From Sphingobacteriales bacterium (GTDB taxonomy: Bacteria; Bacteroidota; Bacteroidia; Chitinophagales; LD1), in the NCBI GenBank assembly GCA_018262795.1, contig JADFDM010000002.1:310001-374000 (forward strand): DNA of 64,000 bases, written 5' to 3'. The translations under genes and the position numbers were made by a program. The notes under the pieces are model-generated. The model ran no database searches and was not told the DNA's origin. It was given only the letters and a program-made list of their open reading frames with translations. This document shows positions 1 to 64,000 of the stretch, one piece after another; position 1 is the first letter of the stretch, and the number at the start of each line of letters is the position of its first letter.

Positions 1-2119
1 TGCGGGAGGAAACCACTGAAAGGTTAAAGGGTAGTAACCTCAAAGAATCTGCGGCAAAGTTATAGCCCCCTGAAAAATTTATCTGATCAAAGAGGCCTAC
101 TTTCTTTTCATGGTTTACCGAATCCTTTTTGTCGAACACTTTCATTTCAAAGTTATTGGCCAGTCCAAAATAAATAGAGCCTTCTCTTCCCATTCCCGGG
201 TAACCATACACCGCATCCGGCTCAAACACCGGATAACGCAAAGGAGTACCGAACCGATCCTGCTGCACAGTGCGGTAAAAACCCCACTGACGAGTACTAA
301 AATCGGGATGATAATTGAAAGAAACTGTTGGAGTGAATACGTGCTTTAGTGCCTTTATATACTTGTTCTTAAACTTGAAAATACCGATCATTTTGGTACT
401 GAGAGAAAGAGACACATTAAAATTTCTGCTTGAATTAAATTTCCAAGAAGTATCGCTCACTACTCGGCCGTAAGTAGTGTCAATATATCCATCGCTACCA
501 ATAGTATAAAGAGTATCGGGGTTCCATGATTTGCTAATCGTTTTAAAATAAGTGCGTTCCTGATAACTGAAAGCAGGATTGATGTTCAGGTATTTGAATA
601 GGGTAATAGGGGCATCAATACTCAGAGCCTGGTTAATTCCAAATCGAAACTTATTCAGCGTTTGCTGCTGAAATAAAATCGAGTCATAAGTATTCAACAC
701 GTTTTGAAATTCGAAAGAATAAGTCAGTCCAATATTTTCATACCATTTAGGCTTGCCTGTTTGCACCTTGCTTTTAAACGGTGACACGCGCGACATAGAT
801 AATCGAACAGTGGGAAGTGTAAACCCAATGGTACGGTTAAGCAGGTTTTGAGTATGCCTGAAATTCATGGACAGGCTAAACGGGGTGCCGGCAAAGTTGT
901 GAGAGAAATTGATGCCCGATTGGAAGGAAGTATTCAACACCCGAACATCTGCGACCAAATTGGCTTGATAGTAATCCTGCGTTTGCATTTGCACGCTGGC
1001 TCCAAAAGTGGAATTGGGCATAGAGCGCGGGTCTTGATTATGGGTCCAGCTAAAAGCATACGAATTGCTTGGCTTAGCCCCCGGCAAATCAGGATCAGGA
1101 GCATTGGTTCGGATGTATCCAAAACTTAAAGCTCCCGTAAATTTATAGCGGAGCGCATATTGTGCCGCCACGTTCACTCCAAAACTTCCTTCGGTAGTAA
1201 CCATGCCGGTAAACTTTAGTGCTAAATAATCATTGACCGACCAGTAATACCCTCCATTTTGCAGGAAAAAGTAAGGAGTGCCGGCTGCGGTGCTTCTTTC
1301 TCCGTATTCGGGCACCACCAAGCCCGACCTTCGTCCCTGCTTCACCGGAAACATTCCGAAGGGAAGAAATAAGGGAGTCGGCACATCTCCAATCCACAAA
1401 TTGGCAGGGCCGGTCACCATCACTTTATTGGGAACAATCTTTACCTTCTTCGACTTAAAATAAAAATGTGGGTGGTCTAAATCGCAGGTGGTGTATTCGG
1501 ATGATTTGCCAAACCATTCGTCATACTCATTCTTTTTAACTACTTCACTGTGGATATAGGCATCCCCCTCTTTAGTGGTTACTCTATAAATTTTCCCTTT
1601 CTTGGTTTTAAAGTTGTAAGCCATACTATCCGACTCATAGTCCTTGCCATCATCGGTAAAAACTGGGGCTTGAACATAGCGACCGGTGCTGTCGGTCTCT
1701 CCTCTTGCATACAGCGTAAAGTTGTTCCAGTCAAATTCAATTTTTCGTGCATTAAGTTTTATCTTTTGATAGGTCAGTTGCGACCCGTTGTAGAGATACA
1801 TCTTCTTCTCATTCATATCGTACACCAACGAGTCTTCTGCTTGGTAAGTGATCACATCCTGAATCTCACTTTGATCGGCCATATCTATGGTGTCCACCGA
1901 AAGGGAATCCGTAGTACTAATAGAATCAATGGGGAGAAGAAGTGAGGAATCAATGGTCTCCGTTCGCAAACTTTCTGCTTCCGCTCCGAGCCTGCTGTTA
2001 ACAAGTGGAGTATCTTGATGAAGTATTTCCGCCCTCCAATTCCCTGCCTTTGCTACATTTATAAAATTGGACAGTAAAAACAGGGCTGTTGTTAAAAACA
2101 CGAGTGCAATAGGTTTCAA
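1..2119 (-). CDS. lptD: LptD-like outer-membrane LPS assembly protein (OstA family), 3' end outside window
   Basis: This gene is absent from the ORF track, but the minus strand is open from the window edge to about 2157. I translated it by hand. A signal peptide (KPIALVFLTTALFLLSNF...AKA) is followed by an OstA/LptA-like beta region (TYQAEDSLVYDM, then YNFKTKKGKIYR), then TTCDLDHPHFYFKSKKVKI near residue 210 and barrel-like sequence to the edge. By family knowledge LptD is the outer-membrane translocon that inserts LPS. There is no ATG; TTG at 2119 (or TTG at 2157, just after a stop) is the likely start. About 706 residues are present and the barrel end is missing. It diverges from the amidase gene, with only about 118 bp between the starts. 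Confidence 0.88.
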   Translation of the reverse strand, partial: MKPIALVFLTTALFLLSNFINVAKAGNWRAEILHQDTPLVNSRLGAEAESLRTETIDSSLLLPIDSISTTDSLSVDTIDMADQSEIQDVITYQAEDSLVYDMNEKKMYLYNGSQLTYQKIKLNARKIEFDWNNFTLYARGETDSTGRYVQAPVFTDDGKDYESDSMAYNFKTKKGKIYRVTTKEGDAYIHSEVVKKNEYDEWFGKSSEYTTCDLDHPHFYFKSKKVKIVPNKVMVTGPANLWIGDVPTPLFLPFGMFPVKQGRRSGLVVPEYGERSTAAGTPYFFLQNGGYYWSVNDYLALKFTGMVTTEGSFGVNVAAQYALRYKFTGALSFGYIRTNAPDPDLPGAKPSNSYAFSWTHNQDPRSMPNSTFGASVQMQTQDYYQANLVADVRVLNTSFQSGINFSHNFAGTPFSLSMNFRHTQNLLNRTIGFTLPTVRLSMSRVSPFKSKVQTGKPKWYENIGLTYSFEFQNVLNTYDSILFQQQTLNKFRFGINQALSIDAPITLFKYLNINPAFSYQERTYFKTISKSWNPDTLYTIGSDGYIDTTYGRVVSDTSWKFNSSRNFNVSLSLSTKMIGIFKFKNKYIKALKHVFTPTVSFNYHPDFSTRQWGFYRTVQQDRFGTPLRYPVFEPDAVYGYPGMGREGSIYFGLANNFEMKVFDKKDSVNHEKKVGLFDQINFSGGYNFAADSLRLLPFNLSVVSSR

Positions 2120-2237
2120 TTGCCCCGGGCGGGAATATATTTGATATGGAAATTTCAATCAGCAAGCATTAGTAAATTACAAAACACCGTTGCAATAATA
2201 CATATCGGTGTCGAGTCAAAAATAAAAAATCCGAAAC

Positions 2238-3695
2238 GTGAGAATTCAGAGCTTATTGTGCATAGTATTTTTACTGACTATCCTTGAAGTCACTGCCGGA
2301 AATGACTTTACCTTAAAGACGGTTGTCATTGATGCCGGGCATGGGGGAAAAGACCCGGGAGCCACCGGTCCCGGCAAAACATTAGAAAAGGAGGTAGCCC
2401 TTTCCGTAGCTCTTAAACTCGGAGCAGATATCAAGAAAAACTATCCTGATGTTAACGTGATTTTTACTCGTAAAACTGATGTGTTTATTGAACTGCATGA
2501 GCGGGCTGAAATAGCCAATCGCAACAAAGCTGATTTATTTATCTCCATTCACTGCAACTCAGCCACCAACCCACAGGCTTATGGCAGTAGCTGCTATGTA
2601 CTCGGACTTCATAAAACCGAAGCCAATCTCGATGTGGCCAAGCGAGAGAACGCTGTTATTTTATTAGAGGATAACCGCGATAAGAATTATGAGTTTGACC
2701 CCAATACCCCTGAAGGTCATATTATCATGAGTATGAAACAAAATGCCTTTCTCGACCAGAGCATTTCTATAGCGTCAAAAGTAGAAGAGAGTATAGAAAA
2801 TGGTGCCCGAAGAAAAAGTAGAGGCGTAAAGCAAGCGGGGTTCTATGTACTCTACAAAACTACCATGCCCAGCATTTTGGCTGAAATAGGATTCATTTCT
2901 AATCCTGATGAAGAGAAATTTTTGAAATCTAATGCCGGACAAGATAAAATTGCAGATGCCCTGTTCAATGCTTTCAGTGGATACAAGAAGGAGATTGAAC
3001 AAAGCGAAGGAGAGCAATATGCCTATGAAGAAGCAAAGAAAATACAGAGTGATACCGGTAAAAATGATACGCAGTTGATGGAGGCCGCTAAAAATGTAGT
3101 GAGCGAACCCAAAAAAGAAGAAAAGAAACCGGAGATAAAACCGGCACCGGAAACCAAATCTAGCACAGAAACAAAAACGGATACAGATTTTGTAACGCTC
3201 GCGAGCGGAAAAAAAATAAAGAAACCTTCGGAGAGCGAAAGCGGTGGCGGAAAAATTGTTGTAGTTGCACCTACTCCTGAACCCTCTAAAACAGAACCAA
3301 TTCCGGTAGCATCTAAAGAAGAAGTAACAGAAAATAAGGAGGCCGCACCTACTCCTGTAAAAGCAGCACCGGAAAAAAGTAATCAACCACCGGTAAGCGA
3401 AAAAACGGAGGTAAAATCAAGTGCTAATAACGGTGTGATTTTTAAGATACAACTCTTTGCTTTGCGAGGAGAGTTGAAAGAGCGCGACAAACTGATAACA
3501 CTATTCGGAACCATTTCGAGCGAACTATTATCGAACGGTATTACCCGGTATTATGGTGGCAATGTGAAAGATTACAGGGAGGCGACTAAGCTGCTGAACA
3601 CTGCAAAAAACAATGGCTACACAAGTTCTTTTATAGTTGGTTTCCAAAAAGGAGAGCGACTAAATTCAGAACAGATGAAAGAATACATTCGTTAG
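2238..3695 (+). CDS. N-acetylmuramoyl-L-alanine amidase (Amidase_3) with C-terminal SPOR-like tail
   Basis: A secreted zinc amidase that cleaves the peptide stem from peptidoglycan. A signal peptide (about residues 1-21) precedes an AmiC-type domain. Likely metal/catalytic residues are H35 in VVIDAGHGGKDPGA, E50, H105 in FISIHCNS and E216 in ILAEIGFISNPDE. Residues about 240-400 are a low-complexity Lys/Glu/Pro linker. The last ~80 residues (VIFKIQLFALRG..., FIVGFQKGE) look like a SPOR-type septal peptidoglycan-binding fold. The start is GTG. It is the first of three collinear envelope genes (amidase, MCE protein, OstA-like) facing away from lptD, which suggests coordinated cell-wall and outer-membrane assembly. 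Confidence 0.92.
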   Translation: MRIQSLLCIVFLLTILEVTAGNDFTLKTVVIDAGHGGKDPGATGPGKTLEKEVALSVALKLGADIKKNYPDVNVIFTRKTDVFIELHERAEIANRNKADLFISIHCNSATNPQAYGSSCYVLGLHKTEANLDVAKRENAVILLEDNRDKNYEFDPNTPEGHIIMSMKQNAFLDQSISIASKVEESIENGARRKSRGVKQAGFYVLYKTTMPSILAEIGFISNPDEEKFLKSNAGQDKIADALFNAFSGYKKEIEQSEGEQYAYEEAKKIQSDTGKNDTQLMEAAKNVVSEPKKEEKKPEIKPAPETKSSTETKTDTDFVTLASGKKIKKPSESESGGGKIVVVAPTPEPSKTEPIPVASKEEVTENKEAAPTPVKAAPEKSNQPPVSEKTEVKSSANNGVIFKIQLFALRGELKERDKLITLFGTISSELLSNGITRYYGGNVKDYREATKLLNTAKNNGYTSSFIVGFQKGERLNSEQMKEYIR

Positions 3696-3757
3696 CCTTT
3701 ATCCACTACATTTTTATTTATGGTTCAAAACCATATTTTTGAGAAAACTTACTATTA

Positions 3758-4735
3758 GTGACAAATCAGGCGAAGGTTGGGATATTTTCCACTATCACAG
3801 TTGCCATTTTCATTCTGGGCTTTTACTTCCTTAAAGGGATAGATGTATTCGAAAGAAAGAATTCATACTACGCGGTTTATGACCGGGTGGATGGCCTTTA
3901 TAAATCAAATGAGGTAGAAATTAACGGGTTTACCGTAGGCCGCGTGGGCGATATGGAGCGCGATCCGGTTACAGGTAAGATTGTTGTTCGCCTGGACTTA
4001 AATACGGATCTGAAGGTACCCGACAGCGACAGCACCTCCGCACAACTCTTTTCCACCGACTTTCTCGGCACCAAAAAGATCAAACTTATTTTTGGCACTG
4101 CCAACACATACCTGAAAGAAGGCGATACCATTAATACGTATTTCAAGCGCGACCTTACCGAGCAAATTGGCTCACAAATTGACCCTATTATTGGGGATGT
4201 AAAAAAGTTGATTCCCACACTTGACAGCACCATTTACTTTATTAAATACGTGATGGATCCGAGCAATCCACGTGGTATTTATACTACGCTGGAGGGCGTG
4301 AATGAAGCCATTGCAAAGGTGAATGATATACTGGCTGCCAATGAAGAGAATCTTCAACTCTCGATCAAGCATATTGAAGGGCTCACTGGAAATATCGAGA
4401 AGAACAATGCACAGATCACCAACATACTTGGCAACTTCTCTAATCTGTCCGACTCTCTGCAACAAGCCAATCTGAAACAAACAGTTACCAACCTGAACAA
4501 CACCATTACTGAATTAAATGGAGTAGTGGCCGATATTAACCAAGGCAAGGGAACTTTGGGAAAAATAATAAAGCAGGATGACCTTTATACTGCGATTGAT
4601 ACAGCCGTTGCCAATCTCAATATTTTATTGAAGGATGTGAAACAGCGCCCTTACCGGTACATCAGCATTAATGTACTCGGCAGTAAAAAAGCGGAGAAGC
4701 GCAGAGAATTGAAATACAACGAAAGCGGGAAATAA
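3758..4735 (+). CDS. MCE/MlaD-family phospholipid-transport substrate-binding protein
   Basis: One N-terminal transmembrane helix (VGIFSTITVAIFILGFYFLKG) is followed by a single MCE domain at roughly residues 38-115 (VDGLYKSNEVEINGFTVGRVGD, LFSTDFLGTKKIKLIFG). The long helical or coiled-coil C-terminus is rich in Asn/Leu (NITELNGVVADINQGKGTLGK). By family knowledge MCE proteins form periplasmic rings or tubes that carry phospholipids between membranes, anchored in the inner membrane. The start is GTG, with no ATG nearby. The partner ATPase and permease (MlaE/MlaF) are not in this window. It sits 62 bp after the amidase and about 67 bp before the OstA-like gene. Confidence 0.9.
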   Translation: MTNQAKVGIFSTITVAIFILGFYFLKGIDVFERKNSYYAVYDRVDGLYKSNEVEINGFTVGRVGDMERDPVTGKIVVRLDLNTDLKVPDSDSTSAQLFSTDFLGTKKIKLIFGTANTYLKEGDTINTYFKRDLTEQIGSQIDPIIGDVKKLIPTLDSTIYFIKYVMDPSNPRGIYTTLEGVNEAIAKVNDILAANEENLQLSIKHIEGLTGNIEKNNAQITNILGNFSNLSDSLQQANLKQTVTNLNNTITELNGVVADINQGKGTLGKIIKQDDLYTAIDTAVANLNILLKDVKQRPYRYISINVLGSKKAEKRRELKYNESGK

Positions 4736-4771
4736 AACCGAATAGGATTGCCTGCACAACAAATTTCACTG

Positions 4772-4797
4772 TTTGCGTTTAGTTTTTTACATTTTTG
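4772..4797 (+). promoter_or_regulatory. Candidate promoter abutting the OstA-like start
   Basis: TTTG (4772-4775) and TAcaTTTTTG (4788-4797) resemble the Bacteroidota -33/-7 pair, although the spacing is short and the -7 box has two extra Ts. The G ends only five bases before the preferred GTG at 4803, so a transcript from here would be nearly leaderless. The match is imperfect and the gene could equally be read from the amidase/MCE operon. Confidence 0.35.
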
Positions 4798-4802
4798 CTC
4801 AC

Positions 4803-6335
4803 GTGCGCATTTCTCCTGTCAACTCTTTTGCAATTCTACTTTTAAATACGGCTCTCCTCTTTCTGAATTTGCCGTTTGCCTCAGCACAAGAAGAAAAGAA
4901 AGAAGTGGAAATTATCAATGCCGATTATTTGAAATTTCAGGAGATAAACGGAAAGAAATACACCCGCTTAGTAGGCAATGTAGAGCTAAAGCAAGACGAA
5001 ATTTATATGTGGTGCGACAGTGCCAATCTTGACAAAGAGACCAACTCGGTAGATGCTTGGGGGCACATTCATATTCAGCAGGACACCATTCATGCCTATT
5101 CCAATGTGCTGCACCATGATGGGAACAAGAAATTTTCTACCCTTACGGGAAACGCGCGCATCACTAACTCAAAGATGATTCTTTATACCGAACAGCTTTT
5201 TTACAATGTGAAAAATAAAATCGCTTTCTATCTCGATTGCGGAAAAGTGGTAAAAGACTCTACCGTGATTGACAGCGAAAAAGGATATTACTACAGCAAT
5301 ACCAATGAAGTTTACTTTAATCACGATGTAAATATTAATGACCCGAACTACCGACTCTTTTCCGATACACTGCGCTATAATGTGCAAACCAAGATTTCAA
5401 CTTTTTACGGCAATACGGAAATCACCAATAAAGACAGCAAAATATATTGCGATAACGGCTGGTATGATAGTGAAAAGGACATTTCATCGTTCGGGAAAAA
5501 TACGGTGATCAACAATCCTCCACAGCGAATCACCGCAGACAGCTTGTATTACGAGCGATTTCAAGGGTACGGAAAGGCTATCGGAAATTTTACTTGGGCC
5601 GACTCCAGTATGGAAACCGAGATACATGGCCAGTATGGCGAATACTACGACAACCGCCAGTATGTGATGGCTACCGATCACCCGTTACTGATTTACAAAA
5701 TGGATAAGGACTCGCTCTTTCTAACGGCCGACACTCTGAAATCGCTCAACCGATCGGAGAATGACAGTATTAAAAACTTCTTTGCCTACTATCATGCCAG
5801 GATGTTTATGAAAGATATGCAGGGAGTATGCGATTCTATGTTCTATTCCTTTGAAGACTCTACTTTTAGAATGTATCACAATCCGGTGGTGTGGAGCAAC
5901 AATACCCAGATAAGCGGAGACACCATGTATTTGGCAACGAAGAACAATAAGCCCGACAAACTCAGTATTTATCAGACAGGGTTTATTATTTCTCCTTCGG
6001 GGAAGAAATATTTCGACCAAATAAAAGGAACGAATATGTTTGGCTATTTCGACAGCACCGGATTAGCGCGCTTAGATGTAGAAGGCAATGCGGAGAGCCT
6101 TTACTTTGGGAAAAATGACAAGGATAAATATGTAGGCAACAACAAAGCGTTGAGCACCAATATCTCCCTTTACTTCTCCGACAAGAAAATTAGTCGCATC
6201 GTGTTTAAAGAAAAGCCCGAAGCGGTATTTACCCCTATGAAAATGCTGACTGCCGACCAATTTAAACTCAAGGGTTTTAACTGGCAAGTGGATCGAAAAC
6301 CCCAAAGCCGGGAGAGCTTGTTAGAATATAAATAA
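4803..6335 (+). CDS. OstA/LptA-like periplasmic LPS-transport protein
   Basis: OstA-like protein of about 510 residues, built of repeated beta-jellyroll-type segments (YTRLVGNVELKQDEIYMWCD, FSTLTGNARITNSKMILY, ISTFYGNTEITNKDSKIYCD). It is much longer than E. coli LptA, as usual for the Bacteroidota OstA-like family. By family knowledge it bridges LPS across the periplasm to LptD, which is encoded just upstream on the other strand. The ORF track starts at TTG 4773. I prefer GTG 4803, because it begins a clean signal peptide (VRISPVNSFAILLLNT...FASAQ), and because the sequence before it (TTTG, 12 bp, TAcaTTTTTG) looks like a promoter. Confidence 0.86.
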   Translation: MRISPVNSFAILLLNTALLFLNLPFASAQEEKKEVEIINADYLKFQEINGKKYTRLVGNVELKQDEIYMWCDSANLDKETNSVDAWGHIHIQQDTIHAYSNVLHHDGNKKFSTLTGNARITNSKMILYTEQLFYNVKNKIAFYLDCGKVVKDSTVIDSEKGYYYSNTNEVYFNHDVNINDPNYRLFSDTLRYNVQTKISTFYGNTEITNKDSKIYCDNGWYDSEKDISSFGKNTVINNPPQRITADSLYYERFQGYGKAIGNFTWADSSMETEIHGQYGEYYDNRQYVMATDHPLLIYKMDKDSLFLTADTLKSLNRSENDSIKNFFAYYHARMFMKDMQGVCDSMFYSFEDSTFRMYHNPVVWSNNTQISGDTMYLATKNNKPDKLSIYQTGFIISPSGKKYFDQIKGTNMFGYFDSTGLARLDVEGNAESLYFGKNDKDKYVGNNKALSTNISLYFSDKKISRIVFKEKPEAVFTPMKMLTADQFKLKGFNWQVDRKPQSRESLLEYK

Positions 6336-6361
6336 AAAAGCCCCGCACCGCAGGGCTTTTC
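6334..6361. terminator. Bidirectional terminator
   Basis: AAAGCCC and GGGCTTT arms flank a nine-base loop, with As before and Ts after. It sits between the convergent OstA-like and lipoprotein genes and can serve both. Confidence 0.85.
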
Positions 6362-6381
6362 TATTTCTTCCTACAATGATA

Positions 6382-7215
6382 TTAATACCAAAACAGGAGA
6401 TCAAATTTGTAAACATCGTAGGTGGCCGTGTACTTATTATCACAGGTTCCATCTCCAAAATCAACAATCACAGGAGTGGGGTCGTTATTACTGTGAATGG
6501 TTACGATACCACTGGAGAGATACCGACAATTTAACTTCCACAAAATATCTTTAGAGACAGCATCCCAAGGGTTTCCATTAAATCCAACACCGCTACTTAC
6601 TGCTTGACCAGTGTATTCATCATCCGAAATAATCAAGGTGCTGAAACCGCCTGTTTGAACCGAACTGCGAGTGGCCTCCCAAGTACAGACCTTACCGTCA
6701 GGAGTTGTAGCCTTTGCATTGGTAATGGTATCTACAAAGGTGCGAGAGTTAGCATTCGGGCTGGTATTGGCCAATGCGTAATGGCCTTCTAACTTTACCC
6801 CATTCACATAGTAGTTAGTGAAAGAAACATCTACATGCGCACCGGGATTGTGTAAGTAATCGGTAAATACCGCAGTCAATACCCCTTTGCGGGTAACTCC
6901 GTATTGGTCGGTGCAGCCTACATTTCCAAAATCAACAGTTACAGTTTTGGGGAAAGTAGTGAAATCGTTAGGGCTAAGTGTAACGTTAGCGCAAATAGCA
7001 TTAATGCCGCCTATCCCTTCATTTTTACCATTTAAACTATTCTCCGCAGCCGCGTCATTCACCGTTTTGTTTACATCCTTAAACAGATTGTCAACGGTAG
7101 TGTAAGAGGTGCCGGCATCGGCATCAAAGGTCTTTGGTTTTGGTTTGGTGCAGGCAGAAAAAATTAAACCACTCAACACTACCAGGGCGAAGGAGAAACG
7201 AATTTTCTTTTTCAT
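6382..7215 (-). CDS. Hypothetical lipoprotein
   Basis: I do not recognise the family. The ORF track begins at 7260, but the internal ATG at 7215 starts a textbook lipoprotein signal (MKKKIRFSFALVVLSGLIFSACTK), with the lipobox Cys near residue 22. The mature part of about 255 residues is polar and beta-rich with repeated short motifs (TVDFGNVGCTDQYGVTRKG, VIVDFGDGTCDNKY). The 'DFG..GC.D' phrase occurs twice, suggesting two related halves with paired cysteines. Probably a membrane-anchored envelope protein of unknown role. It shares a terminator with the OstA-like gene. Confidence 0.75.
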   Translation of the reverse strand: MKKKIRFSFALVVLSGLIFSACTKPKPKTFDADAGTSYTTVDNLFKDVNKTVNDAAAENSLNGKNEGIGGINAICANVTLSPNDFTTFPKTVTVDFGNVGCTDQYGVTRKGVLTAVFTDYLHNPGAHVDVSFTNYYVNGVKLEGHYALANTSPNANSRTFVDTITNAKATTPDGKVCTWEATRSSVQTGGFSTLIISDDEYTGQAVSSGVGFNGNPWDAVSKDILWKLNCRYLSSGIVTIHSNNDPTPVIVDFGDGTCDNKYTATYDVYKFDLLFWY

Positions 7216-7261
7216 TGGATTGGATTTTGGTTTGTAAATAAAAAAGGAAAATTGTTTCATA

Positions 7262-7648
7262 CCAATGTTTGGGCTTAGTTTATTTGTTAACTAACGGAGA
7301 GGCCATTTTTTTAGTATGTGCTCAGAAGGGTTAAAGGGAGAAGGCGGATGAGTTTGCCGGTAACTAAAGTAAAATATCTCAGTGGCTTCCACGGCATGGT
7401 TTTATTGCGGTCAATTGCTACTGTGGTTTCCACATTTTCTATACTGGTTGTTACTTGCACGAGGCTGCCTTAAAAATACCCTCCCAACAATATCCGCCTA
7501 AAATAATGAGAGATGCTCCTCGCTTGCTCATTAATCTGTAAGGGCTAAAGATTCTGCACCGAATTCTAAATCTACAAATGCGGAAGCCTCCCATCTCTAT
7601 TATTCATTTCCATGAAGGTTCGTTTTTAAAAAAATATTCTTCCATTTT
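7262..7648. other. Intergenic region with no supported gene
   Basis: Gap between the divergent lipoprotein and the small Tyr/Cys-tail gene. No tRNA, repeat or convincing hairpin is seen. A minus-strand open stretch of about 50 codons (roughly 7314-7473, containing TMPWKPLRYFTLVTGK) has protein-like composition but no good start and no recognised family. It could be the eroded end of a gene. Confidence 0.5.
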
Positions 7649-7699
7649 ATGCAATTTCATATACTTTGCGTCTTATTGTTAAACAAAAAAACAACTACC

Positions 7700-8137
7700 A
7701 TGAAAAGAATGAAAATCACCACACTGGTTTTAATGCTGGCAGCAGTTGGCTGCTCCTTTAAAACCGCATCGGCACAGTCTGATGCAAACAAAGATGAGGC
7801 GAAGAAAGGCGCCAAAGAGATTACCAAGTTTGCCGCCAACAAAATACTGGGCGACAACGATCTCAGTTTTATTGACATGCTTTCTGTAAAAGATGCTACC
7901 ATGAGCCGGGGCAAAGGAGAAGCCAAAAAAGAAGTAACCTTGAAAGGCAAAACCTTTACAGCCGGAGAAAAACTTAGTGAGGAAGATGCGGCCATCATTA
8001 ACAAAGCCATAGCCGAGTATAACAAAACTAACAAACCCACAAAAGCAGAAGGTAAATCGCGCGGATCGGCCGATTGTTACTATTACTGCTACTACGATTA
8101 CTATGGCAACTATGTTTGCTATTGGTATTGCGACTAA
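7700..8137 (+). CDS. Small secreted protein with Tyr/Cys-rich C-terminal tail (unknown family)
   Basis: I do not recognise this family. Of the possible starts, ATG 7700 fits best: it follows an A-rich leader and begins a signal peptide (MKRMKITTLVLMLAAVG...TASAQ). An alternative is lipoprotein processing at the Cys in AAVGC. The middle (about residues 27-120) is charged and helical. The last ~20 residues are striking: CYYYCYYDYYGNYVCYWYCD, in which four Cys form CX3C-X9-CX3C around a likely DYYGN turn, and almost everything else is aromatic. This suggests a disulfide-braced aromatic hairpin, a metal- or haem-binding element, or a cross-linkable adhesive tail. A terminator follows, and the next gene is a T9SS cargo protein. 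Confidence 0.72.
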   Translation: MKRMKITTLVLMLAAVGCSFKTASAQSDANKDEAKKGAKEITKFAANKILGDNDLSFIDMLSVKDATMSRGKGEAKKEVTLKGKTFTAGEKLSEEDAAIINKAIAEYNKTNKPTKAEGKSRGSADCYYYCYYDYYGNYVCYWYCD

Positions 8138-8158
8138 GATTTTCTTTGGGTATAATTT

Positions 8159-8195
8159 CAAGCGCCATCTCTATTCGGGGTGGCGTTTGTGTTTT
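8159..8195 (+). terminator. Rho-independent terminator
   Basis: CAAGCGCCA pairs with TGGCGTTTG (one G-T wobble) and is followed by TGTTTTAT. It separates the Tyr/Cys-tail gene from the next promoter. Confidence 0.75.
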
Positions 8196-8228
8196 ATCCA
8201 TCTTCCACCAAGCGGCCAACCGGTAATC

Positions 8229-8255
8229 TTGGAATACGGTCTTTGTTTATATTTG
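8229..8255 (+). promoter_or_regulatory. Promoter of the T9SS cargo gene
   Basis: TTG (8229-8231), 16 bp, then a perfect TATATTTG (8248-8255), matching the Bacteroidota -33/-7 consensus. The ATG begins at 8263, eight bases after the -7 box, so the mRNA should have almost no leader. Confidence 0.7.
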
Positions 8256-8262
8256 ACCGTTC

Positions 8263-11010
8263 ATGAAAAAAACGCTTGCGGCCTTTCTGCTTATTTTCGC
8301 TTCTATCAGTCTGTATTCGCAAGGAGGAATGACGGTGAAGCAATACAACTTCACTTCATTTCATACAGATCGAAAATTTATCCCTGAAATATTAGAACAA
8401 AAGTCAACTTCGCAAGGCAAGGAACACCCTGAATACGGCATTTTACCCTACAATGCTCAATGCACCAATTGTGTGGAGTTAGTCGCTAAACGGAGCGCTG
8501 ACTCACGACAGTTTTTTAATCCTTACCAACCCAATCATACTTATTCACAGAAATCATTTTTTCCGTTGCACTATCGCAAAAGTGAAAAGGATGTATGGCG
8601 CACGATTGATTTTCGTCTTCGACCTGATGAAAAAAATGCCGGCATATATAAAGCCCTAAATCAACCCGTGCCCACCGAATGTAACCTCCAGCGCAAAACC
8701 ACTTCTTTATTCACCAACGGGTTTCAGTTTGAATTTAACCACCGGCTTTCGATGTATTTTTTTGATGATAATGATGCCTATACTAAAACAGAGGAAGGAA
8801 ATTATACCGACTACACCATCGGAGAGGAAGGGCTTTATGTAAAGAACATTTGGAAAGGGATAGACTTAGAGGAGATATTTAATGTGGGAGAAGTGGAAGC
8901 AAATTATGTAATCCGTTCTCCGCTCGACCTTCCCATCCGTAAGGGCTGGATGGTTATTGAAGATCACTTCACGTTGCCTGAAGGATACTCCATCCATGAA
9001 TCAAAGAAAGGCGAACGCATAGATGGGAAATATTACCGTGGTGACTATATCATTCGAAACAATCGAGGAGAAGATATTATCAATTACGAGAAGCCGGTGT
9101 ATCTGGATGCCAAAGCCTATGGCGAACACGGGCAGTATGAATTGTTGAAAGCCGGGGATGATTATACTTTAAAGATGTTGATACCGGTGGAATGGCTCAG
9201 TCGCAAAGACCAGACGTACCCTCTTACGATAGACCCTATTGTGTCCGGGGCGCAAAAGTTAGGTGACTTCCGCTTAGCGGGGCCTTCGGCAGGAATGGCT
9301 TTTACCACGATGGCTTTGGGCAGTTGTGATTATTTTCTGACCGATACCGTGCCGGGCATGAGCCAATTGACCAATGCTTATGTAGATTTGGAATATCAAC
9401 TCACCTACGATAACGCTTGTGGCACTCCTCCCCTGCCACCGCCTTTCTGCACCTTTAGTCAGGTAACGATGGAAGTGCTTTGCGATACCTGCCATACTTC
9501 CACCGGATTATTGGCTTGCAATCCGGCTCTCCCTCCTTACACCGGTACTTGCACTACGGATCCTAACTTGGTTCCCGGAGCAGGGCCATTGCTCATCAAT
9601 AATTTCACCCCTAACTACATGAGTTGCTTGCCTCCACAGTGTCCTGATTATGCTTTAGACTTTACGCTTAAAAACAGAGATTCCATTTGTGGGGATGTAT
9701 GTGGCTTTCTTTGTGCGCGGGGCAATATGTGGCGGATGACCATAGAAGCCTGCACCGTAGAAGGAACCATTTCACAAGACAAAACACAAGTATGTGCCGG
9801 AGAGCCGGTCACTTTCACCGCTCACCCCAATTGCGGAGTGCCGCCTTACCATTACTATTGGACGCAAGATGGTGGAAACACTTATGATACCATCTACGGC
9901 ACCCCTGATTATGTTATCCATCCACAAGCCGATGTAACGGTGGGCTGCTATATAGCTGACACCTGCGAAAATCTGGCACAAGCGAATGACTTAGATGTAG
10001 ATGTAATTGCCTCCCCGCCTGCCGATGCCGGCCCCGACCATTATTTATGCGAAGGGGGCTCCGTGCAGATAGGCGGTAGCCCATCGAGTTCAGGAGGAGC
10101 CAACATTCAATGGACCGGAGAGAATGCGACTGTTCAAAGTTGGCTGAGTGCTGCCAATATTTCAAATCCGGCAGTGGTGGTTCCTGCCGGACTGGTAGAT
10201 ACTGTCTATTATGTATTACGAGCTTCTGACTTGAGTTGCTTTAGAACAGACACGGTACAAATTTACTCGCAGGCAAATCCCACCGCTACTATTGACAGCA
10301 GTGGTTCTACCAGAGTTTGTGTGAACCAATCGGTAACGCTTTTTGTGGATAGCCCATTCGTCACTTATCAATGGAATACGGGAAGCACTGCTGCTTCCAT
10401 CACGGTTAGTCAACCGGGACTGTACTATGCAGTGGTGACGGATCAGAATGGCTGCATAGACACCACCAACAGCATTACAGTGAGTAATATCACGCCTCCC
10501 GTTGTACACGTATTTCCCGATACCTTGATCTTTTTCGGTGACAGCGTTACTTTATACTCCGACTATAACTTAGGTTCCGTTTCAGTTGATTCTTTCGCTT
10601 GGTATCCGCTGGTAAAAATCTCCTGCACCAATTGCCCCTCGCCTGTAGTTTCTCCCGAAAGTGATCAATACTACGGACTTACAGTGTACACCGGAGGTTG
10701 CTCGGTATCTGACTCCGCATTGATACGAGTTATACTTCCCAACAACTTTTACATCCCAAATGCCTTTACCCCTAACGGAGATGGTAACAACGATGATTTT
10801 TATGTGCTTTCGCAGAGTGGGGTGCGCGTGCTGCTATTTCAAGTATTTAACCGCATTGGCGAAAAGGTGCATGAAGGCAACTATGCGTGGAACGGCACTT
10901 ACAAAGGGAAACCGGCACCTCCGGGAGTGTATGTTTATATCTTCAAACTTGGACTTTATGGCGATGACCGCAGCGTGTTTAGAAAAGGAAGTGTGACGGT
11001 GATTCGGTAG
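8263..11010 (+). CDS. T9SS-secreted surface protein with gliding-motility-associated (type B) C-terminal domain
   Basis: A signal peptide (MKKTLAAFLLIFASISLYSQ) precedes about 300 residues of beta-rich sequence that I cannot assign. A Cys-rich segment follows (many CxxC-like pairs, residues ~350-520), then several Ig/PKD-like modules (GEPVTFTAHPNCG, VCVNQSVTLFVDSPFVTYQW, ADAGPDHYLCEGGSVQIGG). The last ~90 residues, starting at NNFYIPNAFTPNGDGNND, are the CHU_C/TIGR04131-type sorting domain. By family knowledge this domain directs export through the type IX system with surface display or release. The precise substrate or adhesion target is unknown. It is a monocistronic gene with its own promoter. 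No por/gld machinery is visible in the window. Confidence 0.85.
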   Translation: MKKTLAAFLLIFASISLYSQGGMTVKQYNFTSFHTDRKFIPEILEQKSTSQGKEHPEYGILPYNAQCTNCVELVAKRSADSRQFFNPYQPNHTYSQKSFFPLHYRKSEKDVWRTIDFRLRPDEKNAGIYKALNQPVPTECNLQRKTTSLFTNGFQFEFNHRLSMYFFDDNDAYTKTEEGNYTDYTIGEEGLYVKNIWKGIDLEEIFNVGEVEANYVIRSPLDLPIRKGWMVIEDHFTLPEGYSIHESKKGERIDGKYYRGDYIIRNNRGEDIINYEKPVYLDAKAYGEHGQYELLKAGDDYTLKMLIPVEWLSRKDQTYPLTIDPIVSGAQKLGDFRLAGPSAGMAFTTMALGSCDYFLTDTVPGMSQLTNAYVDLEYQLTYDNACGTPPLPPPFCTFSQVTMEVLCDTCHTSTGLLACNPALPPYTGTCTTDPNLVPGAGPLLINNFTPNYMSCLPPQCPDYALDFTLKNRDSICGDVCGFLCARGNMWRMTIEACTVEGTISQDKTQVCAGEPVTFTAHPNCGVPPYHYYWTQDGGNTYDTIYGTPDYVIHPQADVTVGCYIADTCENLAQANDLDVDVIASPPADAGPDHYLCEGGSVQIGGSPSSSGGANIQWTGENATVQSWLSAANISNPAVVVPAGLVDTVYYVLRASDLSCFRTDTVQIYSQANPTATIDSSGSTRVCVNQSVTLFVDSPFVTYQWNTGSTAASITVSQPGLYYAVVTDQNGCIDTTNSITVSNITPPVVHVFPDTLIFFGDSVTLYSDYNLGSVSVDSFAWYPLVKISCTNCPSPVVSPESDQYYGLTVYTGGCSVSDSALIRVILPNNFYIPNAFTPNGDGNNDDFYVLSQSGVRVLLFQVFNRIGEKVHEGNYAWNGTYKGKPAPPGVYVYIFKLGLYGDDRSVFRKGSVTVIR

Positions 11011-11103
11011 AAAAAAAATATTTGGCGGCTGAAATAATTGGTATTTCTTTGTGTCCTCTGATTCGCGAAGTAATTTTACATCACAAAATTAAAACAACAC
11101 TTT

Positions 11104-11535
11104 ATGTCGAAATTCACTATTGAACAAATGATGACCCAATCAGTGGTAGTAGCAAATACTTCCCACACTTTTTCTCAAGTAATTGAGCTTTTCTCCAACT
11201 TCCCTATCCGTCACTTGCCGGTAGTGGACGAAAACAATAAGTTGATTGGTATTATCAGTTCAAACGACATTTTTAAATTGTTTGAAAACCCAAAGTTCAA
11301 GGGCAAAGTAATTGATATGGAGCAGTTGAATAAAGCTATTCTTCTAACTGATCTAATGACTGTGGATCCGATTACTGTTTCTCCTGATGAAGATGTGTTT
11401 GATGTAGCTGAGATATTCAGGCTAAGAAAATTCCAAGCCTTGCCGGTAGTAAATAGTACCGGGGATTTAGTAGGTATCGTTTCGGTGAAAGATATGTTGG
11501 ACTATTTTGTAGAAAAGGCAGAAGGTATTAACTAA
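11104..11535 (+). CDS. CBS-domain-pair protein
   Basis: 143 residues made of two CBS motifs (MMTQSVVVANTSHTFSQVIE..., LPVVDENNKLIGIISSNDIF and LMTVDPITVSPDEDVFDV..., LPVVNSTGDLVGIVSVKDML) and nothing else. By family knowledge stand-alone CBS pairs bind adenine nucleotides and act as energy sensors or regulators of a partner, which here is unknown. The A-rich leader (AAAATTAAAACAACACTTT) lacks a Shine-Dalgarno sequence. The gene is monocistronic, with a strong terminator downstream. Confidence 0.9.
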   Translation: MSKFTIEQMMTQSVVVANTSHTFSQVIELFSNFPIRHLPVVDENNKLIGIISSNDIFKLFENPKFKGKVIDMEQLNKAILLTDLMTVDPITVSPDEDVFDVAEIFRLRKFQALPVVNSTGDLVGIVSVKDMLDYFVEKAEGIN

Positions 11536-11549
11536 TAGAAGTTCATCCA

Positions 11550-11593
11550 TAAACTAAAAACGCGCTCAGATTTCCGGGCGCGTTTTTAGTTTA
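11550..11593. terminator. Bidirectional terminator, 16-bp perfect stem
   Basis: TAAACTAAAAACGCGC is exactly complementary to GCGCGTTTTTAGTTTA around a 12-base loop. It serves the convergent CBS-pair and DksA-fusion genes. Confidence 0.92.
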
Positions 11594-11608
11594 TGCAATT
11601 TCCAATGT

Positions 11609-12721
11609 TTATTCTTCAAAGCCTTCGGCAAAATCGTTAGGAGGCGTTACGGCTGAAGCGCCAGGACTTGTCTCCTCTACTTTACGATTTACTTTTGCTT
11701 CGAGACTCATAGTTGCATGAGGCACTACGCGCAATCGCTCCTTGGGAATCAATCGTCCGGTAACTCTACAAATACCATAAGTTTTGTTCTCGACTCTTAT
11801 TAACGCTAATTCGAGGTTTCGGATATACTGGTGCTGGCGGCTGATTTGATTCATCAGATACTCCATTTCTGAAGAGTCTGTGCCCTCTTCCATATTCCAT
11901 GCCTTATTACCCGCCTGACTATCGGTATGGTTATCTAAGGCTTCCTTTAAGTTTTTCAACTCTTCACGAGCTGTAGTTAATTTGCCTTCAATGAGGTCTT
12001 TAAATTCTTTCAAATCTTCATCGCTGTAGCGCATCTTTGGTACATTTATTTCTCTTGGCAATTTCGCCCCGTTTTCTGGCTTCGTCACCGGCTCTGGCTT
12101 TACAACAACGGTCTTTACTGATTTTTTCTTCTTTTCAGTTTTTACAGGACTGATGGGTTTAGCTTCAATTGCCGGCTTCACCTGTTTTACTATTTTCTTT
12201 TGAATTGGTTTCGGTTGAACGAAACTCTTTTTTGCAGACTTCTTAACAAGCGGTTTTGCAGTCTTCTTAGCGACTACTTTCCCCTGTTTATTCACGACCG
12301 GCTTTGCCGCCTTCTTCGCCACTTGCTTCACCGTCTTTTTCACTACCGGTTTTACCGCCTTCTTTACAATTGGCTTTGCCTTCTTTACCGGCTGAATACT
12401 CTTCTTTGCTTTAACAGCAGTAGCCTTCTTAATGGGCTTCACCACTTTCTTTACTTTAACGGGTGTTCCCTTTTTTAGAGGTTTAATAACCTTTTTCGAT
12501 TTGGCCGGCAACGCCTTCTTGGCAACTTTAGTTACCTTCTTGCCTTTGACCGGAGTCGCTTTCTTCACCGGCTTCACCACTTTTTTAGCCTTTACAGAGC
12601 TGGCCTTTTTAACGGGTTTAGCAGTTTTTTTTGCTGCTTTAGGAGTCCCTTTTTTAGCGACCGTTTTACTCTTGGATTTAGCTACAGGCTTGGCTTTTGC
12701 CTTCTTCGTATCTTTTCCCAT
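11609..12721 (-). CDS. Lys/Ala/Pro-rich (histone H1-like) N-terminus fused to DksA/TraR-like domain
   Basis: I start at ATG 12721 (MGKDTKKAKAK), since the earlier in-frame region is not protein-like. Residues about 1-220 are repetitive Lys-rich sequence (KKAxPVKxKKVxKPxKK), as in histone H1-like DNA-compacting tails. The last ~140 residues resemble the Bacteroidota DksA/TraR family: a coiled coil (EDLKEFKDLIEGKLTTAREELKNL) and a zinc-finger-like end, YGICRVTGRLIPKERLRVVPHA. Only one of the usual zinc-binding Cys remains, so zinc may not be bound. By family knowledge DksA-like proteins enter the RNA polymerase secondary channel. The basic tail may tether this one to DNA, which is inference. 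Confidence 0.82.
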   Translation of the reverse strand: MGKDTKKAKAKPVAKSKSKTVAKKGTPKAAKKTAKPVKKASSVKAKKVVKPVKKATPVKGKKVTKVAKKALPAKSKKVIKPLKKGTPVKVKKVVKPIKKATAVKAKKSIQPVKKAKPIVKKAVKPVVKKTVKQVAKKAAKPVVNKQGKVVAKKTAKPLVKKSAKKSFVQPKPIQKKIVKQVKPAIEAKPISPVKTEKKKKSVKTVVVKPEPVTKPENGAKLPREINVPKMRYSDEDLKEFKDLIEGKLTTAREELKNLKEALDNHTDSQAGNKAWNMEEGTDSSEMEYLMNQISRQHQYIRNLELALIRVENKTYGICRVTGRLIPKERLRVVPHATMSLEAKVNRKVEETSPGASAVTPPNDFAEGFEE

Positions 12722-12811
12722 TTCGAAAATTTTAGCCGCGAATTTAACTAAATTCTTAATTGGTGTCATAGTTCTTAAAATAAGGTGCAAAAATAGAAAA
12801 GCAAAGCAAAG

Positions 12812-14107
12812 GTGAAGTGGAAAGATAGACTGTGGGAAAACATTGTTTGTTGTTTACCGATTGAAAACGATTTTTACCTGAAACTAAATAGCTTGACTAC
12901 CGAAAATTTTCATCAGCATATACTCTCGTTTAAATTAGCGGAAAACAGCGCCCCAACCCTACAAGAATATTTTGAGTATGAAGGCAGTCGCTATCCTGTT
13001 TTTATGAATGAATTTTGGACCTCAAAACAGCGTCAGGCAAATTCGCTGCACGAGGTTTCGTACCGCGCTTGTTTCAAACCGCAACTACCGGGTTTCTTTA
13101 TTCAACTTTTTACTAAACAGGGCGATTGGGTGTACGACCCTTTTAATGGAAGAGGAACGACAAACGTAGAAGCCGCATTAATGGGTAGAAATGTAATAGC
13201 CAATGATGCAAACCCTTTAAGCCTGTTGCTCACTTCTCCGCGAATTCACCTTCCAACAATGGAGGAGATAAAAATACGGTTAGAGGCGATTGATTTAACA
13301 GGGGAGCAAAAGGCCGATATTGACCTTTCGATGTTTTACCATCCAAACACGGAGAAGGAAATAGTGGCGCTAAAAACTTACCTTCAGAATAACAGCCAAA
13401 GCGACCGCGTGGACAATTGGATTCAAATGGTGGCCACCAATCGCCTCACAGGTCATTCCAAAGGTTTTTTCTCCGTTTATACCCTGCCTCCCAATCAGGC
13501 GGTGACGGCCGAAAGGCAGAAAAAAATAAACCAATCGCGAAACCAAAACCCAGAATACCGAAACGTGAAGGAGCTGATTCTAAGAAAATCAAAACAGTTG
13601 TTGAGCGGAATAGATAATACAATGCGAGAAACACTTCGATCTGTTCAGTCGGTAACGTTGAATGGAGATGCTTCTTCTACCGCAGCGATAAAAAATAATA
13701 CCGTGGCACTCACGGTCACTTCTCCCCCATTTTTAGACGTGGTGCAATATGCCTCTGACAACTGGCTGCGCTGCTGGTTCAACGGTATTGATGTGAAGGC
13801 AGTGGAGAAGAAAATAACCATGAGTAAAACCGTGGTGGAATGGAGCCAAAAAATGCAGCAAGTATTTAATGAGTTGTACCGCATTACCATCCATGGAGGC
13901 GTGGTAGCTTTTGAAGTGGGAGAAGTGCGAAACGGGAAAGTGAAATTGGACGAAACAGTAGTGCCACTTGGGTTAAAGGCGGGCTTTCAATGCAAGGGAA
14001 TTATCATCAACCAACAATCATTTACTAAGACCTCCAACATTTGGGGGGTGAAGAACAATAACTTCGGCACCAATTCTAATCGCATTGTTGTGTTCCAAAA
14101 GAATTAG
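12812..14107 (+). CDS. DNA amino-methyltransferase (orphan)
   Basis: SAM-dependent methylase. The SAM-binding motif DPFNGRGTT is at about residues 109-117, followed by EAALMGRNVIANDANPLS. The catalytic motif TSPPF is near residue 303, in LTVTSPPFLDVVQYASDNW. The S/TPPF/Y tetrapeptide indicates methylation of an exocyclic amino group (N6-adenine or N4-cytosine). Another conserved-looking block is GFFSVYTLPPNQAV. Motif I precedes motif IV, unlike classical beta-class N4 enzymes, where DPFxGxGTT is C-terminal. The start is GTG 12812. No endonuclease, specificity subunit or mobility gene is adjacent, so it looks like an orphan. RNA methylation cannot be excluded from sequence alone. Confidence 0.8.
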   Translation: MKWKDRLWENIVCCLPIENDFYLKLNSLTTENFHQHILSFKLAENSAPTLQEYFEYEGSRYPVFMNEFWTSKQRQANSLHEVSYRACFKPQLPGFFIQLFTKQGDWVYDPFNGRGTTNVEAALMGRNVIANDANPLSLLLTSPRIHLPTMEEIKIRLEAIDLTGEQKADIDLSMFYHPNTEKEIVALKTYLQNNSQSDRVDNWIQMVATNRLTGHSKGFFSVYTLPPNQAVTAERQKKINQSRNQNPEYRNVKELILRKSKQLLSGIDNTMRETLRSVQSVTLNGDASSTAAIKNNTVALTVTSPPFLDVVQYASDNWLRCWFNGIDVKAVEKKITMSKTVVEWSQKMQQVFNELYRITIHGGVVAFEVGEVRNGKVKLDETVVPLGLKAGFQCKGIIINQQSFTKTSNIWGVKNNNFGTNSNRIVVFQKN

Positions 14108-14200
14108 AGTCGTATTGATGCCAAAAGGTATGACATTATTTCCTTGGCATAGTGATTGACAATAAGGAGTTTCCTCATTTGAAATAAATCATAGAACCAG

Positions 14201-16666
14201 ATGGATATAAAAGATTTTTTATCGCAGCCAATCAGTGACGAAGAAGTAGAGTTTTTGCCTATACTACCCGAAGAAGAGGGGGCAGATGGTAAAAAATTAG
14301 AGATACCCAACATTCTCCCCTTACTTCCCTTGCGCAACACTATTTTGTTTCCCGGTGTGGTGATTCCTATTACCATAGGGCGCGACAAAAGTATTATAGC
14401 TGTCAAAGAGGCTTATAAAACCAATAAATTAATCGGGGTGGTCGGTCAAACTGACGGAAGTGTAGAAGACCCTGAATTTGATGATTTATATAAGATAGGT
14501 ACCGTAGCCAACATTATGCGGCTGATTAAAATGCCCGATGGTTCTACAACCGCCATTATACAAGGGCGCACTCGATTTGTGACCAATGCACTGGTGCAGA
14601 GCGAGCCTTATGTGAAAGCTGAAATAAGTTTACTGCACGATACCATTCCGGTAGAAGACAAAACTTTTGATGCTACCATTTTAAGTATTAAAGACCTCGC
14701 GGCTGAAATCATTAAACTGAATCCGCAAATACCAAGTGAAGCTGCGATTGTGCTTCGCAACATTGCCAGCCCGGTTATTCTCATCCATTTTATTTCATCG
14801 AACCTCAACATTTCTACTACCGATAAGCAGAAACTGCTTGAGATATCTGACATGAAAAAACGGGTGCAGTCGGTACTCGAATTGCTCAACCAAGAACTGC
14901 AAATGCTACGGATGAAAAGCGACATCCAAAATAAAGTAAAGCAGGATATTGATAAGCAGCAACGAGATTATTTTCTGTCACAGCAACTCAAAACTATTCA
15001 AGATGAGTTGGGCATGAACGGTGCCGATAAAGACATACAGCGACTGAAGGATAAAATGAGTAAACTCACTCTGCCCGCAAAAGCCAAAGAGCAGGTAGAT
15101 AAGGAACTGGAAAAGTTGCAGCGCATGAATCCTGCGGCAGCCGAATATAGTGTGGTACTCAATTACGTAGATTTGATTCTCGACCTGCCGTGGGGCATCT
15201 ATACAAAAGACGATTTCAATCTGAAGAAAGCAACCCAAGTACTTGACAATGATCATTTTGGTTTGGATAAAGTAAAAGAACGCATTCTCGAATACCTCGC
15301 GGTGCTAAAATTGAAAGGCGATTTAAAATCACCCATCCTCTGTTTGGTAGGGCCTCCGGGAGTTGGTAAAACTTCATTGGGTCAAAGCATCGCCAAAGCG
15401 CTCGGAAGAAAATATGTGCGTATTGCACTCGGTGGTCTGCACGATGAGGCGGAAATACGCGGTCACCGCAAAACTTATATTGGGGCCATGCCGGGTCGCA
15501 TTATGCAGAGCCTGAAAAAAGCTAAAAGTTCTAACCCGGTGTTTATTCTCGATGAGGTAGATAAGGTAGGAGCTGATTACAAAGGCGACCCATCTTCTGC
15601 CCTATTAGAAGTATTGGATCCGGAGCAGAATCACGCTTTCTACGATAACTATTTAGAGTTGGAATATGATTTGAGCAAAGTGCTGTTTATTGCCACCGCC
15701 AATTCCTTACAAAGCATTCAGCCCGCTTTGCGCGACCGGATGGAGATTATTCCTATTGAAGGATATTCTATTGAGGAGAAATTGCAGATAGCCAAAAAGC
15801 ATTTACTGCCAAAGCAAGTGAGCAATCATGGCCTTAAACCCAAGCAGGTGCAGTTGAGCGACAAAGTGCTGGAGCGCTTGATTGAGGAATACACGAAAGA
15901 AAGCGGAGTGCGCGAACTCGATCGGCAGTTGGCTTCTGTGATGCGCAACACCGCTAAGAAAGTAGCGCTCGGAAACAAATACAACCCGAATATTAAAGAG
16001 GAAGATTTGAGCAAAATTCTCGGCCCCGAAAAGTTTGATAAGAGCATTTACACCGAAGAAAATATTCCCGGAGTGGCAGTGGGTTTGGCTTGGACTCCCG
16101 TAGGTGGCGACATTCTATTTATAGAAGCATCACTCAGCAAAGGAAACGGAGCCGTGACCCTGACCGGAAACCTCGGTGATGTGATGAAAGAAAGCGCTAC
16201 CACAGCTATCACTTATCTGAAAGCAAACGCTGCTAAGTTGGGGATTGACCTTGATATTTTCAGCAAGGTAAATATTCACCTGCACTTTCCCGAAGGCGCT
16301 GTGCCTAAGGATGGGCCGAGTGCCGGCATTACCATTTTAAGCGCCTTGGCTTCTCTTTTTCTACAACGCAAAGTGAAACCTTACTTAGCCATGACTGGTG
16401 AAATAACTCTGCGCGGCAAAGTGATGCCGGTGGGTGGCATTAAGGAGAAAATACTGGCCGCCAAGCGAGCCGGGATTAAGGACATTATCATGTGCCAAAA
16501 GAACAGCAAAGATGTGGAGCAGATAAACCCTGACTACATTAAGAATATCCGCTTCCACTATGTAAAGAATATGCTGGAAGTGGTAGAATTAGCCTTGCAG
16601 AAAACAAAGGTGAAAAACGGAATAGATTTTTCGTTGTTTGAGAAGAAGGAAGAAACAAAATCGTAG
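14201..16666 (+). CDS. lon: ATP-dependent protease Lon
   Basis: 821 residues, normal Lon length. An N-terminal substrate-recognition domain ([19 protein letters not shown]) and coiled coil precede the AAA+ module, with Walker [10 protein letters not shown] around residue 387 and Walker [10 protein letters not shown]. The C-terminal serine protease domain carries the catalytic Ser in [10 protein letters not shown] (~707) and Lys in [11 protein letters not shown] (~750). By family knowledge Lon degrades misfolded and regulatory proteins in the cytoplasm. The protein is complete. Upstream, a TTGACA-like element followed by TCATTTG could be the promoter. An unusual tandem repeat follows the gene. 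Confidence 0.98.
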
Positions 16667-16771
16667 CCTACGGTTTAAACTGTGGGCTATCATGATTCAC
16701 GATTTTTCAAATGGATTTATCCAAATTGTTACCGGCAGAAACCTCCCCTGACGGAGTATTTACCCGAGCTA

Positions 16772-16917
16772 TGAAAAATTACCTGTAAGAAAGCTACCAC
16801 GAACAGTGAAAAGGAATCATTATCTGTAAGAAAGCTATCACGAGGAGCGGATTCTCAACAATCACTTAGGGAAAAGCTATCACTATCAACGAAAAGGCAT
16901 CACAATGTATGAGAAAG
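16772..16917. repeat. Imperfect 41-bp tandem repeat, about 3.5 units
   Basis: Units begin AAAGCTAYCAC at 16790, 16831 and 16873, with a partial copy before them (16772-16789, ending CTGTAAG). Units 1 and 2 are 41 bp and unit 3 follows after one inserted base. The best conserved parts are AAAGCTATCAC and GAAAAGGMATCA. The array lies in the 370-bp space between lon and the convergent 17037 gene and carries no ORF. Function is unknown; the rest of the gap shows nothing. Confidence 0.8.
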
Positions 16918-17036
16918 AAATAATTGACAGGCGAAATCCGAAATACGGCAGTCTGATGCGGAAAAATGATTGGAGAATACTTTTGTAGGATAAAAAAGAG
17001 CAGTACCCGATAAAAGTAAATTTTAGCTAATTGCCC

Positions 17037-17660
17037 TTATTTCTTTTTAAAATCTCCGTTCTTCCATGCGCGAATAAATTCTGCCCAAGCTAAAGGATTA
17101 AAGATGTTTTGAGAGGGCGCTTGCTTGTAGTAATAGGTATTAGCCGAGTTATTGCGCATATAGTTTTGACCGGCTTCTTTCCCATCCGGTTCTAGTTTTT
17201 CACCCAGTTCTGCCAAGCGTTCGCGCTCCATGTTGTGTTTGGCGCGTTCTAAATCATCATCCGGCAAATGCAAGTCGAGGAAAGCCTGGCGAAAACCTTC
17301 GCGGTCGCCCCACGGATAAATAATGGTTTCGCGGAGATAGATATCCGTTTTAGTCATTAGTTGTATCACCGAATATTTATCGGTGGTGAGTCCGGTGGGG
17401 ATCACATACACCGATGGGCGAAATCCGATGGAAGTAAAGTAAAGAGTATCGCCCTCTACGGCAGCAAAAGAGAAAAAGCCATCGGGGCCGGCAGTAGCCA
17501 CTCGTCCTCGATTTAAAATAGTAATGTGTGCAAATGGCACTCCCATCAAACTGTCGGCAGTCAGCGCATACCCCGAAAATTGAATCACTTTAGGGTTCTT
17601 CACCTGAGCTGAAAGAAACACTGCAGGTAGTAACAAAAATAAAAACAGTAATTTTTTCAT
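17037..17660 (-). CDS. Secreted protein with carboxypeptidase-regulatory-like (CarboxypepD_reg) domain
   Basis: 207 residues. A signal peptide (MKKLLFLFLLLPAVFLSAQ) is followed by a beta-sandwich of the CarboxypepD_reg type at about residues 28-110 (FSGYALTADSLMGVPFAHITIL, GFFSFAAVEGDTLYFTSIGFR). A C-terminal helical, Asn/Tyr-rich segment follows, containing NNSANTYYYKQAPSQNIFNPLAWAEF. In Bacteroidota this domain is common at the N-terminus of TonB receptors and in free periplasmic proteins. The specific role is not known. It is monocistronic and lies downstream of the CBS-synthase pair on the same strand. Confidence 0.8.
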   Translation of the reverse strand: MKKLLFLFLLLPAVFLSAQVKNPKVIQFSGYALTADSLMGVPFAHITILNRGRVATAGPDGFFSFAAVEGDTLYFTSIGFRPSVYVIPTGLTTDKYSVIQLMTKTDIYLRETIIYPWGDREGFRQAFLDLHLPDDDLERAKHNMERERLAELGEKLEPDGKEAGQNYMRNNSANTYYYKQAPSQNIFNPLAWAEFIRAWKNGDFKKK

Positions 17661-17740
17661 GCAATAAAATATTATTGACTAAGTCATTTCCCTTTAAAAA
17701 TTGTGCCGACTATTACGAACACAAAAAAAATTAACAAGCC

Positions 17741-19102
17741 TTAGGCCATTGCTTCAATCAGATCAAACTCGGTAATGATATGCCACTTAGCGGCATTATC
17801 TTTTACCAGCACTGCAGTATTCTCTTTCGAAATCAGTTTTGAAATATCTTTAGCGGTAGAGGTAAGTGCCACCACCGGAAAAGGCTTGCTCATCATCTTC
17901 CCCACTTCTTCATTTCGGTTTTCCGAATTTTCTACCAACAGCTTTAAGATACTATGCTCAGTAATACTGCCGATAGCTTCTCCGTTTTCGACTACCGGAA
18001 GCTGCGTAATATGCATCTCCTTCATTTTTGCAAAGGCCACGGCAACGGTGTCCTTAGACCCTGCTACTACTAATTCTCTTAACTTTTTGCGATCAATGAT
18101 AGTTTTGGCATTGGCCGGTTCATTGGTTAAGAATCCTCTTTCGCGCATCCATTCGTCATTGTAGATTTTAGCAATGTAACGGCTGCCGTGGTCGTGCAGA
18201 ATAATTACAACCACACTGTTTTTATCGAACTTATCTTTTAACTGCACTAAACCCTGCATCACCGTTCCGGCACTGTAACCGCAAAAGAGCCCTTCTTCAC
18301 GAGCCAACCTACGCGCCATCACCGCCCCATCTTTATCCGTTACCTGCTCTATATGGTCTATGTAACTCATATCATAGTTAGCCGGCACAAAGTCCTCCCC
18401 TATTCCTTCTGCCACGTAAGGGTGCACTTCATTCATATCCAATTCACCGGTATCGTGAAACTTTTTGAGCAGCGAGCCATAGGCATCAATGCCAAAAACT
18501 TTTATGTCGGGGTTCTGCTCTTTGAGATACATGGCCGCACCCATTACAGTTCCGCCCGTACCAATGGTAGTCACGTAATGAGTCACTTTCCCTTCAGTTT
18601 GTTCCCATATTTCAGGGCCGGTAGTTTCATAGTGAGCGGCTCTGTTGCTCAAGTTATCATACTGATTCATGTGAATAGCGTTAGGAATTTCCTGAGCCAA
18701 GCGTTTTGCCACCGAATAATACGAGGCCGGATCATCCGGCTCTACGTTGGTGGGGCACACAATCACCTCGGCACCCAATGCCCGCAGTATATCCAATTTT
18801 TGCTTCGATTGCTTTTCGGTAGTAGTGAAAATACATTTGTAGCCGCGCACCACCGAAACCAGCGCCAGCCCCATGCCGGTATTTCCTGACGTGCATTCTA
18901 TAATTGTTCCACCGGGTTTTAAGCGCCCGGCCTTCTCGGCATCATCAATCATCTTAATACCAATACGGTCTTTGATGGAATTGCCGGGATTAAAGTATTC
19001 CACCTTTGCCAAAAACAATCCGGGAATATCTTTGGTGATACAATTTAGTTTCACCAAAGGGGTGTGGCCAATGGTCTCAACAATATTATCGTAGTATTTC
19101 AT
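17741..19102 (-). CDS. cbs: Cystathionine beta-synthase (PLP domain plus C-terminal CBS pair)
   Basis: 453 residues from ATG 19102; the earlier in-frame start in the ORF track would overlap the upstream gene. The PLP-binding Lys is K44 in NPGNSIKDRIG. The substrate loop SGNTGMG and the glycine-rich loop IGTGGTVMGA identify the cysteine-synthase/CBS fold. Residues from about 335 onward are two CBS motifs (VAVAFAKMKEMHITQLPVVENGEAIG and MMSKPFPVV...), the regulatory region of true cystathionine beta-synthases. The likely reaction is serine (or O-acetylserine) plus homocysteine to cystathionine. The stop of the YkgJ-like gene is 10 bp upstream, so the two are probably co-transcribed. Confidence 0.92.
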   Translation of the reverse strand: MKYYDNIVETIGHTPLVKLNCITKDIPGLFLAKVEYFNPGNSIKDRIGIKMIDDAEKAGRLKPGGTIIECTSGNTGMGLALVSVVRGYKCIFTTTEKQSKQKLDILRALGAEVIVCPTNVEPDDPASYYSVAKRLAQEIPNAIHMNQYDNLSNRAAHYETTGPEIWEQTEGKVTHYVTTIGTGGTVMGAAMYLKEQNPDIKVFGIDAYGSLLKKFHDTGELDMNEVHPYVAEGIGEDFVPANYDMSYIDHIEQVTDKDGAVMARRLAREEGLFCGYSAGTVMQGLVQLKDKFDKNSVVVIILHDHGSRYIAKIYNDEWMRERGFLTNEPANAKTIIDRKKLRELVVAGSKDTVAVAFAKMKEMHITQLPVVENGEAIGSITEHSILKLLVENSENRNEEVGKMMSKPFPVVALTSTAKDISKLISKENTAVLVKDNAAKWHIITEFDLIEAMA

Positions 19103-19112
19103 AGAGCAAAGT

Positions 19113-19622
19113 TTATAAATCTTCGCCAATTGCCTTTTCCAGTTTCTCCACAAAGATTAAAGTGGCCGGGCAATACAACATGTTATTCGTGTAAGTTTTC
19201 TCAGCCGCCTGATACCGTATATCTCTGCGATAAAAGTGAGGGAAGCCGGCACAATCCTCCGGGCGAACTGCATAAATAGAGCATTTGTTATCCTTTCCTA
19301 AGAACTGACAAGGAGTGCTTCGATTCGTGATATCCCCATCGCGTCTTTTCTCCAAATATTTGTCGAAATACTCCTGATAGGTCATGTTCAAATGTTTTGC
19401 AATCCGGTTAATATCCTTTCGAGTATAGGTAGGAGTCATTGTTTTGCAACAGTTGCCGCAGTCCAAGCATTGAATTTCCTTCCAAGTTTCCGTTTCTGCT
19501 TGTTTGGCTATTTTAAGTATGCCCTTCTTTTCGGATTTCCCGAAGGCCCTTAAAAATTTGGCAAGTCCCTTTTTCTTTCGCCCTACCGTGCGGTTGAATT
19601 TCTTAATGTCTATCTGGCTCAT
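19113..19622 (-). CDS. YkgJ-family cysteine-cluster protein
   Basis: 169 residues with the zinc/iron-chelating Cys pattern of the YkgJ (CxxCxxCC) family: CLDCGNCCKTMTP, then TPCQFLGKDNKCSIYAVRPEDCAGFPHF. By family knowledge these small proteins are thought to bind an Fe-S cluster or zinc; the substrate is unknown. The Lys-rich N-terminus (RTVGRKKKGLAKFLR) is cytoplasmic in character. It is the probable first gene of a two-gene unit with cystathionine beta-synthase, which could reflect a link between sulfur supply and cluster chemistry (inference). Confidence 0.85.
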   Translation of the reverse strand: MSQIDIKKFNRTVGRKKKGLAKFLRAFGKSEKKGILKIAKQAETETWKEIQCLDCGNCCKTMTPTYTRKDINRIAKHLNMTYQEYFDKYLEKRRDGDITNRSTPCQFLGKDNKCSIYAVRPEDCAGFPHFYRRDIRYQAAEKTYTNNMLYCPATLIFVEKLEKAIGEDL

Positions 19623-19712
19623 ATAAAATTGAATGGGTCGAAAATAGGTAATTGTTGCAGGGAGCGAAGGAATGAATTGAGTTTTATCATATCGTTTAGT
19701 GAGTGTCCTTAC

Positions 19713-19741
19713 TTGTTGTGCTCAATTAATCAGTATCTTTG
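19713..19741 (+). promoter_or_regulatory. Promoter of the universal stress protein gene
   Basis: TTG (19713-19715), 18 bp, then a perfect TATCTTTG (19734-19741). This is the clearest full Bacteroidota-type promoter in the window, with a leader of about 35 nt before ATG 19779. Confidence 0.75.
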
Positions 19742-19778
19742 GACACCGAAATAGATACATAAACAGCAAAATAGGGTT

Positions 19779-20615
19779 ATGAGCAAAAAGATTTTAGCCG
19801 CCTTTGACGGAACCAAATATTCAGAAGGAGCTTCGAAATATGCTATTGAAATAGCAAAGGCTACCGACTCCCTTTTAATAGGAGTGTTTATTCAAGACAT
19901 GCGCTATCTGAACTTCACGTACGCTTACGCTTGGGATCAACCTTTTATTGATTTTAGCTCTATTGAAACCTCACAAAATGAAGAAAAAGAGAAGATTGAT
20001 TTAAACATTCAACTTTTTCACCGCGCCTGCAATGAGCAAGGAGTGAAACACAAGGTGCATTTAGATAAAGGCGTACCGCTTCAGGAACTATTGCGAGAAA
20101 CAATTTTTGCTGATTTGATCATTATTGATTCGCATACCAGTTTCTTTTCCATGGGCGATACTGAGCCAAATCCGTTTTTGAAGGATCTATTAGTGGATTC
20201 ATTTTGTCCGGTGTTGATTGTGCCTCATCAATACACCTTCTTTGACAACATTGTGATTTGCTATGATGGGTCTCCGTCCAGCGTATATGCTTCAAAGATG
20301 TTCAGCTATCTGTTTTCTGAGTTCAGAGATTTGAATGCAACGGTAGTAAGTATCAACGAAAATTCAGGCAATCATTTAAAAGAAGGCTGGAACTTTAAAG
20401 ACCTGTTGCATATACATTACAACAACACCGACTTTAAGATACTGCAAGGGAATAAGGAAGAAGATTTGATTAAGTACTTACAAGAAGGAGCAAAAAATAG
20501 TATAGTGATAATGGGGGCTTATGGCCGAAACGCCTTATCGCGTTTGTTTCACCAAAGCTTGAGTAACCGGGTGATTAAGGAGTTAAACACTCCCGTATTT
20601 ATCACGCATCATTGA
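19779..20615 (+). CDS. Universal stress protein, tandem UspA domains
   Basis: 278 residues containing two Usp folds. The first starts ILAAFDGTKYSEGASKYAIEIA, and the second NIVICYDGSPSSVYASKMFSYL and ends IVIMGAYGRNALSRLFHQSLSNRVIKEL. The second half keeps a G-x2-G-x9-S-like ATP-binding loop. The first half has a degenerate version (DSHTSFFSMGDTEPNPFLKDLL). By family knowledge Usp proteins bind nucleotides and are induced under starvation or stress. It has its own promoter and is followed by a small coiled-coil gene. Confidence 0.92.
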   Translation: MSKKILAAFDGTKYSEGASKYAIEIAKATDSLLIGVFIQDMRYLNFTYAYAWDQPFIDFSSIETSQNEEKEKIDLNIQLFHRACNEQGVKHKVHLDKGVPLQELLRETIFADLIIIDSHTSFFSMGDTEPNPFLKDLLVDSFCPVLIVPHQYTFFDNIVICYDGSPSSVYASKMFSYLFSEFRDLNATVVSINENSGNHLKEGWNFKDLLHIHYNNTDFKILQGNKEEDLIKYLQEGAKNSIVIMGAYGRNALSRLFHQSLSNRVIKELNTPVFITHH

Positions 20616-20698
20616 GCAGCGTGCATTTGAGTTGATAAACAGTAAAGAAAGGCAGAAAAGAAATTCAATAACATTTACAAAATCAATAAAACACAAAC

Positions 20699-21076
20699 AT
20701 GAAAAGTTCATTAAACACCCTACACCATCAGAATAACGACTGGCTGCGCGTACTGGAATTTTACAAAGAAGAATTGTCTATTCTCACCTCTCGCTTAGAA
20801 GAAGTAGCGAGCAAGAACACGGGCAAGGAAATACTAGAGCAAGTAGAGCATTTTCAAAATAAGTTTGTCATACTTCGCGAACAATTAGATGTATTGAAAC
20901 ATGACATTAACACGCGAAATGAAGAAGTGACAGAGTTAGCAAAAACTCGCCCTGAGCACATTGATGAAAAGTTTACCAGTGTAAATGACCGTCTTTTAAA
21001 CAGGGTAAAAGATTTCTTACACAGTATTGCCGACACACGCTATGAGTTCAATAATTTTTTGGTCAAAGTAATGTGA
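20699..21076 (+). CDS. Small coiled-coil protein, unknown function
   Basis: 125 residues, soluble and strongly helical (LRVLEFYKEELSILTSRLEEV, REQLDVLKHDINTRNEEVTEL), with no signal peptide or transmembrane segment. I do not recognise a named family. It begins with ATG after an A-rich leader (AATCAATAAAACACAAAC), 83 bp downstream of the Usp gene, and shares a terminator with the M1 peptidase gene. It may be co-expressed with the stress protein. Confidence 0.7.
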   Translation: MKSSLNTLHHQNNDWLRVLEFYKEELSILTSRLEEVASKNTGKEILEQVEHFQNKFVILREQLDVLKHDINTRNEEVTELAKTRPEHIDEKFTSVNDRLLNRVKDFLHSIADTRYEFNNFLVKVM

Positions 21077-21090
21077 GCAAGGCTTCATTT

Positions 21091-21128
21091 AGAAATAGGA
21101 TTGCCTTAACTAAGGCAATCCTATTTCT
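21091..21128. terminator. Bidirectional terminator with perfect 18-bp stem
   Basis: AGAAATAGGATTGCCTTA and its exact complement are separated by two bases. T-rich runs lie on both sides. It sits between the convergent coiled-coil gene and the M1 aminopeptidase gene. Confidence 0.9.
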
Positions 21129-21147
21129 ATTTTACAGCGCCACTGTG

Positions 21148-23571
21148 CTAGTTCAAAATCTTTTCGAGTGCTGCTTTCTCCCAATCTTTCCACGGAGTCA
21201 ATTCAAAAATTGTATTTGCCGTTTCTTTGTTTTGGGGCTTTGCTATAAGCGATTTAATAGCCTGTACTGCGGGACCATTCAATCGGTTGTTGGTGTATAA
21301 GGCAGCATTAAACAGGTTTCGAAGAACTTCCTCATTACAAAAATCTAAGCGATCAATAGCTTGAATAGCCTTTACTCTTGTGCGGAATTCATAACGGTTA
21401 GAAGTATAGCCGATGAGTTCGCGCAATAAGGTGGAATCTATTTCTTTTTTAATTGTCAGCTCCAAATAGGCAATGCGAACATTACAGTTAATTCCAAGCA
21501 GCCCTTTAACCCGATTCAGATATTCCGCAGATTTGTTTGGATACAGTTTGCACAACTTCCGCAAAGTTATTTCAATGGTATAATAAGAAGTATCCGAAAG
21601 CAAGGCTTCTACATCCGGCAAAATTTCGTTCGGAAAATCTTGTAATTTCTCAACTACGGCTCTCCTAATCAAAAAGTCTTTATCGTGCAAAGCCTTCCGA
21701 AAAAGTTGAATCGCTTCAGGGCTTCTATCCTCTGCCAACTGGCGAATAATTTCTATTTGATTCCGTCTAAAATCACCCTTCTGAAAGCGAGTAATCAGGA
21801 AATCCTTTTTCACATCCATATCAAAACTACCCATAGCGGTAAGTGCATCGTAGCGATCAATCATGTGGGCGGCATCGCTTGCCTGCGCTTTCAGTTCTTC
21901 CAAACTTTTATTGAAGGTAACCGTTTTAAGCACGTTTGATGCGGGATCAAAAAGCGCATAGGCAATTTCCTTGTCGGCCTTAGCATGTACATACACTGTA
22001 TCATATTCGTGGCTGAGCCATTCCTTTCGAATAGATTTTGAACCATCTTTGAAGTGCACCTCAAATACAATCGGCATTTTAAAATAACTTTCAAGTTCAT
22101 CTACTTTCTGTGTTTGCCGAATATAAAAGGCCACTCGATCAGACTGTTTTTCATCCGTCACTTGGTAATTAGGAACGCCCGCGCGGAAAACCCACTGATC
22201 GAAAAACCAATCGAGATTCACGCCTGCGGTCTCCATAAAGGCCATCATAAAGTCATGGTTCGTCACATTACTGTAAGCATGTTTCTTCAGGTAATTAGTG
22301 ATGCACTTGCGATAGACAGAATCACCTACCACATAGCGAATCATATCAATCACAAAACTCCCTTTGGGATAATGCCGGGCACTTCCGCCATGAGAATGTG
22401 CCACCGGAAAGCGATCGCGGGCATCGGCACGTATCGCATTATCCGCCTCATCTCTCTTCACTGATTCATAATAAGCCTCTCCATTTATCTTCCGCATAAA
22501 CTGCTTGGAATAATAGGTGGCAAAACTTTCGTGCAGCCAATGATGATGGGCACTGTATTCCGTCATGTAATCGCCAAACCATTGGTGGGTTAGTTCATGG
22601 GCATTCGTACCGGTGTAACCATATTCAATGGAAGTGCGCTCATCGGTTTGATAAAAATCGCCATATACCGTTGCCGTAGTATTTTCCATAGCTCCGTACA
22701 TAAAATCCTGCACCGGTACATTGGCGTAAGTTGACCACGGGTATTTTACCTGAAACTCGTTCGTCATAAAATCCATCATCTCAGCGCTGTAACGGTAGGT
22801 TGGCACCACCACCTCCGGGCGATCATTGTAGTAATATTGGCGGGAAGTGACCCCGTTCTTACTTTTATAATCCTTGTGCGCATACTTATCAATAGCGATC
22901 ATCACCAAATACGAAACCATGGGATGATTCATTGCATAATGCCAGGTAAAAGTGCCATCTGCATTTAGTTTTTTCGACTTCAACTCACCATTAGAAATAA
23001 CCGTGTAAGCTGAATCGAAAGTGATGATGGTCTCCGTTATCATCTTGTCACTCACATCATCATAGCAGGGAAACCAATAGCGGTTATCTACTCCCTGCCC
23101 CTGTGTCCAAATTTGATGGCGAGTGTAGTATGGGTTATCCGTAGTGTCCGGTTCCTTCACATTCCAGCCGATAAAATACATACCCTTGCGAGGAGTAGCT
23201 TCATAAGTAATATCCAATTTGTAGCTTCTGTTCCAGTTAAGAGCAAAAGGAAAGCGAATGGTGAGGCCGGCACTGTCAGTGTCAAATCGGGTTTCCTTCC
23301 CGTCTAACAATACTTTTTGGATATGGATGCCGGGCGCATCTAAAAACAAGGTATCTGTGATGTATTGAATGGGGTGGAAGTCATATTGCACACGCCCGAT
23401 TATCTTCCCAAGTTCCGGTTTTAGTTTTACATTAAGCAACATTTTAGTAAAGTCCACATTGTGCTCTCTGATTCTCCCGTCCACATCGCGGAGATAACAA
23501 ATAGTCGAATCTTGGGCAGCCACTGCTGAAACCAACAGGCAATAAATGCCTATTATGATATACTTTTTCAT
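21148..23571 (-). CDS. M1-family zinc aminopeptidase (secreted)
   Basis: 807 residues. A signal peptide (MKKYIIIGIYCLLVSAVAAQ) is followed by an M1 peptidase core. The exopeptidase motif GAMEN is at 293-297 and the zinc motif HELTH at 325-329, with the third ligand E348 in WLHESFATYYS. The C-terminal ~250 residues are a helical HEAT-like region (LFRKALHDKDFLIRRAVVEKL), typical of M1 enzymes that contact the peptide tail. By family knowledge it removes N-terminal residues from peptides, here outside the cytoplasm. All catalytic residues are present. Monocistronic. Confidence 0.95.
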   Translation of the reverse strand: MKKYIIIGIYCLLVSAVAAQDSTICYLRDVDGRIREHNVDFTKMLLNVKLKPELGKIIGRVQYDFHPIQYITDTLFLDAPGIHIQKVLLDGKETRFDTDSAGLTIRFPFALNWNRSYKLDITYEATPRKGMYFIGWNVKEPDTTDNPYYTRHQIWTQGQGVDNRYWFPCYDDVSDKMITETIITFDSAYTVISNGELKSKKLNADGTFTWHYAMNHPMVSYLVMIAIDKYAHKDYKSKNGVTSRQYYYNDRPEVVVPTYRYSAEMMDFMTNEFQVKYPWSTYANVPVQDFMYGAMENTTATVYGDFYQTDERTSIEYGYTGTNAHELTHQWFGDYMTEYSAHHHWLHESFATYYSKQFMRKINGEAYYESVKRDEADNAIRADARDRFPVAHSHGGSARHYPKGSFVIDMIRYVVGDSVYRKCITNYLKKHAYSNVTNHDFMMAFMETAGVNLDWFFDQWVFRAGVPNYQVTDEKQSDRVAFYIRQTQKVDELESYFKMPIVFEVHFKDGSKSIRKEWLSHEYDTVYVHAKADKEIAYALFDPASNVLKTVTFNKSLEELKAQASDAAHMIDRYDALTAMGSFDMDVKKDFLITRFQKGDFRRNQIEIIRQLAEDRSPEAIQLFRKALHDKDFLIRRAVVEKLQDFPNEILPDVEALLSDTSYYTIEITLRKLCKLYPNKSAEYLNRVKGLLGINCNVRIAYLELTIKKEIDSTLLRELIGYTSNRYEFRTRVKAIQAIDRLDFCNEEVLRNLFNAALYTNNRLNGPAVQAIKSLIAKPQNKETANTIFELTPWKDWEKAALEKILN

Positions 23572-23643
23572 CGCGTTAAGGTATTAAGAAAGTGTAAAGA
23601 AATTCTATTTCACAATAGAAGACAAATCGAAATCAACGTGCGA

Positions 23644-24249
23644 TCAGTGAAAAAACATCAGCTTCACGCCAAAATAAATTAGGATAATGCCGGATGCCTT
23701 GCCGAGTAGTCCAAGTATTTTATCATTGATATGAGGCTTTAACAGCGAAGCCGAATATCCCTTTGTGAAGTCAGTAGTAAATACAACCGTAAGTGCCGAG
23801 AAGAAATGTGTGAGTACTAATGAAGTGCTATTGCCGTAGTGCTGCACCGCTACCATAATAGCTCCAAACCAAAAAAAGAAAACATTCGGATTGGTGCTAT
23901 TAATCAAAAATCCGCGCACAAATATTTTCATCAGATTCTTTCTATTTATTTCCTCTTTAGGTTTTTCTTTTGGCTTTCTAAAAAGATTGAGAAGACCTAT
24001 AGAAGTGAGCACCAGCCCCCCGATGATGTATAGATAATCCAAATGTGTGGTGGAAGAAATCAGCGTTCCTGCAACAAAGTAGATTAGAAGCACCGTAAAT
24101 AAATCGCTGATAAAAGTGCCAAAGGCCAAATACGCAACCGCTCTGATGCTGCTGTTAATCCCTAAATCAATCAGCATAAAAAAAATAGGCCCCATAAAAG
24201 TACTGAGAACAAGGCCGGTAAGAATGCCCTGCACAATGGCTTCTTTCAT
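23644..24249 (-). CDS. LysE/RhtB-family exporter
   Basis: 201 residues with about six hydrophobic helices. The N-terminal motif GILTGLVLSTFMGPIFFMLIDLG is the family signature (G-P-x-x-x). By family knowledge LysE-type carriers export amino acids or related small molecules across the inner membrane. The substrate is not predictable from sequence. It lies 3 bp downstream of the PLP-lyase gene on the same strand, so the two are almost certainly one operon. The exporter could carry a product or a toxic amine from that enzyme (inference). Confidence 0.88.
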   Translation of the reverse strand: MKEAIVQGILTGLVLSTFMGPIFFMLIDLGINSSIRAVAYLAFGTFISDLFTVLLIYFVAGTLISSTTHLDYLYIIGGLVLTSIGLLNLFRKPKEKPKEEINRKNLMKIFVRGFLINSTNPNVFFFWFGAIMVAVQHYGNSTSLVLTHFFSALTVVFTTDFTKGYSASLLKPHINDKILGLLGKASGIILIYFGVKLMFFH

Positions 24250-24252
24250 GGG

Positions 24253-25689
24253 TTACTTCACAGAGTAAATATTATCTAAGAAATCAAGCACAATCTCTTC
24301 CAAATCTTGAGTACCTGATAAAGCCCCCATCATTCCATACATCGCAGCTTTGTTCTCATTCTCTATACTATCGCCACTGCCTTTCTGCAACTTCGCAATA
24401 GTTCCGGCAGGGAGAATTTTACTGAGTCCTTTTACGGTTGCGGCCTGTACTTTACTGCTCAAATGAGCCATCTTTTTATGGCGCACTACTTCTACCGCTT
24501 CGCGCAAGTCGTTGATAAATTCATCCGTAATGTTTCGGTGTATATAATTCACCGTTAAGTGAAGTGTGGGGGGCAACTGTTGGCGCTCAAAATGCCAGCC
24601 TCTTTTATTGAGTTCATCGGCCAAAGCATATATATCTAACTTGTTAGACGTGAATGCAATCAAGCTCATATCGGGCTTCCCCACAATTTCAAGCCCATCT
24701 ATTGTTTCGATTCCCGATTGAATGGCCCGAGTAGCTTTCATGGTAGCTTCTGCCATTTCTAAATATCCTTCGCGACCAATTCCCTTTAAAGCAGCCCAAG
24801 CTCCGGCTATGCAACTGCCCGCACGGGTTCCCATCATAGTAGGCGAACCGTAAATACCGCCATGCCACTTAGTGTAAAGCGAGAACTGAAATTTTCGGAG
24901 AGCCGCCTCTTTATAAAGTATAACGGAAGCTCCCTTAGAAGAATAACCATACTTGTGTATATCAGCAGAAATAGAGGTAACTCCATCTACTTCAAAATCG
25001 AAGGAAGGAATAGCATAGCCAAGTTCCTTAATAAAGGGAAGCATAAAGCCACCAATGCAGGCATCTACATGAAAAAGAAGATTCTTCTCCCGCGCTATGA
25101 CTGCTATTTCCGAAATGGGGTCCATCACCCCATAAGGGTAGGATGGGGCACTGGCCACCAACATAATCGTATCCTTATTCACCGCCTCTCTCAATGCTTT
25201 CACATCGGCTTTCCCATCTGCACCGGTTTGGGTCACTGTAAAATCTACATCGAAATAGTGGAAGGCTTTCATAAAGGCGGGATGCACCGACTCCGGCAGC
25301 ACCACATTTGGCTTTTTTACCTGTGGCCTATTTTTGCGCGCCCAATCACGAGCGGTCTTTATCGCCAATAAAATACTTTCGGTTCCCCCGGTGGTGATAT
25401 TGCCTCGCGTATTTTCATCTCCGTGAAACAGATCGGCACACATACTCACCGTTTCGGCTTCAATTTCAGCAAGGCTGGGGGTAGCCGTTGGGTTCAAGGC
25501 ATTTTCAGTATAAAACTGATCGTAAATCGCCTTAATCTTCTCTTCGCGTTCCTCTCCGGGATAATACACTAAGCAGAAAGCTCTGCCTTTGCGCCAGTCA
25601 ATATCTTTCCTTTTTCTTTGCTTCACCTCCTCTAATAATTCTTCTTTGCTGGAAGCCTTTTCGGGAAAAGTAACTTTGGGTCGGCTCAT
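24253..25689 (-). CDS. Group II PLP decarboxylase/lyase, sphingosine-1-phosphate-lyase-like
   Basis: 478 residues of the Dpl1/S1P-lyase and glutamate-decarboxylase-like fold. NITTGGTESILLAIKTARDW binds the cofactor phosphate, H135 stacks on the ring (LPESVHPAFMKA) and D209 lies in FHVDACIGG. K246, in SADIHKYGYSSKG, is the Schiff-base lysine. The order and spacing fit S1P lyase, which splits long-chain-base phosphates into an aldehyde and phosphoethanolamine. Bacterial homologues may instead decarboxylate amino acids. There is no N-terminal membrane anchor. It is the first gene of an operon with the LysE exporter and diverges from an ether-lipid-oxygenase-like gene. Confidence 0.82.
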   Translation of the reverse strand: MSRPKVTFPEKASSKEELLEEVKQRKRKDIDWRKGRAFCLVYYPGEEREEKIKAIYDQFYTENALNPTATPSLAEIEAETVSMCADLFHGDENTRGNITTGGTESILLAIKTARDWARKNRPQVKKPNVVLPESVHPAFMKAFHYFDVDFTVTQTGADGKADVKALREAVNKDTIMLVASAPSYPYGVMDPISEIAVIAREKNLLFHVDACIGGFMLPFIKELGYAIPSFDFEVDGVTSISADIHKYGYSSKGASVILYKEAALRKFQFSLYTKWHGGIYGSPTMMGTRAGSCIAGAWAALKGIGREGYLEMAEATMKATRAIQSGIETIDGLEIVGKPDMSLIAFTSNKLDIYALADELNKRGWHFERQQLPPTLHLTVNYIHRNITDEFINDLREAVEVVRHKKMAHLSSKVQAATVKGLSKILPAGTIAKLQKGSGDSIENENKAAMYGMMGALSGTQDLEEIVLDFLDNIYSVK

Positions 25690-25832
25690 AAATATCTTCT
25701 TTATAATAAATGGTTTTCAATGAAAGCCCGAATGTATAGCTATCCCTCTACATGACGGAACTTTTATGGCAACATTTTAATTCCTAAACTTCATATTCAT
25801 CGAGCACCCACGAATCTTTTAAAATTTTTTGG

Positions 25833-25861
25833 TGCTTGTCACGTGTATTAACGATACGTTC
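25833..25861 (+). promoter_or_regulatory. Candidate promoter of the AGMO-like gene
   Basis: TTG in GCTTGTCACG, about 16 bp, then TACGTTCC. The last base departs from the TAnnTTCG/TTTG consensus, so support is moderate. The leader would be about 35 nt. Confidence 0.4.
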
Positions 25862-25899
25862 CTTTAATTTAGAGCATTCATCAAAAGCATTCCATCACT

Positions 25900-27153
25900 A
25901 TGCAACCCGTTTATATTCTTTACGTCATCCCCTTTTTCTTTTTGCTGATGGGAATTGAGTGGCTATATGGCTATTTGAAAAAGCAACACCTGTACCGTTT
26001 AAATGATTCTGTAAATAACTTGGTGATTGGCATCGGTAACCAATTATTTGGCTTGCTGTTTAAAGGCCTGTTGTTGGCCATCTATGTGTGGGTGTACGAT
26101 CACTTTGCCTTCTTTAAAATTCCCGCTACGTGGTGGTCCTTCCTCCTCGCCTTAGTGGCCTTTGATTTTTTGTTTTACTGGGCGCATCGTTGGGGGCACG
26201 AGTTAAATATCTTTTGGGGTGCTCACTACGTTCATCATCAAAGTGAGGAATACAATTTAAGCGTTGCGCTGCGCCAATCATGGTTTCATAATTTATTAGC
26301 CTTCCCCATTTTTTTGCCCATCCCTTTGTTGGGCTTTGCACCGCTCACCTTTGGCGCAGCCGCTATTGTGCATACGCTCTATCAATTCTGGATACACACC
26401 AAAGCCATCAACAAGATGCCGGCTTGGTTTGAATTCTGGCTCAATACCCCTTCGCACCATCGAGTGCACCATGCCGTGAACCCAAAATATCTCGATAAAA
26501 ATCATGCAGGGGTTTTAATGATTTGGGATCGTCTGTTCGGTACTTTTCAGGAAGAGGAAGAAGACAAAGAAATTTTCTATGGCATTACCACACAGCTTCA
26601 AAGTTGGAATCCTGCTTGGGCTAATTTTGAATATTATGTAGAGGTGTTGAAGAAAGTTGCGGGCATGAAGTGGGCAGATAAATTGCGCATGTTTTATGCA
26701 CGTCCCGGATGGTTGCCCAAGTATATGGGTGGATTTCAAAGTGTAAAAGAAGTGGACAAAGACAAACGCTTAAAGTACGATGCCGATACTAATGTGTATT
26801 TCAAAATCTATGGGGTAATTCAGTTTTTTGTGTTGCTATGGGGAACCGTTCAATACATGGCTTACTACTCTGAAATAAGCCCCTTCTATAAAGCGGTGTT
26901 CTTCGCGCTTTTGCTCATTACCATGCTCATTATCGGGGGTATTTTTGAAAAGAAGCGATGGATTGTTTATGCAGAATACGTCCGGTTGGCATTGGCAATG
27001 ATTAGCCTGAATACCTTTTACTATTTCTGGTACCTCAACTGGTTTAATGTAATGGCAATTGCCTCCGCTATTGCTTTCGTTTGTTTTGTAGCCTTCTTCA
27101 CATACTCCTATCTGAATGCAACTAAAAAAGCAGAAACGGTTTCAGCAGAGTAG
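25900..27153 (+). CDS. Sterol desaturase/fatty-acid hydroxylase superfamily, alkylglycerol-monooxygenase-like
   Basis: 417 residues with hydrophobic helices at about 5-25, 40-65, 78-95 and 130-160, and several more near the C-terminus. The di-iron histidine clusters are H96..H100 (HRWGHE), H109/H112/H113 (HYVHHQSEEYNLS) and H186/H187/H190/H191 (SHHRVHH). The sequence between them (ALRQSWFH, YQFWIHTKAI, NTPSHHRVHHAVN, DKNHAGVLMIWDRLFGTF) strongly recalls animal alkylglycerol monooxygenase (TMEM195), which cleaves ether lipids using tetrahydrobiopterin. The bacterial substrate could be an ether lipid, sterol-like lipid or carotenoid. The C-terminal membrane region is an addition to the minimal family. 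Confidence 0.85.
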   Translation: MQPVYILYVIPFFFLLMGIEWLYGYLKKQHLYRLNDSVNNLVIGIGNQLFGLLFKGLLLAIYVWVYDHFAFFKIPATWWSFLLALVAFDFLFYWAHRWGHELNIFWGAHYVHHQSEEYNLSVALRQSWFHNLLAFPIFLPIPLLGFAPLTFGAAAIVHTLYQFWIHTKAINKMPAWFEFWLNTPSHHRVHHAVNPKYLDKNHAGVLMIWDRLFGTFQEEEEDKEIFYGITTQLQSWNPAWANFEYYVEVLKKVAGMKWADKLRMFYARPGWLPKYMGGFQSVKEVDKDKRLKYDADTNVYFKIYGVIQFFVLLWGTVQYMAYYSEISPFYKAVFFALLLITMLIIGGIFEKKRWIVYAEYVRLALAMISLNTFYYFWYLNWFNVMAIASAIAFVCFVAFFTYSYLNATKKAETVSAE

Positions 27154-27347
27154 TATCGTTCGGTTCTATTTATTTATCACCATTTCAATGAGCGTTAAAA
27201 TGAAAATCAGAATTTAACGTTACAGAATTATGACTGTCTTTTACCTAATGCACTTATCCACATATCCTATTTTAATGGAGGAAAAAAATCAGAAGCCCGA
27301 AATGGAAAAAGTGCATATTCGCATTTCTTAAACCAAAACTAATTACA

Positions 27348-27854
27348 ATGAAAAGACTCTTTTTTGTTTTTGCCGTTCTTCTAATGGCAGGTGCCGCCCA
27401 CAGTGCCGAAAGTGATGCCGTACTTGATTTTCGGGGTATATTCTGGGGTGTTCAAAAGGATTCCTGCTTTAGAGATGGAAAAAAGTTGGAGTTTGTAAAG
27501 GATCGCCAGTCACTCATCAAAGATGCGTACTACATTTCGGGTGACGATATGTTTATCGGTGCAGTGAAATGCGACCGCGTGCTTTATCTCTTTAATGATG
27601 AAGGCCGCTTTTATAAAGTATTTGTGCAAGGCTCTCCTGACCAAAGCGAAACCATGAAATTTATCCTTACTTATAAGTTTGGAGATTATAAGAACGAGAG
27701 CTTTGTGGACGACAGCCATATTATGCAGTGGTTAGTGAAGGACGTTACCTTTACCCTCAAAGTAATTGCAAAAAGCCGCTTTGAACTCACCATCGAAAGT
27801 AACTGGCAAGCCGGTGAAGACTACAAGAAAAACACCAGTGTAGATGACTTTTAG
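27348..27854 (+). CDS. Hypothetical secreted protein
   Basis: 168 residues, not recognised. A signal peptide (MKRLFFVFAVLLMAGAAHSAE) is followed by a small alpha/beta domain (VLDFRGIFWGVQKDSCFRDGKK, VKCDRVLYLFNDEGRFYKVF, FILTYKFGDYKNESFVDDSHIMQW). Sequences like 'FRGIFWG...VLYLFND' occur in small periplasmic domains of unknown role. ATG follows an A-rich leader (AAACCAAAACTAATTACA). A strong terminator is directly downstream, so the gene is monocistronic. Confidence 0.75.
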   Translation: MKRLFFVFAVLLMAGAAHSAESDAVLDFRGIFWGVQKDSCFRDGKKLEFVKDRQSLIKDAYYISGDDMFIGAVKCDRVLYLFNDEGRFYKVFVQGSPDQSETMKFILTYKFGDYKNESFVDDSHIMQWLVKDVTFTLKVIAKSRFELTIESNWQAGEDYKKNTSVDDF

Positions 27855-27872
27855 CCCTCTGTTGAGATAGAT

Positions 27873-27907
27873 AAAATGAGAAGCCCCGTGAGGGGCTTTT
27901 TCATTTT
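27873..27907. terminator. Rho-independent terminator
   Basis: AAGCCCC and GGGGCTT form the core stem around GTGA, extended by AAAATGA and TCATTTT arms. It ends the 27348 gene. Confidence 0.88.
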
Positions 27908-27952
27908 AAGGAATGAATATTCTATGTTCGTAAGCATTATTAAATTTCCTGT

Positions 27953-29296
27953 ATGCAAAGATTTACCGGGGTGTTGGGCATGGTGTTTTTGGTTGGTTTC
28001 GCTTACCTACTGTCCAATAACAAAAAGAAAATAAACTGGCGCTTGGTCGGCACAGGGCTTTCGCTTCAGTTTGTTTTTGCCATTTTGGTTTTGAAAGGAA
28101 GTATGCTGTCGGCTTACTTCCCCCCTCTCGGTTGGCCAAAGGTATTTTTCAATTTTGTGAGCAAAGGCTTCGTTAAAATTCTTGACTTTACTACCAGTGG
28201 GGCGGTATTCGTGTTTGGCGATTTAGCTAAAGCTCCCGGAGCAAACGGCTCTATCGGTTTCTTCTTTGCCTTTCAGGTGTTGCCCACTATTATCTTCTTC
28301 TCGTCAGTGATGAGTATTTTGTACCACCTCGGCATTATGCAGCGAGTGGTGCAGGGGATGGCTTGGGTGATGTATAAACTGATGGGCACTTCAGGGGCGG
28401 AAAGTTTATCGTGCACCGCCAATATTTTTGTGGGGCAAACAGAAGCTCCTTTAATGATTCGGCCATTTATAAAGAACATGACCATGAGCGAACTGCTAGC
28501 CATTATGATTGGCGGTATGGCCACCATTGCCGGTGGTGTGATGGCAGCTTATATACAAATGTTAGGAGCCTCTTTTGCTGCGGCTAAAGGCATAGACATA
28601 CTTTCCGCCAAAGTTGAATTTGCCGAACAATTATTGGGGGCCAGCATCATGGCTGCCCCTGGTGCATTAGTGATGGCAAAAATAATTTGGCCCGAAACAG
28701 ATGAGCCGGTAACCAAGAGCGGGGTAAAAGTAGAGGTGGCCAAAACAGCCGAGAACGTCATAGAGGCCGCAGCCGAAGGAGCCGGAAGTGGTTTACAGTT
28801 AGCCTTAAATGTAGGTGGAATGTTGCTGGCCTTTATCGCCTTGATTGCCATGTTTGACTGGGGCTTTGAAAAAATTGGCGCTATCACTCACCTCAACGAC
28901 TGGTGCCTGTCGCATTACGGCTCTCCGCTTCGCTTAGAATTAATCTTCGGCATGGTGTTACAATATCTTGGCATAGTCATCGGCATTCCGCCTGCTGACG
29001 CTTTTCAGTTTGGGAGCCTGCTTGGAACAAAGGTGGTGCTGAATGAGTTTGTGGCTTATTCGCAGCTATCTGACATGATTACCCAACACAAAATATTATT
29101 CGACAAAACGATGTTCATGAGCACCTTCGCACTTTGCGGCTTTGCCAACTTCTCCTCCATCGCTATTCAAATTGGCGGATTAAGCCCATTAGCGCCTGAG
29201 CGAAGAAGCGACCTTGCAAAGTTAGGCTTGCGTGCTGTGGCCGGAGGCACTTTGGCCAATTTGATGACGGCCACCATTGCGGGTATTCTTCTCTAA
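27953..29296 (+). CDS. Concentrative nucleoside transporter (CNT/NupC family)
   Basis: 447 residues, polytopic inner-membrane protein. Family signatures are visible: GQTEAPLMIRPFI in the middle and GTKVVLNEFVAY toward the end (the G-x-K-x3-N-E-F-x pattern of CNT transporters), plus FALCGFANFSSIAIQIGGL. By family knowledge it imports nucleosides with sodium or protons. The helix order and length are normal, including an N-terminal helix that follows ATG 27953. A purine nucleoside phosphorylase that could use imported nucleosides lies at 53 kb. TATGTTCG (27923-27930) is a candidate -7 box. Confidence 0.93.
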   Translation: MQRFTGVLGMVFLVGFAYLLSNNKKKINWRLVGTGLSLQFVFAILVLKGSMLSAYFPPLGWPKVFFNFVSKGFVKILDFTTSGAVFVFGDLAKAPGANGSIGFFFAFQVLPTIIFFSSVMSILYHLGIMQRVVQGMAWVMYKLMGTSGAESLSCTANIFVGQTEAPLMIRPFIKNMTMSELLAIMIGGMATIAGGVMAAYIQMLGASFAAAKGIDILSAKVEFAEQLLGASIMAAPGALVMAKIIWPETDEPVTKSGVKVEVAKTAENVIEAAAEGAGSGLQLALNVGGMLLAFIALIAMFDWGFEKIGAITHLNDWCLSHYGSPLRLELIFGMVLQYLGIVIGIPPADAFQFGSLLGTKVVLNEFVAYSQLSDMITQHKILFDKTMFMSTFALCGFANFSSIAIQIGGLSPLAPERRSDLAKLGLRAVAGGTLANLMTATIAGILL

Positions 29297-29313
29297 ATCA
29301 TTTATTCCGATTG

Positions 29314-29321
29314 TATTTTTG
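29314..29321 (+). promoter_or_regulatory. -7 promoter box of the GH3 gene
   Basis: TATTTTTG is a perfect TAnnTTTG match ending four bases before ATG 29326, predicting a leaderless transcript. No good TTG lies at the expected -33 distance, so it rests on the -7 box alone. Confidence 0.5.
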
Positions 29322-29325
29322 CCAC

Positions 29326-30816
29326 ATGGGTATTCCATCTTCCATTGCAAACCTTGCTGCCAAGTTCATTGTTCCGCGCATTTACAGGGAACAGCAAAAC
29401 GCAGTGGAGATTCAGCAATCACTTCTTCAAAAATTTATCCAAGAAGCTACAGCCACCACTTTCGGGAAGGAACATCAATTCCATTTGCTAAACAACTATA
29501 GCGAATTCAAATCGGCTGTGCCCGTATGTGATTACGAAGACCTTAAAAACCATATCGAACAAATTGCCAAAGGCGAGCAAAATGTGCTGTGGCCGGGCGC
29601 TCCATTATATTTCTGCAAAAGTTCGGGAACCACCTCCGGCACTAAATACATTCCGGTTACCCAACCGCAGATAATGGAAATGATTCGTGCCGCCCGAAAC
29701 TCCTTGCTGATGTATGTAGCCGAAACCGGGAAGGCTGACTTCTTTAACCACAAAATGATGTTTCTGCAAGGTTCTCCGGAGTTAGAACGCTATGGAGTTA
29801 TTCCTACCGGAAGACTAAGCGGTATCGCCTATCATCACGTTCCCTCCTTTGCCCACCACAGCCGGATGCCTTCTTACGAAGTAAATTGCATGGCCGACTG
29901 GGAGGAAAAAGTGGAAGCCATTGCCCACGAAACGAGCAAAGAGAGAATGAGCCTTATCAGTGGAATACCCCCCTGGTGTGTGATGTATTTTGAGAAACTG
30001 CGAGAAGTAACGGGCAAGGAGTTTATCAAAGACATTTTCCCAGACTTTAGCGTGTTTGCTTATGGTGGAGTCAACTACGAGCCTTATCGAAATAAAATTG
30101 AAAAACTCATCGGCTTTCCGATTGATTCTATTGAGACCTATCCCGCCAGTGAGGGATTTATCGCCTTTCAAGACTCACAAAAGGAAACCGGCTTGCTGCT
30201 CAATATAAACGGAGGTATTTTTTATGAGTTTGTGAAGGCCGAAGATGCTTTCAAAGAAAACCCCGAAAGAATAACATTGGAGGAGGTGGAACTGGAAACC
30301 AACTATGCGCTTATACTAAGCACCAATGCCGGCCTGTGGGCTTACGAACTTGGCGATACCGTAAAGTTTGTGTCAACGAACCCCTACCGAATCATGTTCA
30401 CAGGCCGGGTAAAGCATTTTATCTCTGCTTTTGGGGAGCATGTAATTGGGGAAGAAGTTGAGTTTTCTCTACGCCATGCCATGATAGATTTCCATGCCGG
30501 TGTCACCGAATTTACAGTCGCTCCACAGGTCAATCCTTCCGATGGTTTGCCCTATCACGAATGGTTCATTGAGTTCAGTCATACTCCTGACAATACAGAA
30601 TTATTTGCTGCGTCTATTGATCACTGGTTGCAACAACGCAATGCCTACTACCGCGACCTCCGCACCGGGCACGTATTGCAACAGTTAAAGATTACTGCAC
30701 TAAAGCCTAACACCTTTGTCAATTACATGAGGAAACAAGGAAAACTTGGCGGGCAAAACAAAGTGCCACGACTGACGAATGACCGCCTGATAGCGGAGGA
30801 ACTGATTAGAGCTTAG
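29326..30816 (+). CDS. GH3 auxin-responsive-promoter family acyl-adenylating ligase
   Basis: About 496 residues from ATG 29326 (MGIPSSIANLAAKF); the track's earlier TTG lies inside the promoter box. The adenylation-fold motifs are FCKSSGTTSGTKYIPVT (phosphate loop), FAYGGVNYEPYR, IETYPASEGFIAFQ and YELGDTVKFVS. This is the order seen in plant GH3 enzymes, which join amino acids to jasmonate or auxin through an acyl-AMP. Bacterial members are common in Bacteroidota, but their substrates are mostly undefined. It lies just after the nucleoside transporter, and I see no functional link. Confidence 0.85.
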   Translation: MGIPSSIANLAAKFIVPRIYREQQNAVEIQQSLLQKFIQEATATTFGKEHQFHLLNNYSEFKSAVPVCDYEDLKNHIEQIAKGEQNVLWPGAPLYFCKSSGTTSGTKYIPVTQPQIMEMIRAARNSLLMYVAETGKADFFNHKMMFLQGSPELERYGVIPTGRLSGIAYHHVPSFAHHSRMPSYEVNCMADWEEKVEAIAHETSKERMSLISGIPPWCVMYFEKLREVTGKEFIKDIFPDFSVFAYGGVNYEPYRNKIEKLIGFPIDSIETYPASEGFIAFQDSQKETGLLLNINGGIFYEFVKAEDAFKENPERITLEEVELETNYALILSTNAGLWAYELGDTVKFVSTNPYRIMFTGRVKHFISAFGEHVIGEEVEFSLRHAMIDFHAGVTEFTVAPQVNPSDGLPYHEWFIEFSHTPDNTELFAASIDHWLQQRNAYYRDLRTGHVLQQLKITALKPNTFVNYMRKQGKLGGQNKVPRLTNDRLIAEELIRA

Positions 30817-31010
30817 AGGTTGACCGAGATTCAACATTCGCAATTCATCCTTCAATATTTGACATTCACTATTAAACCTTCAATCCTTCTTGTTTGCAGA
30901 CCTATTGACCTTTGGAGAATAGCCATACTGCCATTTTTCCATCCCTTTCTGAAACCTTTTCAGTCAAAACTGCCAAAACTGCACATCTGAAGTGATGGCA
31001 CGAACTCTGC

Positions 31011-31018
31011 TATATTCG
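31011..31018 (+). promoter_or_regulatory. Candidate -7 box of groESL
   Basis: TATATTCG fits the TAnnTTCG variant and would give a leader of about 40 nt before groES. Upstream, ACTGCCA occurs twice (30927 and 30969), a possible but unproven regulatory repeat. No CIRCE element is seen. Confidence 0.45.
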
Positions 31019-31061
31019 CTCGCCTAAATTCATCATTGTTTAACTTAAAAAACGTAATACT

Positions 31062-31340
31062 ATGGCAGATGTAAAAATCAAACCTTTAGCAGACAGAGTG
31101 CTGGTAAAGCCTGCAGAAGCAGAAACCAAAACAGCGGGCGGAATCATTATTCCCGATACCGCTAAAGAAAAACCCCAACGCGGAACCGTAGTGGCTGCTG
31201 GTCCCGGCAAGAAAGATGAGCCTGTAACAGTAAAAAAAGGCGATTCAATCCTGTATGGCAAGTACTCCGGTACCGAAATACAAGTAGATGGGCAGGAGTA
31301 CCTGATCATGAGAGAGTCTGACATTTTTGCAATCCTTTAA
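31062..31340 (+). CDS. groES: Co-chaperonin GroES
   Basis: 92 residues, the normal length, with the mobile loop [23 protein letters not shown] and the roof/core sequences [11 protein letters not shown] and [17 protein letters not shown]. It forms the heptameric lid of GroEL in the cytoplasm. The A-rich leader AACTTAAAAAACGTAATACT lacks a Shine-Dalgarno sequence. It is followed 67 bp later by groEL, with a small hairpin between them. Confidence 0.98.
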
Positions 31341-31343
31341 TTT

Positions 31344-31369
31344 AAATCATACCCTTTTGGATATGATTT
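31344..31369. other. Small hairpin between groES and groEL
   Basis: AAATCATA and TATGATTT flank ten bases and are followed by a T-rich stretch. It could stabilise or process the mRNA, or attenuate read-through. It is too weak to call a full terminator within an operon. Confidence 0.4.
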
Positions 31370-31395
31370 CTTTATTTCAATTAATCAAAAACTAA

Positions 31396-33057
<1,662 letters not shown>

Positions 33058-33079
33058 GCAGCATCCCGTTCAACACAAC

Positions 33080-33113
33080 AAAAAACCTCTTCGGATTCCG
33101 GAGAGGTTTTTTT
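33080..33113 (+). terminator. Terminator of groESL
   Basis: AAAAACCTCT pairs with AGAGGTTTTT around an 11-base loop, followed by further Ts. Confidence 0.92.
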
Positions 33114-33503
33114 ATGAGGGAAAGCAAGGGTTATAGCTTCTTTTCAGTATTCGCCTGCATACTGAATTTCAAATAATTGTTGAGAGCAGTCTGCCGCGTA
33201 CGAACTTCGGTCTGCGGTAAACTCTTACTTGTCGGAAGGCATAACTCCAGCGCAGTATCCTGAAGATACCTATTAACCAATGAGAAGTCGGATTGAAATC
33301 CCGCCTTAATATTTTCAACAAAAGGATGCATTTGCCGAGCCGATATGTAATGTGTCCGAGGCCAAAATAGAAAAGTTCACCCATATTCCCGCAGTTTTAT
33401 TTTGAAATTAGTTTCAGCCCTACTTTTCTATTGGAGAATGTTCTTCATCCGCTCGGCTTATTCCAAAAAAAATGCCTACTTCGTGCCATAAACAAAGTGA
33501 ACG
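33114..33503. other. Gap holding a possible short minus-strand ORF
   Basis: The only candidate gene is a minus-strand ORF at 33131-33331 (66 codons; MHPFVENIKAGFQSDFSL...). It has sensible amino-acid composition but no recognised family and no clear promoter. It continues upstream only as far as a stop about 20 codons earlier. It may be a small protein or a gene remnant. Nothing else is visible. Confidence 0.3.
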
Positions 33504-33899
33504 ATGAACGTAAAAATACTGAGTGCTTTAAACCGATGGAATCCCGAAATCAAACTGACCGTTAAAGCACGGTTTATAAAAAAGGGAACGGAAGAGCCAA
33601 TCACCGGTCAACAATATACTGCTCGTCTTTATGACCGGGATCTCATCACCTCTGATGACTACTTAGGCCATGCTAAACTGAATGAGAAAGGAGAGGCACA
33701 TATTCAATTTTACCCAACTGACATCATCAAATATGATTTGGGATTCGAGAAACTACCTGACCTCTATATCCTGCTTTTTAAAGGAGATGTAGTTCATTTT
33801 CAAACCCAAGTATGGGATGATGTGGACTTCGATAAAATAGGCACCTTGGATATGAAAGAAGGGGAAGTGTTGGATTTCGGAACGTACTTGGTGGACTAA
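33504..33899 (+). CDS. Hypothetical beta-sandwich-like protein
   Basis: 131 residues, unrecognised. There is no signal peptide. The sequence alternates polar and hydrophobic residues (EIKLTVKARFIKKGTEEPITG, YTARLYDRDLITSDDYLGHAKLNEKGEAHIQF, LYILLFKGDVVHFQTQVWDDVDFD), which suggests a C2- or transthyretin-like beta-sandwich. The repeated Asp residues could bind calcium (inference). It stands alone, 90 bp before the transhydrogenase operon. Confidence 0.72.
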   Translation: MNVKILSALNRWNPEIKLTVKARFIKKGTEEPITGQQYTARLYDRDLITSDDYLGHAKLNEKGEAHIQFYPTDIIKYDLGFEKLPDLYILLFKGDVVHFQTQVWDDVDFDKIGTLDMKEGEVLDFGTYLVD

Positions 33900-33991
33900 A
33901 CTTGACGAAGATCATTTTACTTTCTTCTCAAAATCATGGGTAACGCAGCGAATTTGTGTAATCTTCGCTGCACAAAATTTATTGAGCATCA

Positions 33992-35140
33992 ATGGTTATT
34001 GGTATTTTAAAAGAGAAGGAAAGTGAAAACAGAGTTTCCGCTTTACCTGAAATTACAGCGGCTCTCGTAAAATTAAATGTGGAAGTTTGGATTGAAAGTG
34101 GAGCCGGTGTTTTAGCATTTGCAAATGATAAAGATTACAGCTGCACCGGAGCAAAAATAAAAGCGAGAAGCGAAGTGCTCTCCACATCAGACATTGTGCT
34201 TACTATCCACCCTCCCACAGAGGCAGATATCTCCATAATGAAACCGGAGGCGGCACTCATCGGTATTTTTCAGCCCTTATTTAATTTTGAATTCATGATG
34301 GAATGTGCAGTAAAAAATCTGCTCACATTCTCCTTAGACATGATACCGCGCACTTCACGTGCTCAAGCCATGGATGTGCTTAGTTCCCAAGCCAGTATAG
34401 CCGGGTATAAAGCAGTGATTCTTGCGGCCTCTGTTTACCCTCATTATTTCCCGATGTTGAGTACTTCTGCCGGCACTGTTGCTCCTGCTAAAATTTTGAT
34501 ATTGGGTGCCGGAGTAGCCGGGCTACAAGCTGTAGCTACCGCCAAACGATTGGGAGCAGTAGTGGAAGTATTCGATACCAGAGCCGCTGCAAAAGAGGAA
34601 GTAATGAGCCTCGGAGCTAAGTTTGTAGAAGTAGAAGGTGCCGCAGATGCCACCAAAGCAGGTGGATATGCCGTAGAGCAAACAGAAGACTACAAGCAAA
34701 AACAAAAGAATAAAATTGCCGAATCTATTGCCAAAGCAGATGTAGTGATTACCACCGCACAAATCCCCGGCAAGCAAGCCCCCATTCTGATTACCCGCAC
34801 TATGGTAGAAGCGATGAAGGCAGGCTCAGTGATTATTGACCTTGCGGCTTCTACAGGCGGCAACTGCGAACTAACTAAAGACAACAAAACAGTAGTGCAC
34901 CAACAAGTTTCAATCATAGGCAATTCCAATCTCCCCTCTTCGGTGCCTTGCGATGCCAGCAAGTTGTATGGAAAGAACATCCTGAATTTTCTGAAGTTGA
35001 TGATTGACAATACCGGCACTTTGAATTTCAACTTTGAGGATGACCTCATCAAAGGAACCTGCATGACTCATGAAGGTAAAATAGTAAACCAAAGAGTTCG
35101 TGAAAAAGTAAGCGAATTGGAAATGGAAAATGCCTGCTAA
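33992..35140 (+). CDS. pntA: NAD(P) transhydrogenase subunit alpha part 1 (soluble dI)
   Basis: 382 residues of the AlaDH/PNT family. The N-terminal domain (IGILKEKESENRVSALPEI) and an NAD-binding Rossmann loop (ILGAGVAGLQAVATAKRLGA) are present, with the RAQAMDVLSSQASIAGY signature between. It is the NAD(H)-binding domain I. It has no membrane segment, because this lineage splits PntA into two genes. The second part begins 39 bp downstream, so this is the first of three operonic genes. Confidence 0.96.
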   Translation: MVIGILKEKESENRVSALPEITAALVKLNVEVWIESGAGVLAFANDKDYSCTGAKIKARSEVLSTSDIVLTIHPPTEADISIMKPEAALIGIFQPLFNFEFMMECAVKNLLTFSLDMIPRTSRAQAMDVLSSQASIAGYKAVILAASVYPHYFPMLSTSAGTVAPAKILILGAGVAGLQAVATAKRLGAVVEVFDTRAAAKEEVMSLGAKFVEVEGAADATKAGGYAVEQTEDYKQKQKNKIAESIAKADVVITTAQIPGKQAPILITRTMVEAMKAGSVIIDLAASTGGNCELTKDNKTVVHQQVSIIGNSNLPSSVPCDASKLYGKNILNFLKLMIDNTGTLNFNFEDDLIKGTCMTHEGKIVNQRVREKVSELEMENAC

Positions 35141-35179
35141 TTACTCCTCTTTTTTCTTTCAAAAGCAAATACAAACTAT

Positions 35180-35482
35180 ATGGATAATATCCTAAGCGCC
35201 ACCGATATGCAAATGGTGTATATCGTGGTATTAATGATTTTTTTGGGCATCGAAATTATTTCGCACGTGCCATCTATTCTGCATACTCCACTGATGAGCG
35301 GTGCCAATGCGATTCACGGAGTGGTAATACTTGGAGCTATCATAGTAATGGGGCAAGCCGACCCTGACAACTATGGGGCTTTAGTGTTGGGATTTTTTGC
35401 CGTGTTTTTGGGCACGCTGAATGTGGTGGGCGGCTTTTTAGTAACCGACCGTATGTTAGAGATGTTTAAACGGCATAAATAA
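35180..35482 (+). CDS. NAD(P) transhydrogenase subunit alpha part 2 (membrane)
   Basis: 100 residues with about three transmembrane helices (QMVYIVVLMIFLGIEIISHV, GVVILGAIIVMG, LVLGFFAVFLGTLNVVGGFLV). It is equivalent to the membrane end of E. coli PntA. HVPSILHTPLMSGANAIHGVV is the conserved stretch of the proton-channel subunit. It combines with the pntB membrane part to form domain II. Confidence 0.95.
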   Translation: MDNILSATDMQMVYIVVLMIFLGIEIISHVPSILHTPLMSGANAIHGVVILGAIIVMGQADPDNYGALVLGFFAVFLGTLNVVGGFLVTDRMLEMFKRHK

Positions 35483-35544
35483 ATGAAACTATCTACCACC
35501 CGTCTCATTGCGGTAGGCAGCGCTTAATTATCTAAAATTTTATC

Positions 35545-36936
35545 ATGGATTTTCTTTCGTTCGATATTTTATCAATAACATATCTCGTAGCTTCGGTCAC
35601 ATTTATCCTCGGACTTAAAATGTTAGGGCACCCCGATACTGCCCGAAAAGGGAATCTGATTGCAGCAGCTGGAATGGGAATTGCTATTTTCTCCACCATC
35701 TTTTTATATAATGAAGGCGGGGTATATCTATCCAACCGGCTTTGGATTTTCGGTGGATTGTTTGCCGGCATTTTAGTTGGCACTTATGCAGCTCGGGTAG
35801 TGCAGATGACTCAAATGCCCGAAATGGTTTCTGTGTTCAACGGGATGGGAGGAGCTTGTGCCGCATTAATTGCCACAGTAGAAGCCACCCGGCATGCCGA
35901 TGAACCTCGATTGAAAATGCTGGCGATTGTAGCGGGATTAATCATCGGTACCATTTCGTTCTCCGGCTCCATTATTGCTTGGGGAAAACTGAGCGGAAAA
36001 ATTCGTGACCGCTCCTTTAAAGGGCAACAGGTAATCAGCCTTAGTTTGCTCGCTACTATCATCGGCATAGGTGCTTATATGATTTTGGGGAATGCCCCTG
36101 CCGGCACTATTTATTTAGAGATTGCTCTTTGCTTTGTTTACGGGGTGCTTTTTGTGCTTCCAATAGGTGGTGCCGATATGCCGGTAGTTATTTCTCTGCT
36201 GAACTCATTTACTGGAATAGCCGCTGCTTGTGGCGGATTTTTATACGACAATAAAGCGATGCTCACCGGTGGTATTCTCGTAGGTTCGGCCGGAACCATT
36301 CTCACAATCTTAATGTGCAAAGCCATGAACCGTTCGCTGCTAAACGTGCTGATTGGTTCCTTCAGTGCCAAACAGTCGGGAAATGAAGAAGGACCGGAAG
36401 GCGGTCACGTGAAAGAAATGACACTAACCGATGCAGCTATGATGATGAGCTATGCTAAAAAAGTAATGATTGTGCCGGGCTATGGTTTAGCCGTAGCGCA
36501 AGCACAGCACACTTGCCACGACTTAGAAAAGGTTTTGGAAGAAAAAGGGGTGGAAGTGAAGTATGCGATTCATCCGGTGGCAGGTCGTATGCCCGGTCAC
36601 ATGAATGTGCTTCTTGCTGAAGCCGATGTACCTTACCCTAAGTTGCTTGAAATGGATGATGCTAATGCGGAGTTTAGCTCTACAGATGTGGTGGTGGTGT
36701 TGGGGGCTAACGATGTGGTAAATCCCGCGGCAAAAACAAATCCCTCCTCCCCTATTTACGGCATGCCCATTTTAGATGTAGAGAAGGCTAAAACCATTAT
36801 CGTGAATAAGCGCACTATGCAAACCGGTTATGCCGGCATCCAAAACGAACTCTTCTACAATCCAAAAACATCTATGTTGTTTGGAGATGCAAAAGCTGTA
36901 CTGCAACAACTGATTGCTGAGGTGAAAGCGAATTGA
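35545..36936 (+). CDS. pntB: NAD(P) transhydrogenase subunit beta
   Basis: 463 residues. About eight N-terminal transmembrane helices are followed by the NADP-binding domain III (IVPGYGLAVAQAQHTCHDLEK; FHPVAGRMPG-like AIHPVAGRMPGHMNVLLAEA; VVVLGANDVVNPAA). With the two alpha subunits it couples proton entry to reduction of NADP by NADH, supplying NADPH. The DHFR gene encoded convergently just after it is an NADPH consumer, though no regulatory link is visible. Confidence 0.97.
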   Translation: MDFLSFDILSITYLVASVTFILGLKMLGHPDTARKGNLIAAAGMGIAIFSTIFLYNEGGVYLSNRLWIFGGLFAGILVGTYAARVVQMTQMPEMVSVFNGMGGACAALIATVEATRHADEPRLKMLAIVAGLIIGTISFSGSIIAWGKLSGKIRDRSFKGQQVISLSLLATIIGIGAYMILGNAPAGTIYLEIALCFVYGVLFVLPIGGADMPVVISLLNSFTGIAAACGGFLYDNKAMLTGGILVGSAGTILTILMCKAMNRSLLNVLIGSFSAKQSGNEEGPEGGHVKEMTLTDAAMMMSYAKKVMIVPGYGLAVAQAQHTCHDLEKVLEEKGVEVKYAIHPVAGRMPGHMNVLLAEADVPYPKLLEMDDANAEFSSTDVVVVLGANDVVNPAAKTNPSSPIYGMPILDVEKAKTIIVNKRTMQTGYAGIQNELFYNPKTSMLFGDAKAVLQQLIAEVKAN

Positions 36937-37035
36937 AAGGAATTTGGCGTTTCCGTGCCTTTCGGCACTCAACATGTATCACGGAATACTTTCAACTGCT
37001 ATTACACCAGCTTCAACTGTATTTTCGAAGAACAA

Positions 37036-37551
37036 CTAAACTGCCACCCCCTTTTTTTCGAGTATAATTACCTCAAAGTCGTAGCGATGTTTTTCATCGG
37101 CAAAGTGGCGCTCGCGATGTATTGGTTGCCATTTAGAACGTAACACTTCCGGGAAAAAAGTATCAGCATGTTGAAATACATGATGCACTTTCGTGAGATA
37201 AATACGGTCGGCAAGGTCAAAAAACTGGCGATAGATTTCACCTCCGCCAATAACCATCAACTCGGTCTCCTCATTCGCTTCGGCAAACCGCAGCCCTTCC
37301 TCAACATTGGAAACTATCTTGCAACCGGGTGCAGTAAAACCCTCTTGGCGACTCACCACCAAGTTCACACGTCCGGGCAGCGGTCTGAATTTTCTGGGAA
37401 TACTTTCGTACGTTTTTCTTCCCATCAGCACATGATGCCCCATGGTAATGGCCTTAAAATATTGCATATCTAAGGGTAAGCGCCACAGCAAATCTCCTCC
37501 TCTGCCAATGGCGTTATTCTCCGATACCGCAACCACAATAGAAATTTTCAT
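37036..37551 (-). CDS. folA: Dihydrofolate reductase
   Basis: 171 residues. Standard DHFR motifs are present: the N-terminal strand SIVVAVSENNAIGRGGDLLWRLPLDM with the catalytic Asp in LPLDM; MGRKTYESI; RPLPGRVNLVVSR; and MVIGGGEIYRQF for NADPH binding. It reduces dihydrofolate to tetrahydrofolate. Convergent with pntB; a small GTGCC/GGCAC hairpin (about 36957-36970) lies between them but has no T tract. Confidence 0.97.
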   Translation of the reverse strand: MKISIVVAVSENNAIGRGGDLLWRLPLDMQYFKAITMGHHVLMGRKTYESIPRKFRPLPGRVNLVVSRQEGFTAPGCKIVSNVEEGLRFAEANEETELMVIGGGEIYRQFFDLADRIYLTKVHHVFQHADTFFPEVLRSKWQPIHRERHFADEKHRYDFEVIILEKKGVAV

Positions 37552-37903
37552 CGCTACAAAGTAAGCTAAAAAGTGTAAGTGTACAGAAAGTTGCAGATTC
37601 AGAAAAAATAAAAAAGTGAATCATTATAAGCAGTCTCCGGCTAAATTTTATCGCAGATATTTGCAGCTACAGTAATTACTATTCAGGGGTCTTTCTTTAC
37701 CAATTTCTATAGGAAATAAATTAGTGGATAAATGTGGACAGTCTTCAAAAATATAAGGATCAAGTGGGAATGAAATATCGTTTGATGTCTTTGAATTTTT
37801 CTCTTTTGCAGGCGAAAATGAAGCCTTGAATGATAGAGCGTAAAACAGCAACGATTAATTGCCATAATTTGAGTACCGGGAAATTTCAATTAAATTGTAG
37901 TAG
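37552..37903. other. Gap upstream of spoT/relA
   Basis: It probably holds the folA and spoT promoters. A minus-strand ORF at 37648-37851 (67 codons, TTG start, ending NSNYCSCKYLR) is protein-like but unsupported by family or promoter. No RNA gene or repeat is seen. Confidence 0.3.
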
Positions 37904-40144
37904 ATGGATCTCCAAATAGAAAATAATATTAATGAAGAGCAGGAGCGCAAACTAATCCTGAAAGAATACCGTGCATTGCTGCGCGCCCTGCGCAAAAATG
38001 CTTCTGCACAAGAAAAAAAACTTATCCGCAGAGCATTTGAAATGGCAGCCGACAGCCATAAGAATATGCGCAGAAAAAGTGGCGAGCCTTATGTGTTGCA
38101 TCCGATTGCGGTAGCTCGTGTAGTAGCAGAAGAAATGGGATTAGATGCTACTTCTATTATCTGTGCTTTGTTGCACGATGTAGTAGAAGATACGGAAGTT
38201 ACACTCGATGAAATTGAAAGAGCTTTTAATAAAGAAGTAGCAAAAATTGTAGATGGCCTCACTAAAATAGCCGGAGTATTTGACCTCAACTCTTCTATAC
38301 AGGCAGAGAACTTTCGCAAGTTGCTCCTCACGCTAAACGATGACATCCGAGTAATCCTGATTAAACTGGCCGACCGATTGCACAACATGCGCACGCTCGA
38401 ATCGCTGAAACGCGAGAAGCAATTGAAGATAGCGAGTGAAACCATGTACTTGTATGCCCCTCTCGCCCACCGTATGGGCTTGAATGCTATCAAAACAGAG
38501 ATGGAGGATTTATCGCTCAAATACACAGAGCCGGTTATCTACAAAGACATTGCGCGTAAATTGAACGAAACAAAGAGAGAGCGTTCTCGCTTTATTCACG
38601 ATTTTATAAAACCATTGAAGGAAGAGTTGGAGCAGCGCGGCTTTCTTTTCAATATTTACGGGCGACCTAAATCCATCTTCTCTATCTATAACAAGCTCAA
38701 AAGTAAAGAGGTGTCCTTTGAAGAAATCTACGACCTCTTCGCCATACGGATTATACTAAAATCACCTCCCGAAAAAGAGAAGAGTGACTGCTGGGGAGTT
38801 TACTCTGCCATTACTGATATTTACAAACCCAACCCCGACCGCTTGCGAGACTGGTTGAGCAACCCCAAGGCAAACGGCTACGAAGCGCTGCATACTACCG
38901 TGATGAGCAGCCCCGGCAAATGGGTAGAAATTCAAATCAGAACCGAGCGAATGCACGAAATCGCGGAAAAAGGCTTTGCGGCTCACTGGAAATATAAAGA
39001 GGGAAATCCGGCCGACAATGCCTTAGATGAATGGTTGTCGAAAATTCAGGGAGTGCTGAGCAATCCGGATGAAACAGCTCTCGAAATTGTCAACGATTTC
39101 AAGTATGAACTTTTTACGGATGAGATTTTTGTATTCACCCCAAAAGGAGATTTAAAACGTTTGCGCAAAGGGGGAACGGCCCTCGATTTTGCTTTTGAAA
39201 TTCACTCCGACATCGGTAAAAAATGTATAGGTGCCAAGGTGAACAACAAATTAGTTCCATTGAGCCACGTACTCAGAAATGGGGATCAAATTGAAATTCT
39301 CACCTCTAAAAAGCAAGTGCCCAATGAAGACTGGCTCGGCTATGTAGTGTCGGCAAAGGCGCGCTCCGTTATCAAGCAAACATTAAAAGACGAGAAAAAA
39401 CAAAAGGCGGAAGAAGGCAAAGAACTCTTAGATAAAAAACTCAAGCAACTGAAAATCGAAAACAGCGAATCGAATCAGTTGCTGCTGTTGAACTATTTTA
39501 AAATGGTTTCATCGCTGGATATGTTCTACAACATCGCCACCAAAAAAATAGACCTCAGCACCCTTGCCAATCTGGAGGTAATTGCGGGAAAAATAAAACT
39601 GCCCAAACTTCCCAATACTCAGAAATTGCATGCCAATGAGAGTATTGACGATGCAGTAACAAAAACTTTGCAGAAGAATGCCGAGTTGCTGATTATGGGA
39701 GAGAATACCGATAAAATTGATTACAAGTTTGCCCCTTGTTGCAACCCTATCCCCGGAGATGATGTGTTCGGATTTTTAACCATCAATGACGGCATCAAAA
39801 TTCACCGAACCAATTGCCCCAATGCGGTGCAGATGATGAGCCGGTACGCTTACCGCATTATAAAAACTAAATGGACGAAACAACATGAAATAGCTTTCCT
39901 TACCGGAATCAAACTTACAGGCTTAGATGACGTGGGTCTCGTAAATAAAACCACCAACATCATTACCGGTCAAATGAACCTGAATATGCGTTCCATCTCT
40001 TTCGATAGCACCGATGGCGTATTTGAAGGGCGCATTATGGTTTATGTTCACGACACTGAAGAGTTGGAAGAACTGATCAGGCGGCTGTCGGCACTCACCG
40101 GCATTTTGGGGGTAGAGCGTTTTGACTCAGACGATACGGAATAA
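37904..40144 (+). CDS. Bifunctional (p)ppGpp synthetase/hydrolase (RelA/SpoT homologue)
   Basis: 746 residues. The HD hydrolase domain is at about 60-200 (HPIAVARVVAEEMG, ALLHDVVEDTEV, KLADRLHNMRTL). The synthetase domain follows (GRPKSIFSIYNKL, YDLFAIRIIL, NGYEALHTTVM), then TGS (DEIFVFTPKGDLKRLRKGGTALDFA) and a C-terminal ACT-like region. Both active sites look intact, so it is a bifunctional Rel/SpoT rather than a mono-functional RelA. It makes and removes the stringent-response alarmone. The DksA-like fusion at 12 kb may act in the same response (inference). Confidence 0.96.
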   Translation: MDLQIENNINEEQERKLILKEYRALLRALRKNASAQEKKLIRRAFEMAADSHKNMRRKSGEPYVLHPIAVARVVAEEMGLDATSIICALLHDVVEDTEVTLDEIERAFNKEVAKIVDGLTKIAGVFDLNSSIQAENFRKLLLTLNDDIRVILIKLADRLHNMRTLESLKREKQLKIASETMYLYAPLAHRMGLNAIKTEMEDLSLKYTEPVIYKDIARKLNETKRERSRFIHDFIKPLKEELEQRGFLFNIYGRPKSIFSIYNKLKSKEVSFEEIYDLFAIRIILKSPPEKEKSDCWGVYSAITDIYKPNPDRLRDWLSNPKANGYEALHTTVMSSPGKWVEIQIRTERMHEIAEKGFAAHWKYKEGNPADNALDEWLSKIQGVLSNPDETALEIVNDFKYELFTDEIFVFTPKGDLKRLRKGGTALDFAFEIHSDIGKKCIGAKVNNKLVPLSHVLRNGDQIEILTSKKQVPNEDWLGYVVSAKARSVIKQTLKDEKKQKAEEGKELLDKKLKQLKIENSESNQLLLLNYFKMVSSLDMFYNIATKKIDLSTLANLEVIAGKIKLPKLPNTQKLHANESIDDAVTKTLQKNAELLIMGENTDKIDYKFAPCCNPIPGDDVFGFLTINDGIKIHRTNCPNAVQMMSRYAYRIIKTKWTKQHEIAFLTGIKLTGLDDVGLVNKTTNIITGQMNLNMRSISFDSTDGVFEGRIMVYVHDTEELEELIRRLSALTGILGVERFDSDDTE

Positions 40145-40161
40145 AATACCAATTTCTTCGC

Positions 40162-40192
40162 TTGGGATATCTTGTAAGAAGGGCTATTTTCG
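40162..40192 (+). promoter_or_regulatory. Promoter of the Fur-family gene, abutting its start
   Basis: TTG (40162-40164), 20 bp, then TATTTTCG (40185-40192). The GTG start follows after three bases, implying a leaderless mRNA if this promoter is used. Confidence 0.55.
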
Positions 40193-40195
40193 CGC

Positions 40196-40699
40196 GTGAT
40201 TTCAAACCAGCGCAAAGAGCATATTGCAGAAGTAAAAAACATCTTTTCCGCTTATCTGGAACAGAAGAGTTTGCGTAAAACATCAGAACGCTATATCATC
40301 TTAGAAGAAATTTACCTGCGTGATGACCATTTTGAGGCCGAAATGCTGTATGAAGAACTTTTGAGAAAAAAATACAGAGTAAGCCGCGCTACCGTTTACA
40401 ACACCCTCGAATTGCTTATTTCTTGCGATTTGATTAAAAAGCACCAGTTCGGTAAAAATCAAGCACAGTACGAAAAAAGCTACGGTTATAAACAACATGA
40501 CCATATTATTTGTGTGGATTGTAAAAAAGTAGTTGAATTTTGTGACCCTAGAATTCAGCAGATTAAAACCATGATGGGCGATCTGCTCAATTTTAAGATT
40601 ACGCATCATTCATTAAATATGTACGGCATTTGCGGTACTTGCCAGAAAAAACGAGAAGCCGAAGCAGTCAAAAACGCAACAACAAACCAAACTAAATAA
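40196..40699 (+). CDS. Fur/PerR-family transcriptional regulator
   Basis: 167 residues with a GTG start. A winged-helix DNA-binding half (LRKTSERYIILEEIYLRDDHFEAEMLY, KKYRVSRATVYNTLELLISCDLI) is followed by the metal-binding dimerisation half. That half has HDHIICVDCKKVVEFCDP and a C-terminal CGTCQK pair, giving two CxxC zinc sites. The sequence does not decide between iron (Fur), peroxide (PerR) or zinc (Zur) sensing. The next gene (STAS) is 9 bp downstream and likely co-transcribed. Confidence 0.93.
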   Translation: MISNQRKEHIAEVKNIFSAYLEQKSLRKTSERYIILEEIYLRDDHFEAEMLYEELLRKKYRVSRATVYNTLELLISCDLIKKHQFGKNQAQYEKSYGYKQHDHIICVDCKKVVEFCDPRIQQIKTMMGDLLNFKITHHSLNMYGICGTCQKKREAEAVKNATTNQTK

Positions 40700-40708
40700 T
40701 CATTTACT

Positions 40709-41047
40709 ATGCAAACTGAAATCAAAGAAGGAGTATTAGTTATTACATTGGAAGGAAACCTCTTAGGTGAACACACCAATGCACCCGTCATGGAATTGAT
40801 AAACAAAAACCTGGCAGAGGGAAACAAAAAGGTGTTGTTTAACCTCGAAGCAGTAAAATTTATCAACAGCACCGGTTTGGGAATGCTGATGAGCGCATTG
40901 ACCAAAGTGAGAAATGCCGGAGGAGAATTAGGACTGAGTAACCTTCCTGACCAAATGAAAAAGTTATTGCAAATGACCAAATTGGAAAGCATTTTCCCGG
41001 TATTTGCGGATGAGGCAGGAGCCATTACCACATTAAACTCGAAGTAA
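40709..41047 (+). CDS. STAS-domain anti-sigma-factor antagonist-like protein
   Basis: 112 residues, a single STAS domain of SpoIIAA type. VLVITLEGNLLGEHTNAPVMELI is followed by KFINSTGLGMLMSALTKVRNAGGELGL, which carries the phosphorylatable Ser in NSTGLG. By family knowledge it is regulated by phosphorylation and binds an anti-sigma kinase; no RsbW-type partner is present here. It has an A-rich leader and lies nine bases after the Fur-family gene. Confidence 0.92.
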   Translation: MQTEIKEGVLVITLEGNLLGEHTNAPVMELINKNLAEGNKKVLFNLEAVKFINSTGLGMLMSALTKVRNAGGELGLSNLPDQMKKLLQMTKLESIFPVFADEAGAITTLNSK

Positions 41048-41062
41048 AAACAAATGTTTGAC

Positions 41063-41098
41063 TAAATCCTGTTCGGGCTTCAGTGCGGACAGGATTTT
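41063..41098 (+). terminator. Probable terminator before purA
   Basis: AAATCCTGT pairs with ACAGGATTT around a 16-base loop, followed by TTTTAAAATTT. The T tract is weak. Confidence 0.6.
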
Positions 41099-41110
41099 AA
41101 AATTTATATT

Positions 41111-42397
41111 ATGTACGTAGATATTCTTTTAGGCCTCCAGTGGGGCGATGAAGGCAAGGGGAAAATTGTGGATCACTTATCCGACAAGTATGATGTGATT
41201 GCGCGCTTTCAAGGCGGCCCCAATGCCGGTCATACCTTGGTTATTAATGGCGAAAAAACAATTCTGCATACAGTGCCCAGTGGCATTCTTCACCACCGCC
41301 CGGTCAATGTGATTGGCAACGGTGTGGTGATAGATCCCATCACGCTACAAAAAGAAATTGAAACGCTCACTGCTAAAGGCGCAGACATCAACAAGCGACT
41401 GTTTATCTCCAAAAAGGCGCATCTCATTCTACCCACTCATAAAATCTTAGATGCTGCCTCAGAGGCCTCCAAGGGTTTATCTAAAATCGGTTCTACCCTG
41501 AGAGGCATCTCCCCTACTTACATGGATAAAACCGGAAGAAACGGTTTGCGTGTAGGCGATCTTTTAGCCGCTGATTTTGCTTCTCATTACGAAAAAATAA
41601 AAGAAAAACACCTCCATCTTCTTAAACTCTACGACTACGAATTTTCACTCCCCGAACTGGAGCAACCGTGGCTTGAAGCCATCGAGTTCATGAAATCGCT
41701 GAACCTGATTGATTCCGAATACTTTTTGAACGATTTATTAAGTCAGGGCAAAACCATTTTGGCCGAAGGCGCTCAGGGAACCATGTTAGACATTGACTTT
41801 GGCACCTATCCTTTTGTCACCTCCTCTAACACAATCACATCGGGGGCTTGCAACGGCCTCGGCATTGCTCCCAATAAAGTAAAGGAAGTAATTGGCATTG
41901 CTAAAGCGTATTGCACTCGCGTGGGCAGCGGCCCCTTCCCTACCGAATTAAATGATGAAATGGGCGAAAGACTCCGTCAGGTTGGTTCTGAATTTGGCGC
42001 TACCACCGGTCGTCCGCGCAGATGTGGCTGGATTGACCTCCCCGCTCTTAAATATGCTATCATGATTAATGGCGTTACTCAAATTGCCATGACCAAGGCC
42101 GATGTGCTCAATGATTTTGAAACGGTAGAAGCCTGCACCGCATATAAGGTGGATGGAACTATTTCGCAACAAATTCCTTTCGATCTTTGTACCACAGACA
42201 TACTGCCCGTTTACGAAAAACTCAACGGCTGGAAAACAGACCTGCGCAACTTCACTAATTACGAAGCCCTGCCGGAATCATTCCTCGGATATTTGAACTT
42301 CGTAGAAGAATACTTAAAAACTGAAGTAACCATGATTTCTACCGGCCCTGAAAGAGAAAGACTCGTTTTCAAGAAAGCGTTAGAGTCAGTGTCCTGA
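41111..42397 (+). CDS. purA: Adenylosuccinate synthetase
   Basis: 428 residues. GLQWGDEGKGKIVDHL is the GTP-binding loop, FQGGPNAGHTLV and GATTGRPRRCGW are IMP/Asp-binding signatures, and AEGAQGTMLDIDFGTYPFVTSSNT is typical. It makes adenylosuccinate from IMP, aspartate and GTP in AMP synthesis. Complete, with normal length. It is followed 28 bp later by pabB. Confidence 0.98.
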   Translation: MYVDILLGLQWGDEGKGKIVDHLSDKYDVIARFQGGPNAGHTLVINGEKTILHTVPSGILHHRPVNVIGNGVVIDPITLQKEIETLTAKGADINKRLFISKKAHLILPTHKILDAASEASKGLSKIGSTLRGISPTYMDKTGRNGLRVGDLLAADFASHYEKIKEKHLHLLKLYDYEFSLPELEQPWLEAIEFMKSLNLIDSEYFLNDLLSQGKTILAEGAQGTMLDIDFGTYPFVTSSNTITSGACNGLGIAPNKVKEVIGIAKAYCTRVGSGPFPTELNDEMGERLRQVGSEFGATTGRPRRCGWIDLPALKYAIMINGVTQIAMTKADVLNDFETVEACTAYKVDGTISQQIPFDLCTTDILPVYEKLNGWKTDLRNFTNYEALPESFLGYLNFVEEYLKTEVTMISTGPERERLVFKKALESVS

Positions 42398-42425
42398 CAC
42401 ATATTAGCGGAACGTATCCCTCAAA

Positions 42426-43724
42426 ATGGCTGAATCTACTACGGTCTCCATACCGGATATAGAGAAATTTAAAAAGCAAGCGCTTTATTGGGCTAATCAT
42501 TTTTCGGTGGTTTGCCTGCTCGATACCAACCACTATGCCGAGGACAAATACCATAGTCGAGAATGGGTGTTGGCCATAGATGCAGTAGATGAAATAACCG
42601 GAGGCAATCATGCCTTTGAGCAACTCAAACGATTTCAGGAAAGCGCTCATTCCGAGATATTCGGATTTCTGGGGTACGATTTGAAAAACCAAATTGAACA
42701 GCTCAATAGTAACAATCCCGATAACATCGGCCTGCCGGATATTTACTTTTTCAAACCCCGATATATCTTTGAAATAACGAAAGGGAAACTTACTCTCAAC
42801 CGCAACTATCCTGAAACCTTTGAGTTGATTGAACTCATTGCTAAGCTACCCTTGCCCGATGAACAACCAAAGGCTCCTCATGAAATTCATCTTCAATCCC
42901 GAACTGCTAAAACCGATTATTTCCAGAACGTAACTGCCATCCGCCAACAGATAGAAGAAGGTGATTTCTACGAACTAAACTATTGCAATGAGTTTTATGC
43001 TGAGGAGGCAAGCATTTCTCCCCTAACAACATTCTTTTCGCTAAACCAAAAATCATTGGCTCCCTTTAGCTGCTTCTTCAAATTACAGAGCCATTATCTG
43101 CTTTGTGCCAGCCCGGAGCGATTTCTGAAAAAGGAAAAACAGAAATTGATTTCGCAACCTATCAAAGGCACCATTCGCAAAGGACTAACCGAAGCAGAAA
43201 ACGCTGCGCTAAAAAATCAGTTGCATTTAGATGCGAAAGAACGGGCTGAAAACGTGATGATAGTAGATTTAGTAAGAAACGATTTGGCCAAAAGTGCTAA
43301 AGCAGGAACCGTGGTGACCGAAGAACTTTTTCAAGTGTATGAGTTCAAAACCATTCAGCAAATGATATCTACTATCACGGCTGAAATGAGAGAAGATATT
43401 AACTGGTGCAATGCCCTCAAAAACACATTTCCGATGGGGAGCATGACCGGTGCGCCCAAGGTAATGGTGATGCAGATGATTGAAAAGTATGAGAATTTTA
43501 AACGAGGACTGTTTAGCGGGTCGGTGGGGTATATAAAAACGGACGGTGATTTTGATTTCAATGTAGTGATTCGGTGTATTTTGTATAATGCCTCTGCGAA
43601 ATATTTATCGTTGCGCGTGGGAGGGGCCATTACCTACGATTCGGTTCCTGAGAAAGAATACGCTGAAATTCTTTTGAAAGCAAAGGGGATTTTGGAGGTG
43701 CTAAACGCAAGTGTAGATTCTTGA
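42426..43724 (+). CDS. pabB: Aminodeoxychorismate synthase component I-like (chorismate-binding enzyme)
   Basis: 432 residues of the anthranilate/aminodeoxychorismate synthase family. QPIKGTIRKG, NVMIVDLVRNDLAKSA and PMGSMTGAPKVMVMQMIEKYE are the chorismate-binding motifs, followed by GLFSGSVGYI. The length and sequence fit PabB better than TrpE. The PIKGT Lys used by PabB-type enzymes for covalent intermediates is present. It supplies 4-amino-4-deoxychorismate for folate; folA lies a few kb away. No glutaminase subunit is adjacent. Confidence 0.88.
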   Translation: MAESTTVSIPDIEKFKKQALYWANHFSVVCLLDTNHYAEDKYHSREWVLAIDAVDEITGGNHAFEQLKRFQESAHSEIFGFLGYDLKNQIEQLNSNNPDNIGLPDIYFFKPRYIFEITKGKLTLNRNYPETFELIELIAKLPLPDEQPKAPHEIHLQSRTAKTDYFQNVTAIRQQIEEGDFYELNYCNEFYAEEASISPLTTFFSLNQKSLAPFSCFFKLQSHYLLCASPERFLKKEKQKLISQPIKGTIRKGLTEAENAALKNQLHLDAKERAENVMIVDLVRNDLAKSAKAGTVVTEELFQVYEFKTIQQMISTITAEMREDINWCNALKNTFPMGSMTGAPKVMVMQMIEKYENFKRGLFSGSVGYIKTDGDFDFNVVIRCILYNASAKYLSLRVGGAITYDSVPEKEYAEILLKAKGILEVLNASVDS

Positions 43725-44052
43725 GTGGTTCTGTTTTCGGTTTACAGTTTCTGTTTGTACGGTAAACGGGAATCGCTAATTAGGAAATGGTGCTTCTACA
43801 AATCATTTCGAAAAGGATATAACGCTTTTATTGCTAAGTATGAGGGGATGAACGCATATTCCTAAATCCTAAATTATCCCTTGTGCAAACTCTATCGGGG
43901 GCTGCTACACCCCATCATGCTGCCTATGATACAGCATAAAGCCGCTTACGATACCGCAAAAAGTAACAATCAACCATCCATATTACTTAAAAAGAAAGCC
44001 CCAATACGCAGCGGCACCGGGGCTTTGTTATTTAATAGCTGTTACAAAAAGA
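43725..44052. other. Convergent gap between pabB and GAPDH
   Basis: It contains a short word-repeat stretch (TTTTCGGTTTACAGTTTCTGTTTGTACGG, shown in part, about 43735-43765) and, at its right end, the GAPDH terminator. No gene or RNA is supported. Confidence 0.55.
43995..44026 (-). terminator. Terminator of the GAPDH gene
   Basis: AAAGCCCC and GGGGCTTT arms lie around 16 bases. On the minus strand the hairpin is followed by CTTTTTAAG. Confidence 0.85.
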
Positions 44053-45501
44053 CTAATAGTAAGTCAGTCTTCTCACCTCTGCCAAGTGTTTGGCTAAACG
44101 AATTACCTGAGCGGTGTAACCATACTCATTATCGTACCAAGCGTAAATCACTACCCGCTTGCCATCTTCGCTTACAATAGTCGCCTTGCTGTCAATTTCG
44201 CAGCCATGGCTATTGCCCACTACATCGCTCGAAACCAATTCATCGGAGATGGAGAAGTCCACCTGCTCTACTAACTTACCTATCAGCGAAGCATTGCGCA
44301 TTAGTTCATTGACTTCTGCTACCGTAGTTTGCTTTTTAACTTGCAGGCTTAGGATGGCTAAGGAAACATTGGGAACCGGAACACGAACGGCATTGCTGGT
44401 CAGCTTTCCTTTCATTCCCGGAAAAATTTTGGTGACCGCTTTTCCGGCACCTGTTTCAGTAATTACCATGTTGATAGGTGCCGCGCGACCTCTACGGCTT
44501 TTCTTGTGGAAGTTATCCAACAGATTTTGGTCGTTAGTATAAGCGTGCACTGTTTCAATGTGCCCTTGATCAATTCCCAATGAGTTCTCAATAATATCAA
44601 TCACCGGAACAATGGCGTTGGTAGTGCAAGAAGCGGCAGAGAATATTTTTCCTGATTTGCTGCTGTAGTTTTCGTGGTTTACACCGTACACAATATTCGG
44701 AATGTCTCCTTTGGCCGGAGCGGTTAGAATCACCATGTCAGCACCTTTGGCTTTCAGGTGTTCACTCAATCCTTTTTCATCGCGCCACACACCCGTGTTA
44801 TCAATAATGATGGCTTTGTCAATTCCAAAAGCGGTGTAGTCCACCTCGGCAGGAGAATTAGCCGAAATCATTTTCACGGAGTGTCCATTGATATTAATGG
44901 CTCCGTTTTCAACATCCGGAATGACTACTCCGCCAAAGTTTCCATGCACCGAATCTTTGCGCAACAGGCTGGCGCGTTTTGCCAAATCATCTGTGGTGCG
45001 CTCTCGCGTTACTATTCCTTTTAGACGGAGTTGATGTCCCGAGCCTGCGTGATCCATCAAAATGCGGGCGGCCAAGCGGCCAATGCGGCCAAAGCCGTAA
45101 AGCACTACATCGCGGGGCACTAATTTCTTTTTGTCCACTCCGATAAAGTCGTCCAATTTTGCTTTTATGAAATCCAATACGCTGGCGTAGTTGCTGCCTT
45201 CCGTATTGTATTCCCCCGATAGCCTTCCCAAATCAATTCTGGAAGGAGCAATGGGCAGCGATGAAATGGCTTCGGCCAAATCTTTCGATAAAGCGGTAGA
45301 GAGTTTTACCCCGGAAAATTGGGAAAGGTAATTGTGGTCGTGAATGATTTCACTGAGTTTCTTATCGTAAAATTTTCTGCGGAATAACACTAATTCAATA
45401 TCGCGCTCTAACAGCAGTTTGCTGGCGATGTGTTGCAATGCCAAAGTAGTCTTTTCATTGTCCACCCATTGGCTCAGTTCTTTATCATATCTTTCTGACA
45501 T
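44053..45501 (-). CDS. gap: Glyceraldehyde-3-phosphate dehydrogenase, long form with N-terminal extension
   Basis: 482 residues, about 145 longer than the classic enzyme. Residues 1-125 are a helical extension (LALQHIASKLLLERDIELVLFRR) of unknown role. The NAD-binding loop VLYGFGRIGRLAARIL starts near residue 128, the catalytic Cys is in SAASCTTNAIVPV near 290, and VPVPNVSLAI and WYDNEYGY close the fold. The core residues are intact. It oxidises G3P with NAD(P); the extension may control assembly or direction of flux (inference). Long GAPDHs of this kind are known in Bacteroidota. Confidence 0.92.
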   Translation of the reverse strand: MSERYDKELSQWVDNEKTTLALQHIASKLLLERDIELVLFRRKFYDKKLSEIIHDHNYLSQFSGVKLSTALSKDLAEAISSLPIAPSRIDLGRLSGEYNTEGSNYASVLDFIKAKLDDFIGVDKKKLVPRDVVLYGFGRIGRLAARILMDHAGSGHQLRLKGIVTRERTTDDLAKRASLLRKDSVHGNFGGVVIPDVENGAININGHSVKMISANSPAEVDYTAFGIDKAIIIDNTGVWRDEKGLSEHLKAKGADMVILTAPAKGDIPNIVYGVNHENYSSKSGKIFSAASCTTNAIVPVIDIIENSLGIDQGHIETVHAYTNDQNLLDNFHKKSRRGRAAPINMVITETGAGKAVTKIFPGMKGKLTSNAVRVPVPNVSLAILSLQVKKQTTVAEVNELMRNASLIGKLVEQVDFSISDELVSSDVVGNSHGCEIDSKATIVSEDGKRVVIYAWYDNEYGYTAQVIRLAKHLAEVRRLTYY

Positions 45502-45585
45502 ACACTTGTTTTTTTAGGCGCTGCGAATATGGCAATAAATGGGCAAAGTTGAAACCTGATTTCAATTAGTTGGCGAGTAAAAAAT

Positions 45586-45612
45586 AAAGGCTACCGCTGA
45601 TCGGTAGCCTTT
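45586..45612 (-). terminator. Terminator of the sigma-factor gene
   Basis: AAAGGCTACCG and CGGTAGCCTTT form a perfect 11-bp stem with a 5-base loop. On the minus strand ATTTTTTACTC follows. Confidence 0.93.
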
Positions 45613-45641
45613 GATTTTCTGCAACAAAAAAGGGAATGTAT

Positions 45642-46508
45642 TTATCCCAGATACCCTTTCAGAAGGGCACATCGGTTATTTGTCTTCAGGCGCATAATTG
45701 CTTTATCTTTTATTTGACGAACTCGCTCCCGGGTCAAGTCGAATTTAAGGCCGATATCTTCAAGGCTCATCGGGTGTTCCAACCCTATCCCAAAATATAG
45801 TTTGATGACTTCACACTGTCTTTCAGTGAGGGAGGTAAGGGATCGTCCGATTTCGTGATGCAGCGATTCGAGATAGGAAACCCCATTGTCGGTGGCTTCT
45901 GCATTTGTATTTTCAATCACATCTAAAAGAGAGTTTTCTTCCCCCGCAGAAAAAGGAGCATCTACCGAAACATGCCGACCGGCAACTCCCAAAATAGTTT
46001 TTACTTCATCCAAATCTACATTCAGCAATCCCGCTAATTCTTCGGGAGCAGGTTCTCGCTCAAATTCCTGCTCTAAGGCGGTGAACGCCTTGTTGATTTT
46101 ATTGAGCGACCCCACTTTATTGAGTGGCAAACGAACTATCCGCGATTGTTCTGCCAAGGCCTGAAGTATTGCTTGGCGAATCCACCAAACAGCATAGGAA
46201 ATAAATTTGAAACCTCTTGTTTCATCAAATCGTTCTGCTGCTTTAATTAAACCCAAATTCCCTTCGTTGATGAGGTCTGAGAGTGAAAGCCCTTGGTTTT
46301 GGTATTGCTTGGCAACCGATACCACAAAGCGCAAATTGGCTTTGGTTAGTTTTTCCAAAGCATCGGTGTTGCCCATTTTAATTAAGCGGGCTAATCGCAC
46401 TTCTTCATCTGCGGTAATAAGATCTACCCGTCCGATCTCTTGTAAATATTTTTCTAAGGAAGCGCTTTCCCTATTGGTGATACTCTTCGTAATCTTTAAC
46501 TGGCGCAT
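45642..46508 (-). CDS. rpoD: Primary RNA polymerase sigma factor (Bacteroidota RpoD/SigA type)
   Basis: 288 residues, lacking region 1.1, as usual for Bacteroidota primary sigma. Region 1.2/2 begins [20 protein letters not shown]. Region 2.3-2.4 has [28 protein letters not shown]. Region 3 has [18 protein letters not shown]. Region 4.2 has [18 protein letters not shown]. It directs transcription from the TAnnTTTG promoters noted throughout. Its own AT-rich leader of about 290 bp is long. Confidence 0.96.
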
Positions 46509-46802
46509 GGTTTGGTAGTTTTGTTTCTATAATATTGTTTTGGTTAGGCGTATCTAAGGAAATGTATTTCTTGTTTTCAAAAAAGCGTTATAACATTTAA
46601 TCTCGATATTGTTTTAGCTGCTGTATAAAATATAATGGCGTGTTTCGTATTTGTAAATACTTGTCGGCAATTTTTTTGGGGAGAAGGAAGATAATTTCTT
46701 GCCGGTCTGTTTTTTGATTTGGGGGAAGTTCTGCTGAACTTTTGTAAAGTAGTGATTTAAGAATATTTTTAGCCGCCTTAAAATGGAGAGATAAACCAAG
46801 AA
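46509..46802. other. AT-rich divergent intergenic region
   Basis: Holds the leaders of rpoD (minus) and the ABC ATPase (plus). No clear consensus promoter or RNA structure stands out. CGGCAA/TTGCCG arms 28 bases apart (46665 and 46699) are the only inverted repeat seen. Confidence 0.4.
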
Positions 46803-48608
46803 ATGAGCAACGGAAAGCTATTACTCGAAGTAAAAAATCTGATTACTGAATTTAGAACAGATGATGGTATCGTGAAAGCGGTAAACGATGTTAGTTTCAC
46901 GCTGAACAGAGGCGAAACCATCGGTATAGTTGGCGAATCAGGCTCCGGGAAATCGGTGACCTCGCTTTCTGTAATGCGTCTTATTCCCGATCCACCCGGA
47001 AAAATTGCAGGAGGAGAAATTCTTTTTTACGAAAAGGACGGTACCGCAGTTGATCTCACTAAGATTAGCGAAGACAAAATGCGCAAATATCGCGGCAATG
47101 AAATCTCTATGATATTTCAGGAGCCGATGACTTCATTAAATCCGGTATTTACCTGTGGCGATCAAGTAATTGAAGCCATTACACTTCACCAAAAGGTAAA
47201 TAAAAAAGAAGCACAGGCGCTTACGCTGAGCATGTTTGAAAAAGTAAGCCTGCCCAACCCGCAGCGTATTTTAGATGCGTATCCGCATCAACTTTCGGGA
47301 GGGCAAAAGCAACGAGTGATGATTGCGATGGCAATGAGTTGTAATCCTTCTATTCTGATTGCCGATGAACCTACTACGGCATTGGATGTGACGGTGCAGA
47401 AAACCATTTTGGATTTGATGGCCAAGTTGAAAGGCGAAATTGATAGCTCTATCATATTCATTACGCACGACCTTGGTGTGATTGCAGAAATAGCCGATCG
47501 CGTATTGGTGATGTATAAAGGGAAGATTGTAGAGCAAGGCAGCGTGTTAGATATCTTTAGCAATCCCAAGCACCCCTACACCCGAAGTTTGCTGGCGTGC
47601 CGCCCGCCTTTGGGAAAGCGCTTGAGCAAACTGCCAACAGTAGTTGATTTTATGGAGGAGAATGAACAGGGAGAGATTGTTGAAAAGAATACTTCGGTTG
47701 CAGAGGCGATTAACGCGGTAATAATTAGCGAAGAAGAGACGAATGCGCGCAGAGATCGAGTGCTATCCGGCCAGCCAATACTTCAAGTAAAAAATCTGCA
47801 AACTTGGTTTCCTACTCAAAGAAATTTTCTCGGTAAAGTAACGGATTACGTGAAGGCTGTAGATGATGTGAGTTTTGATGTGTATGAAGGAGAAACTTTA
47901 GGATTAGTAGGTGAATCAGGTTGTGGTAAAACCACATTGGGAAGAACCATACTTCGGTTGTTGCCTGCCCATGGTGGAGAAATAGTATTTGATGGTAAAA
48001 AACTTCTCGATCTCAACAATTACGAAATGAAGGGGATGCGGGAGAACATGCAGATTATTTTTCAGGACCCATACTCCTCGCTGAATCCACGCATCACAAT
48101 CGGAAATGCTATTATGGAACCCATGACGGTTCACGGCATCTATTCCAACGAAAAGGAAAGAAAGGGAAAAGTGATTGAATTACTCACCAAGGTGAATATG
48201 AAGCCGGAGCATTTTAATCGCTATCCACATGAGTTTAGCGGTGGGCAGCGCCAGCGTATTTGTATTGCGAGAGCATTAGCGCTAAACCCAAAGTTTATTA
48301 TTTGTGACGAATCAGTTTCAGCATTAGACGTTTCGGTGCAGGCACAGGTGCTCAATCTACTTATACAACTCAGAGAAGAATTTAAGTTCACCTATATTTT
48401 TATTTCGCACGACCTCTCGGTGGTGAAGTTTATGAGCGACCGTATGGTAGTGATGAACAAAGGAAAGATTGAAGAGTTGGGCATTAGTGATGAAATTTAC
48501 AACAACCCACAGCGGGAATACACTCAAAAACTTATTGAAGCGATCCCTAAAGGAGAGCTGGAAGATATCCAAAAACGAATTCGGGAGCAGCGTGAGTTGC
48601 TGAACTAA
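46803..48608 (+). CDS. ABC transporter, two fused ATPase domains (DppD-DppF/oligopeptide type)
   Basis: 601 residues with two complete nucleotide-binding domains. The first has Walker A GESGSGKS, ABC signature LSGGQKQR and Walker B ILIADEPTTALD. The second has GESGCGKTT, FSGGQRQR and FIICDESVSALD. Each ends in the peptide-transporter oligo_HPY-type tail (NPKHPYTRSLL; NNPQREYTQKLIEAIP). By family knowledge it energises import of di/oligopeptides or nickel. Permease and binding-protein genes are absent here. Monocistronic, with convergent genes on the right. Confidence 0.94.
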   Translation: MSNGKLLLEVKNLITEFRTDDGIVKAVNDVSFTLNRGETIGIVGESGSGKSVTSLSVMRLIPDPPGKIAGGEILFYEKDGTAVDLTKISEDKMRKYRGNEISMIFQEPMTSLNPVFTCGDQVIEAITLHQKVNKKEAQALTLSMFEKVSLPNPQRILDAYPHQLSGGQKQRVMIAMAMSCNPSILIADEPTTALDVTVQKTILDLMAKLKGEIDSSIIFITHDLGVIAEIADRVLVMYKGKIVEQGSVLDIFSNPKHPYTRSLLACRPPLGKRLSKLPTVVDFMEENEQGEIVEKNTSVAEAINAVIISEEETNARRDRVLSGQPILQVKNLQTWFPTQRNFLGKVTDYVKAVDDVSFDVYEGETLGLVGESGCGKTTLGRTILRLLPAHGGEIVFDGKKLLDLNNYEMKGMRENMQIIFQDPYSSLNPRITIGNAIMEPMTVHGIYSNEKERKGKVIELLTKVNMKPEHFNRYPHEFSGGQRQRICIARALALNPKFIICDESVSALDVSVQAQVLNLLIQLREEFKFTYIFISHDLSVVKFMSDRMVVMNKGKIEELGISDEIYNNPQREYTQKLIEAIPKGELEDIQKRIREQRELLN

Positions 48609-48646
48609 TGCTGCATTTTACAGAGATAGAAACGGAGAAGGAGAAT

Positions 48647-50125
48647 TTACTTTAATCGGTTCAGGGCAGCTTTTGCCTTTTGGTCTATTCCGTTTTTATA
48701 TTCGTGGTCATCAAAGCTGAGGCAGAGATGATAGAAAGAAAGTGCTTTTTCTTTATCCCCTCGATGTTCAAATATTTCTCCTGATTCGAGGGCCGAGTTA
48801 GCGGCAAAATAGCGATGCAGCGCACTTCCCTTTTCAATAGCTTTTGAATAATAAGATAAGGCGGAATCGGTTTTCCCCCATTCGTGATAGATGCGCCCCA
48901 TGCGATACAGGTATTCAGTTTCGTCTTCATCGGACTGAAAGTGCATCATGCCTAAGGCATTCATTTCACTGCTTGGTTTTTGATAATAGCCGCCATCAAA
49001 CAGCAAGCGCGCCCGCAACAGATGAACTTCTGGTATGCGACTGCTCTCCGCTTCTTTTTGCGCTTGCTTGTCAGCTTCTATCACATTGCTGCCTTTCGTG
49101 GCTGCCTTACGGATAAAATGCCGGTAGTTTTCGGTATCCCCTTTCAGCAAATAACTCCAAGCAATTTTTTGGTAAGCCGATTTGATGTGATTTTCGCCTT
49201 TATATTCTGCCAAAAATTTTTTGAAGTAGGAGTCGGCATCGGGGGATAACTTATTGAGTTTCCCCAGTGCAGTCAGGTAAGTCAACAAAGGGAAAGAGGT
49301 AAACTCTGCGCCCTTGGGTCGGGTTTCTAAAACATGTAAGGCCTCCTCATTATGCTTCCCATAAATTCCTATATGGGCACAGGTAAAAGCCGTCATCAAG
49401 TTATCTGTTTTCGGAAATCCATTTTCTTGAAGTATTGTCCAAGGTTTTTCCATGTCGTTTTGCAAATGAAAAAGTAGAAAGGCGTACAGTGTTACGGTTT
49501 CCTCCATGTAGATATAATCATTCTTTTGGCCGTAATCAACTAATTCTTTTAAGTCGTTTAGTCCGCGTTCTACATTGCCTTCCATGCCCAATAGGCTCAC
49601 TCCCCATTTATATTTATCGGGAACGCTACCCAGCAGTGCATACAAAACTCCAAGCGATTTTTTGTTGGCTCTAAAGTCGGGGTAGCGTTGTCGGTTTTCT
49701 TCCAGAAATTTAAATGCCTTTCGTATTCCTATGAGTGCATTGAGATAGTCGCCAAATTGTATGCCCAAGGTGGCCCATTGCATATTGATTTCGGCAGCGC
49801 AAAAAAGGAAGTAAGGAGAGTTGCGGTCGCCTTGCTTTAGCAGTTCAAGGCGAAGGTCGCGGTTGCCGTTTAATTTATTGTAGAGGTCGCGGCTATCGCT
49901 TGTGTATATACGGAGGAAATCAATATAATTTTCGAGATAAAGAGGAATAAGGTTTTCGGGATGCTTTTTCTCTTCAGCACTTAACAGCGTTTGCCCTTCC
50001 TCTAATTTCAGGGCAATAATGCTGTGATAAGCGGCTCTACAGTTTTCATTAAAATCAAAGGATTGCGAATATAGAGGAACTATACCCAGCCACAGAAAGA
50101 AGAGGATGTAAAGGCGTTTAATCAC
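48647..50125 (-). CDS. Secreted TPR-repeat protein
   Basis: 492 residues with a signal peptide (MIKRLYILFFLWLGIVPLYS). The body is helical and TPR-like, clearest at the C-terminus (EYLYRMGRIYHEWGKTDSALSYYSKAIEKG, SGEIFEHRGDKEKALSFYHL). N-terminal blocks such as ALLGSVPDKYKWGVSLLGMEGNVERGL are typical of Bacteroidota periplasmic TPR proteins without assigned roles. Likely a protein-protein interaction scaffold outside the cytoplasm. Confidence 0.82.
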   Translation of the reverse strand: MIKRLYILFFLWLGIVPLYSQSFDFNENCRAAYHSIIALKLEEGQTLLSAEEKKHPENLIPLYLENYIDFLRIYTSDSRDLYNKLNGNRDLRLELLKQGDRNSPYFLFCAAEINMQWATLGIQFGDYLNALIGIRKAFKFLEENRQRYPDFRANKKSLGVLYALLGSVPDKYKWGVSLLGMEGNVERGLNDLKELVDYGQKNDYIYMEETVTLYAFLLFHLQNDMEKPWTILQENGFPKTDNLMTAFTCAHIGIYGKHNEEALHVLETRPKGAEFTSFPLLTYLTALGKLNKLSPDADSYFKKFLAEYKGENHIKSAYQKIAWSYLLKGDTENYRHFIRKAATKGSNVIEADKQAQKEAESSRIPEVHLLRARLLFDGGYYQKPSSEMNALGMMHFQSDEDETEYLYRMGRIYHEWGKTDSALSYYSKAIEKGSALHRYFAANSALESGEIFEHRGDKEKALSFYHLCLSFDDHEYKNGIDQKAKAALNRLK

Positions 50126-50147
50126 AGATGAAAAATAGTAAAAAAGA

Positions 50148-50172
50148 AACCCCTCTCGGTAGGAGAAGGGTT
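50148..50172 (-). terminator. Terminator of the nif3-like operon
   Basis: AACCCCTCTC and GAGAAGGGTT form a stem with one mismatch. On the minus strand TTTCTTTTTTAC follows. Confidence 0.8.
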
Positions 50173-50179
50173 AGTGTTT

Positions 50180-50941
50180 TTAGTTGTCGGCTTCCTGATT
50201 ATCCCAGGCTATCAATATTCTGCCGCAATGCTCGCAAGTAATGATTTTTTTGCGCTGGCGAATTTCCATTTGTCGCTGCGGAGGTATTTTAGCATAGCAT
50301 CCGCCACAAGCATCACGCAATACCGCTACAACAGCTAAACCGTTCTTGTAGGCTCCGCGCACACGCTTATAATTCTTCAAAAGTCTTTCTTCTACCTTTT
50401 TCGCTTGCTTGTCGCTGTCTTTTTGAAGTTCTTTTTCTTCCTTCTCAGTTTCTTCAATAATTTTTTCAAGCTCCTTCTTTTTGTTCTTTAGGTTTTTTTC
50501 GCGCTCCTTGATGGTCTTGGTTGTTTCGTCCAGAATTTCCTGTTTGGCACCTAACTTAGTGGCGGCATCTGTAGCTTTTTTGTCAGAAAGCTGAATTTCC
50601 AATTTCTGTAGTTCTATTTCTTTCGACAGGGCATCGTACTCGCGATTGTTCTTTACATTATCTTGTTGCTTTTCGTAGCGGGTAATCAACTCTTTCGCCA
50701 GTGCTTTGGCGTTCTTGCGATTCTTTACCTCTTCTTCTAACTCAGTCAACTCAGTTTGCAAGTTGGACAGGCGGGTATTCAACCCTTCAATTTCGTCTTC
50801 AAGGTCGCGCACTTCGATAGGAAGCTCTCCTTTTAGAATCTGAATTTTGTCAATTTTGGAGTCAATTTCCTGTAGCTCCCACAGTTGTTGAAGTTTTTCT
50901 TCAATCGTAAGGTCTTTGGTGGGTGTTTTGCTTGCAGCCAT
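50180..50941 (-). CDS. Coiled-coil protein with C4 zinc ribbon
   Basis: 253 residues from ATG 50941 (MAASKTPTKDLT); the track's longer start overlaps the Nif3-like gene. A long coiled coil (about 15-190, ELQEIDSKIDKIQILKGELP...) precedes a C-terminal zinc ribbon with CGGCYAKIPPQRQMEIRQ and CEHCGRIL. This architecture is the widespread 'C4-type zinc ribbon domain' family, often encoded beside Nif3-like genes. Role unknown, possibly nucleic-acid binding. It sits one base after the Nif3-like stop, clearly one operon. Confidence 0.9.
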   Translation of the reverse strand: MAASKTPTKDLTIEEKLQQLWELQEIDSKIDKIQILKGELPIEVRDLEDEIEGLNTRLSNLQTELTELEEEVKNRKNAKALAKELITRYEKQQDNVKNNREYDALSKEIELQKLEIQLSDKKATDAATKLGAKQEILDETTKTIKEREKNLKNKKKELEKIIEETEKEEKELQKDSDKQAKKVEERLLKNYKRVRGAYKNGLAVVAVLRDACGGCYAKIPPQRQMEIRQRKKIITCEHCGRILIAWDNQEADN

Positions 50942-50942
50942 A

Positions 50943-52037
50943 TTATAAATATTTGATAGGGTTTGTATTGATTTTAGAAATCCGGGCTGCAAATGTAGGG
51001 AATTTTTCCAAAAGTTGTTCAGCGATCAAATCTTTTGTAAACTGCTCACTTTCAAAGTGCCCCACATCCGCTACGACTATCTTCCCATCGGCATCAAAAA
51101 AGTCGTGGTACTTAAAATCAGCCGTAATTAAAATATCAGCTTCCGCAGCGATGGCTTGGCTCAACAGAAAACTTCCCGCTCCTCCGCAAACAGCTACTTT
51201 TTGAATTGGTTTTCCTAAAAGTTGCGTGTAGCGGATACAGCCCGTTTTTAAGTTTCTCTTGACTGATTTAAGAAAAGTAAGCGCATCCATCGGTTTTTTT
51301 AGCTCACCTATCATTCCACTTCCTACCATGCTGTAAGAATTTTCTACGGAAACAATATCGTAGGCTACCTCCTCATACGGATGCACTTTCAGCAAAGTGC
51401 TAATTATATTGAATTCTAAGTTTGCCGGAAAGATGGTTTCAAACCTTATCTCATCGGCTTTTATTAAAATCCCTTTCTCGCCTAATGCGGGGGTAGAGTT
51501 TTCGTTGCCCCGGAAGGTTCCTGTTCCGCGAACGTTGAAACCCGTTTCACTGTAATTTCCAATGTTGCCTGCTCCGGCCTCGAATATCGCTTTACTCACT
51601 CTTTCGTGATGTTCCACAGGAATAAACGTGTATAACTTGCGAAGGAGTTGAGTTTTGGGCGATAGAATTTTGGGGTTGAGAATATTTAATCTTCGACAAA
51701 TTTCAGCATTTACACCGGTCAACACATTGTCGTAATTGGTGTGAATGGCGTAAATAGCGATGTTGTTCTTAATCGCCTTTATCACCACTCGTTCCACATA
51801 ATTTCTCCCGTTGAGTTTTTTCAATCCACTGAAAATGATGGGGTGGTGGGCAATCACTAATTCGCATTTTTCTCGTATAGCTTCATCTATTACCTCTTCA
51901 GTAGCATCTAAAGTAATGAGTGCTTTTTTTACAGTGGTATTTTTATCGCCCACTATCAGCCCGCTGTTATCGTAGCTTTCCTGATACGACAGAGGGGCAA
52001 TGCTTTCGAGGTGGTCGGTAATGTCTTTAATTTTCAT
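50943..52037 (-). CDS. Nif3-like dinuclear metal-centre hexameric protein
   Basis: 364 residues, the long (YqfO-type) version with an inserted central domain. Metal ligands are in VIAHHPIIFSGLKKL and YAIHTNYDNVLTG at the N-terminal end and in ITADFKYHDFFDA and VADVGHFESEQF near the C-terminus. By family knowledge the protein forms a toroidal hexamer with a two-metal site. GTP cyclohydrolase I type 2 annotations exist, but activity is not settled. Co-transcribed with the zinc-ribbon gene. Confidence 0.93.
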   Translation of the reverse strand: MKIKDITDHLESIAPLSYQESYDNSGLIVGDKNTTVKKALITLDATEEVIDEAIREKCELVIAHHPIIFSGLKKLNGRNYVERVVIKAIKNNIAIYAIHTNYDNVLTGVNAEICRRLNILNPKILSPKTQLLRKLYTFIPVEHHERVSKAIFEAGAGNIGNYSETGFNVRGTGTFRGNENSTPALGEKGILIKADEIRFETIFPANLEFNIISTLLKVHPYEEVAYDIVSVENSYSMVGSGMIGELKKPMDALTFLKSVKRNLKTGCIRYTQLLGKPIQKVAVCGGAGSFLLSQAIAAEADILITADFKYHDFFDADGKIVVADVGHFESEQFTKDLIAEQLLEKFPTFAARISKINTNPIKYL

Positions 52038-52100
52038 ATAGGTTCATAGGGTTCTTTAATGTCAATTTACGGCTTGTTTATTTCTGTTGTTAATTTGGTT

Positions 52101-52108
52101 TAGGTTTG
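52101..52108 (+). promoter_or_regulatory. -7 promoter box of lpxK
   Basis: A perfect TAGGTTTG. Transcription should start near 52113-52116, just before the conserved N-terminal coding extension of lpxK (from about 52122). This supports a start codon upstream of TTG 52188. Confidence 0.5.
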
Positions 52109-52187
52109 ATTCAAAATCTAAAGCATCCGACAAATATCCAAAATACTCCTTTATCCGCTATCTATAGTTTATGGGTTAGCTACCGAA

Positions 52188-53210
52188 TTGCGGAATCTGC
52201 TTTACAACAAAAAGTTTTATCGCACCGTGCGCTTTGATTTCCCGGTGATATCAGTCGGTAATCTGACCGCGGGCGGCACGGGGAAAAGTCCTCACATTGA
52301 GTATCTCATCTTTCTTTTGCAATATACTCATAAAGTAGCTACCCTCAGCCGAGGGTACGGGCGCAAGTCTTATGGTTTCACTATTGCAACGGGCACTTCT
52401 ACTGCCGATGAAATAGGAGATGAACCACGGCAGTTCAAACAAAAGTTTCCCGAAACGTTGGTGGTAGTTGAAGAGGATAGGGTGTTTGCTATTCCGAGAA
52501 TTTTAGAGTTGTATCCTGATACGGACGTGATTCTGTTAGATGATGCTTATCAACATCGAAGTATGCGTGCCGGCTTGTCTATTCTGCTCACAGAGCATTC
52601 CAATCTTTTTACCCGCGACAGCTTGTTGCCTTTAGGGCGATTGCGCGAAGCGAGACACAACTACCAAAGAGCCGATATTATTATTGTAACGAAGTGCCCG
52701 GCACATTTGCAAGCACTTGAACAGGAAAAAATCATTTCCGAAATAAAGCCTTACAAATACCAGAAGGTGTATTTTTCCGCTATACAATATGGCCGACCTT
52801 ATTCGTTTTATGATGCGCAAGCGAAGTATGACCTTCAAAGCGACACCACGGCATTGTTGGTTTGTGGCATTGCTAAATTTGATGAATTGAAAAGCTATTT
52901 AGAACAAAAACTCCAACGAGTGTATGTGCGCAATTTCAGAGATCATCATCGCTATGATGGGTTTGATATGGAGAGCATTCGACAGACTTATGAAAATTTA
53001 GGAGAGGGGAAAAAGGTGATGATAACTACGGAGAAGGATGCGATGCGGTTAGCTCCTTTTCACGATTGGTTTTTGCAGAATAAAATCGAAATATTTGTCC
53101 AACCTATCAGCGTAGCATTTATAGGTGATCAGGGGCAGAAGTTGGATCATGATATCCTCCGCTTTGTGGAGATTACTAAAAGCAAAATGAGCCAAAACGG
53201 CTTTTCATAA
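52188..53210 (+). CDS. lpxK: Tetraacyldisaccharide 4'-kinase LpxK (start uncertain, probably upstream)
   Basis: Phosphorylates the lipid A precursor at the inner membrane. FDFPVISVGNLTAGGTGKSPH is the P-loop of LpxK, and RGYGRKSYG, DDAYQHRSM and TEKDAMRLAPF are family motifs. The first standard start is TTG 52188, but the usual membrane N-terminus is encoded in frame just before it (KILLYPLSIVYGLATELRN), starting after a stop at 52119-52121. No ATG/GTG/TTG/CTG occurs in that stretch, so translation may begin at an ATC or ATA near 52125-52143. Coordinates are given from TTG as the minimum. It joins a PNP gene one base downstream. Confidence 0.93.
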   Translation: MRNLLYNKKFYRTVRFDFPVISVGNLTAGGTGKSPHIEYLIFLLQYTHKVATLSRGYGRKSYGFTIATGTSTADEIGDEPRQFKQKFPETLVVVEEDRVFAIPRILELYPDTDVILLDDAYQHRSMRAGLSILLTEHSNLFTRDSLLPLGRLREARHNYQRADIIIVTKCPAHLQALEQEKIISEIKPYKYQKVYFSAIQYGRPYSFYDAQAKYDLQSDTTALLVCGIAKFDELKSYLEQKLQRVYVRNFRDHHRYDGFDMESIRQTYENLGEGKKVMITTEKDAMRLAPFHDWFLQNKIEIFVQPISVAFIGDQGQKLDHDILRFVEITKSKMSQNGFS

Positions 53211-53211
53211 G

Positions 53212-54036
53212 ATGGCAAAGTTGTTAGAGAAAATAAAAGAGACTTCCGATTTTCTAAAAGAGAAAATCAGTGGTGAATATTCCTACGGAATTATTTTGGG
53301 TTCCGGCTTGGGCAACCTCACGAAAGAGATAAATATTCAGGTGCAGATACCGTATTCAGACATCCCCAATTTTGCGCAATCAACCGTAAAGGGTCATAGC
53401 GGCAGTTTGATTTTTGGTGAACTTGGTGGAAAAAACATAGTGGCTATGAGCGGGCGCTTTCATTACTATGAGGGTTACAGCGCTGAGGAAATAACTTTCC
53501 CTGTTCGGGTAATGAAATTTTTGGGAGTACACACCCTGCTCATTTCAAACGCATCGGGAGGAATGAATGCCGAATTTGAAGTGGGAGACTTGATGGTGAT
53601 TAACGATCACATTTATCTGCAACCGGAGCATCCTTTGCGGGGACCAAATATTGAACAATTAGGCCCTCGATTTCCGAACATGAATCACACGTACGATCCG
53701 GAGCTGATTCACAAGGCGCTGAAGATTGCTGTTGACAATGACATTACTTGTTACGAAGGAGTTTATGTGGCCGTGCAGGGACCCACCTTTGAAACCCCTG
53801 CCGAATACAAAGCTTTTCATATAATGGGAGGTGATGCGGTGGGCATGTCCACGGCCTCCGAGGCAATAGTTGCATGCCACATGGGGTTGCGTGTGTTCGC
53901 CATTTCGGTGATCAGCGACATGGGCTACCCTCCGGAGAAAGCGGATAAAGTAACTCATGAATTTGTATTGCAGAAAGCTGCCGAAGCCGAGCCTAAAATG
54001 CGCCAAGTGATGATTGGCCTACTGAAAGAAATATAA
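53212..54036 (+). CDS. Purine nucleoside phosphorylase
   Basis: 274 residues of the trimeric PNP/MTAP type. ILGSGLGNLTKEI is the phosphate-binding loop, KGHSGSLIFGELGG and SGRFHYYEGYSAEEITFPVRVMKF are typical, and GGDAVGMSTASEAIVACHMGL carries the base-binding region. It splits inosine or guanosine to base and ribose-1-phosphate. Translation starts one base after lpxK, which indicates an operon but no obvious metabolic relation. Confidence 0.97.
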   Translation: MAKLLEKIKETSDFLKEKISGEYSYGIILGSGLGNLTKEINIQVQIPYSDIPNFAQSTVKGHSGSLIFGELGGKNIVAMSGRFHYYEGYSAEEITFPVRVMKFLGVHTLLISNASGGMNAEFEVGDLMVINDHIYLQPEHPLRGPNIEQLGPRFPNMNHTYDPELIHKALKIAVDNDITCYEGVYVAVQGPTFETPAEYKAFHIMGGDAVGMSTASEAIVACHMGLRVFAISVISDMGYPPEKADKVTHEFVLQKAAEAEPKMRQVMIGLLKEI

Positions 54037-54042
54037 AGCTTA

Positions 54043-56004
54043 GTGAAAGGTTTGCGATTCACGGTTTGCGGTTTAACGGTTTCTCTATTCAGGCAATTGG
54101 ATAGTAAGTTATCTCTATCTTTTCTCCTTGCCGTATTTTCAATTTTCAACGTTGCTGTTTCATCGGCTGCTATTCTTCCTAAGGATTCTACAAAACCGAA
54201 AAAACCCTCTACGCTGAACGACACTTGGTATCTGAACAGTAACCCCGAAAATCGGCACATTATTGATACCACAATTTTCGGTCTTCAATATTATAATCCT
54301 ACACAAGGAGATGGAATGGAATACGCCAACGCGGGGAATTTTGGCAGTGCTGCTTTCCCGGTAATGTTTCAACCTTCTCGGAAGATAGGGTTCAACAGCG
54401 GCTACAATCAGTTCGACCTATATCGCTATCAGAAAGATTCGGTGAAATACTATCAGGTGATTCGACCATACACGGAGTTGGCGATGATGATAGGCCTAAA
54501 GAACGAACAATATTTTCAGGGGCGATTTGCCAATCAGCACAAGGGTATTATTTATTACGGAGTTGATTTTACCCGTATTTTCTCCAAAGGTACATACCCC
54601 AATCAGCGCACTAACGACAATGGATTTAATCTATACGGTATCTACAACTCGAAAAATAAACACTGGAATGTACAAGCCGATTTGATTTTTAATTCCTTTA
54701 AGGTGGAAGAGAATGGAGGAGTGGCCATTGATGTGTTCGACTCTTCCCTTTTTCAAAAATCATTGGCTCCCATAAGATTGGATAAAGCGGAAAATAATTA
54801 TCGGCAAATTGATTTTTATCTAAAAGGCACCTACAACGCGGGAAAGAAATATAAACAAGTGATGAATGACTCGGTGCAACACGAGGCACTCATGCCCTTG
54901 TTCAAAATTTCATATCAGTTTAATGTGGAGAAAAGCAAAAACAAGTATCGCGATTTTGATCCCGATTCTAATTATTACAACAACTTCTATTCAAATGATT
55001 CAGTGTTCAACGATCTGAATTATCTGAAATTTGGCAATGCTGTGATGCTGGAATATAAATGGCGGAAGTTGACTTCAGATACTTCCTATGAGGATAAAAA
55101 TTTTGCCGTATCAGCCGAGGCGGGATATGATTACTATATGATGGAGCAAAATACCCGAAAGAGCCGCTTCGATAATCTGTATGTGGGTGGAACGGTGCGC
55201 AACAATTCCTTTTCGCATTCCAAGGTGCTATATAATGCTTCCGTTAAATATTTCCCCTACGGTTACAATCAGCACGATCTGATAGTAAACGGTAATGCCG
55301 GATATGACTTTCAAAAATGGGGAATCATCACTGCCCATGCCGATTACCAACTTAATGAAGTACCATACATTTATCAGGACTATCAGTCGGATAGTGTAAA
55401 TTGGAACTATCAATTACCCAAAACACGCACGCTTTCATTGGGGGCAAAATATCAAAATCCTAAGTGGGGAATATTAGCCGAAGCACACTATTACAATCTT
55501 TATAACCTTCCGGTTTATCCCGGAGTTCCCTCTCCATTTCTCAACCTCGGCAAAAGTAACTTTGTGGTAGCGCATATAGCGAATCGAAACGGAATTAAGG
55601 GAGTCCATTTGAATAATGACATTTGGGTAACCATTCCTCCCAAAGGAAGCAACATCACCGATTATTATGCCCTGCTATACACCAAGCACAGCCTGTTTTA
55701 CGAAATGCGCTTATTCAAGAAAGCGCTTTGGTTTGCTACCGGTTTCGACTTGCGAATTCGCTACTATAATAACCCACCGGGTTACGATCCTTTGCTCGGA
55801 AATTTTTATCCCTCCCCGGACAAGAAAAAAATAGTACCGCAATTGGATTGGTTCTTAAACCTAAAAATCAAAACGGTTCGTGTGTTTTTAAAGGTTGATA
55901 ACATCCTGTCGGGCGCAGGGCTTAAAGGCTACTATTCATTGTATGGGTATCCCGCTCCCGATGTGTCATTTAAGTTTGGATTACGCTGGCGATTTTTTGA
56001 ATAG
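54043..56004 (+). CDS. Putative outer-membrane porin (Bacteroidota family)
   Basis: 653 residues with the layout of the 'putative porin' family. After a signal peptide (LSLSFLLAVFSIFNVAVSSAA) comes a short proline/lysine stretch (DSTKPKKPS), then alternating beta-barrel strands to a C-terminal VSFKFGLRWRFFE ending in Phe-Glu, somewhat unlike the canonical terminal aromatic. The start could be GTG 54043 or TTG 54097; TTG 54097 begins at the signal peptide and leaves the word-repeat sequence upstream non-coding. It probably forms a channel in the outer membrane; substrate unknown. It follows PNP by six bases. Confidence 0.84.
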   Translation: MKGLRFTVCGLTVSLFRQLDSKLSLSFLLAVFSIFNVAVSSAAILPKDSTKPKKPSTLNDTWYLNSNPENRHIIDTTIFGLQYYNPTQGDGMEYANAGNFGSAAFPVMFQPSRKIGFNSGYNQFDLYRYQKDSVKYYQVIRPYTELAMMIGLKNEQYFQGRFANQHKGIIYYGVDFTRIFSKGTYPNQRTNDNGFNLYGIYNSKNKHWNVQADLIFNSFKVEENGGVAIDVFDSSLFQKSLAPIRLDKAENNYRQIDFYLKGTYNAGKKYKQVMNDSVQHEALMPLFKISYQFNVEKSKNKYRDFDPDSNYYNNFYSNDSVFNDLNYLKFGNAVMLEYKWRKLTSDTSYEDKNFAVSAEAGYDYYMMEQNTRKSRFDNLYVGGTVRNNSFSHSKVLYNASVKYFPYGYNQHDLIVNGNAGYDFQKWGIITAHADYQLNEVPYIYQDYQSDSVNWNYQLPKTRTLSLGAKYQNPKWGILAEAHYYNLYNLPVYPGVPSPFLNLGKSNFVVAHIANRNGIKGVHLNNDIWVTIPPKGSNITDYYALLYTKHSLFYEMRLFKKALWFATGFDLRIRYYNNPPGYDPLLGNFYPSPDKKKIVPQLDWFLNLKIKTVRVFLKVDNILSGAGLKGYYSLYGYPAPDVSFKFGLRWRFFE

Positions 56005-56112
56005 AGGTCTTAGTGAGCAAAACAGAAGTGTGACAGCTAACCATCCGATTCTATGGAGTACTCTATAAACTAAAGCAGTGAAATTTCATTTATACTTCCC
56101 GCCTAATCCTTT

Positions 56113-56120
56113 TATTTTCG
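56113..56120 (+). promoter_or_regulatory. -7 promoter box of the thioesterase gene
   Basis: TATTTTCG, the TTCG variant of the -7 element, with about 30 nt before ATG 56151. The leader ends AAAAGGAG, one of few Shine-Dalgarno-like sequences here, although it touches the ATG. Confidence 0.45.
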
Positions 56121-56150
56121 CCACTTCTATTTAATACAAGGGAAAAGGAG

Positions 56151-56591
56151 ATGCTGAACTTAGAAGAAGAAAAACAAAAATTCCGCTTTAGCATGAAGTT
56201 GGATATACGTTGGAGCGACATGGACGAAATGCGCCACGTAAATAATGCGGTTTACCTTACCTACTTTGAGCAAGCGCGCGTGTATTATTTCCACGAAGCC
56301 TGTAAATGGAACTGGGATGAAATTGGAGCTATATTGGCCAATGCACACGTTGATTATTTAAAGCCGGTGGTGTTTCCCAACCCGACCTATGTGTATGTGC
56401 GCACCAGCCGTTTGGGGAATAAAAGTTTCGAAACACAATACCTTATTACCAGTTTTGTGGATGGCGTGGAAGAACTAACCACCAGCGGATATACCACGAT
56501 GGTGCTGTTTGACTACAAAAGCAACAAAAGCATGGCAATGCCCGATTATCTTCGCAGCCGGTTAAAAGATTACGAAATTCTAAACCTCTGA
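56151..56591 (+). CDS. Hotdog-fold acyl-CoA thioesterase (4-HBT/YbgC-FadM-like)
   Basis: 146 residues. The catalytic stretch DIRWSDMDEMRHVNNAVYLTYFEQARVYYF matches the 4-hydroxybenzoyl-CoA thioesterase family, with the Asp in RWSDMD and HVNN. VDYLKPVVFPNPTYVYVRTSRLG completes the fold. It hydrolyses acyl-CoA; chain length is not predictable. It abuts the YrdC/YciO-like gene with no gap. Confidence 0.92.
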   Translation: MLNLEEEKQKFRFSMKLDIRWSDMDEMRHVNNAVYLTYFEQARVYYFHEACKWNWDEIGAILANAHVDYLKPVVFPNPTYVYVRTSRLGNKSFETQYLITSFVDGVEELTTSGYTTMVLFDYKSNKSMAMPDYLRSRLKDYEILNL

Positions 56592-57206
56592 GTGGTGCTA
56601 CTGAGAATTAACCCCGACAATATTGACGACCGTTTGCTATGGCAGGTGGTGCACTGCCTGAAAAAAGGCGGTGTGATTATTTACCCAACGGATACCGTTT
56701 ACACGCTCGGTTGCGATCTTACGCATCGTGAGGCGTACGAAAAGGTTTGCAAGTTGAAAGAGGTGCGGCCTAATAAAGCACATTTCTCTATTGTGTGTTA
56801 CGACCTCAGCCATATCACTGATTTTACGACCAACGTTCCTACTCCCGTTTACAAGCTCATGAAGCGTTGTTTGCCCGGCCCTTACACGTTTATCCTAAAT
56901 GGCAATAATAACCTGCATAAGATATACGGGTATAATAAGAAAACCGTAGGGATTCGCGTGCCTGACAATCCGATAGCTCGCGCCATTGTAGATGAATTGG
57001 GAGCGCCTATCTTATCGGCCTCCATCAAAAATTCAGACACCGTACTGGAATACATTACTGATCCAAACGAGATTTTCGAGGTATATGAAAATCTGGTGGA
57101 TATGGTCATTGATGGTGGCCCGGGAGGAAATATCCCTTCTACCATTATTGATTACACCGATAGCGAACCCGTGCTGGTGCGCGAAGGAGCCGGGGTATTT
57201 GTATAG
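56592..57206 (+). CDS. YrdC/Sua5/YciO-family protein (threonylcarbamoyl-AMP synthase-like)
   Basis: 204 residues, a single YrdC fold without the Sua5 C-terminal domain. YPTDTVYTLGCDLTHREA, KLKEVRPNKAHFSIVCYD (the KxR...SxxC-like nucleotide region), CLPGPYTFIL and VGIRVPDNPIARAIV are typical. The size and N-terminus are closer to YciO than to TsaC. If it is TsaC-like it makes threonylcarbamoyl-AMP for tRNA t6A; YciO homologues may differ. GTG start directly after the thioesterase stop. Confidence 0.88.
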   Translation: MVLLRINPDNIDDRLLWQVVHCLKKGGVIIYPTDTVYTLGCDLTHREAYEKVCKLKEVRPNKAHFSIVCYDLSHITDFTTNVPTPVYKLMKRCLPGPYTFILNGNNNLHKIYGYNKKTVGIRVPDNPIARAIVDELGAPILSASIKNSDTVLEYITDPNEIFEVYENLVDMVIDGGPGGNIPSTIIDYTDSEPVLVREGAGVFV

Positions 57207-57320
57207 TGGAATCACTGTGTTTTCTTATCCTATTTTATGGAATAATTTATTGTAGCCGGAATGTTGATGAGGTAAACCGGTTTGAGAAATACAAAAGGAA
57301 GCTGACAAATGCTGAGTATT

Positions 57321-57369
57321 CGGAATAGCTGTGCCTGCGGAAGCGCATTCCGTTTATATTTGCGCAAAT
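57321..57369 (+). promoter_or_regulatory. tyrS promoter with inverted repeat and overlapping palindrome
   Basis: A perfect TATATTTG (57355-57362) lies about 35 nt before ATG. CGGAAT...ATTCCG arms (57321 and 57347) sit just upstream. The 12-bp palindrome ATTTGCGCAAAT (57358-57369) covers the -7 box and predicted start site, a possible operator. Confidence 0.5.
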
Positions 57370-57397
57370 CAAAAATCAGAATATAACACGGAGTAGT

Positions 57398-58669
57398 ATG
57401 AGTTTTGTTGAGGAATTGAAATGGAGGAACATGTTGCACGACATGATTCCAGGCACAGAGGAATTACTTCGCAAAGAAATGGTTTCAGGCTACATTGGCT
57501 TTGACCCCACTTCCGACTCGCTGGGGGTCGGCAATCTGGTACAGGTGATGACCCTGCTTCATTTTCAGCGGGCCGGTCATAAACCCATTGCGCTGGTAGG
57601 AGGCGCTACCGGTATGGTGGGCGATCCTTCAGGTAAATCACAGGAAAGAAATTTGTTGGATGCAGAGGCCCTGGCGCACAACTTGGCCGGACAGAAAAAA
57701 CAATTAGAGAAATTTCTTGATTTTGATTGCGGGAAGAACTCAGCAGAAATAGTGAATAACTACGACTGGTTTCGCGAGTTCGGTTTTCTTGATTTTATCC
57801 GCGAAGTCGGAAAGCATATTTCGATCAACTACATGCTGGCAAAAGATTCGGTGCAAAATCGTTTAGAGAACGGAATGAGTTTTACGGAGTTCTCATACCA
57901 GCTTGTGCAGGGGTACGATTTTTATTATTTGTGGAAGAATAAAGGAGTGAAATTGCAAATGGGGGGCAGTGACCAGTGGGGAAATATTGTTACCGGCACT
58001 GAGTTGATACGCAAGAAAGAAGGAGGGGAGGCATTTGCTTTAACCACACAACTAATTAAGAAAGCAGACGGCACTAAGTTTGGAAAATCAGAAAATGGAA
58101 ACATTTTTTTAGATGCGTCTAAAACTTCTGCCTATAAGTTTTATCAGTTTTGGATGAATGCAGCCGATGCCGATGCGACCAATTACATTCGGATTTTTTC
58201 GTTGAAAGAGCGTGAGGAAATTGAAGCATTAGAGCAACAACATCGGGAGGCAGCGCACCTGCGGATTCTTCAAAAAACATTGGCCGAGGAAATTACTCAA
58301 AGGGTTCATTCGGAGGAAGCTCTTAAACGAGCGAAAGAAACTACCGACATACTTTTTGGCGCTTCTTTCGATGATTTCAAACGATTGGGTGCCGAAGAGA
58401 TTGAAGATGCTTTTGGAGAGGACATCACTTTCGGGCTGGATAAAACTGTTTTTGATACGGAAATAGATGCGATTAGTTTACTGGGAGAGAAGACTTTAAT
58501 TTTCCCTTCAAAAGGAGAAGCCCGCAGAAGCGTGCAGGGAAATGGCGTGAGCATTAATAAAGAAAAGGCAAGTATAGATAGCCGATACTCCGCTAAAGAT
58601 TTATTGCACGGCAAGTATCTGCTGGTTCAAAAGGGAAAGAAAAATTATTACCTCATAGTTGTCCGATAG
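57398..58669 (+). CDS. tyrS: Tyrosyl-tRNA synthetase
   Basis: 423 residues, class I synthetase with a C-terminal S4-like domain. [21 protein letters not shown] holds the HIGH-motif position, here GVGN (residues 43-46) instead of [40 protein letters not shown] and the signature KFGKS in [14 protein letters not shown] are normal, and [18 protein letters not shown] is conserved. It charges tRNA-Tyr. The Gly replacing the first His of HIGH is unusual. The small lipoprotein gene begins 3 bp after the stop. Confidence 0.96.
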
Positions 58670-58672
58670 CGA

Positions 58673-58993
58673 ATGAGAAAACAATTCATTTTAATAGCAG
58701 CGGTAGCAGCAGTTCTTCTGTTGCAGGCGTGTAAGGGCAGACCGTTTGCTTGCTTTACTACCGAGCCGGATGAGGATGATTTGCACGTTCATCAGCCGGT
58801 TATTTTCAGAGCGAGTTGCTCTACGAATGCCGATACTTATTACTGGGAATTTTACGATAAAGAAGACTCTACCGAATACGGCTTTAGCACCATCAAAACT
58901 TTTGCCGACACCGGTCAGGTGAAGGTGTTTATGTTAGTGGTGGGAGGAGGTAAAACCTCTTCTACGGAACGGTATATTACTATTAGGCCGTAG
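58673..58993 (+). CDS. Small lipoprotein with PKD-like domain
   Basis: 106 residues. The lipoprotein signal MRKQFILIAAVAAVLLLQACKG has the Cys at residue 20. The rest is a short beta domain with PKD-like features (FTTEPDEDDLHVHQPVIFRASC, YYWEFYDKEDSTEYGFSTIKTFADTGQVKVFMLVV). Likely a surface or periplasmic lipoprotein. It is translated right after tyrS, probably on the same mRNA. Confidence 0.82.
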   Translation: MRKQFILIAAVAAVLLLQACKGRPFACFTTEPDEDDLHVHQPVIFRASCSTNADTYYWEFYDKEDSTEYGFSTIKTFADTGQVKVFMLVVGGGKTSSTERYITIRP

Positions 58994-59051
58994 TGCACAA
59001 ACAACAGGCAAACTGACAACGGGTCACTGTAAGCTACTTGGTAAAAACCAC

Positions 59052-59411
59052 TTAACCTCCCCCCAACTTCACGTTAAACTTCTTTGATTTTATTTCCAGT
59101 TTCTTCTTGTCAATCACCATCCCTCCATTTTTACCCTTCACATCTACTCCCTTCTTATTCACTTCTGCACCATTTCCGTTCGATTTTTTCGCAGCCACCT
59201 CCCCTTTCTTTGCCTCTACTCCTCCCCCTTTGCTGTTCTTAATTTCAGAGCCTGATTTATTGGCGGTAGCACCACCGCCTTTACTGCCCTTTGCAGTGGC
59301 TTCCGTCTTATTTACGGTCACTGATTTACTTTGAGTTTTAGTGTTGGCAGATTGCCCCATCGCGCTGCTGAGGGAAAACATAAGGAGTAGAACCGGCAGT
59401 AGAATTTTCAT
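59052..59411 (-). CDS. Small secreted protein made of 17-residue Lys/Gly/Asn repeats
   Basis: 119 residues, unknown family. A signal peptide (MKILLPVLLLMFSLSSAMG) is followed by five repeat units of 17 residues: VNKTEATAKGSKGGGAT, ANKSGSEIKNSKGGGVE, AKKGEVAAKKSNGNGAE, VNKKGVDVKGKNGGMVI, then DKKKLEIKSKKFNVKL. Alternating polar and small residues and regular Gly turns suggest a beta-solenoid or amyloid-like fibre. It is very basic. Nothing nearby reveals a partner. Confidence 0.75.
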   Translation of the reverse strand: MKILLPVLLLMFSLSSAMGQSANTKTQSKSVTVNKTEATAKGSKGGGATANKSGSEIKNSKGGGVEAKKGEVAAKKSNGNGAEVNKKGVDVKGKNGGMVIDKKKLEIKSKKFNVKLGGG

Positions 59412-59485
59412 GGTGTATAAATTTTAAGTGAAGTTAAAAAAAAGAAATACCGTGTAGGTAAGGGATATGGATCAGCAATTCTGTT

Positions 59486-60271
59486 TCACTTATTTCTCTT
59501 TGGAAAATTAAACAGTAAAGAGCCGAGAACAGGCACAAAGAATATGGCAACCGTAAGCATAGAAAAGAAGAAATCAGAATGTTCTTGCTCAAACAAATGG
59601 CACAGCGCATTGTCAGGAAAATAAACACAGCCGAAGTCAATACACAAGCGCAGCCCCAAAACACCAATCACGGCAAATGCCACCGCATCTAAAAAGGGAA
59701 ACCTATCCATCAGCGTTACAAAATAACCGGCCACAATCCGCATAGTTATAATGCCGATAAACACCCCCGTGCATATGAGGTAAATATTCTTAGTGAAAGC
59801 CACTGCGGCAAACACGTTGTCCAACGAAAAGGTAAGGTCCATCAACTCTACCATTAGCACAGTGCTCCAAAACAAACTGAGGCCGGCAATCCGTTTAGGG
59901 TGTTTTACCTCCGCTTGAAGTTCTTGTTGCTCTATGGCAAGAATGTGTTTCTTCCTCCGCAACAATTTATAGAAGTAATGTATGCTGAGATAAAGTAAGT
60001 AACCGCCTCCCACTAATTTCAACCAATTTATCTCTATCAGAATACTGGCAAAAACAAGAGCCGTTCCCCGAAAAACATACGCCAGCAGCAATCCTATGCG
60101 AAGGGCGCGCTTGCGTTGTTGAGCCGGTAAATCCATCACCATAGTGGCCAACACTGCCGCGTTATCTACTGAAAGAAGGCTTTCTATCACTATCAAGTTA
60201 AGCACCACCAAGAGGGCGGTTTTGGGATCGGGCTGAAGAAAGTGAGAAAAAAATTCGGGGATAAAATGCAA
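59486..60271 (-). CDS. TerC-family integral membrane protein
   Basis: About 261 residues from TTG 60271; the track's 377-residue version would overlap the HAD gene and adds unconvincing sequence. TerC signatures are visible: LIVIESLLSVDNAAVLATMV with the NxxxDN-like acidic helix, SILIEINWLKLVGGGYLLYLSIHYF, and VELMDLTFSLDNVFAAVAFTKNIYLI. Seven or so helices. By family knowledge TerC proteins act in tellurite resistance or metal (manganese) handling. A TTG-N19-TAccTTTG promoter sits exactly upstream of this start. Confidence 0.92.
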   Translation of the reverse strand: MHFIPEFFSHFLQPDPKTALLVVLNLIVIESLLSVDNAAVLATMVMDLPAQQRKRALRIGLLLAYVFRGTALVFASILIEINWLKLVGGGYLLYLSIHYFYKLLRRKKHILAIEQQELQAEVKHPKRIAGLSLFWSTVLMVELMDLTFSLDNVFAAVAFTKNIYLICTGVFIGIITMRIVAGYFVTLMDRFPFLDAVAFAVIGVLGLRLCIDFGCVYFPDNALCHLFEQEHSDFFFSMLTVAIFFVPVLGSLLFNFPKRNK

Positions 60272-60290
60272 GGAGATACTATTTTGCGAG

Positions 60291-60320
60291 CAAAGGTAAT
60301 CGTTAAAAATGTTTGAACAA
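60291..60320 (-). promoter_or_regulatory. Promoter of the TerC gene
   Basis: On the minus strand TTG (60320-60318), 19 bp, then a perfect TACCTTTG (60298-60291). The -33 box lies inside the first codons of the divergent HAD gene. It confirms the TTG 60271 start for TerC. Confidence 0.75.
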
Positions 60321-60959
60321 TGTAAGCTCGTGATATACGATATGGACGGGGTAATTATTAACAGTGAACCCTTTTGGCGGCAAGCCGAAATGAAAGTGTT
60401 TGCCACAGTGGGCTTGCACTTGAAGGAAGCGGACTGCATACAAACCACCGGCCTTCGGTTTGACGAAGTAGTAGATTTTTGGTGGCGGCAGCAGCCCTGG
60501 AAGGGGAAGAGCAAAGAGCAGATACACGATGAGGTGATAGATGAAATGGAAAATGCGATTACGCACCATGCCGTAGAAATGCCGGGGGTCTTGGCTTCCT
60601 TGCAATTATTTAAATGCAAAGGTTGGCGAATAGCGCTGGCTTCGTCCTCAGCGATGCGCTTAATAAAAGCCGCTGTAAAAAAATTACAGATCGAAGATTA
60701 CTTTGAACTGCTCGTTTCTGCCGAACATGAAACGTATGGGAAGCCACATCCGGCAGTATTTTTAAAAACAGCCGAAACGTTGAACATTCATCCCCACGAT
60801 TGCTTAGTAATAGAAGATTCTTACTACGGCTTATTAGCGGCAAAAGCGGCCAAGATGAAGTGTATCATAGTACCTGACCCCGCAGCGTACGATGAGCCGC
60901 GATTAATAATAGCAGATCAAAAGCTGCACACCTTAGAGGAGATGGAAAGGTTGCTTTAG
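60309..60959 (+). CDS. HAD-superfamily phosphatase (beta-PGM/2-deoxyglucose-6-phosphatase-like)
   Basis: 216 residues. The nucleophile motif is YDMDGVIINSEP (D11, D13), with a helical cap (VGLHLKEADCIQTTGLRFDEV) containing FWWRQQPWKGK. Motif II lies in ALASSSAMR, the motif III Lys in HETYGKPHPAVF, and the motif IV acids in CLVIEDSYYGLLAAKAAKM. It resembles YniC/HxpB sugar-phosphate phosphatases. It diverges from TerC with overlapping regulatory DNA, and its stop overlaps the DinB stop. Confidence 0.93.
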   Translation: MFEQCKLVIYDMDGVIINSEPFWRQAEMKVFATVGLHLKEADCIQTTGLRFDEVVDFWWRQQPWKGKSKEQIHDEVIDEMENAITHHAVEMPGVLASLQLFKCKGWRIALASSSAMRLIKAAVKKLQIEDYFELLVSAEHETYGKPHPAVFLKTAETLNIHPHDCLVIEDSYYGLLAAKAAKMKCIIVPDPAAYDEPRLIIADQKLHTLEEMERLL

Positions 60960-61465
60960 TTCTGAGTGATGGTCTGCTGCTGACGTAGATACGCAATGAG
61001 ATCTTGCGCTTCAAAATTCTCACAACCCAACTCGCGCAACATAGTGACCATCTGCCCTCTATGAAAGGTTCCGTGATTCACTACATGAAACAACACATCT
61101 TCAATCACATTCGTGTACTTATTGCCTTTAATGTTGGTGTAAGTAATTTTCGAATCGAGGAAATCTCGCTTCTTATCACTTACGAACTGAACTAATTCCT
61201 GTGAGTTTTTTAAGAATTCACTAAAAGAATCCTCTCCATCGGTGCCGCTGATCTCGCTCGGCCAAGTGGTCACCGATTCTCCCTTCACTCTTTTAAGCCA
61301 AATAATCTCGGCATCCCAAATGTGATAAAATGTTTTGCGGATGGTAGAGAAACTGCTCTTTAGTTCTTTATCCAAAAGACGGTCATCCACGCTTTTCATA
61401 AATTCCACTATTTTGCCATTGGCCCATGCATTATATTCCAAATGCCTTTGAATAGAATACCCCAT
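60956..61465 (-). CDS. DinB-family protein
   Basis: 169 residues of the DinB/YfiT four-helix fold. HLEYNAWANGKIVEFM, FYHIWDAEIIWLKRV and FHVVNHGTFHRGQMVTMLRELG place the three metal-binding His (H in YHIWDAE, and the pair in VVNHGTFHRGQ). By family knowledge these are metal-dependent enzymes, often thiol-transferases. Substrate not known. Complete and convergent with the HAD gene. Confidence 0.93.
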   Translation of the reverse strand: MGYSIQRHLEYNAWANGKIVEFMKSVDDRLLDKELKSSFSTIRKTFYHIWDAEIIWLKRVKGESVTTWPSEISGTDGEDSFSEFLKNSQELVQFVSDKKRDFLDSKITYTNIKGNKYTNVIEDVLFHVVNHGTFHRGQMVTMLRELGCENFEAQDLIAYLRQQQTITQN

Positions 61466-61519
61466 TTTTGCTGACTATTTACAGGCACTAAATTGACTTA
61501 TTTTTCAACACTCGCAAGT

Positions 61520-62734
61520 ATGAAGCAAAAAAAAACAAGTGCATCGCAAGGATTTTCATCCATCACTTCACAGGATAATTTCTCGAAGGGAAAACAGATC
61601 AATCCGCACGCAGCGCCCATCTATACCTCCTCTACTTATGTGTATGAATCGGCTGAAAAAGCACAACAAGTTTTTGAAGGAAAAGCAGAAGCCTACATCT
61701 ATTCCCGATGGAGCCATCCGAATGCGGAACTGGTAGAGGAAAAATTAGCCAAACTGGAAACATTCGGTTTAGAGCAGAAAGCGAAAGCATTGGTCTTTTC
61801 ATCGGGCATGAGTGCCCTTTCTGCCTTGTTTCAAAGCCTGCTGCGCCCCGGTGATGCTATTCTGGCACAGGGCAACATCTACGGCACTTCAGTGGATTAC
61901 TTCAACCATTATGCAGCCGCCTTTCAAATAGAGGTAATCTATGCTGACTTTGCCAACTTGCGGGAAGTAGAAGAAACGCTGAAGCAGAAAAAAAATATTC
62001 GGCTGTTATATACCGAAACGCCTTCTAACCCAACACTTAATTGTTACAATGTGAATGTACTCGCAGGCTTGGCTCATCGCTACCAGGCAAAGCTCGCAGT
62101 GGACAATACCTTTGCCTCTCCCTATCTGCAACAACCTTTTCGCTTCGGAGCCGATTTCGTTATTCATTCTGCTACTAAATATCTCAATGGACATGGCACT
62201 GCCCTGAGCGGTTTTGTAGTGAGTCGCGATAGAAAGTTTATGGAACAGGAAGTGTGGAAGATTCGCAAACTAACAGGTACCATCTGTAGCCCCTTTGACG
62301 CATGGCTGCTGAACAACGGCATGAAAACACTGGCACTGCGCATGGAAAAACATTGCAGCAATACGTTTAGCGTGGCAAAATTTCTTCAAAAACATACGGC
62401 TGTTTCCAAAGTAAATTACCTCGGCTTAAAAGAACATCCCGATCACACATTGGCTAAAAAGCAGATGAAAAATTTCGGTGGCGTGCTTTCCTTTGATTTA
62501 AAGGGAGGATATAAAGCCGGCCTTAAACTGATGAAGAAAGTCCGCTTCTGTAAACTCACCGCTTCGTTGGGCACTATTGATACTCTCATTCAACATCCCG
62601 CCTCTATGAGTCATCATTTTGTGCCCAAAGCGCAACGTGAAAAATTCGGTATTACTGACGGCCTCATTCGCTTGTCGGTAGGGATTGAGGAGGTACAGGA
62701 TGTGATGGCAGATTTGGAACAGGCAATAAAGTAA
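61520..62734 (+). CDS. Cys/Met-metabolism PLP enzyme (cystathionine gamma-synthase/lyase or methionine gamma-lyase type)
   Basis: 404 residues from ATG 61520 (the track's TTG at 61493 overlaps the likely promoter). The fold is typical: Tyr-Ser-Arg at YSRWSHPNAE, the phosphate loop FSSGMSALSALF, and Schiff-base K220 in VIHSATKYLNGHGTALSG. DNTFASPYLQQP holds the Asp that contacts the pyridine nitrogen. SLGTIDTLIQHPASMSHH is close to the gamma-synthase/lyase group. With cystathionine beta-synthase at 18 kb it could form a trans-sulfuration route (inference). The next gene starts 18 bp later. Confidence 0.92.
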   Translation: MKQKKTSASQGFSSITSQDNFSKGKQINPHAAPIYTSSTYVYESAEKAQQVFEGKAEAYIYSRWSHPNAELVEEKLAKLETFGLEQKAKALVFSSGMSALSALFQSLLRPGDAILAQGNIYGTSVDYFNHYAAAFQIEVIYADFANLREVEETLKQKKNIRLLYTETPSNPTLNCYNVNVLAGLAHRYQAKLAVDNTFASPYLQQPFRFGADFVIHSATKYLNGHGTALSGFVVSRDRKFMEQEVWKIRKLTGTICSPFDAWLLNNGMKTLALRMEKHCSNTFSVAKFLQKHTAVSKVNYLGLKEHPDHTLAKKQMKNFGGVLSFDLKGGYKAGLKLMKKVRFCKLTASLGTIDTLIQHPASMSHHFVPKAQREKFGITDGLIRLSVGIEEVQDVMADLEQAIK

Positions 62735-62752
62735 GCTCAAACAGACACAGCA

Positions 62753-63679
62753 ATGAAAGTGACCTTAGCTATACATGGCGGTGCAGGAAATATTTTGAAA
62801 AAGAACATGGCTCCTGAAAGAATTGCCGCTTATGAAAAAGCCTTGGCAGAAACACTCCATGCAGCTTATGATTTATTGAAAAGAGGAGGCAGCGCCTTAG
62901 ATGCCGTAGAGCAAGCCGTCTGCTTACTGGAAGATTGCCCCCTATTTAACGCGGGCAGAGGAGCCGTGTTGAATGCGCTGGGAGAACACGAGATGGACGC
63001 TTCAATGATGGATGGGAAAAGCGGGGCGGCAGGAGCGGTAACGATGGTGCAGCAAATAAAAAACCCCATTTCATTAGCAAGAGCCGTGATGGAAAAAACT
63101 CCGCATGTGTTTATTGGCGGCCAAGGAGCCGAAGATTTTGCCCGGAGTATCGGGATGCCCTTGATGGATAAAACTTATTTCCACGATGAATATCGCTACC
63201 GGCAATGGGAGAAACTTCGCCACACCACTACGGTAAGTTTAGACCACAATGTTTCGGGCAATGAAAAGAAATTCGGAACCGTAGGTGCGGTAGCTTTTGA
63301 TGCACAGGGAAATCTGGCAGCAGCCACCTCTACCGGAGGCATGATGAACAAAATGAAAGGCCGCATAGGCGATAGCCCGCTGATAGGCGTGGCCACTTAT
63401 GCCAATAACGAAAGCTGTGCTATCTCCTGCACCGGTCACGGAGAGATTTTTATAAAACAGGTAGTGGCTTACGATATTCACTGCTTGATGCAATACAAAG
63501 GGATGAGTTTGCGCGAAGCCTGCAACTTTGTAGTGAACCAAAAATTAGTGCAGGTAAAAGGTGAAGGCGGCTTAATTGCTATTGATAAAAATGGAGAAGT
63601 GGAAATCGTATTCAACACCCCCGGCATGTTTCGCGCTATGAAAACGGCAGCCAAAGAAGCGGTAGCCATCTTCCGCTAA
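62753..63679 (+). CDS. Isoaspartyl peptidase/L-asparaginase (Ntn-hydrolase)
   Basis: 308 residues. Precursor of an N-terminal nucleophile enzyme: AIHGGAGN at the start, NAGRGAVLNALGEHEMDASMM, and the autocleavage site at KKFG|TVGAVAF with nucleophile T176. It cleaves isoaspartyl bonds or asparagine after self-splitting into two subunits. No signal peptide is seen, so probably cytoplasmic. It follows the PLP enzyme gene by 18 bp. Confidence 0.95.
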   Translation: MKVTLAIHGGAGNILKKNMAPERIAAYEKALAETLHAAYDLLKRGGSALDAVEQAVCLLEDCPLFNAGRGAVLNALGEHEMDASMMDGKSGAAGAVTMVQQIKNPISLARAVMEKTPHVFIGGQGAEDFARSIGMPLMDKTYFHDEYRYRQWEKLRHTTTVSLDHNVSGNEKKFGTVGAVAFDAQGNLAAATSTGGMMNKMKGRIGDSPLIGVATYANNESCAISCTGHGEIFIKQVVAYDIHCLMQYKGMSLREACNFVVNQKLVQVKGEGGLIAIDKNGEVEIVFNTPGMFRAMKTAAKEAVAIFR

Positions 63680-64000
63680 TTACTCCTTCTTACGAGCTAT
63701 TTTAGCATCAAACACTCCGCACACATACAAATAGCCTCCGTAGCTCACTGCCGTAGATCCCGCACTGAGTTGCGCCCCATTATCAAAATAAACCGTCTGC
63801 ACTTTTCTGGTTTTAGGATAAATTCGATAAACCGTAGTAGGGGAGTAATGAGTAGAATCTTTCAGGTGCTTTAGAAAATCAATAAAGCGAAGATGGCAGG
63901 CTACCAAAAGATCATTCCCCACAAAGCGCAAATTATCAGCGCCATGCACTTTAGCAATCACTTCGCGATTCGTCATCTTGCCATCCGCAAAATCAAACTG
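63680..64000 (-). CDS. C-terminal end of a paraoxonase/SMP-30-like beta-propeller protein
   Basis: About 106 codons in frame up to the window edge (the first visible residues are QFDFADGKMTNREV), so the true start is outside. HGADNLRFVGNDLLVACHL, TTVYRIYPKTRKVQTVYFDNGAQLSAGSTAVSYGGYLYVCGVFDAKIARKKE resembles the last blades of arylesterase/paraoxonase-like propellers (GxxTAVxYxGxLYVGxV). The function is lactone or ester hydrolysis by family, not provable here. Its stop directly abuts the asparaginase stop. Confidence 0.75.
   Translation of the reverse strand, partial: QFDFADGKMTNREVIAKVHGADNLRFVGNDLLVACHLRFIDFLKHLKDSTHYSPTTVYRIYPKTRKVQTVYFDNGAQLSAGSTAVSYGGYLYVCGVFDAKIARKKE

Follow-up and report, generated by a model that had tools for sequence, protein, structure and literature searches.

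The window (the whole stretch of 64,000 nucleotides that was analysed) carries on its forward strand, at positions 7700-8137, a gene for a protein of 145 amino acids plus stop, present as a single copy in its own 3.48-Mb genome. The start, stop and tail of this open reading frame were borne out on re-reading, and the homologue alignment sets the start at the Met at 7700, which the homologues share, not at an upstream ATG at 7649. The gene stands alone between a gene on the reverse strand (6382-7260), divergent from it and encoding a putative exported (lipo)protein of 292 amino acids without a Pfam match, and a downstream gene (8263-11010) for a type IX cargo protein with CHU_C. An intrinsic terminator follows on the forward strand (8159-8189; 13-bp stem, then T-rich; MFE -20.2 kcal/mol, z -6.8), and terminator-like hairpins, judged by eye, also lie 3' of the other copies of the family described below; a search of the 150 upstream bases of each copy examined turned up no promoter element of the Bacteroidetes type (TAnnTTTG).

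The protein opens with a predicted Sec signal peptide of 25 residues (7700-7774), with cleavage predicted at SA^Q26, and continues as a body of two units, which were modelled by AF2 run on a two-sequence alignment. Unit 1 (residues 40-69; 7817-7906) has a short strand, a G-x-x-L-like motif and a helix (52-61), with a pLDDT of about 82 over residues 41-60; unit 2 (residues 72-112; 7913-8035) has a beta hairpin (strands 78-81 and 84-87), an A-G-x-x-L-[TS] motif and a helix (94-110), with a pLDDT of about 90. The body might hold an internal duplication, for which p fell below 0.03 in only 4 of the 12 sequences, three of them near-identical. The units are joined by a conserved Arg-Gly (R70-G71; 7907-7912), its Arg kept in all 12 members and its Gly in 11 of the 12, and a K-S-R-G segment (8054-8065) with a second conserved Arg stands right before the tail as a proposed cleavage or hinge site. 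The tail itself, CYYYCYYDYYGNYVCYWYCD, occupies residues 126-145 (8075-8134) and is proposed to form a hairpin with C126-C144 and C130-C140 pairs. Structure prediction, a check that the sequence-only reading had put forward, went part of the way: AF2 builds strands 126-132 and 138-144 in a register where C126 faces C144 and C130 faces C140, at low confidence (pLDDT of only about 55), and for the homologue from genome G008 it leaves the tail unresolved (pLDDT about 40).

Searching for homologues across Bacteroidota, likewise proposed from the sequence, returned 11, all ending in a tail, in eight other Chitinophagales genomes. The homologue in G008, of the same genus as the window, is 36-38% identical over its length, while profile searches reached genus g54, from another family of the same order (G249, G420, G399, G425 and two copies each in G423 and G402), and genus g204 (two copies in G472, one truncated at a contig end). 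The family is rare, since 396 genomes drawn across the phylum yielded only the window's own copy, and it is patchy in its distribution. The exact tail DNA pattern recovered its own copy alone in 399 genomes of the order, and a related-locus search found only G008 on genome contigs and nothing on viral contigs or plasmids. Pfam, NCBIfam and PADLOC hold no relative of the family, the PDB gave nothing significant by sequence or by fold, PHROGs gave weak matches only, each to one member and none common to members, and a literature search on the tail letters found no match; the claim that no known family has such an ending thus stands, as judged by the Pfam, NCBIfam and PDB searches. Matches to Pfam SDA1 and to an NCBIfam lipoprotein, far below cut-off, were rejected, and weak body-only matches in G221, G107 and G072 appear unrelated to the family. 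The gene is a member of a rare family of secreted bacterial proteins that is apparently undescribed. An apparent decayed copy lies in G385 (L068:1221-1557), where a signal-peptide-like start and a broken middle precede the tail end CDWYGYCYWYKYWYYC and then a terminator-like hairpin.

The last 20 residues of the window protein hold 10 Tyr, 1 Trp and 4 Cys, so that the earlier count was right for Trp and Cys and one short for Tyr, at nine; its Cys spacing, C-x3-C-x9-C-x3-C, was given correctly. Tyr, Trp and Cys together make up 15-17 per 20 residues in the 12 family members, whereas a survey of 322 kb from its own and related genomes, covering about 1470 frames without a stop and no shorter than 60 amino acids, found no frame outside the family above 10 per 20; a binomial estimate for at least 15 in 20, with background frequencies assumed, is about 7e-15. 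A tail so extreme in Tyr, Trp and Cys is not there by chance. Phe, His and Met are absent from all 12 tails, aromatic positions interchange between Tyr and Trp while the Cys stay put, and Cys is confined to the tail, none occurring in any of the 12 mature bodies. The Cys count is always even, four in 11 of the 12 members and six in one. Across genera, composition is kept and exact Cys spacing is not: most relatives read Cx6Cx5Cx8C, G008 reads Cx3Cx11CC, asymmetric and ending in CC, and the six-Cys tail of G402b reads CC-x5-C-x5-C-x5-C-x-C, its inner spacing again symmetric (C-x5-C, a loop of 5, C-x5-C). The symmetrical twin CX3C described from the sequence therefore proves to be the window copy's own version. 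Where the window has YYGNYVC most relatives have DGYGYC, and G423a has YGNC.

Several lines of evidence point to the tail as the element under selection. For nine members compared in 36 pairs, the pooled pN/pS comes to 0.076 for the tail versus 0.383 for the mature body, a ratio to be read as a guide only, as pairs are non-independent and synonymous sites in the tail are few; mean identity over the same pairs is 90% in the tail versus 63% in the body. G249 and G423b have identical tail proteins despite 6 synonymous differences, with bodies 73% identical. The tail is the best-preserved part of the protein, and probably its working part. A conserved body lacking the tail, which the sequence-only reading had named as the finding that would speak against it, was sought in genomes of the order and in the 396 across the phylum, with weak matches inspected, and none was found; nor did the tail occur on another body, tail-only profiles over 72 genomes returning the family and one remnant only. 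Sequence comparison thus supports a selected element over noise.

Export by Sec, claimed from the start, is upheld: in 11 of 11 complete members a Gln directly follows the predicted signal peptide. Under the Q-rule of Bacteroidetes a Gln stands right after the signal peptidase I cleavage site (PMC5837995), and the predicted site carries this feature. The window signal peptide also contains a lipobox-like LAAVGC18; since relatives have no lipobox at that place, signal peptidase I cleavage at Q26 is preferred over lipidation for the window copy. All 12 members share two invariant Arg residues, one mid-body and one close to the start of the tail, of which the second precedes the first Cys of the tail by 1-4 residues and stays constant in a linker whose length varies. 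They are the sole Args of the mature window protein, against 18 Lys, and the sole mature-body Args in G008, G249, G420, G399 and G402b as well, Lys numbering 7-18 across this set. The pattern suggests Arg-directed processing, against which it counts that the residue after the invariant Arg is not fully constant (RA at the tail site in three near-identical members, RS mid-body in one).

Candidate proteases are found at some loci. Genes for exported caspase-like (peptidase C14) proteases lie near 7 of the 8 copies in genus g54, and the tail gene sits inside exported C14 clusters in G249, G420, G399, G423 and G402:C42, in the last of which it begins 60 bases after a C14 gene; the other copy in G402 is about 2 kb from the nearest such gene. 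Four clusters (G249, G399, G423, G402) also hold an exported WCGPC thioredoxin-like gene. The statement that no maturation enzymes lie next door therefore holds at the window and fails for several relatives, which adjoin both kinds of gene. Several relatives sit within the metacaspase/orthocaspase (C14) clusters of Bacteroidota, and metacaspases cleave after Arg or Lys (PMC3501461), although the tail gene itself encodes no protease. Within g54, genomes with the tail gene have 7-18 C14 matches and those without have 0-14 (one-sided Mann-Whitney p=0.0006, genomes of at least 2.5 Mb, kinship uncorrected). The window, G008, G425 and G472 loci have no C14 neighbours, so the link between tail gene and C14 proteases is suggestive only; the window's own genome has four C14 matches, all away from the tail gene. 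Also against the link, genomes rich in C14 genes, G421 for one, have no tail protein. Reading the open reading frames around the copies examined, the window included, revealed no recognisable RiPP-type modifying enzyme. Some 5 kb away from the truncated copy in G472 lies a molybdopterin-type dehydrogenase pair that other loci do not share.

Our tentative proposal, held at a probability of about 0.4, is a secreted pre-pro-protein that ends in an aromatic hairpin held by paired disulfides, with cleavage directed at Arg serving to expose or free this hairpin. Export through Sec and signal peptidase I would leave an N-terminal (pyro)glutamate, and the body, free of Cys, rich in Lys and Glu and built of two units that contain helices, could serve to keep the aromatic C-terminus soluble. 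After export the tail Cys would pair as C130-C140 and C126-C144, locking two strands into a hairpin lined with Tyr and Trp. A protease directed at Arg might then cut at the invariant residue that precedes the tail, perhaps at the mid-body Arg too, and so expose the hairpin or release a peptide of about 20-25 residues, which may act at the surface or membrane. The observation made from the sequence is confirmed, and its interpretation partly supported. The family, apparently undescribed, stands out for an extreme and strongly conserved composition, dominated by Tyr, Trp and Cys and always free of Phe, and its tail could supply a minimal disulfide hairpin of aromatic residues, of use in materials or peptide research.

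The tail might instead stay attached, as a sticky or self-associating Tyr/Trp surface module, possibly hardened by dityrosine, that binds polysaccharide, the outer surface or the protein itself, the Arg sites being structural; we regard this as somewhat unlikely. The exclusive use of Tyr and Trp, with no Phe in 12 sequences, suggests that hydroxyl or indole groups are important, as they would be if the tail formed hydrogen bonds, stacked on sugars or underwent oxidative coupling, and the exchange of Tyr for Trp around fixed Cys would suit such a surface. However, no recognisable oxidase was found among the open reading frames beside any copy examined, and each protein has a single short tail, whereas adhesives usually carry repeats. 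An attached module also leaves the invariant Arg before the tail unexplained.

An unlikely reading is that of a secreted antimicrobial peptide precursor directed against competitors, in the manner of the bacteroidetocins, which are four-Cys exported peptides of Bacteroidota, expected to form disulfides, with a thiol oxidoreductase encoded nearby (PMC6671954). The host phylum, the export, the four tail Cys and the thioredoxin-like gene adjoining several copies, comparable to the oxidoreductase of those loci, all fit, and patchy presence with a decayed remnant in G385 is what accessory competition genes display. Bacteroidetocins, however, have a double-glycine leader of 15-16 amino acids and a dedicated ABC peptidase-transporter (PMC6671954), whereas the tail protein has a Sec-type signal ending SA^Q, a body of about 100 amino acids and a C-terminal Tyr/Trp tail; leader, transporter and architecture set the two apart, and family searches showed no sequence relation. 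Among neighbouring open reading frames no ABC peptidase-transporter gene is common to the loci, an ABC transporter near the G472 copy having no counterpart elsewhere, and there is no transporter, immunity or partner gene that they all have. The tail is, moreover, almost uncharged. The window's YYGN-Y-V-C, followed by another Cys, does resemble the YGNGVxC box of class IIa (pediocin-like) bacteriocins, but the full box is not present and a YYGN-like motif is missing in relatives, except for YGNC in G423a. Class IIa bacteriocins space their Cys as C-x4-C, the window as C-x3-C; the window motif also lies near the C-terminus instead of the peptide N-terminus, leaves no room for a C-terminal helix and belongs to a protein exported by Sec.

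A bolder version of the proposed hairpin, which we rate as decidedly unlikely, is that the disulfide-locked Tyr/Trp structure bears additional cross-links between its aromatic side chains (dityrosine, Tyr-Trp or Tyr-Cys) and is freed by the exported caspase-like proteases, making it a new class of extracellular peptide. If so, Bacteroidota metacaspases would gain a natural extracellular substrate, and release of the tail by these proteases would make the open question of bacterial metacaspase targets directly testable. Use of Cys and Tyr to bind a metal, haem or another cofactor, an option raised earlier on the strength of the sequence, is highly improbable: CX3C pairs and many Tyr could in principle be ligands, but the option is weakened by a ligand spacing that differs between genera (3/9/3, 6/5/8, 3/11/0, 0/5/5/5/1), no tail has His or Met, and the exported location favours disulfides. 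A role of the tail as sorting or anchoring tag for a dedicated enzyme, as its C-terminal position and strong conservation might suggest, is largely refuted and barely credible, given that such tags sit on many unrelated proteins whereas the tail-only profiles found this family and a remnant only. Pfam and NCBIfam detect no type IX sorting domain (CHU_C or Por-type) in the tail protein.

Exported C14 proteases are a wider feature of these genomes, with up to 18 matches per genome in genus g54. Large clusters of their genes, which include WD40, TPR, ankyrin-like or DUF4384 parts, occur at L023, L032, L033, L035, L037 and L054-L058, and related C14 pairs or clusters without a tail gene are found in G417, G410, G426, G409 and G421. 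Near C14 genes at two of these loci (L037:8898-9338 and L057:10058-10495) lies another small exported protein, with a segment SRG-(N/D)VYGPxYSDVV; its body is unrelated to the tail family and it has a similar SRG step.
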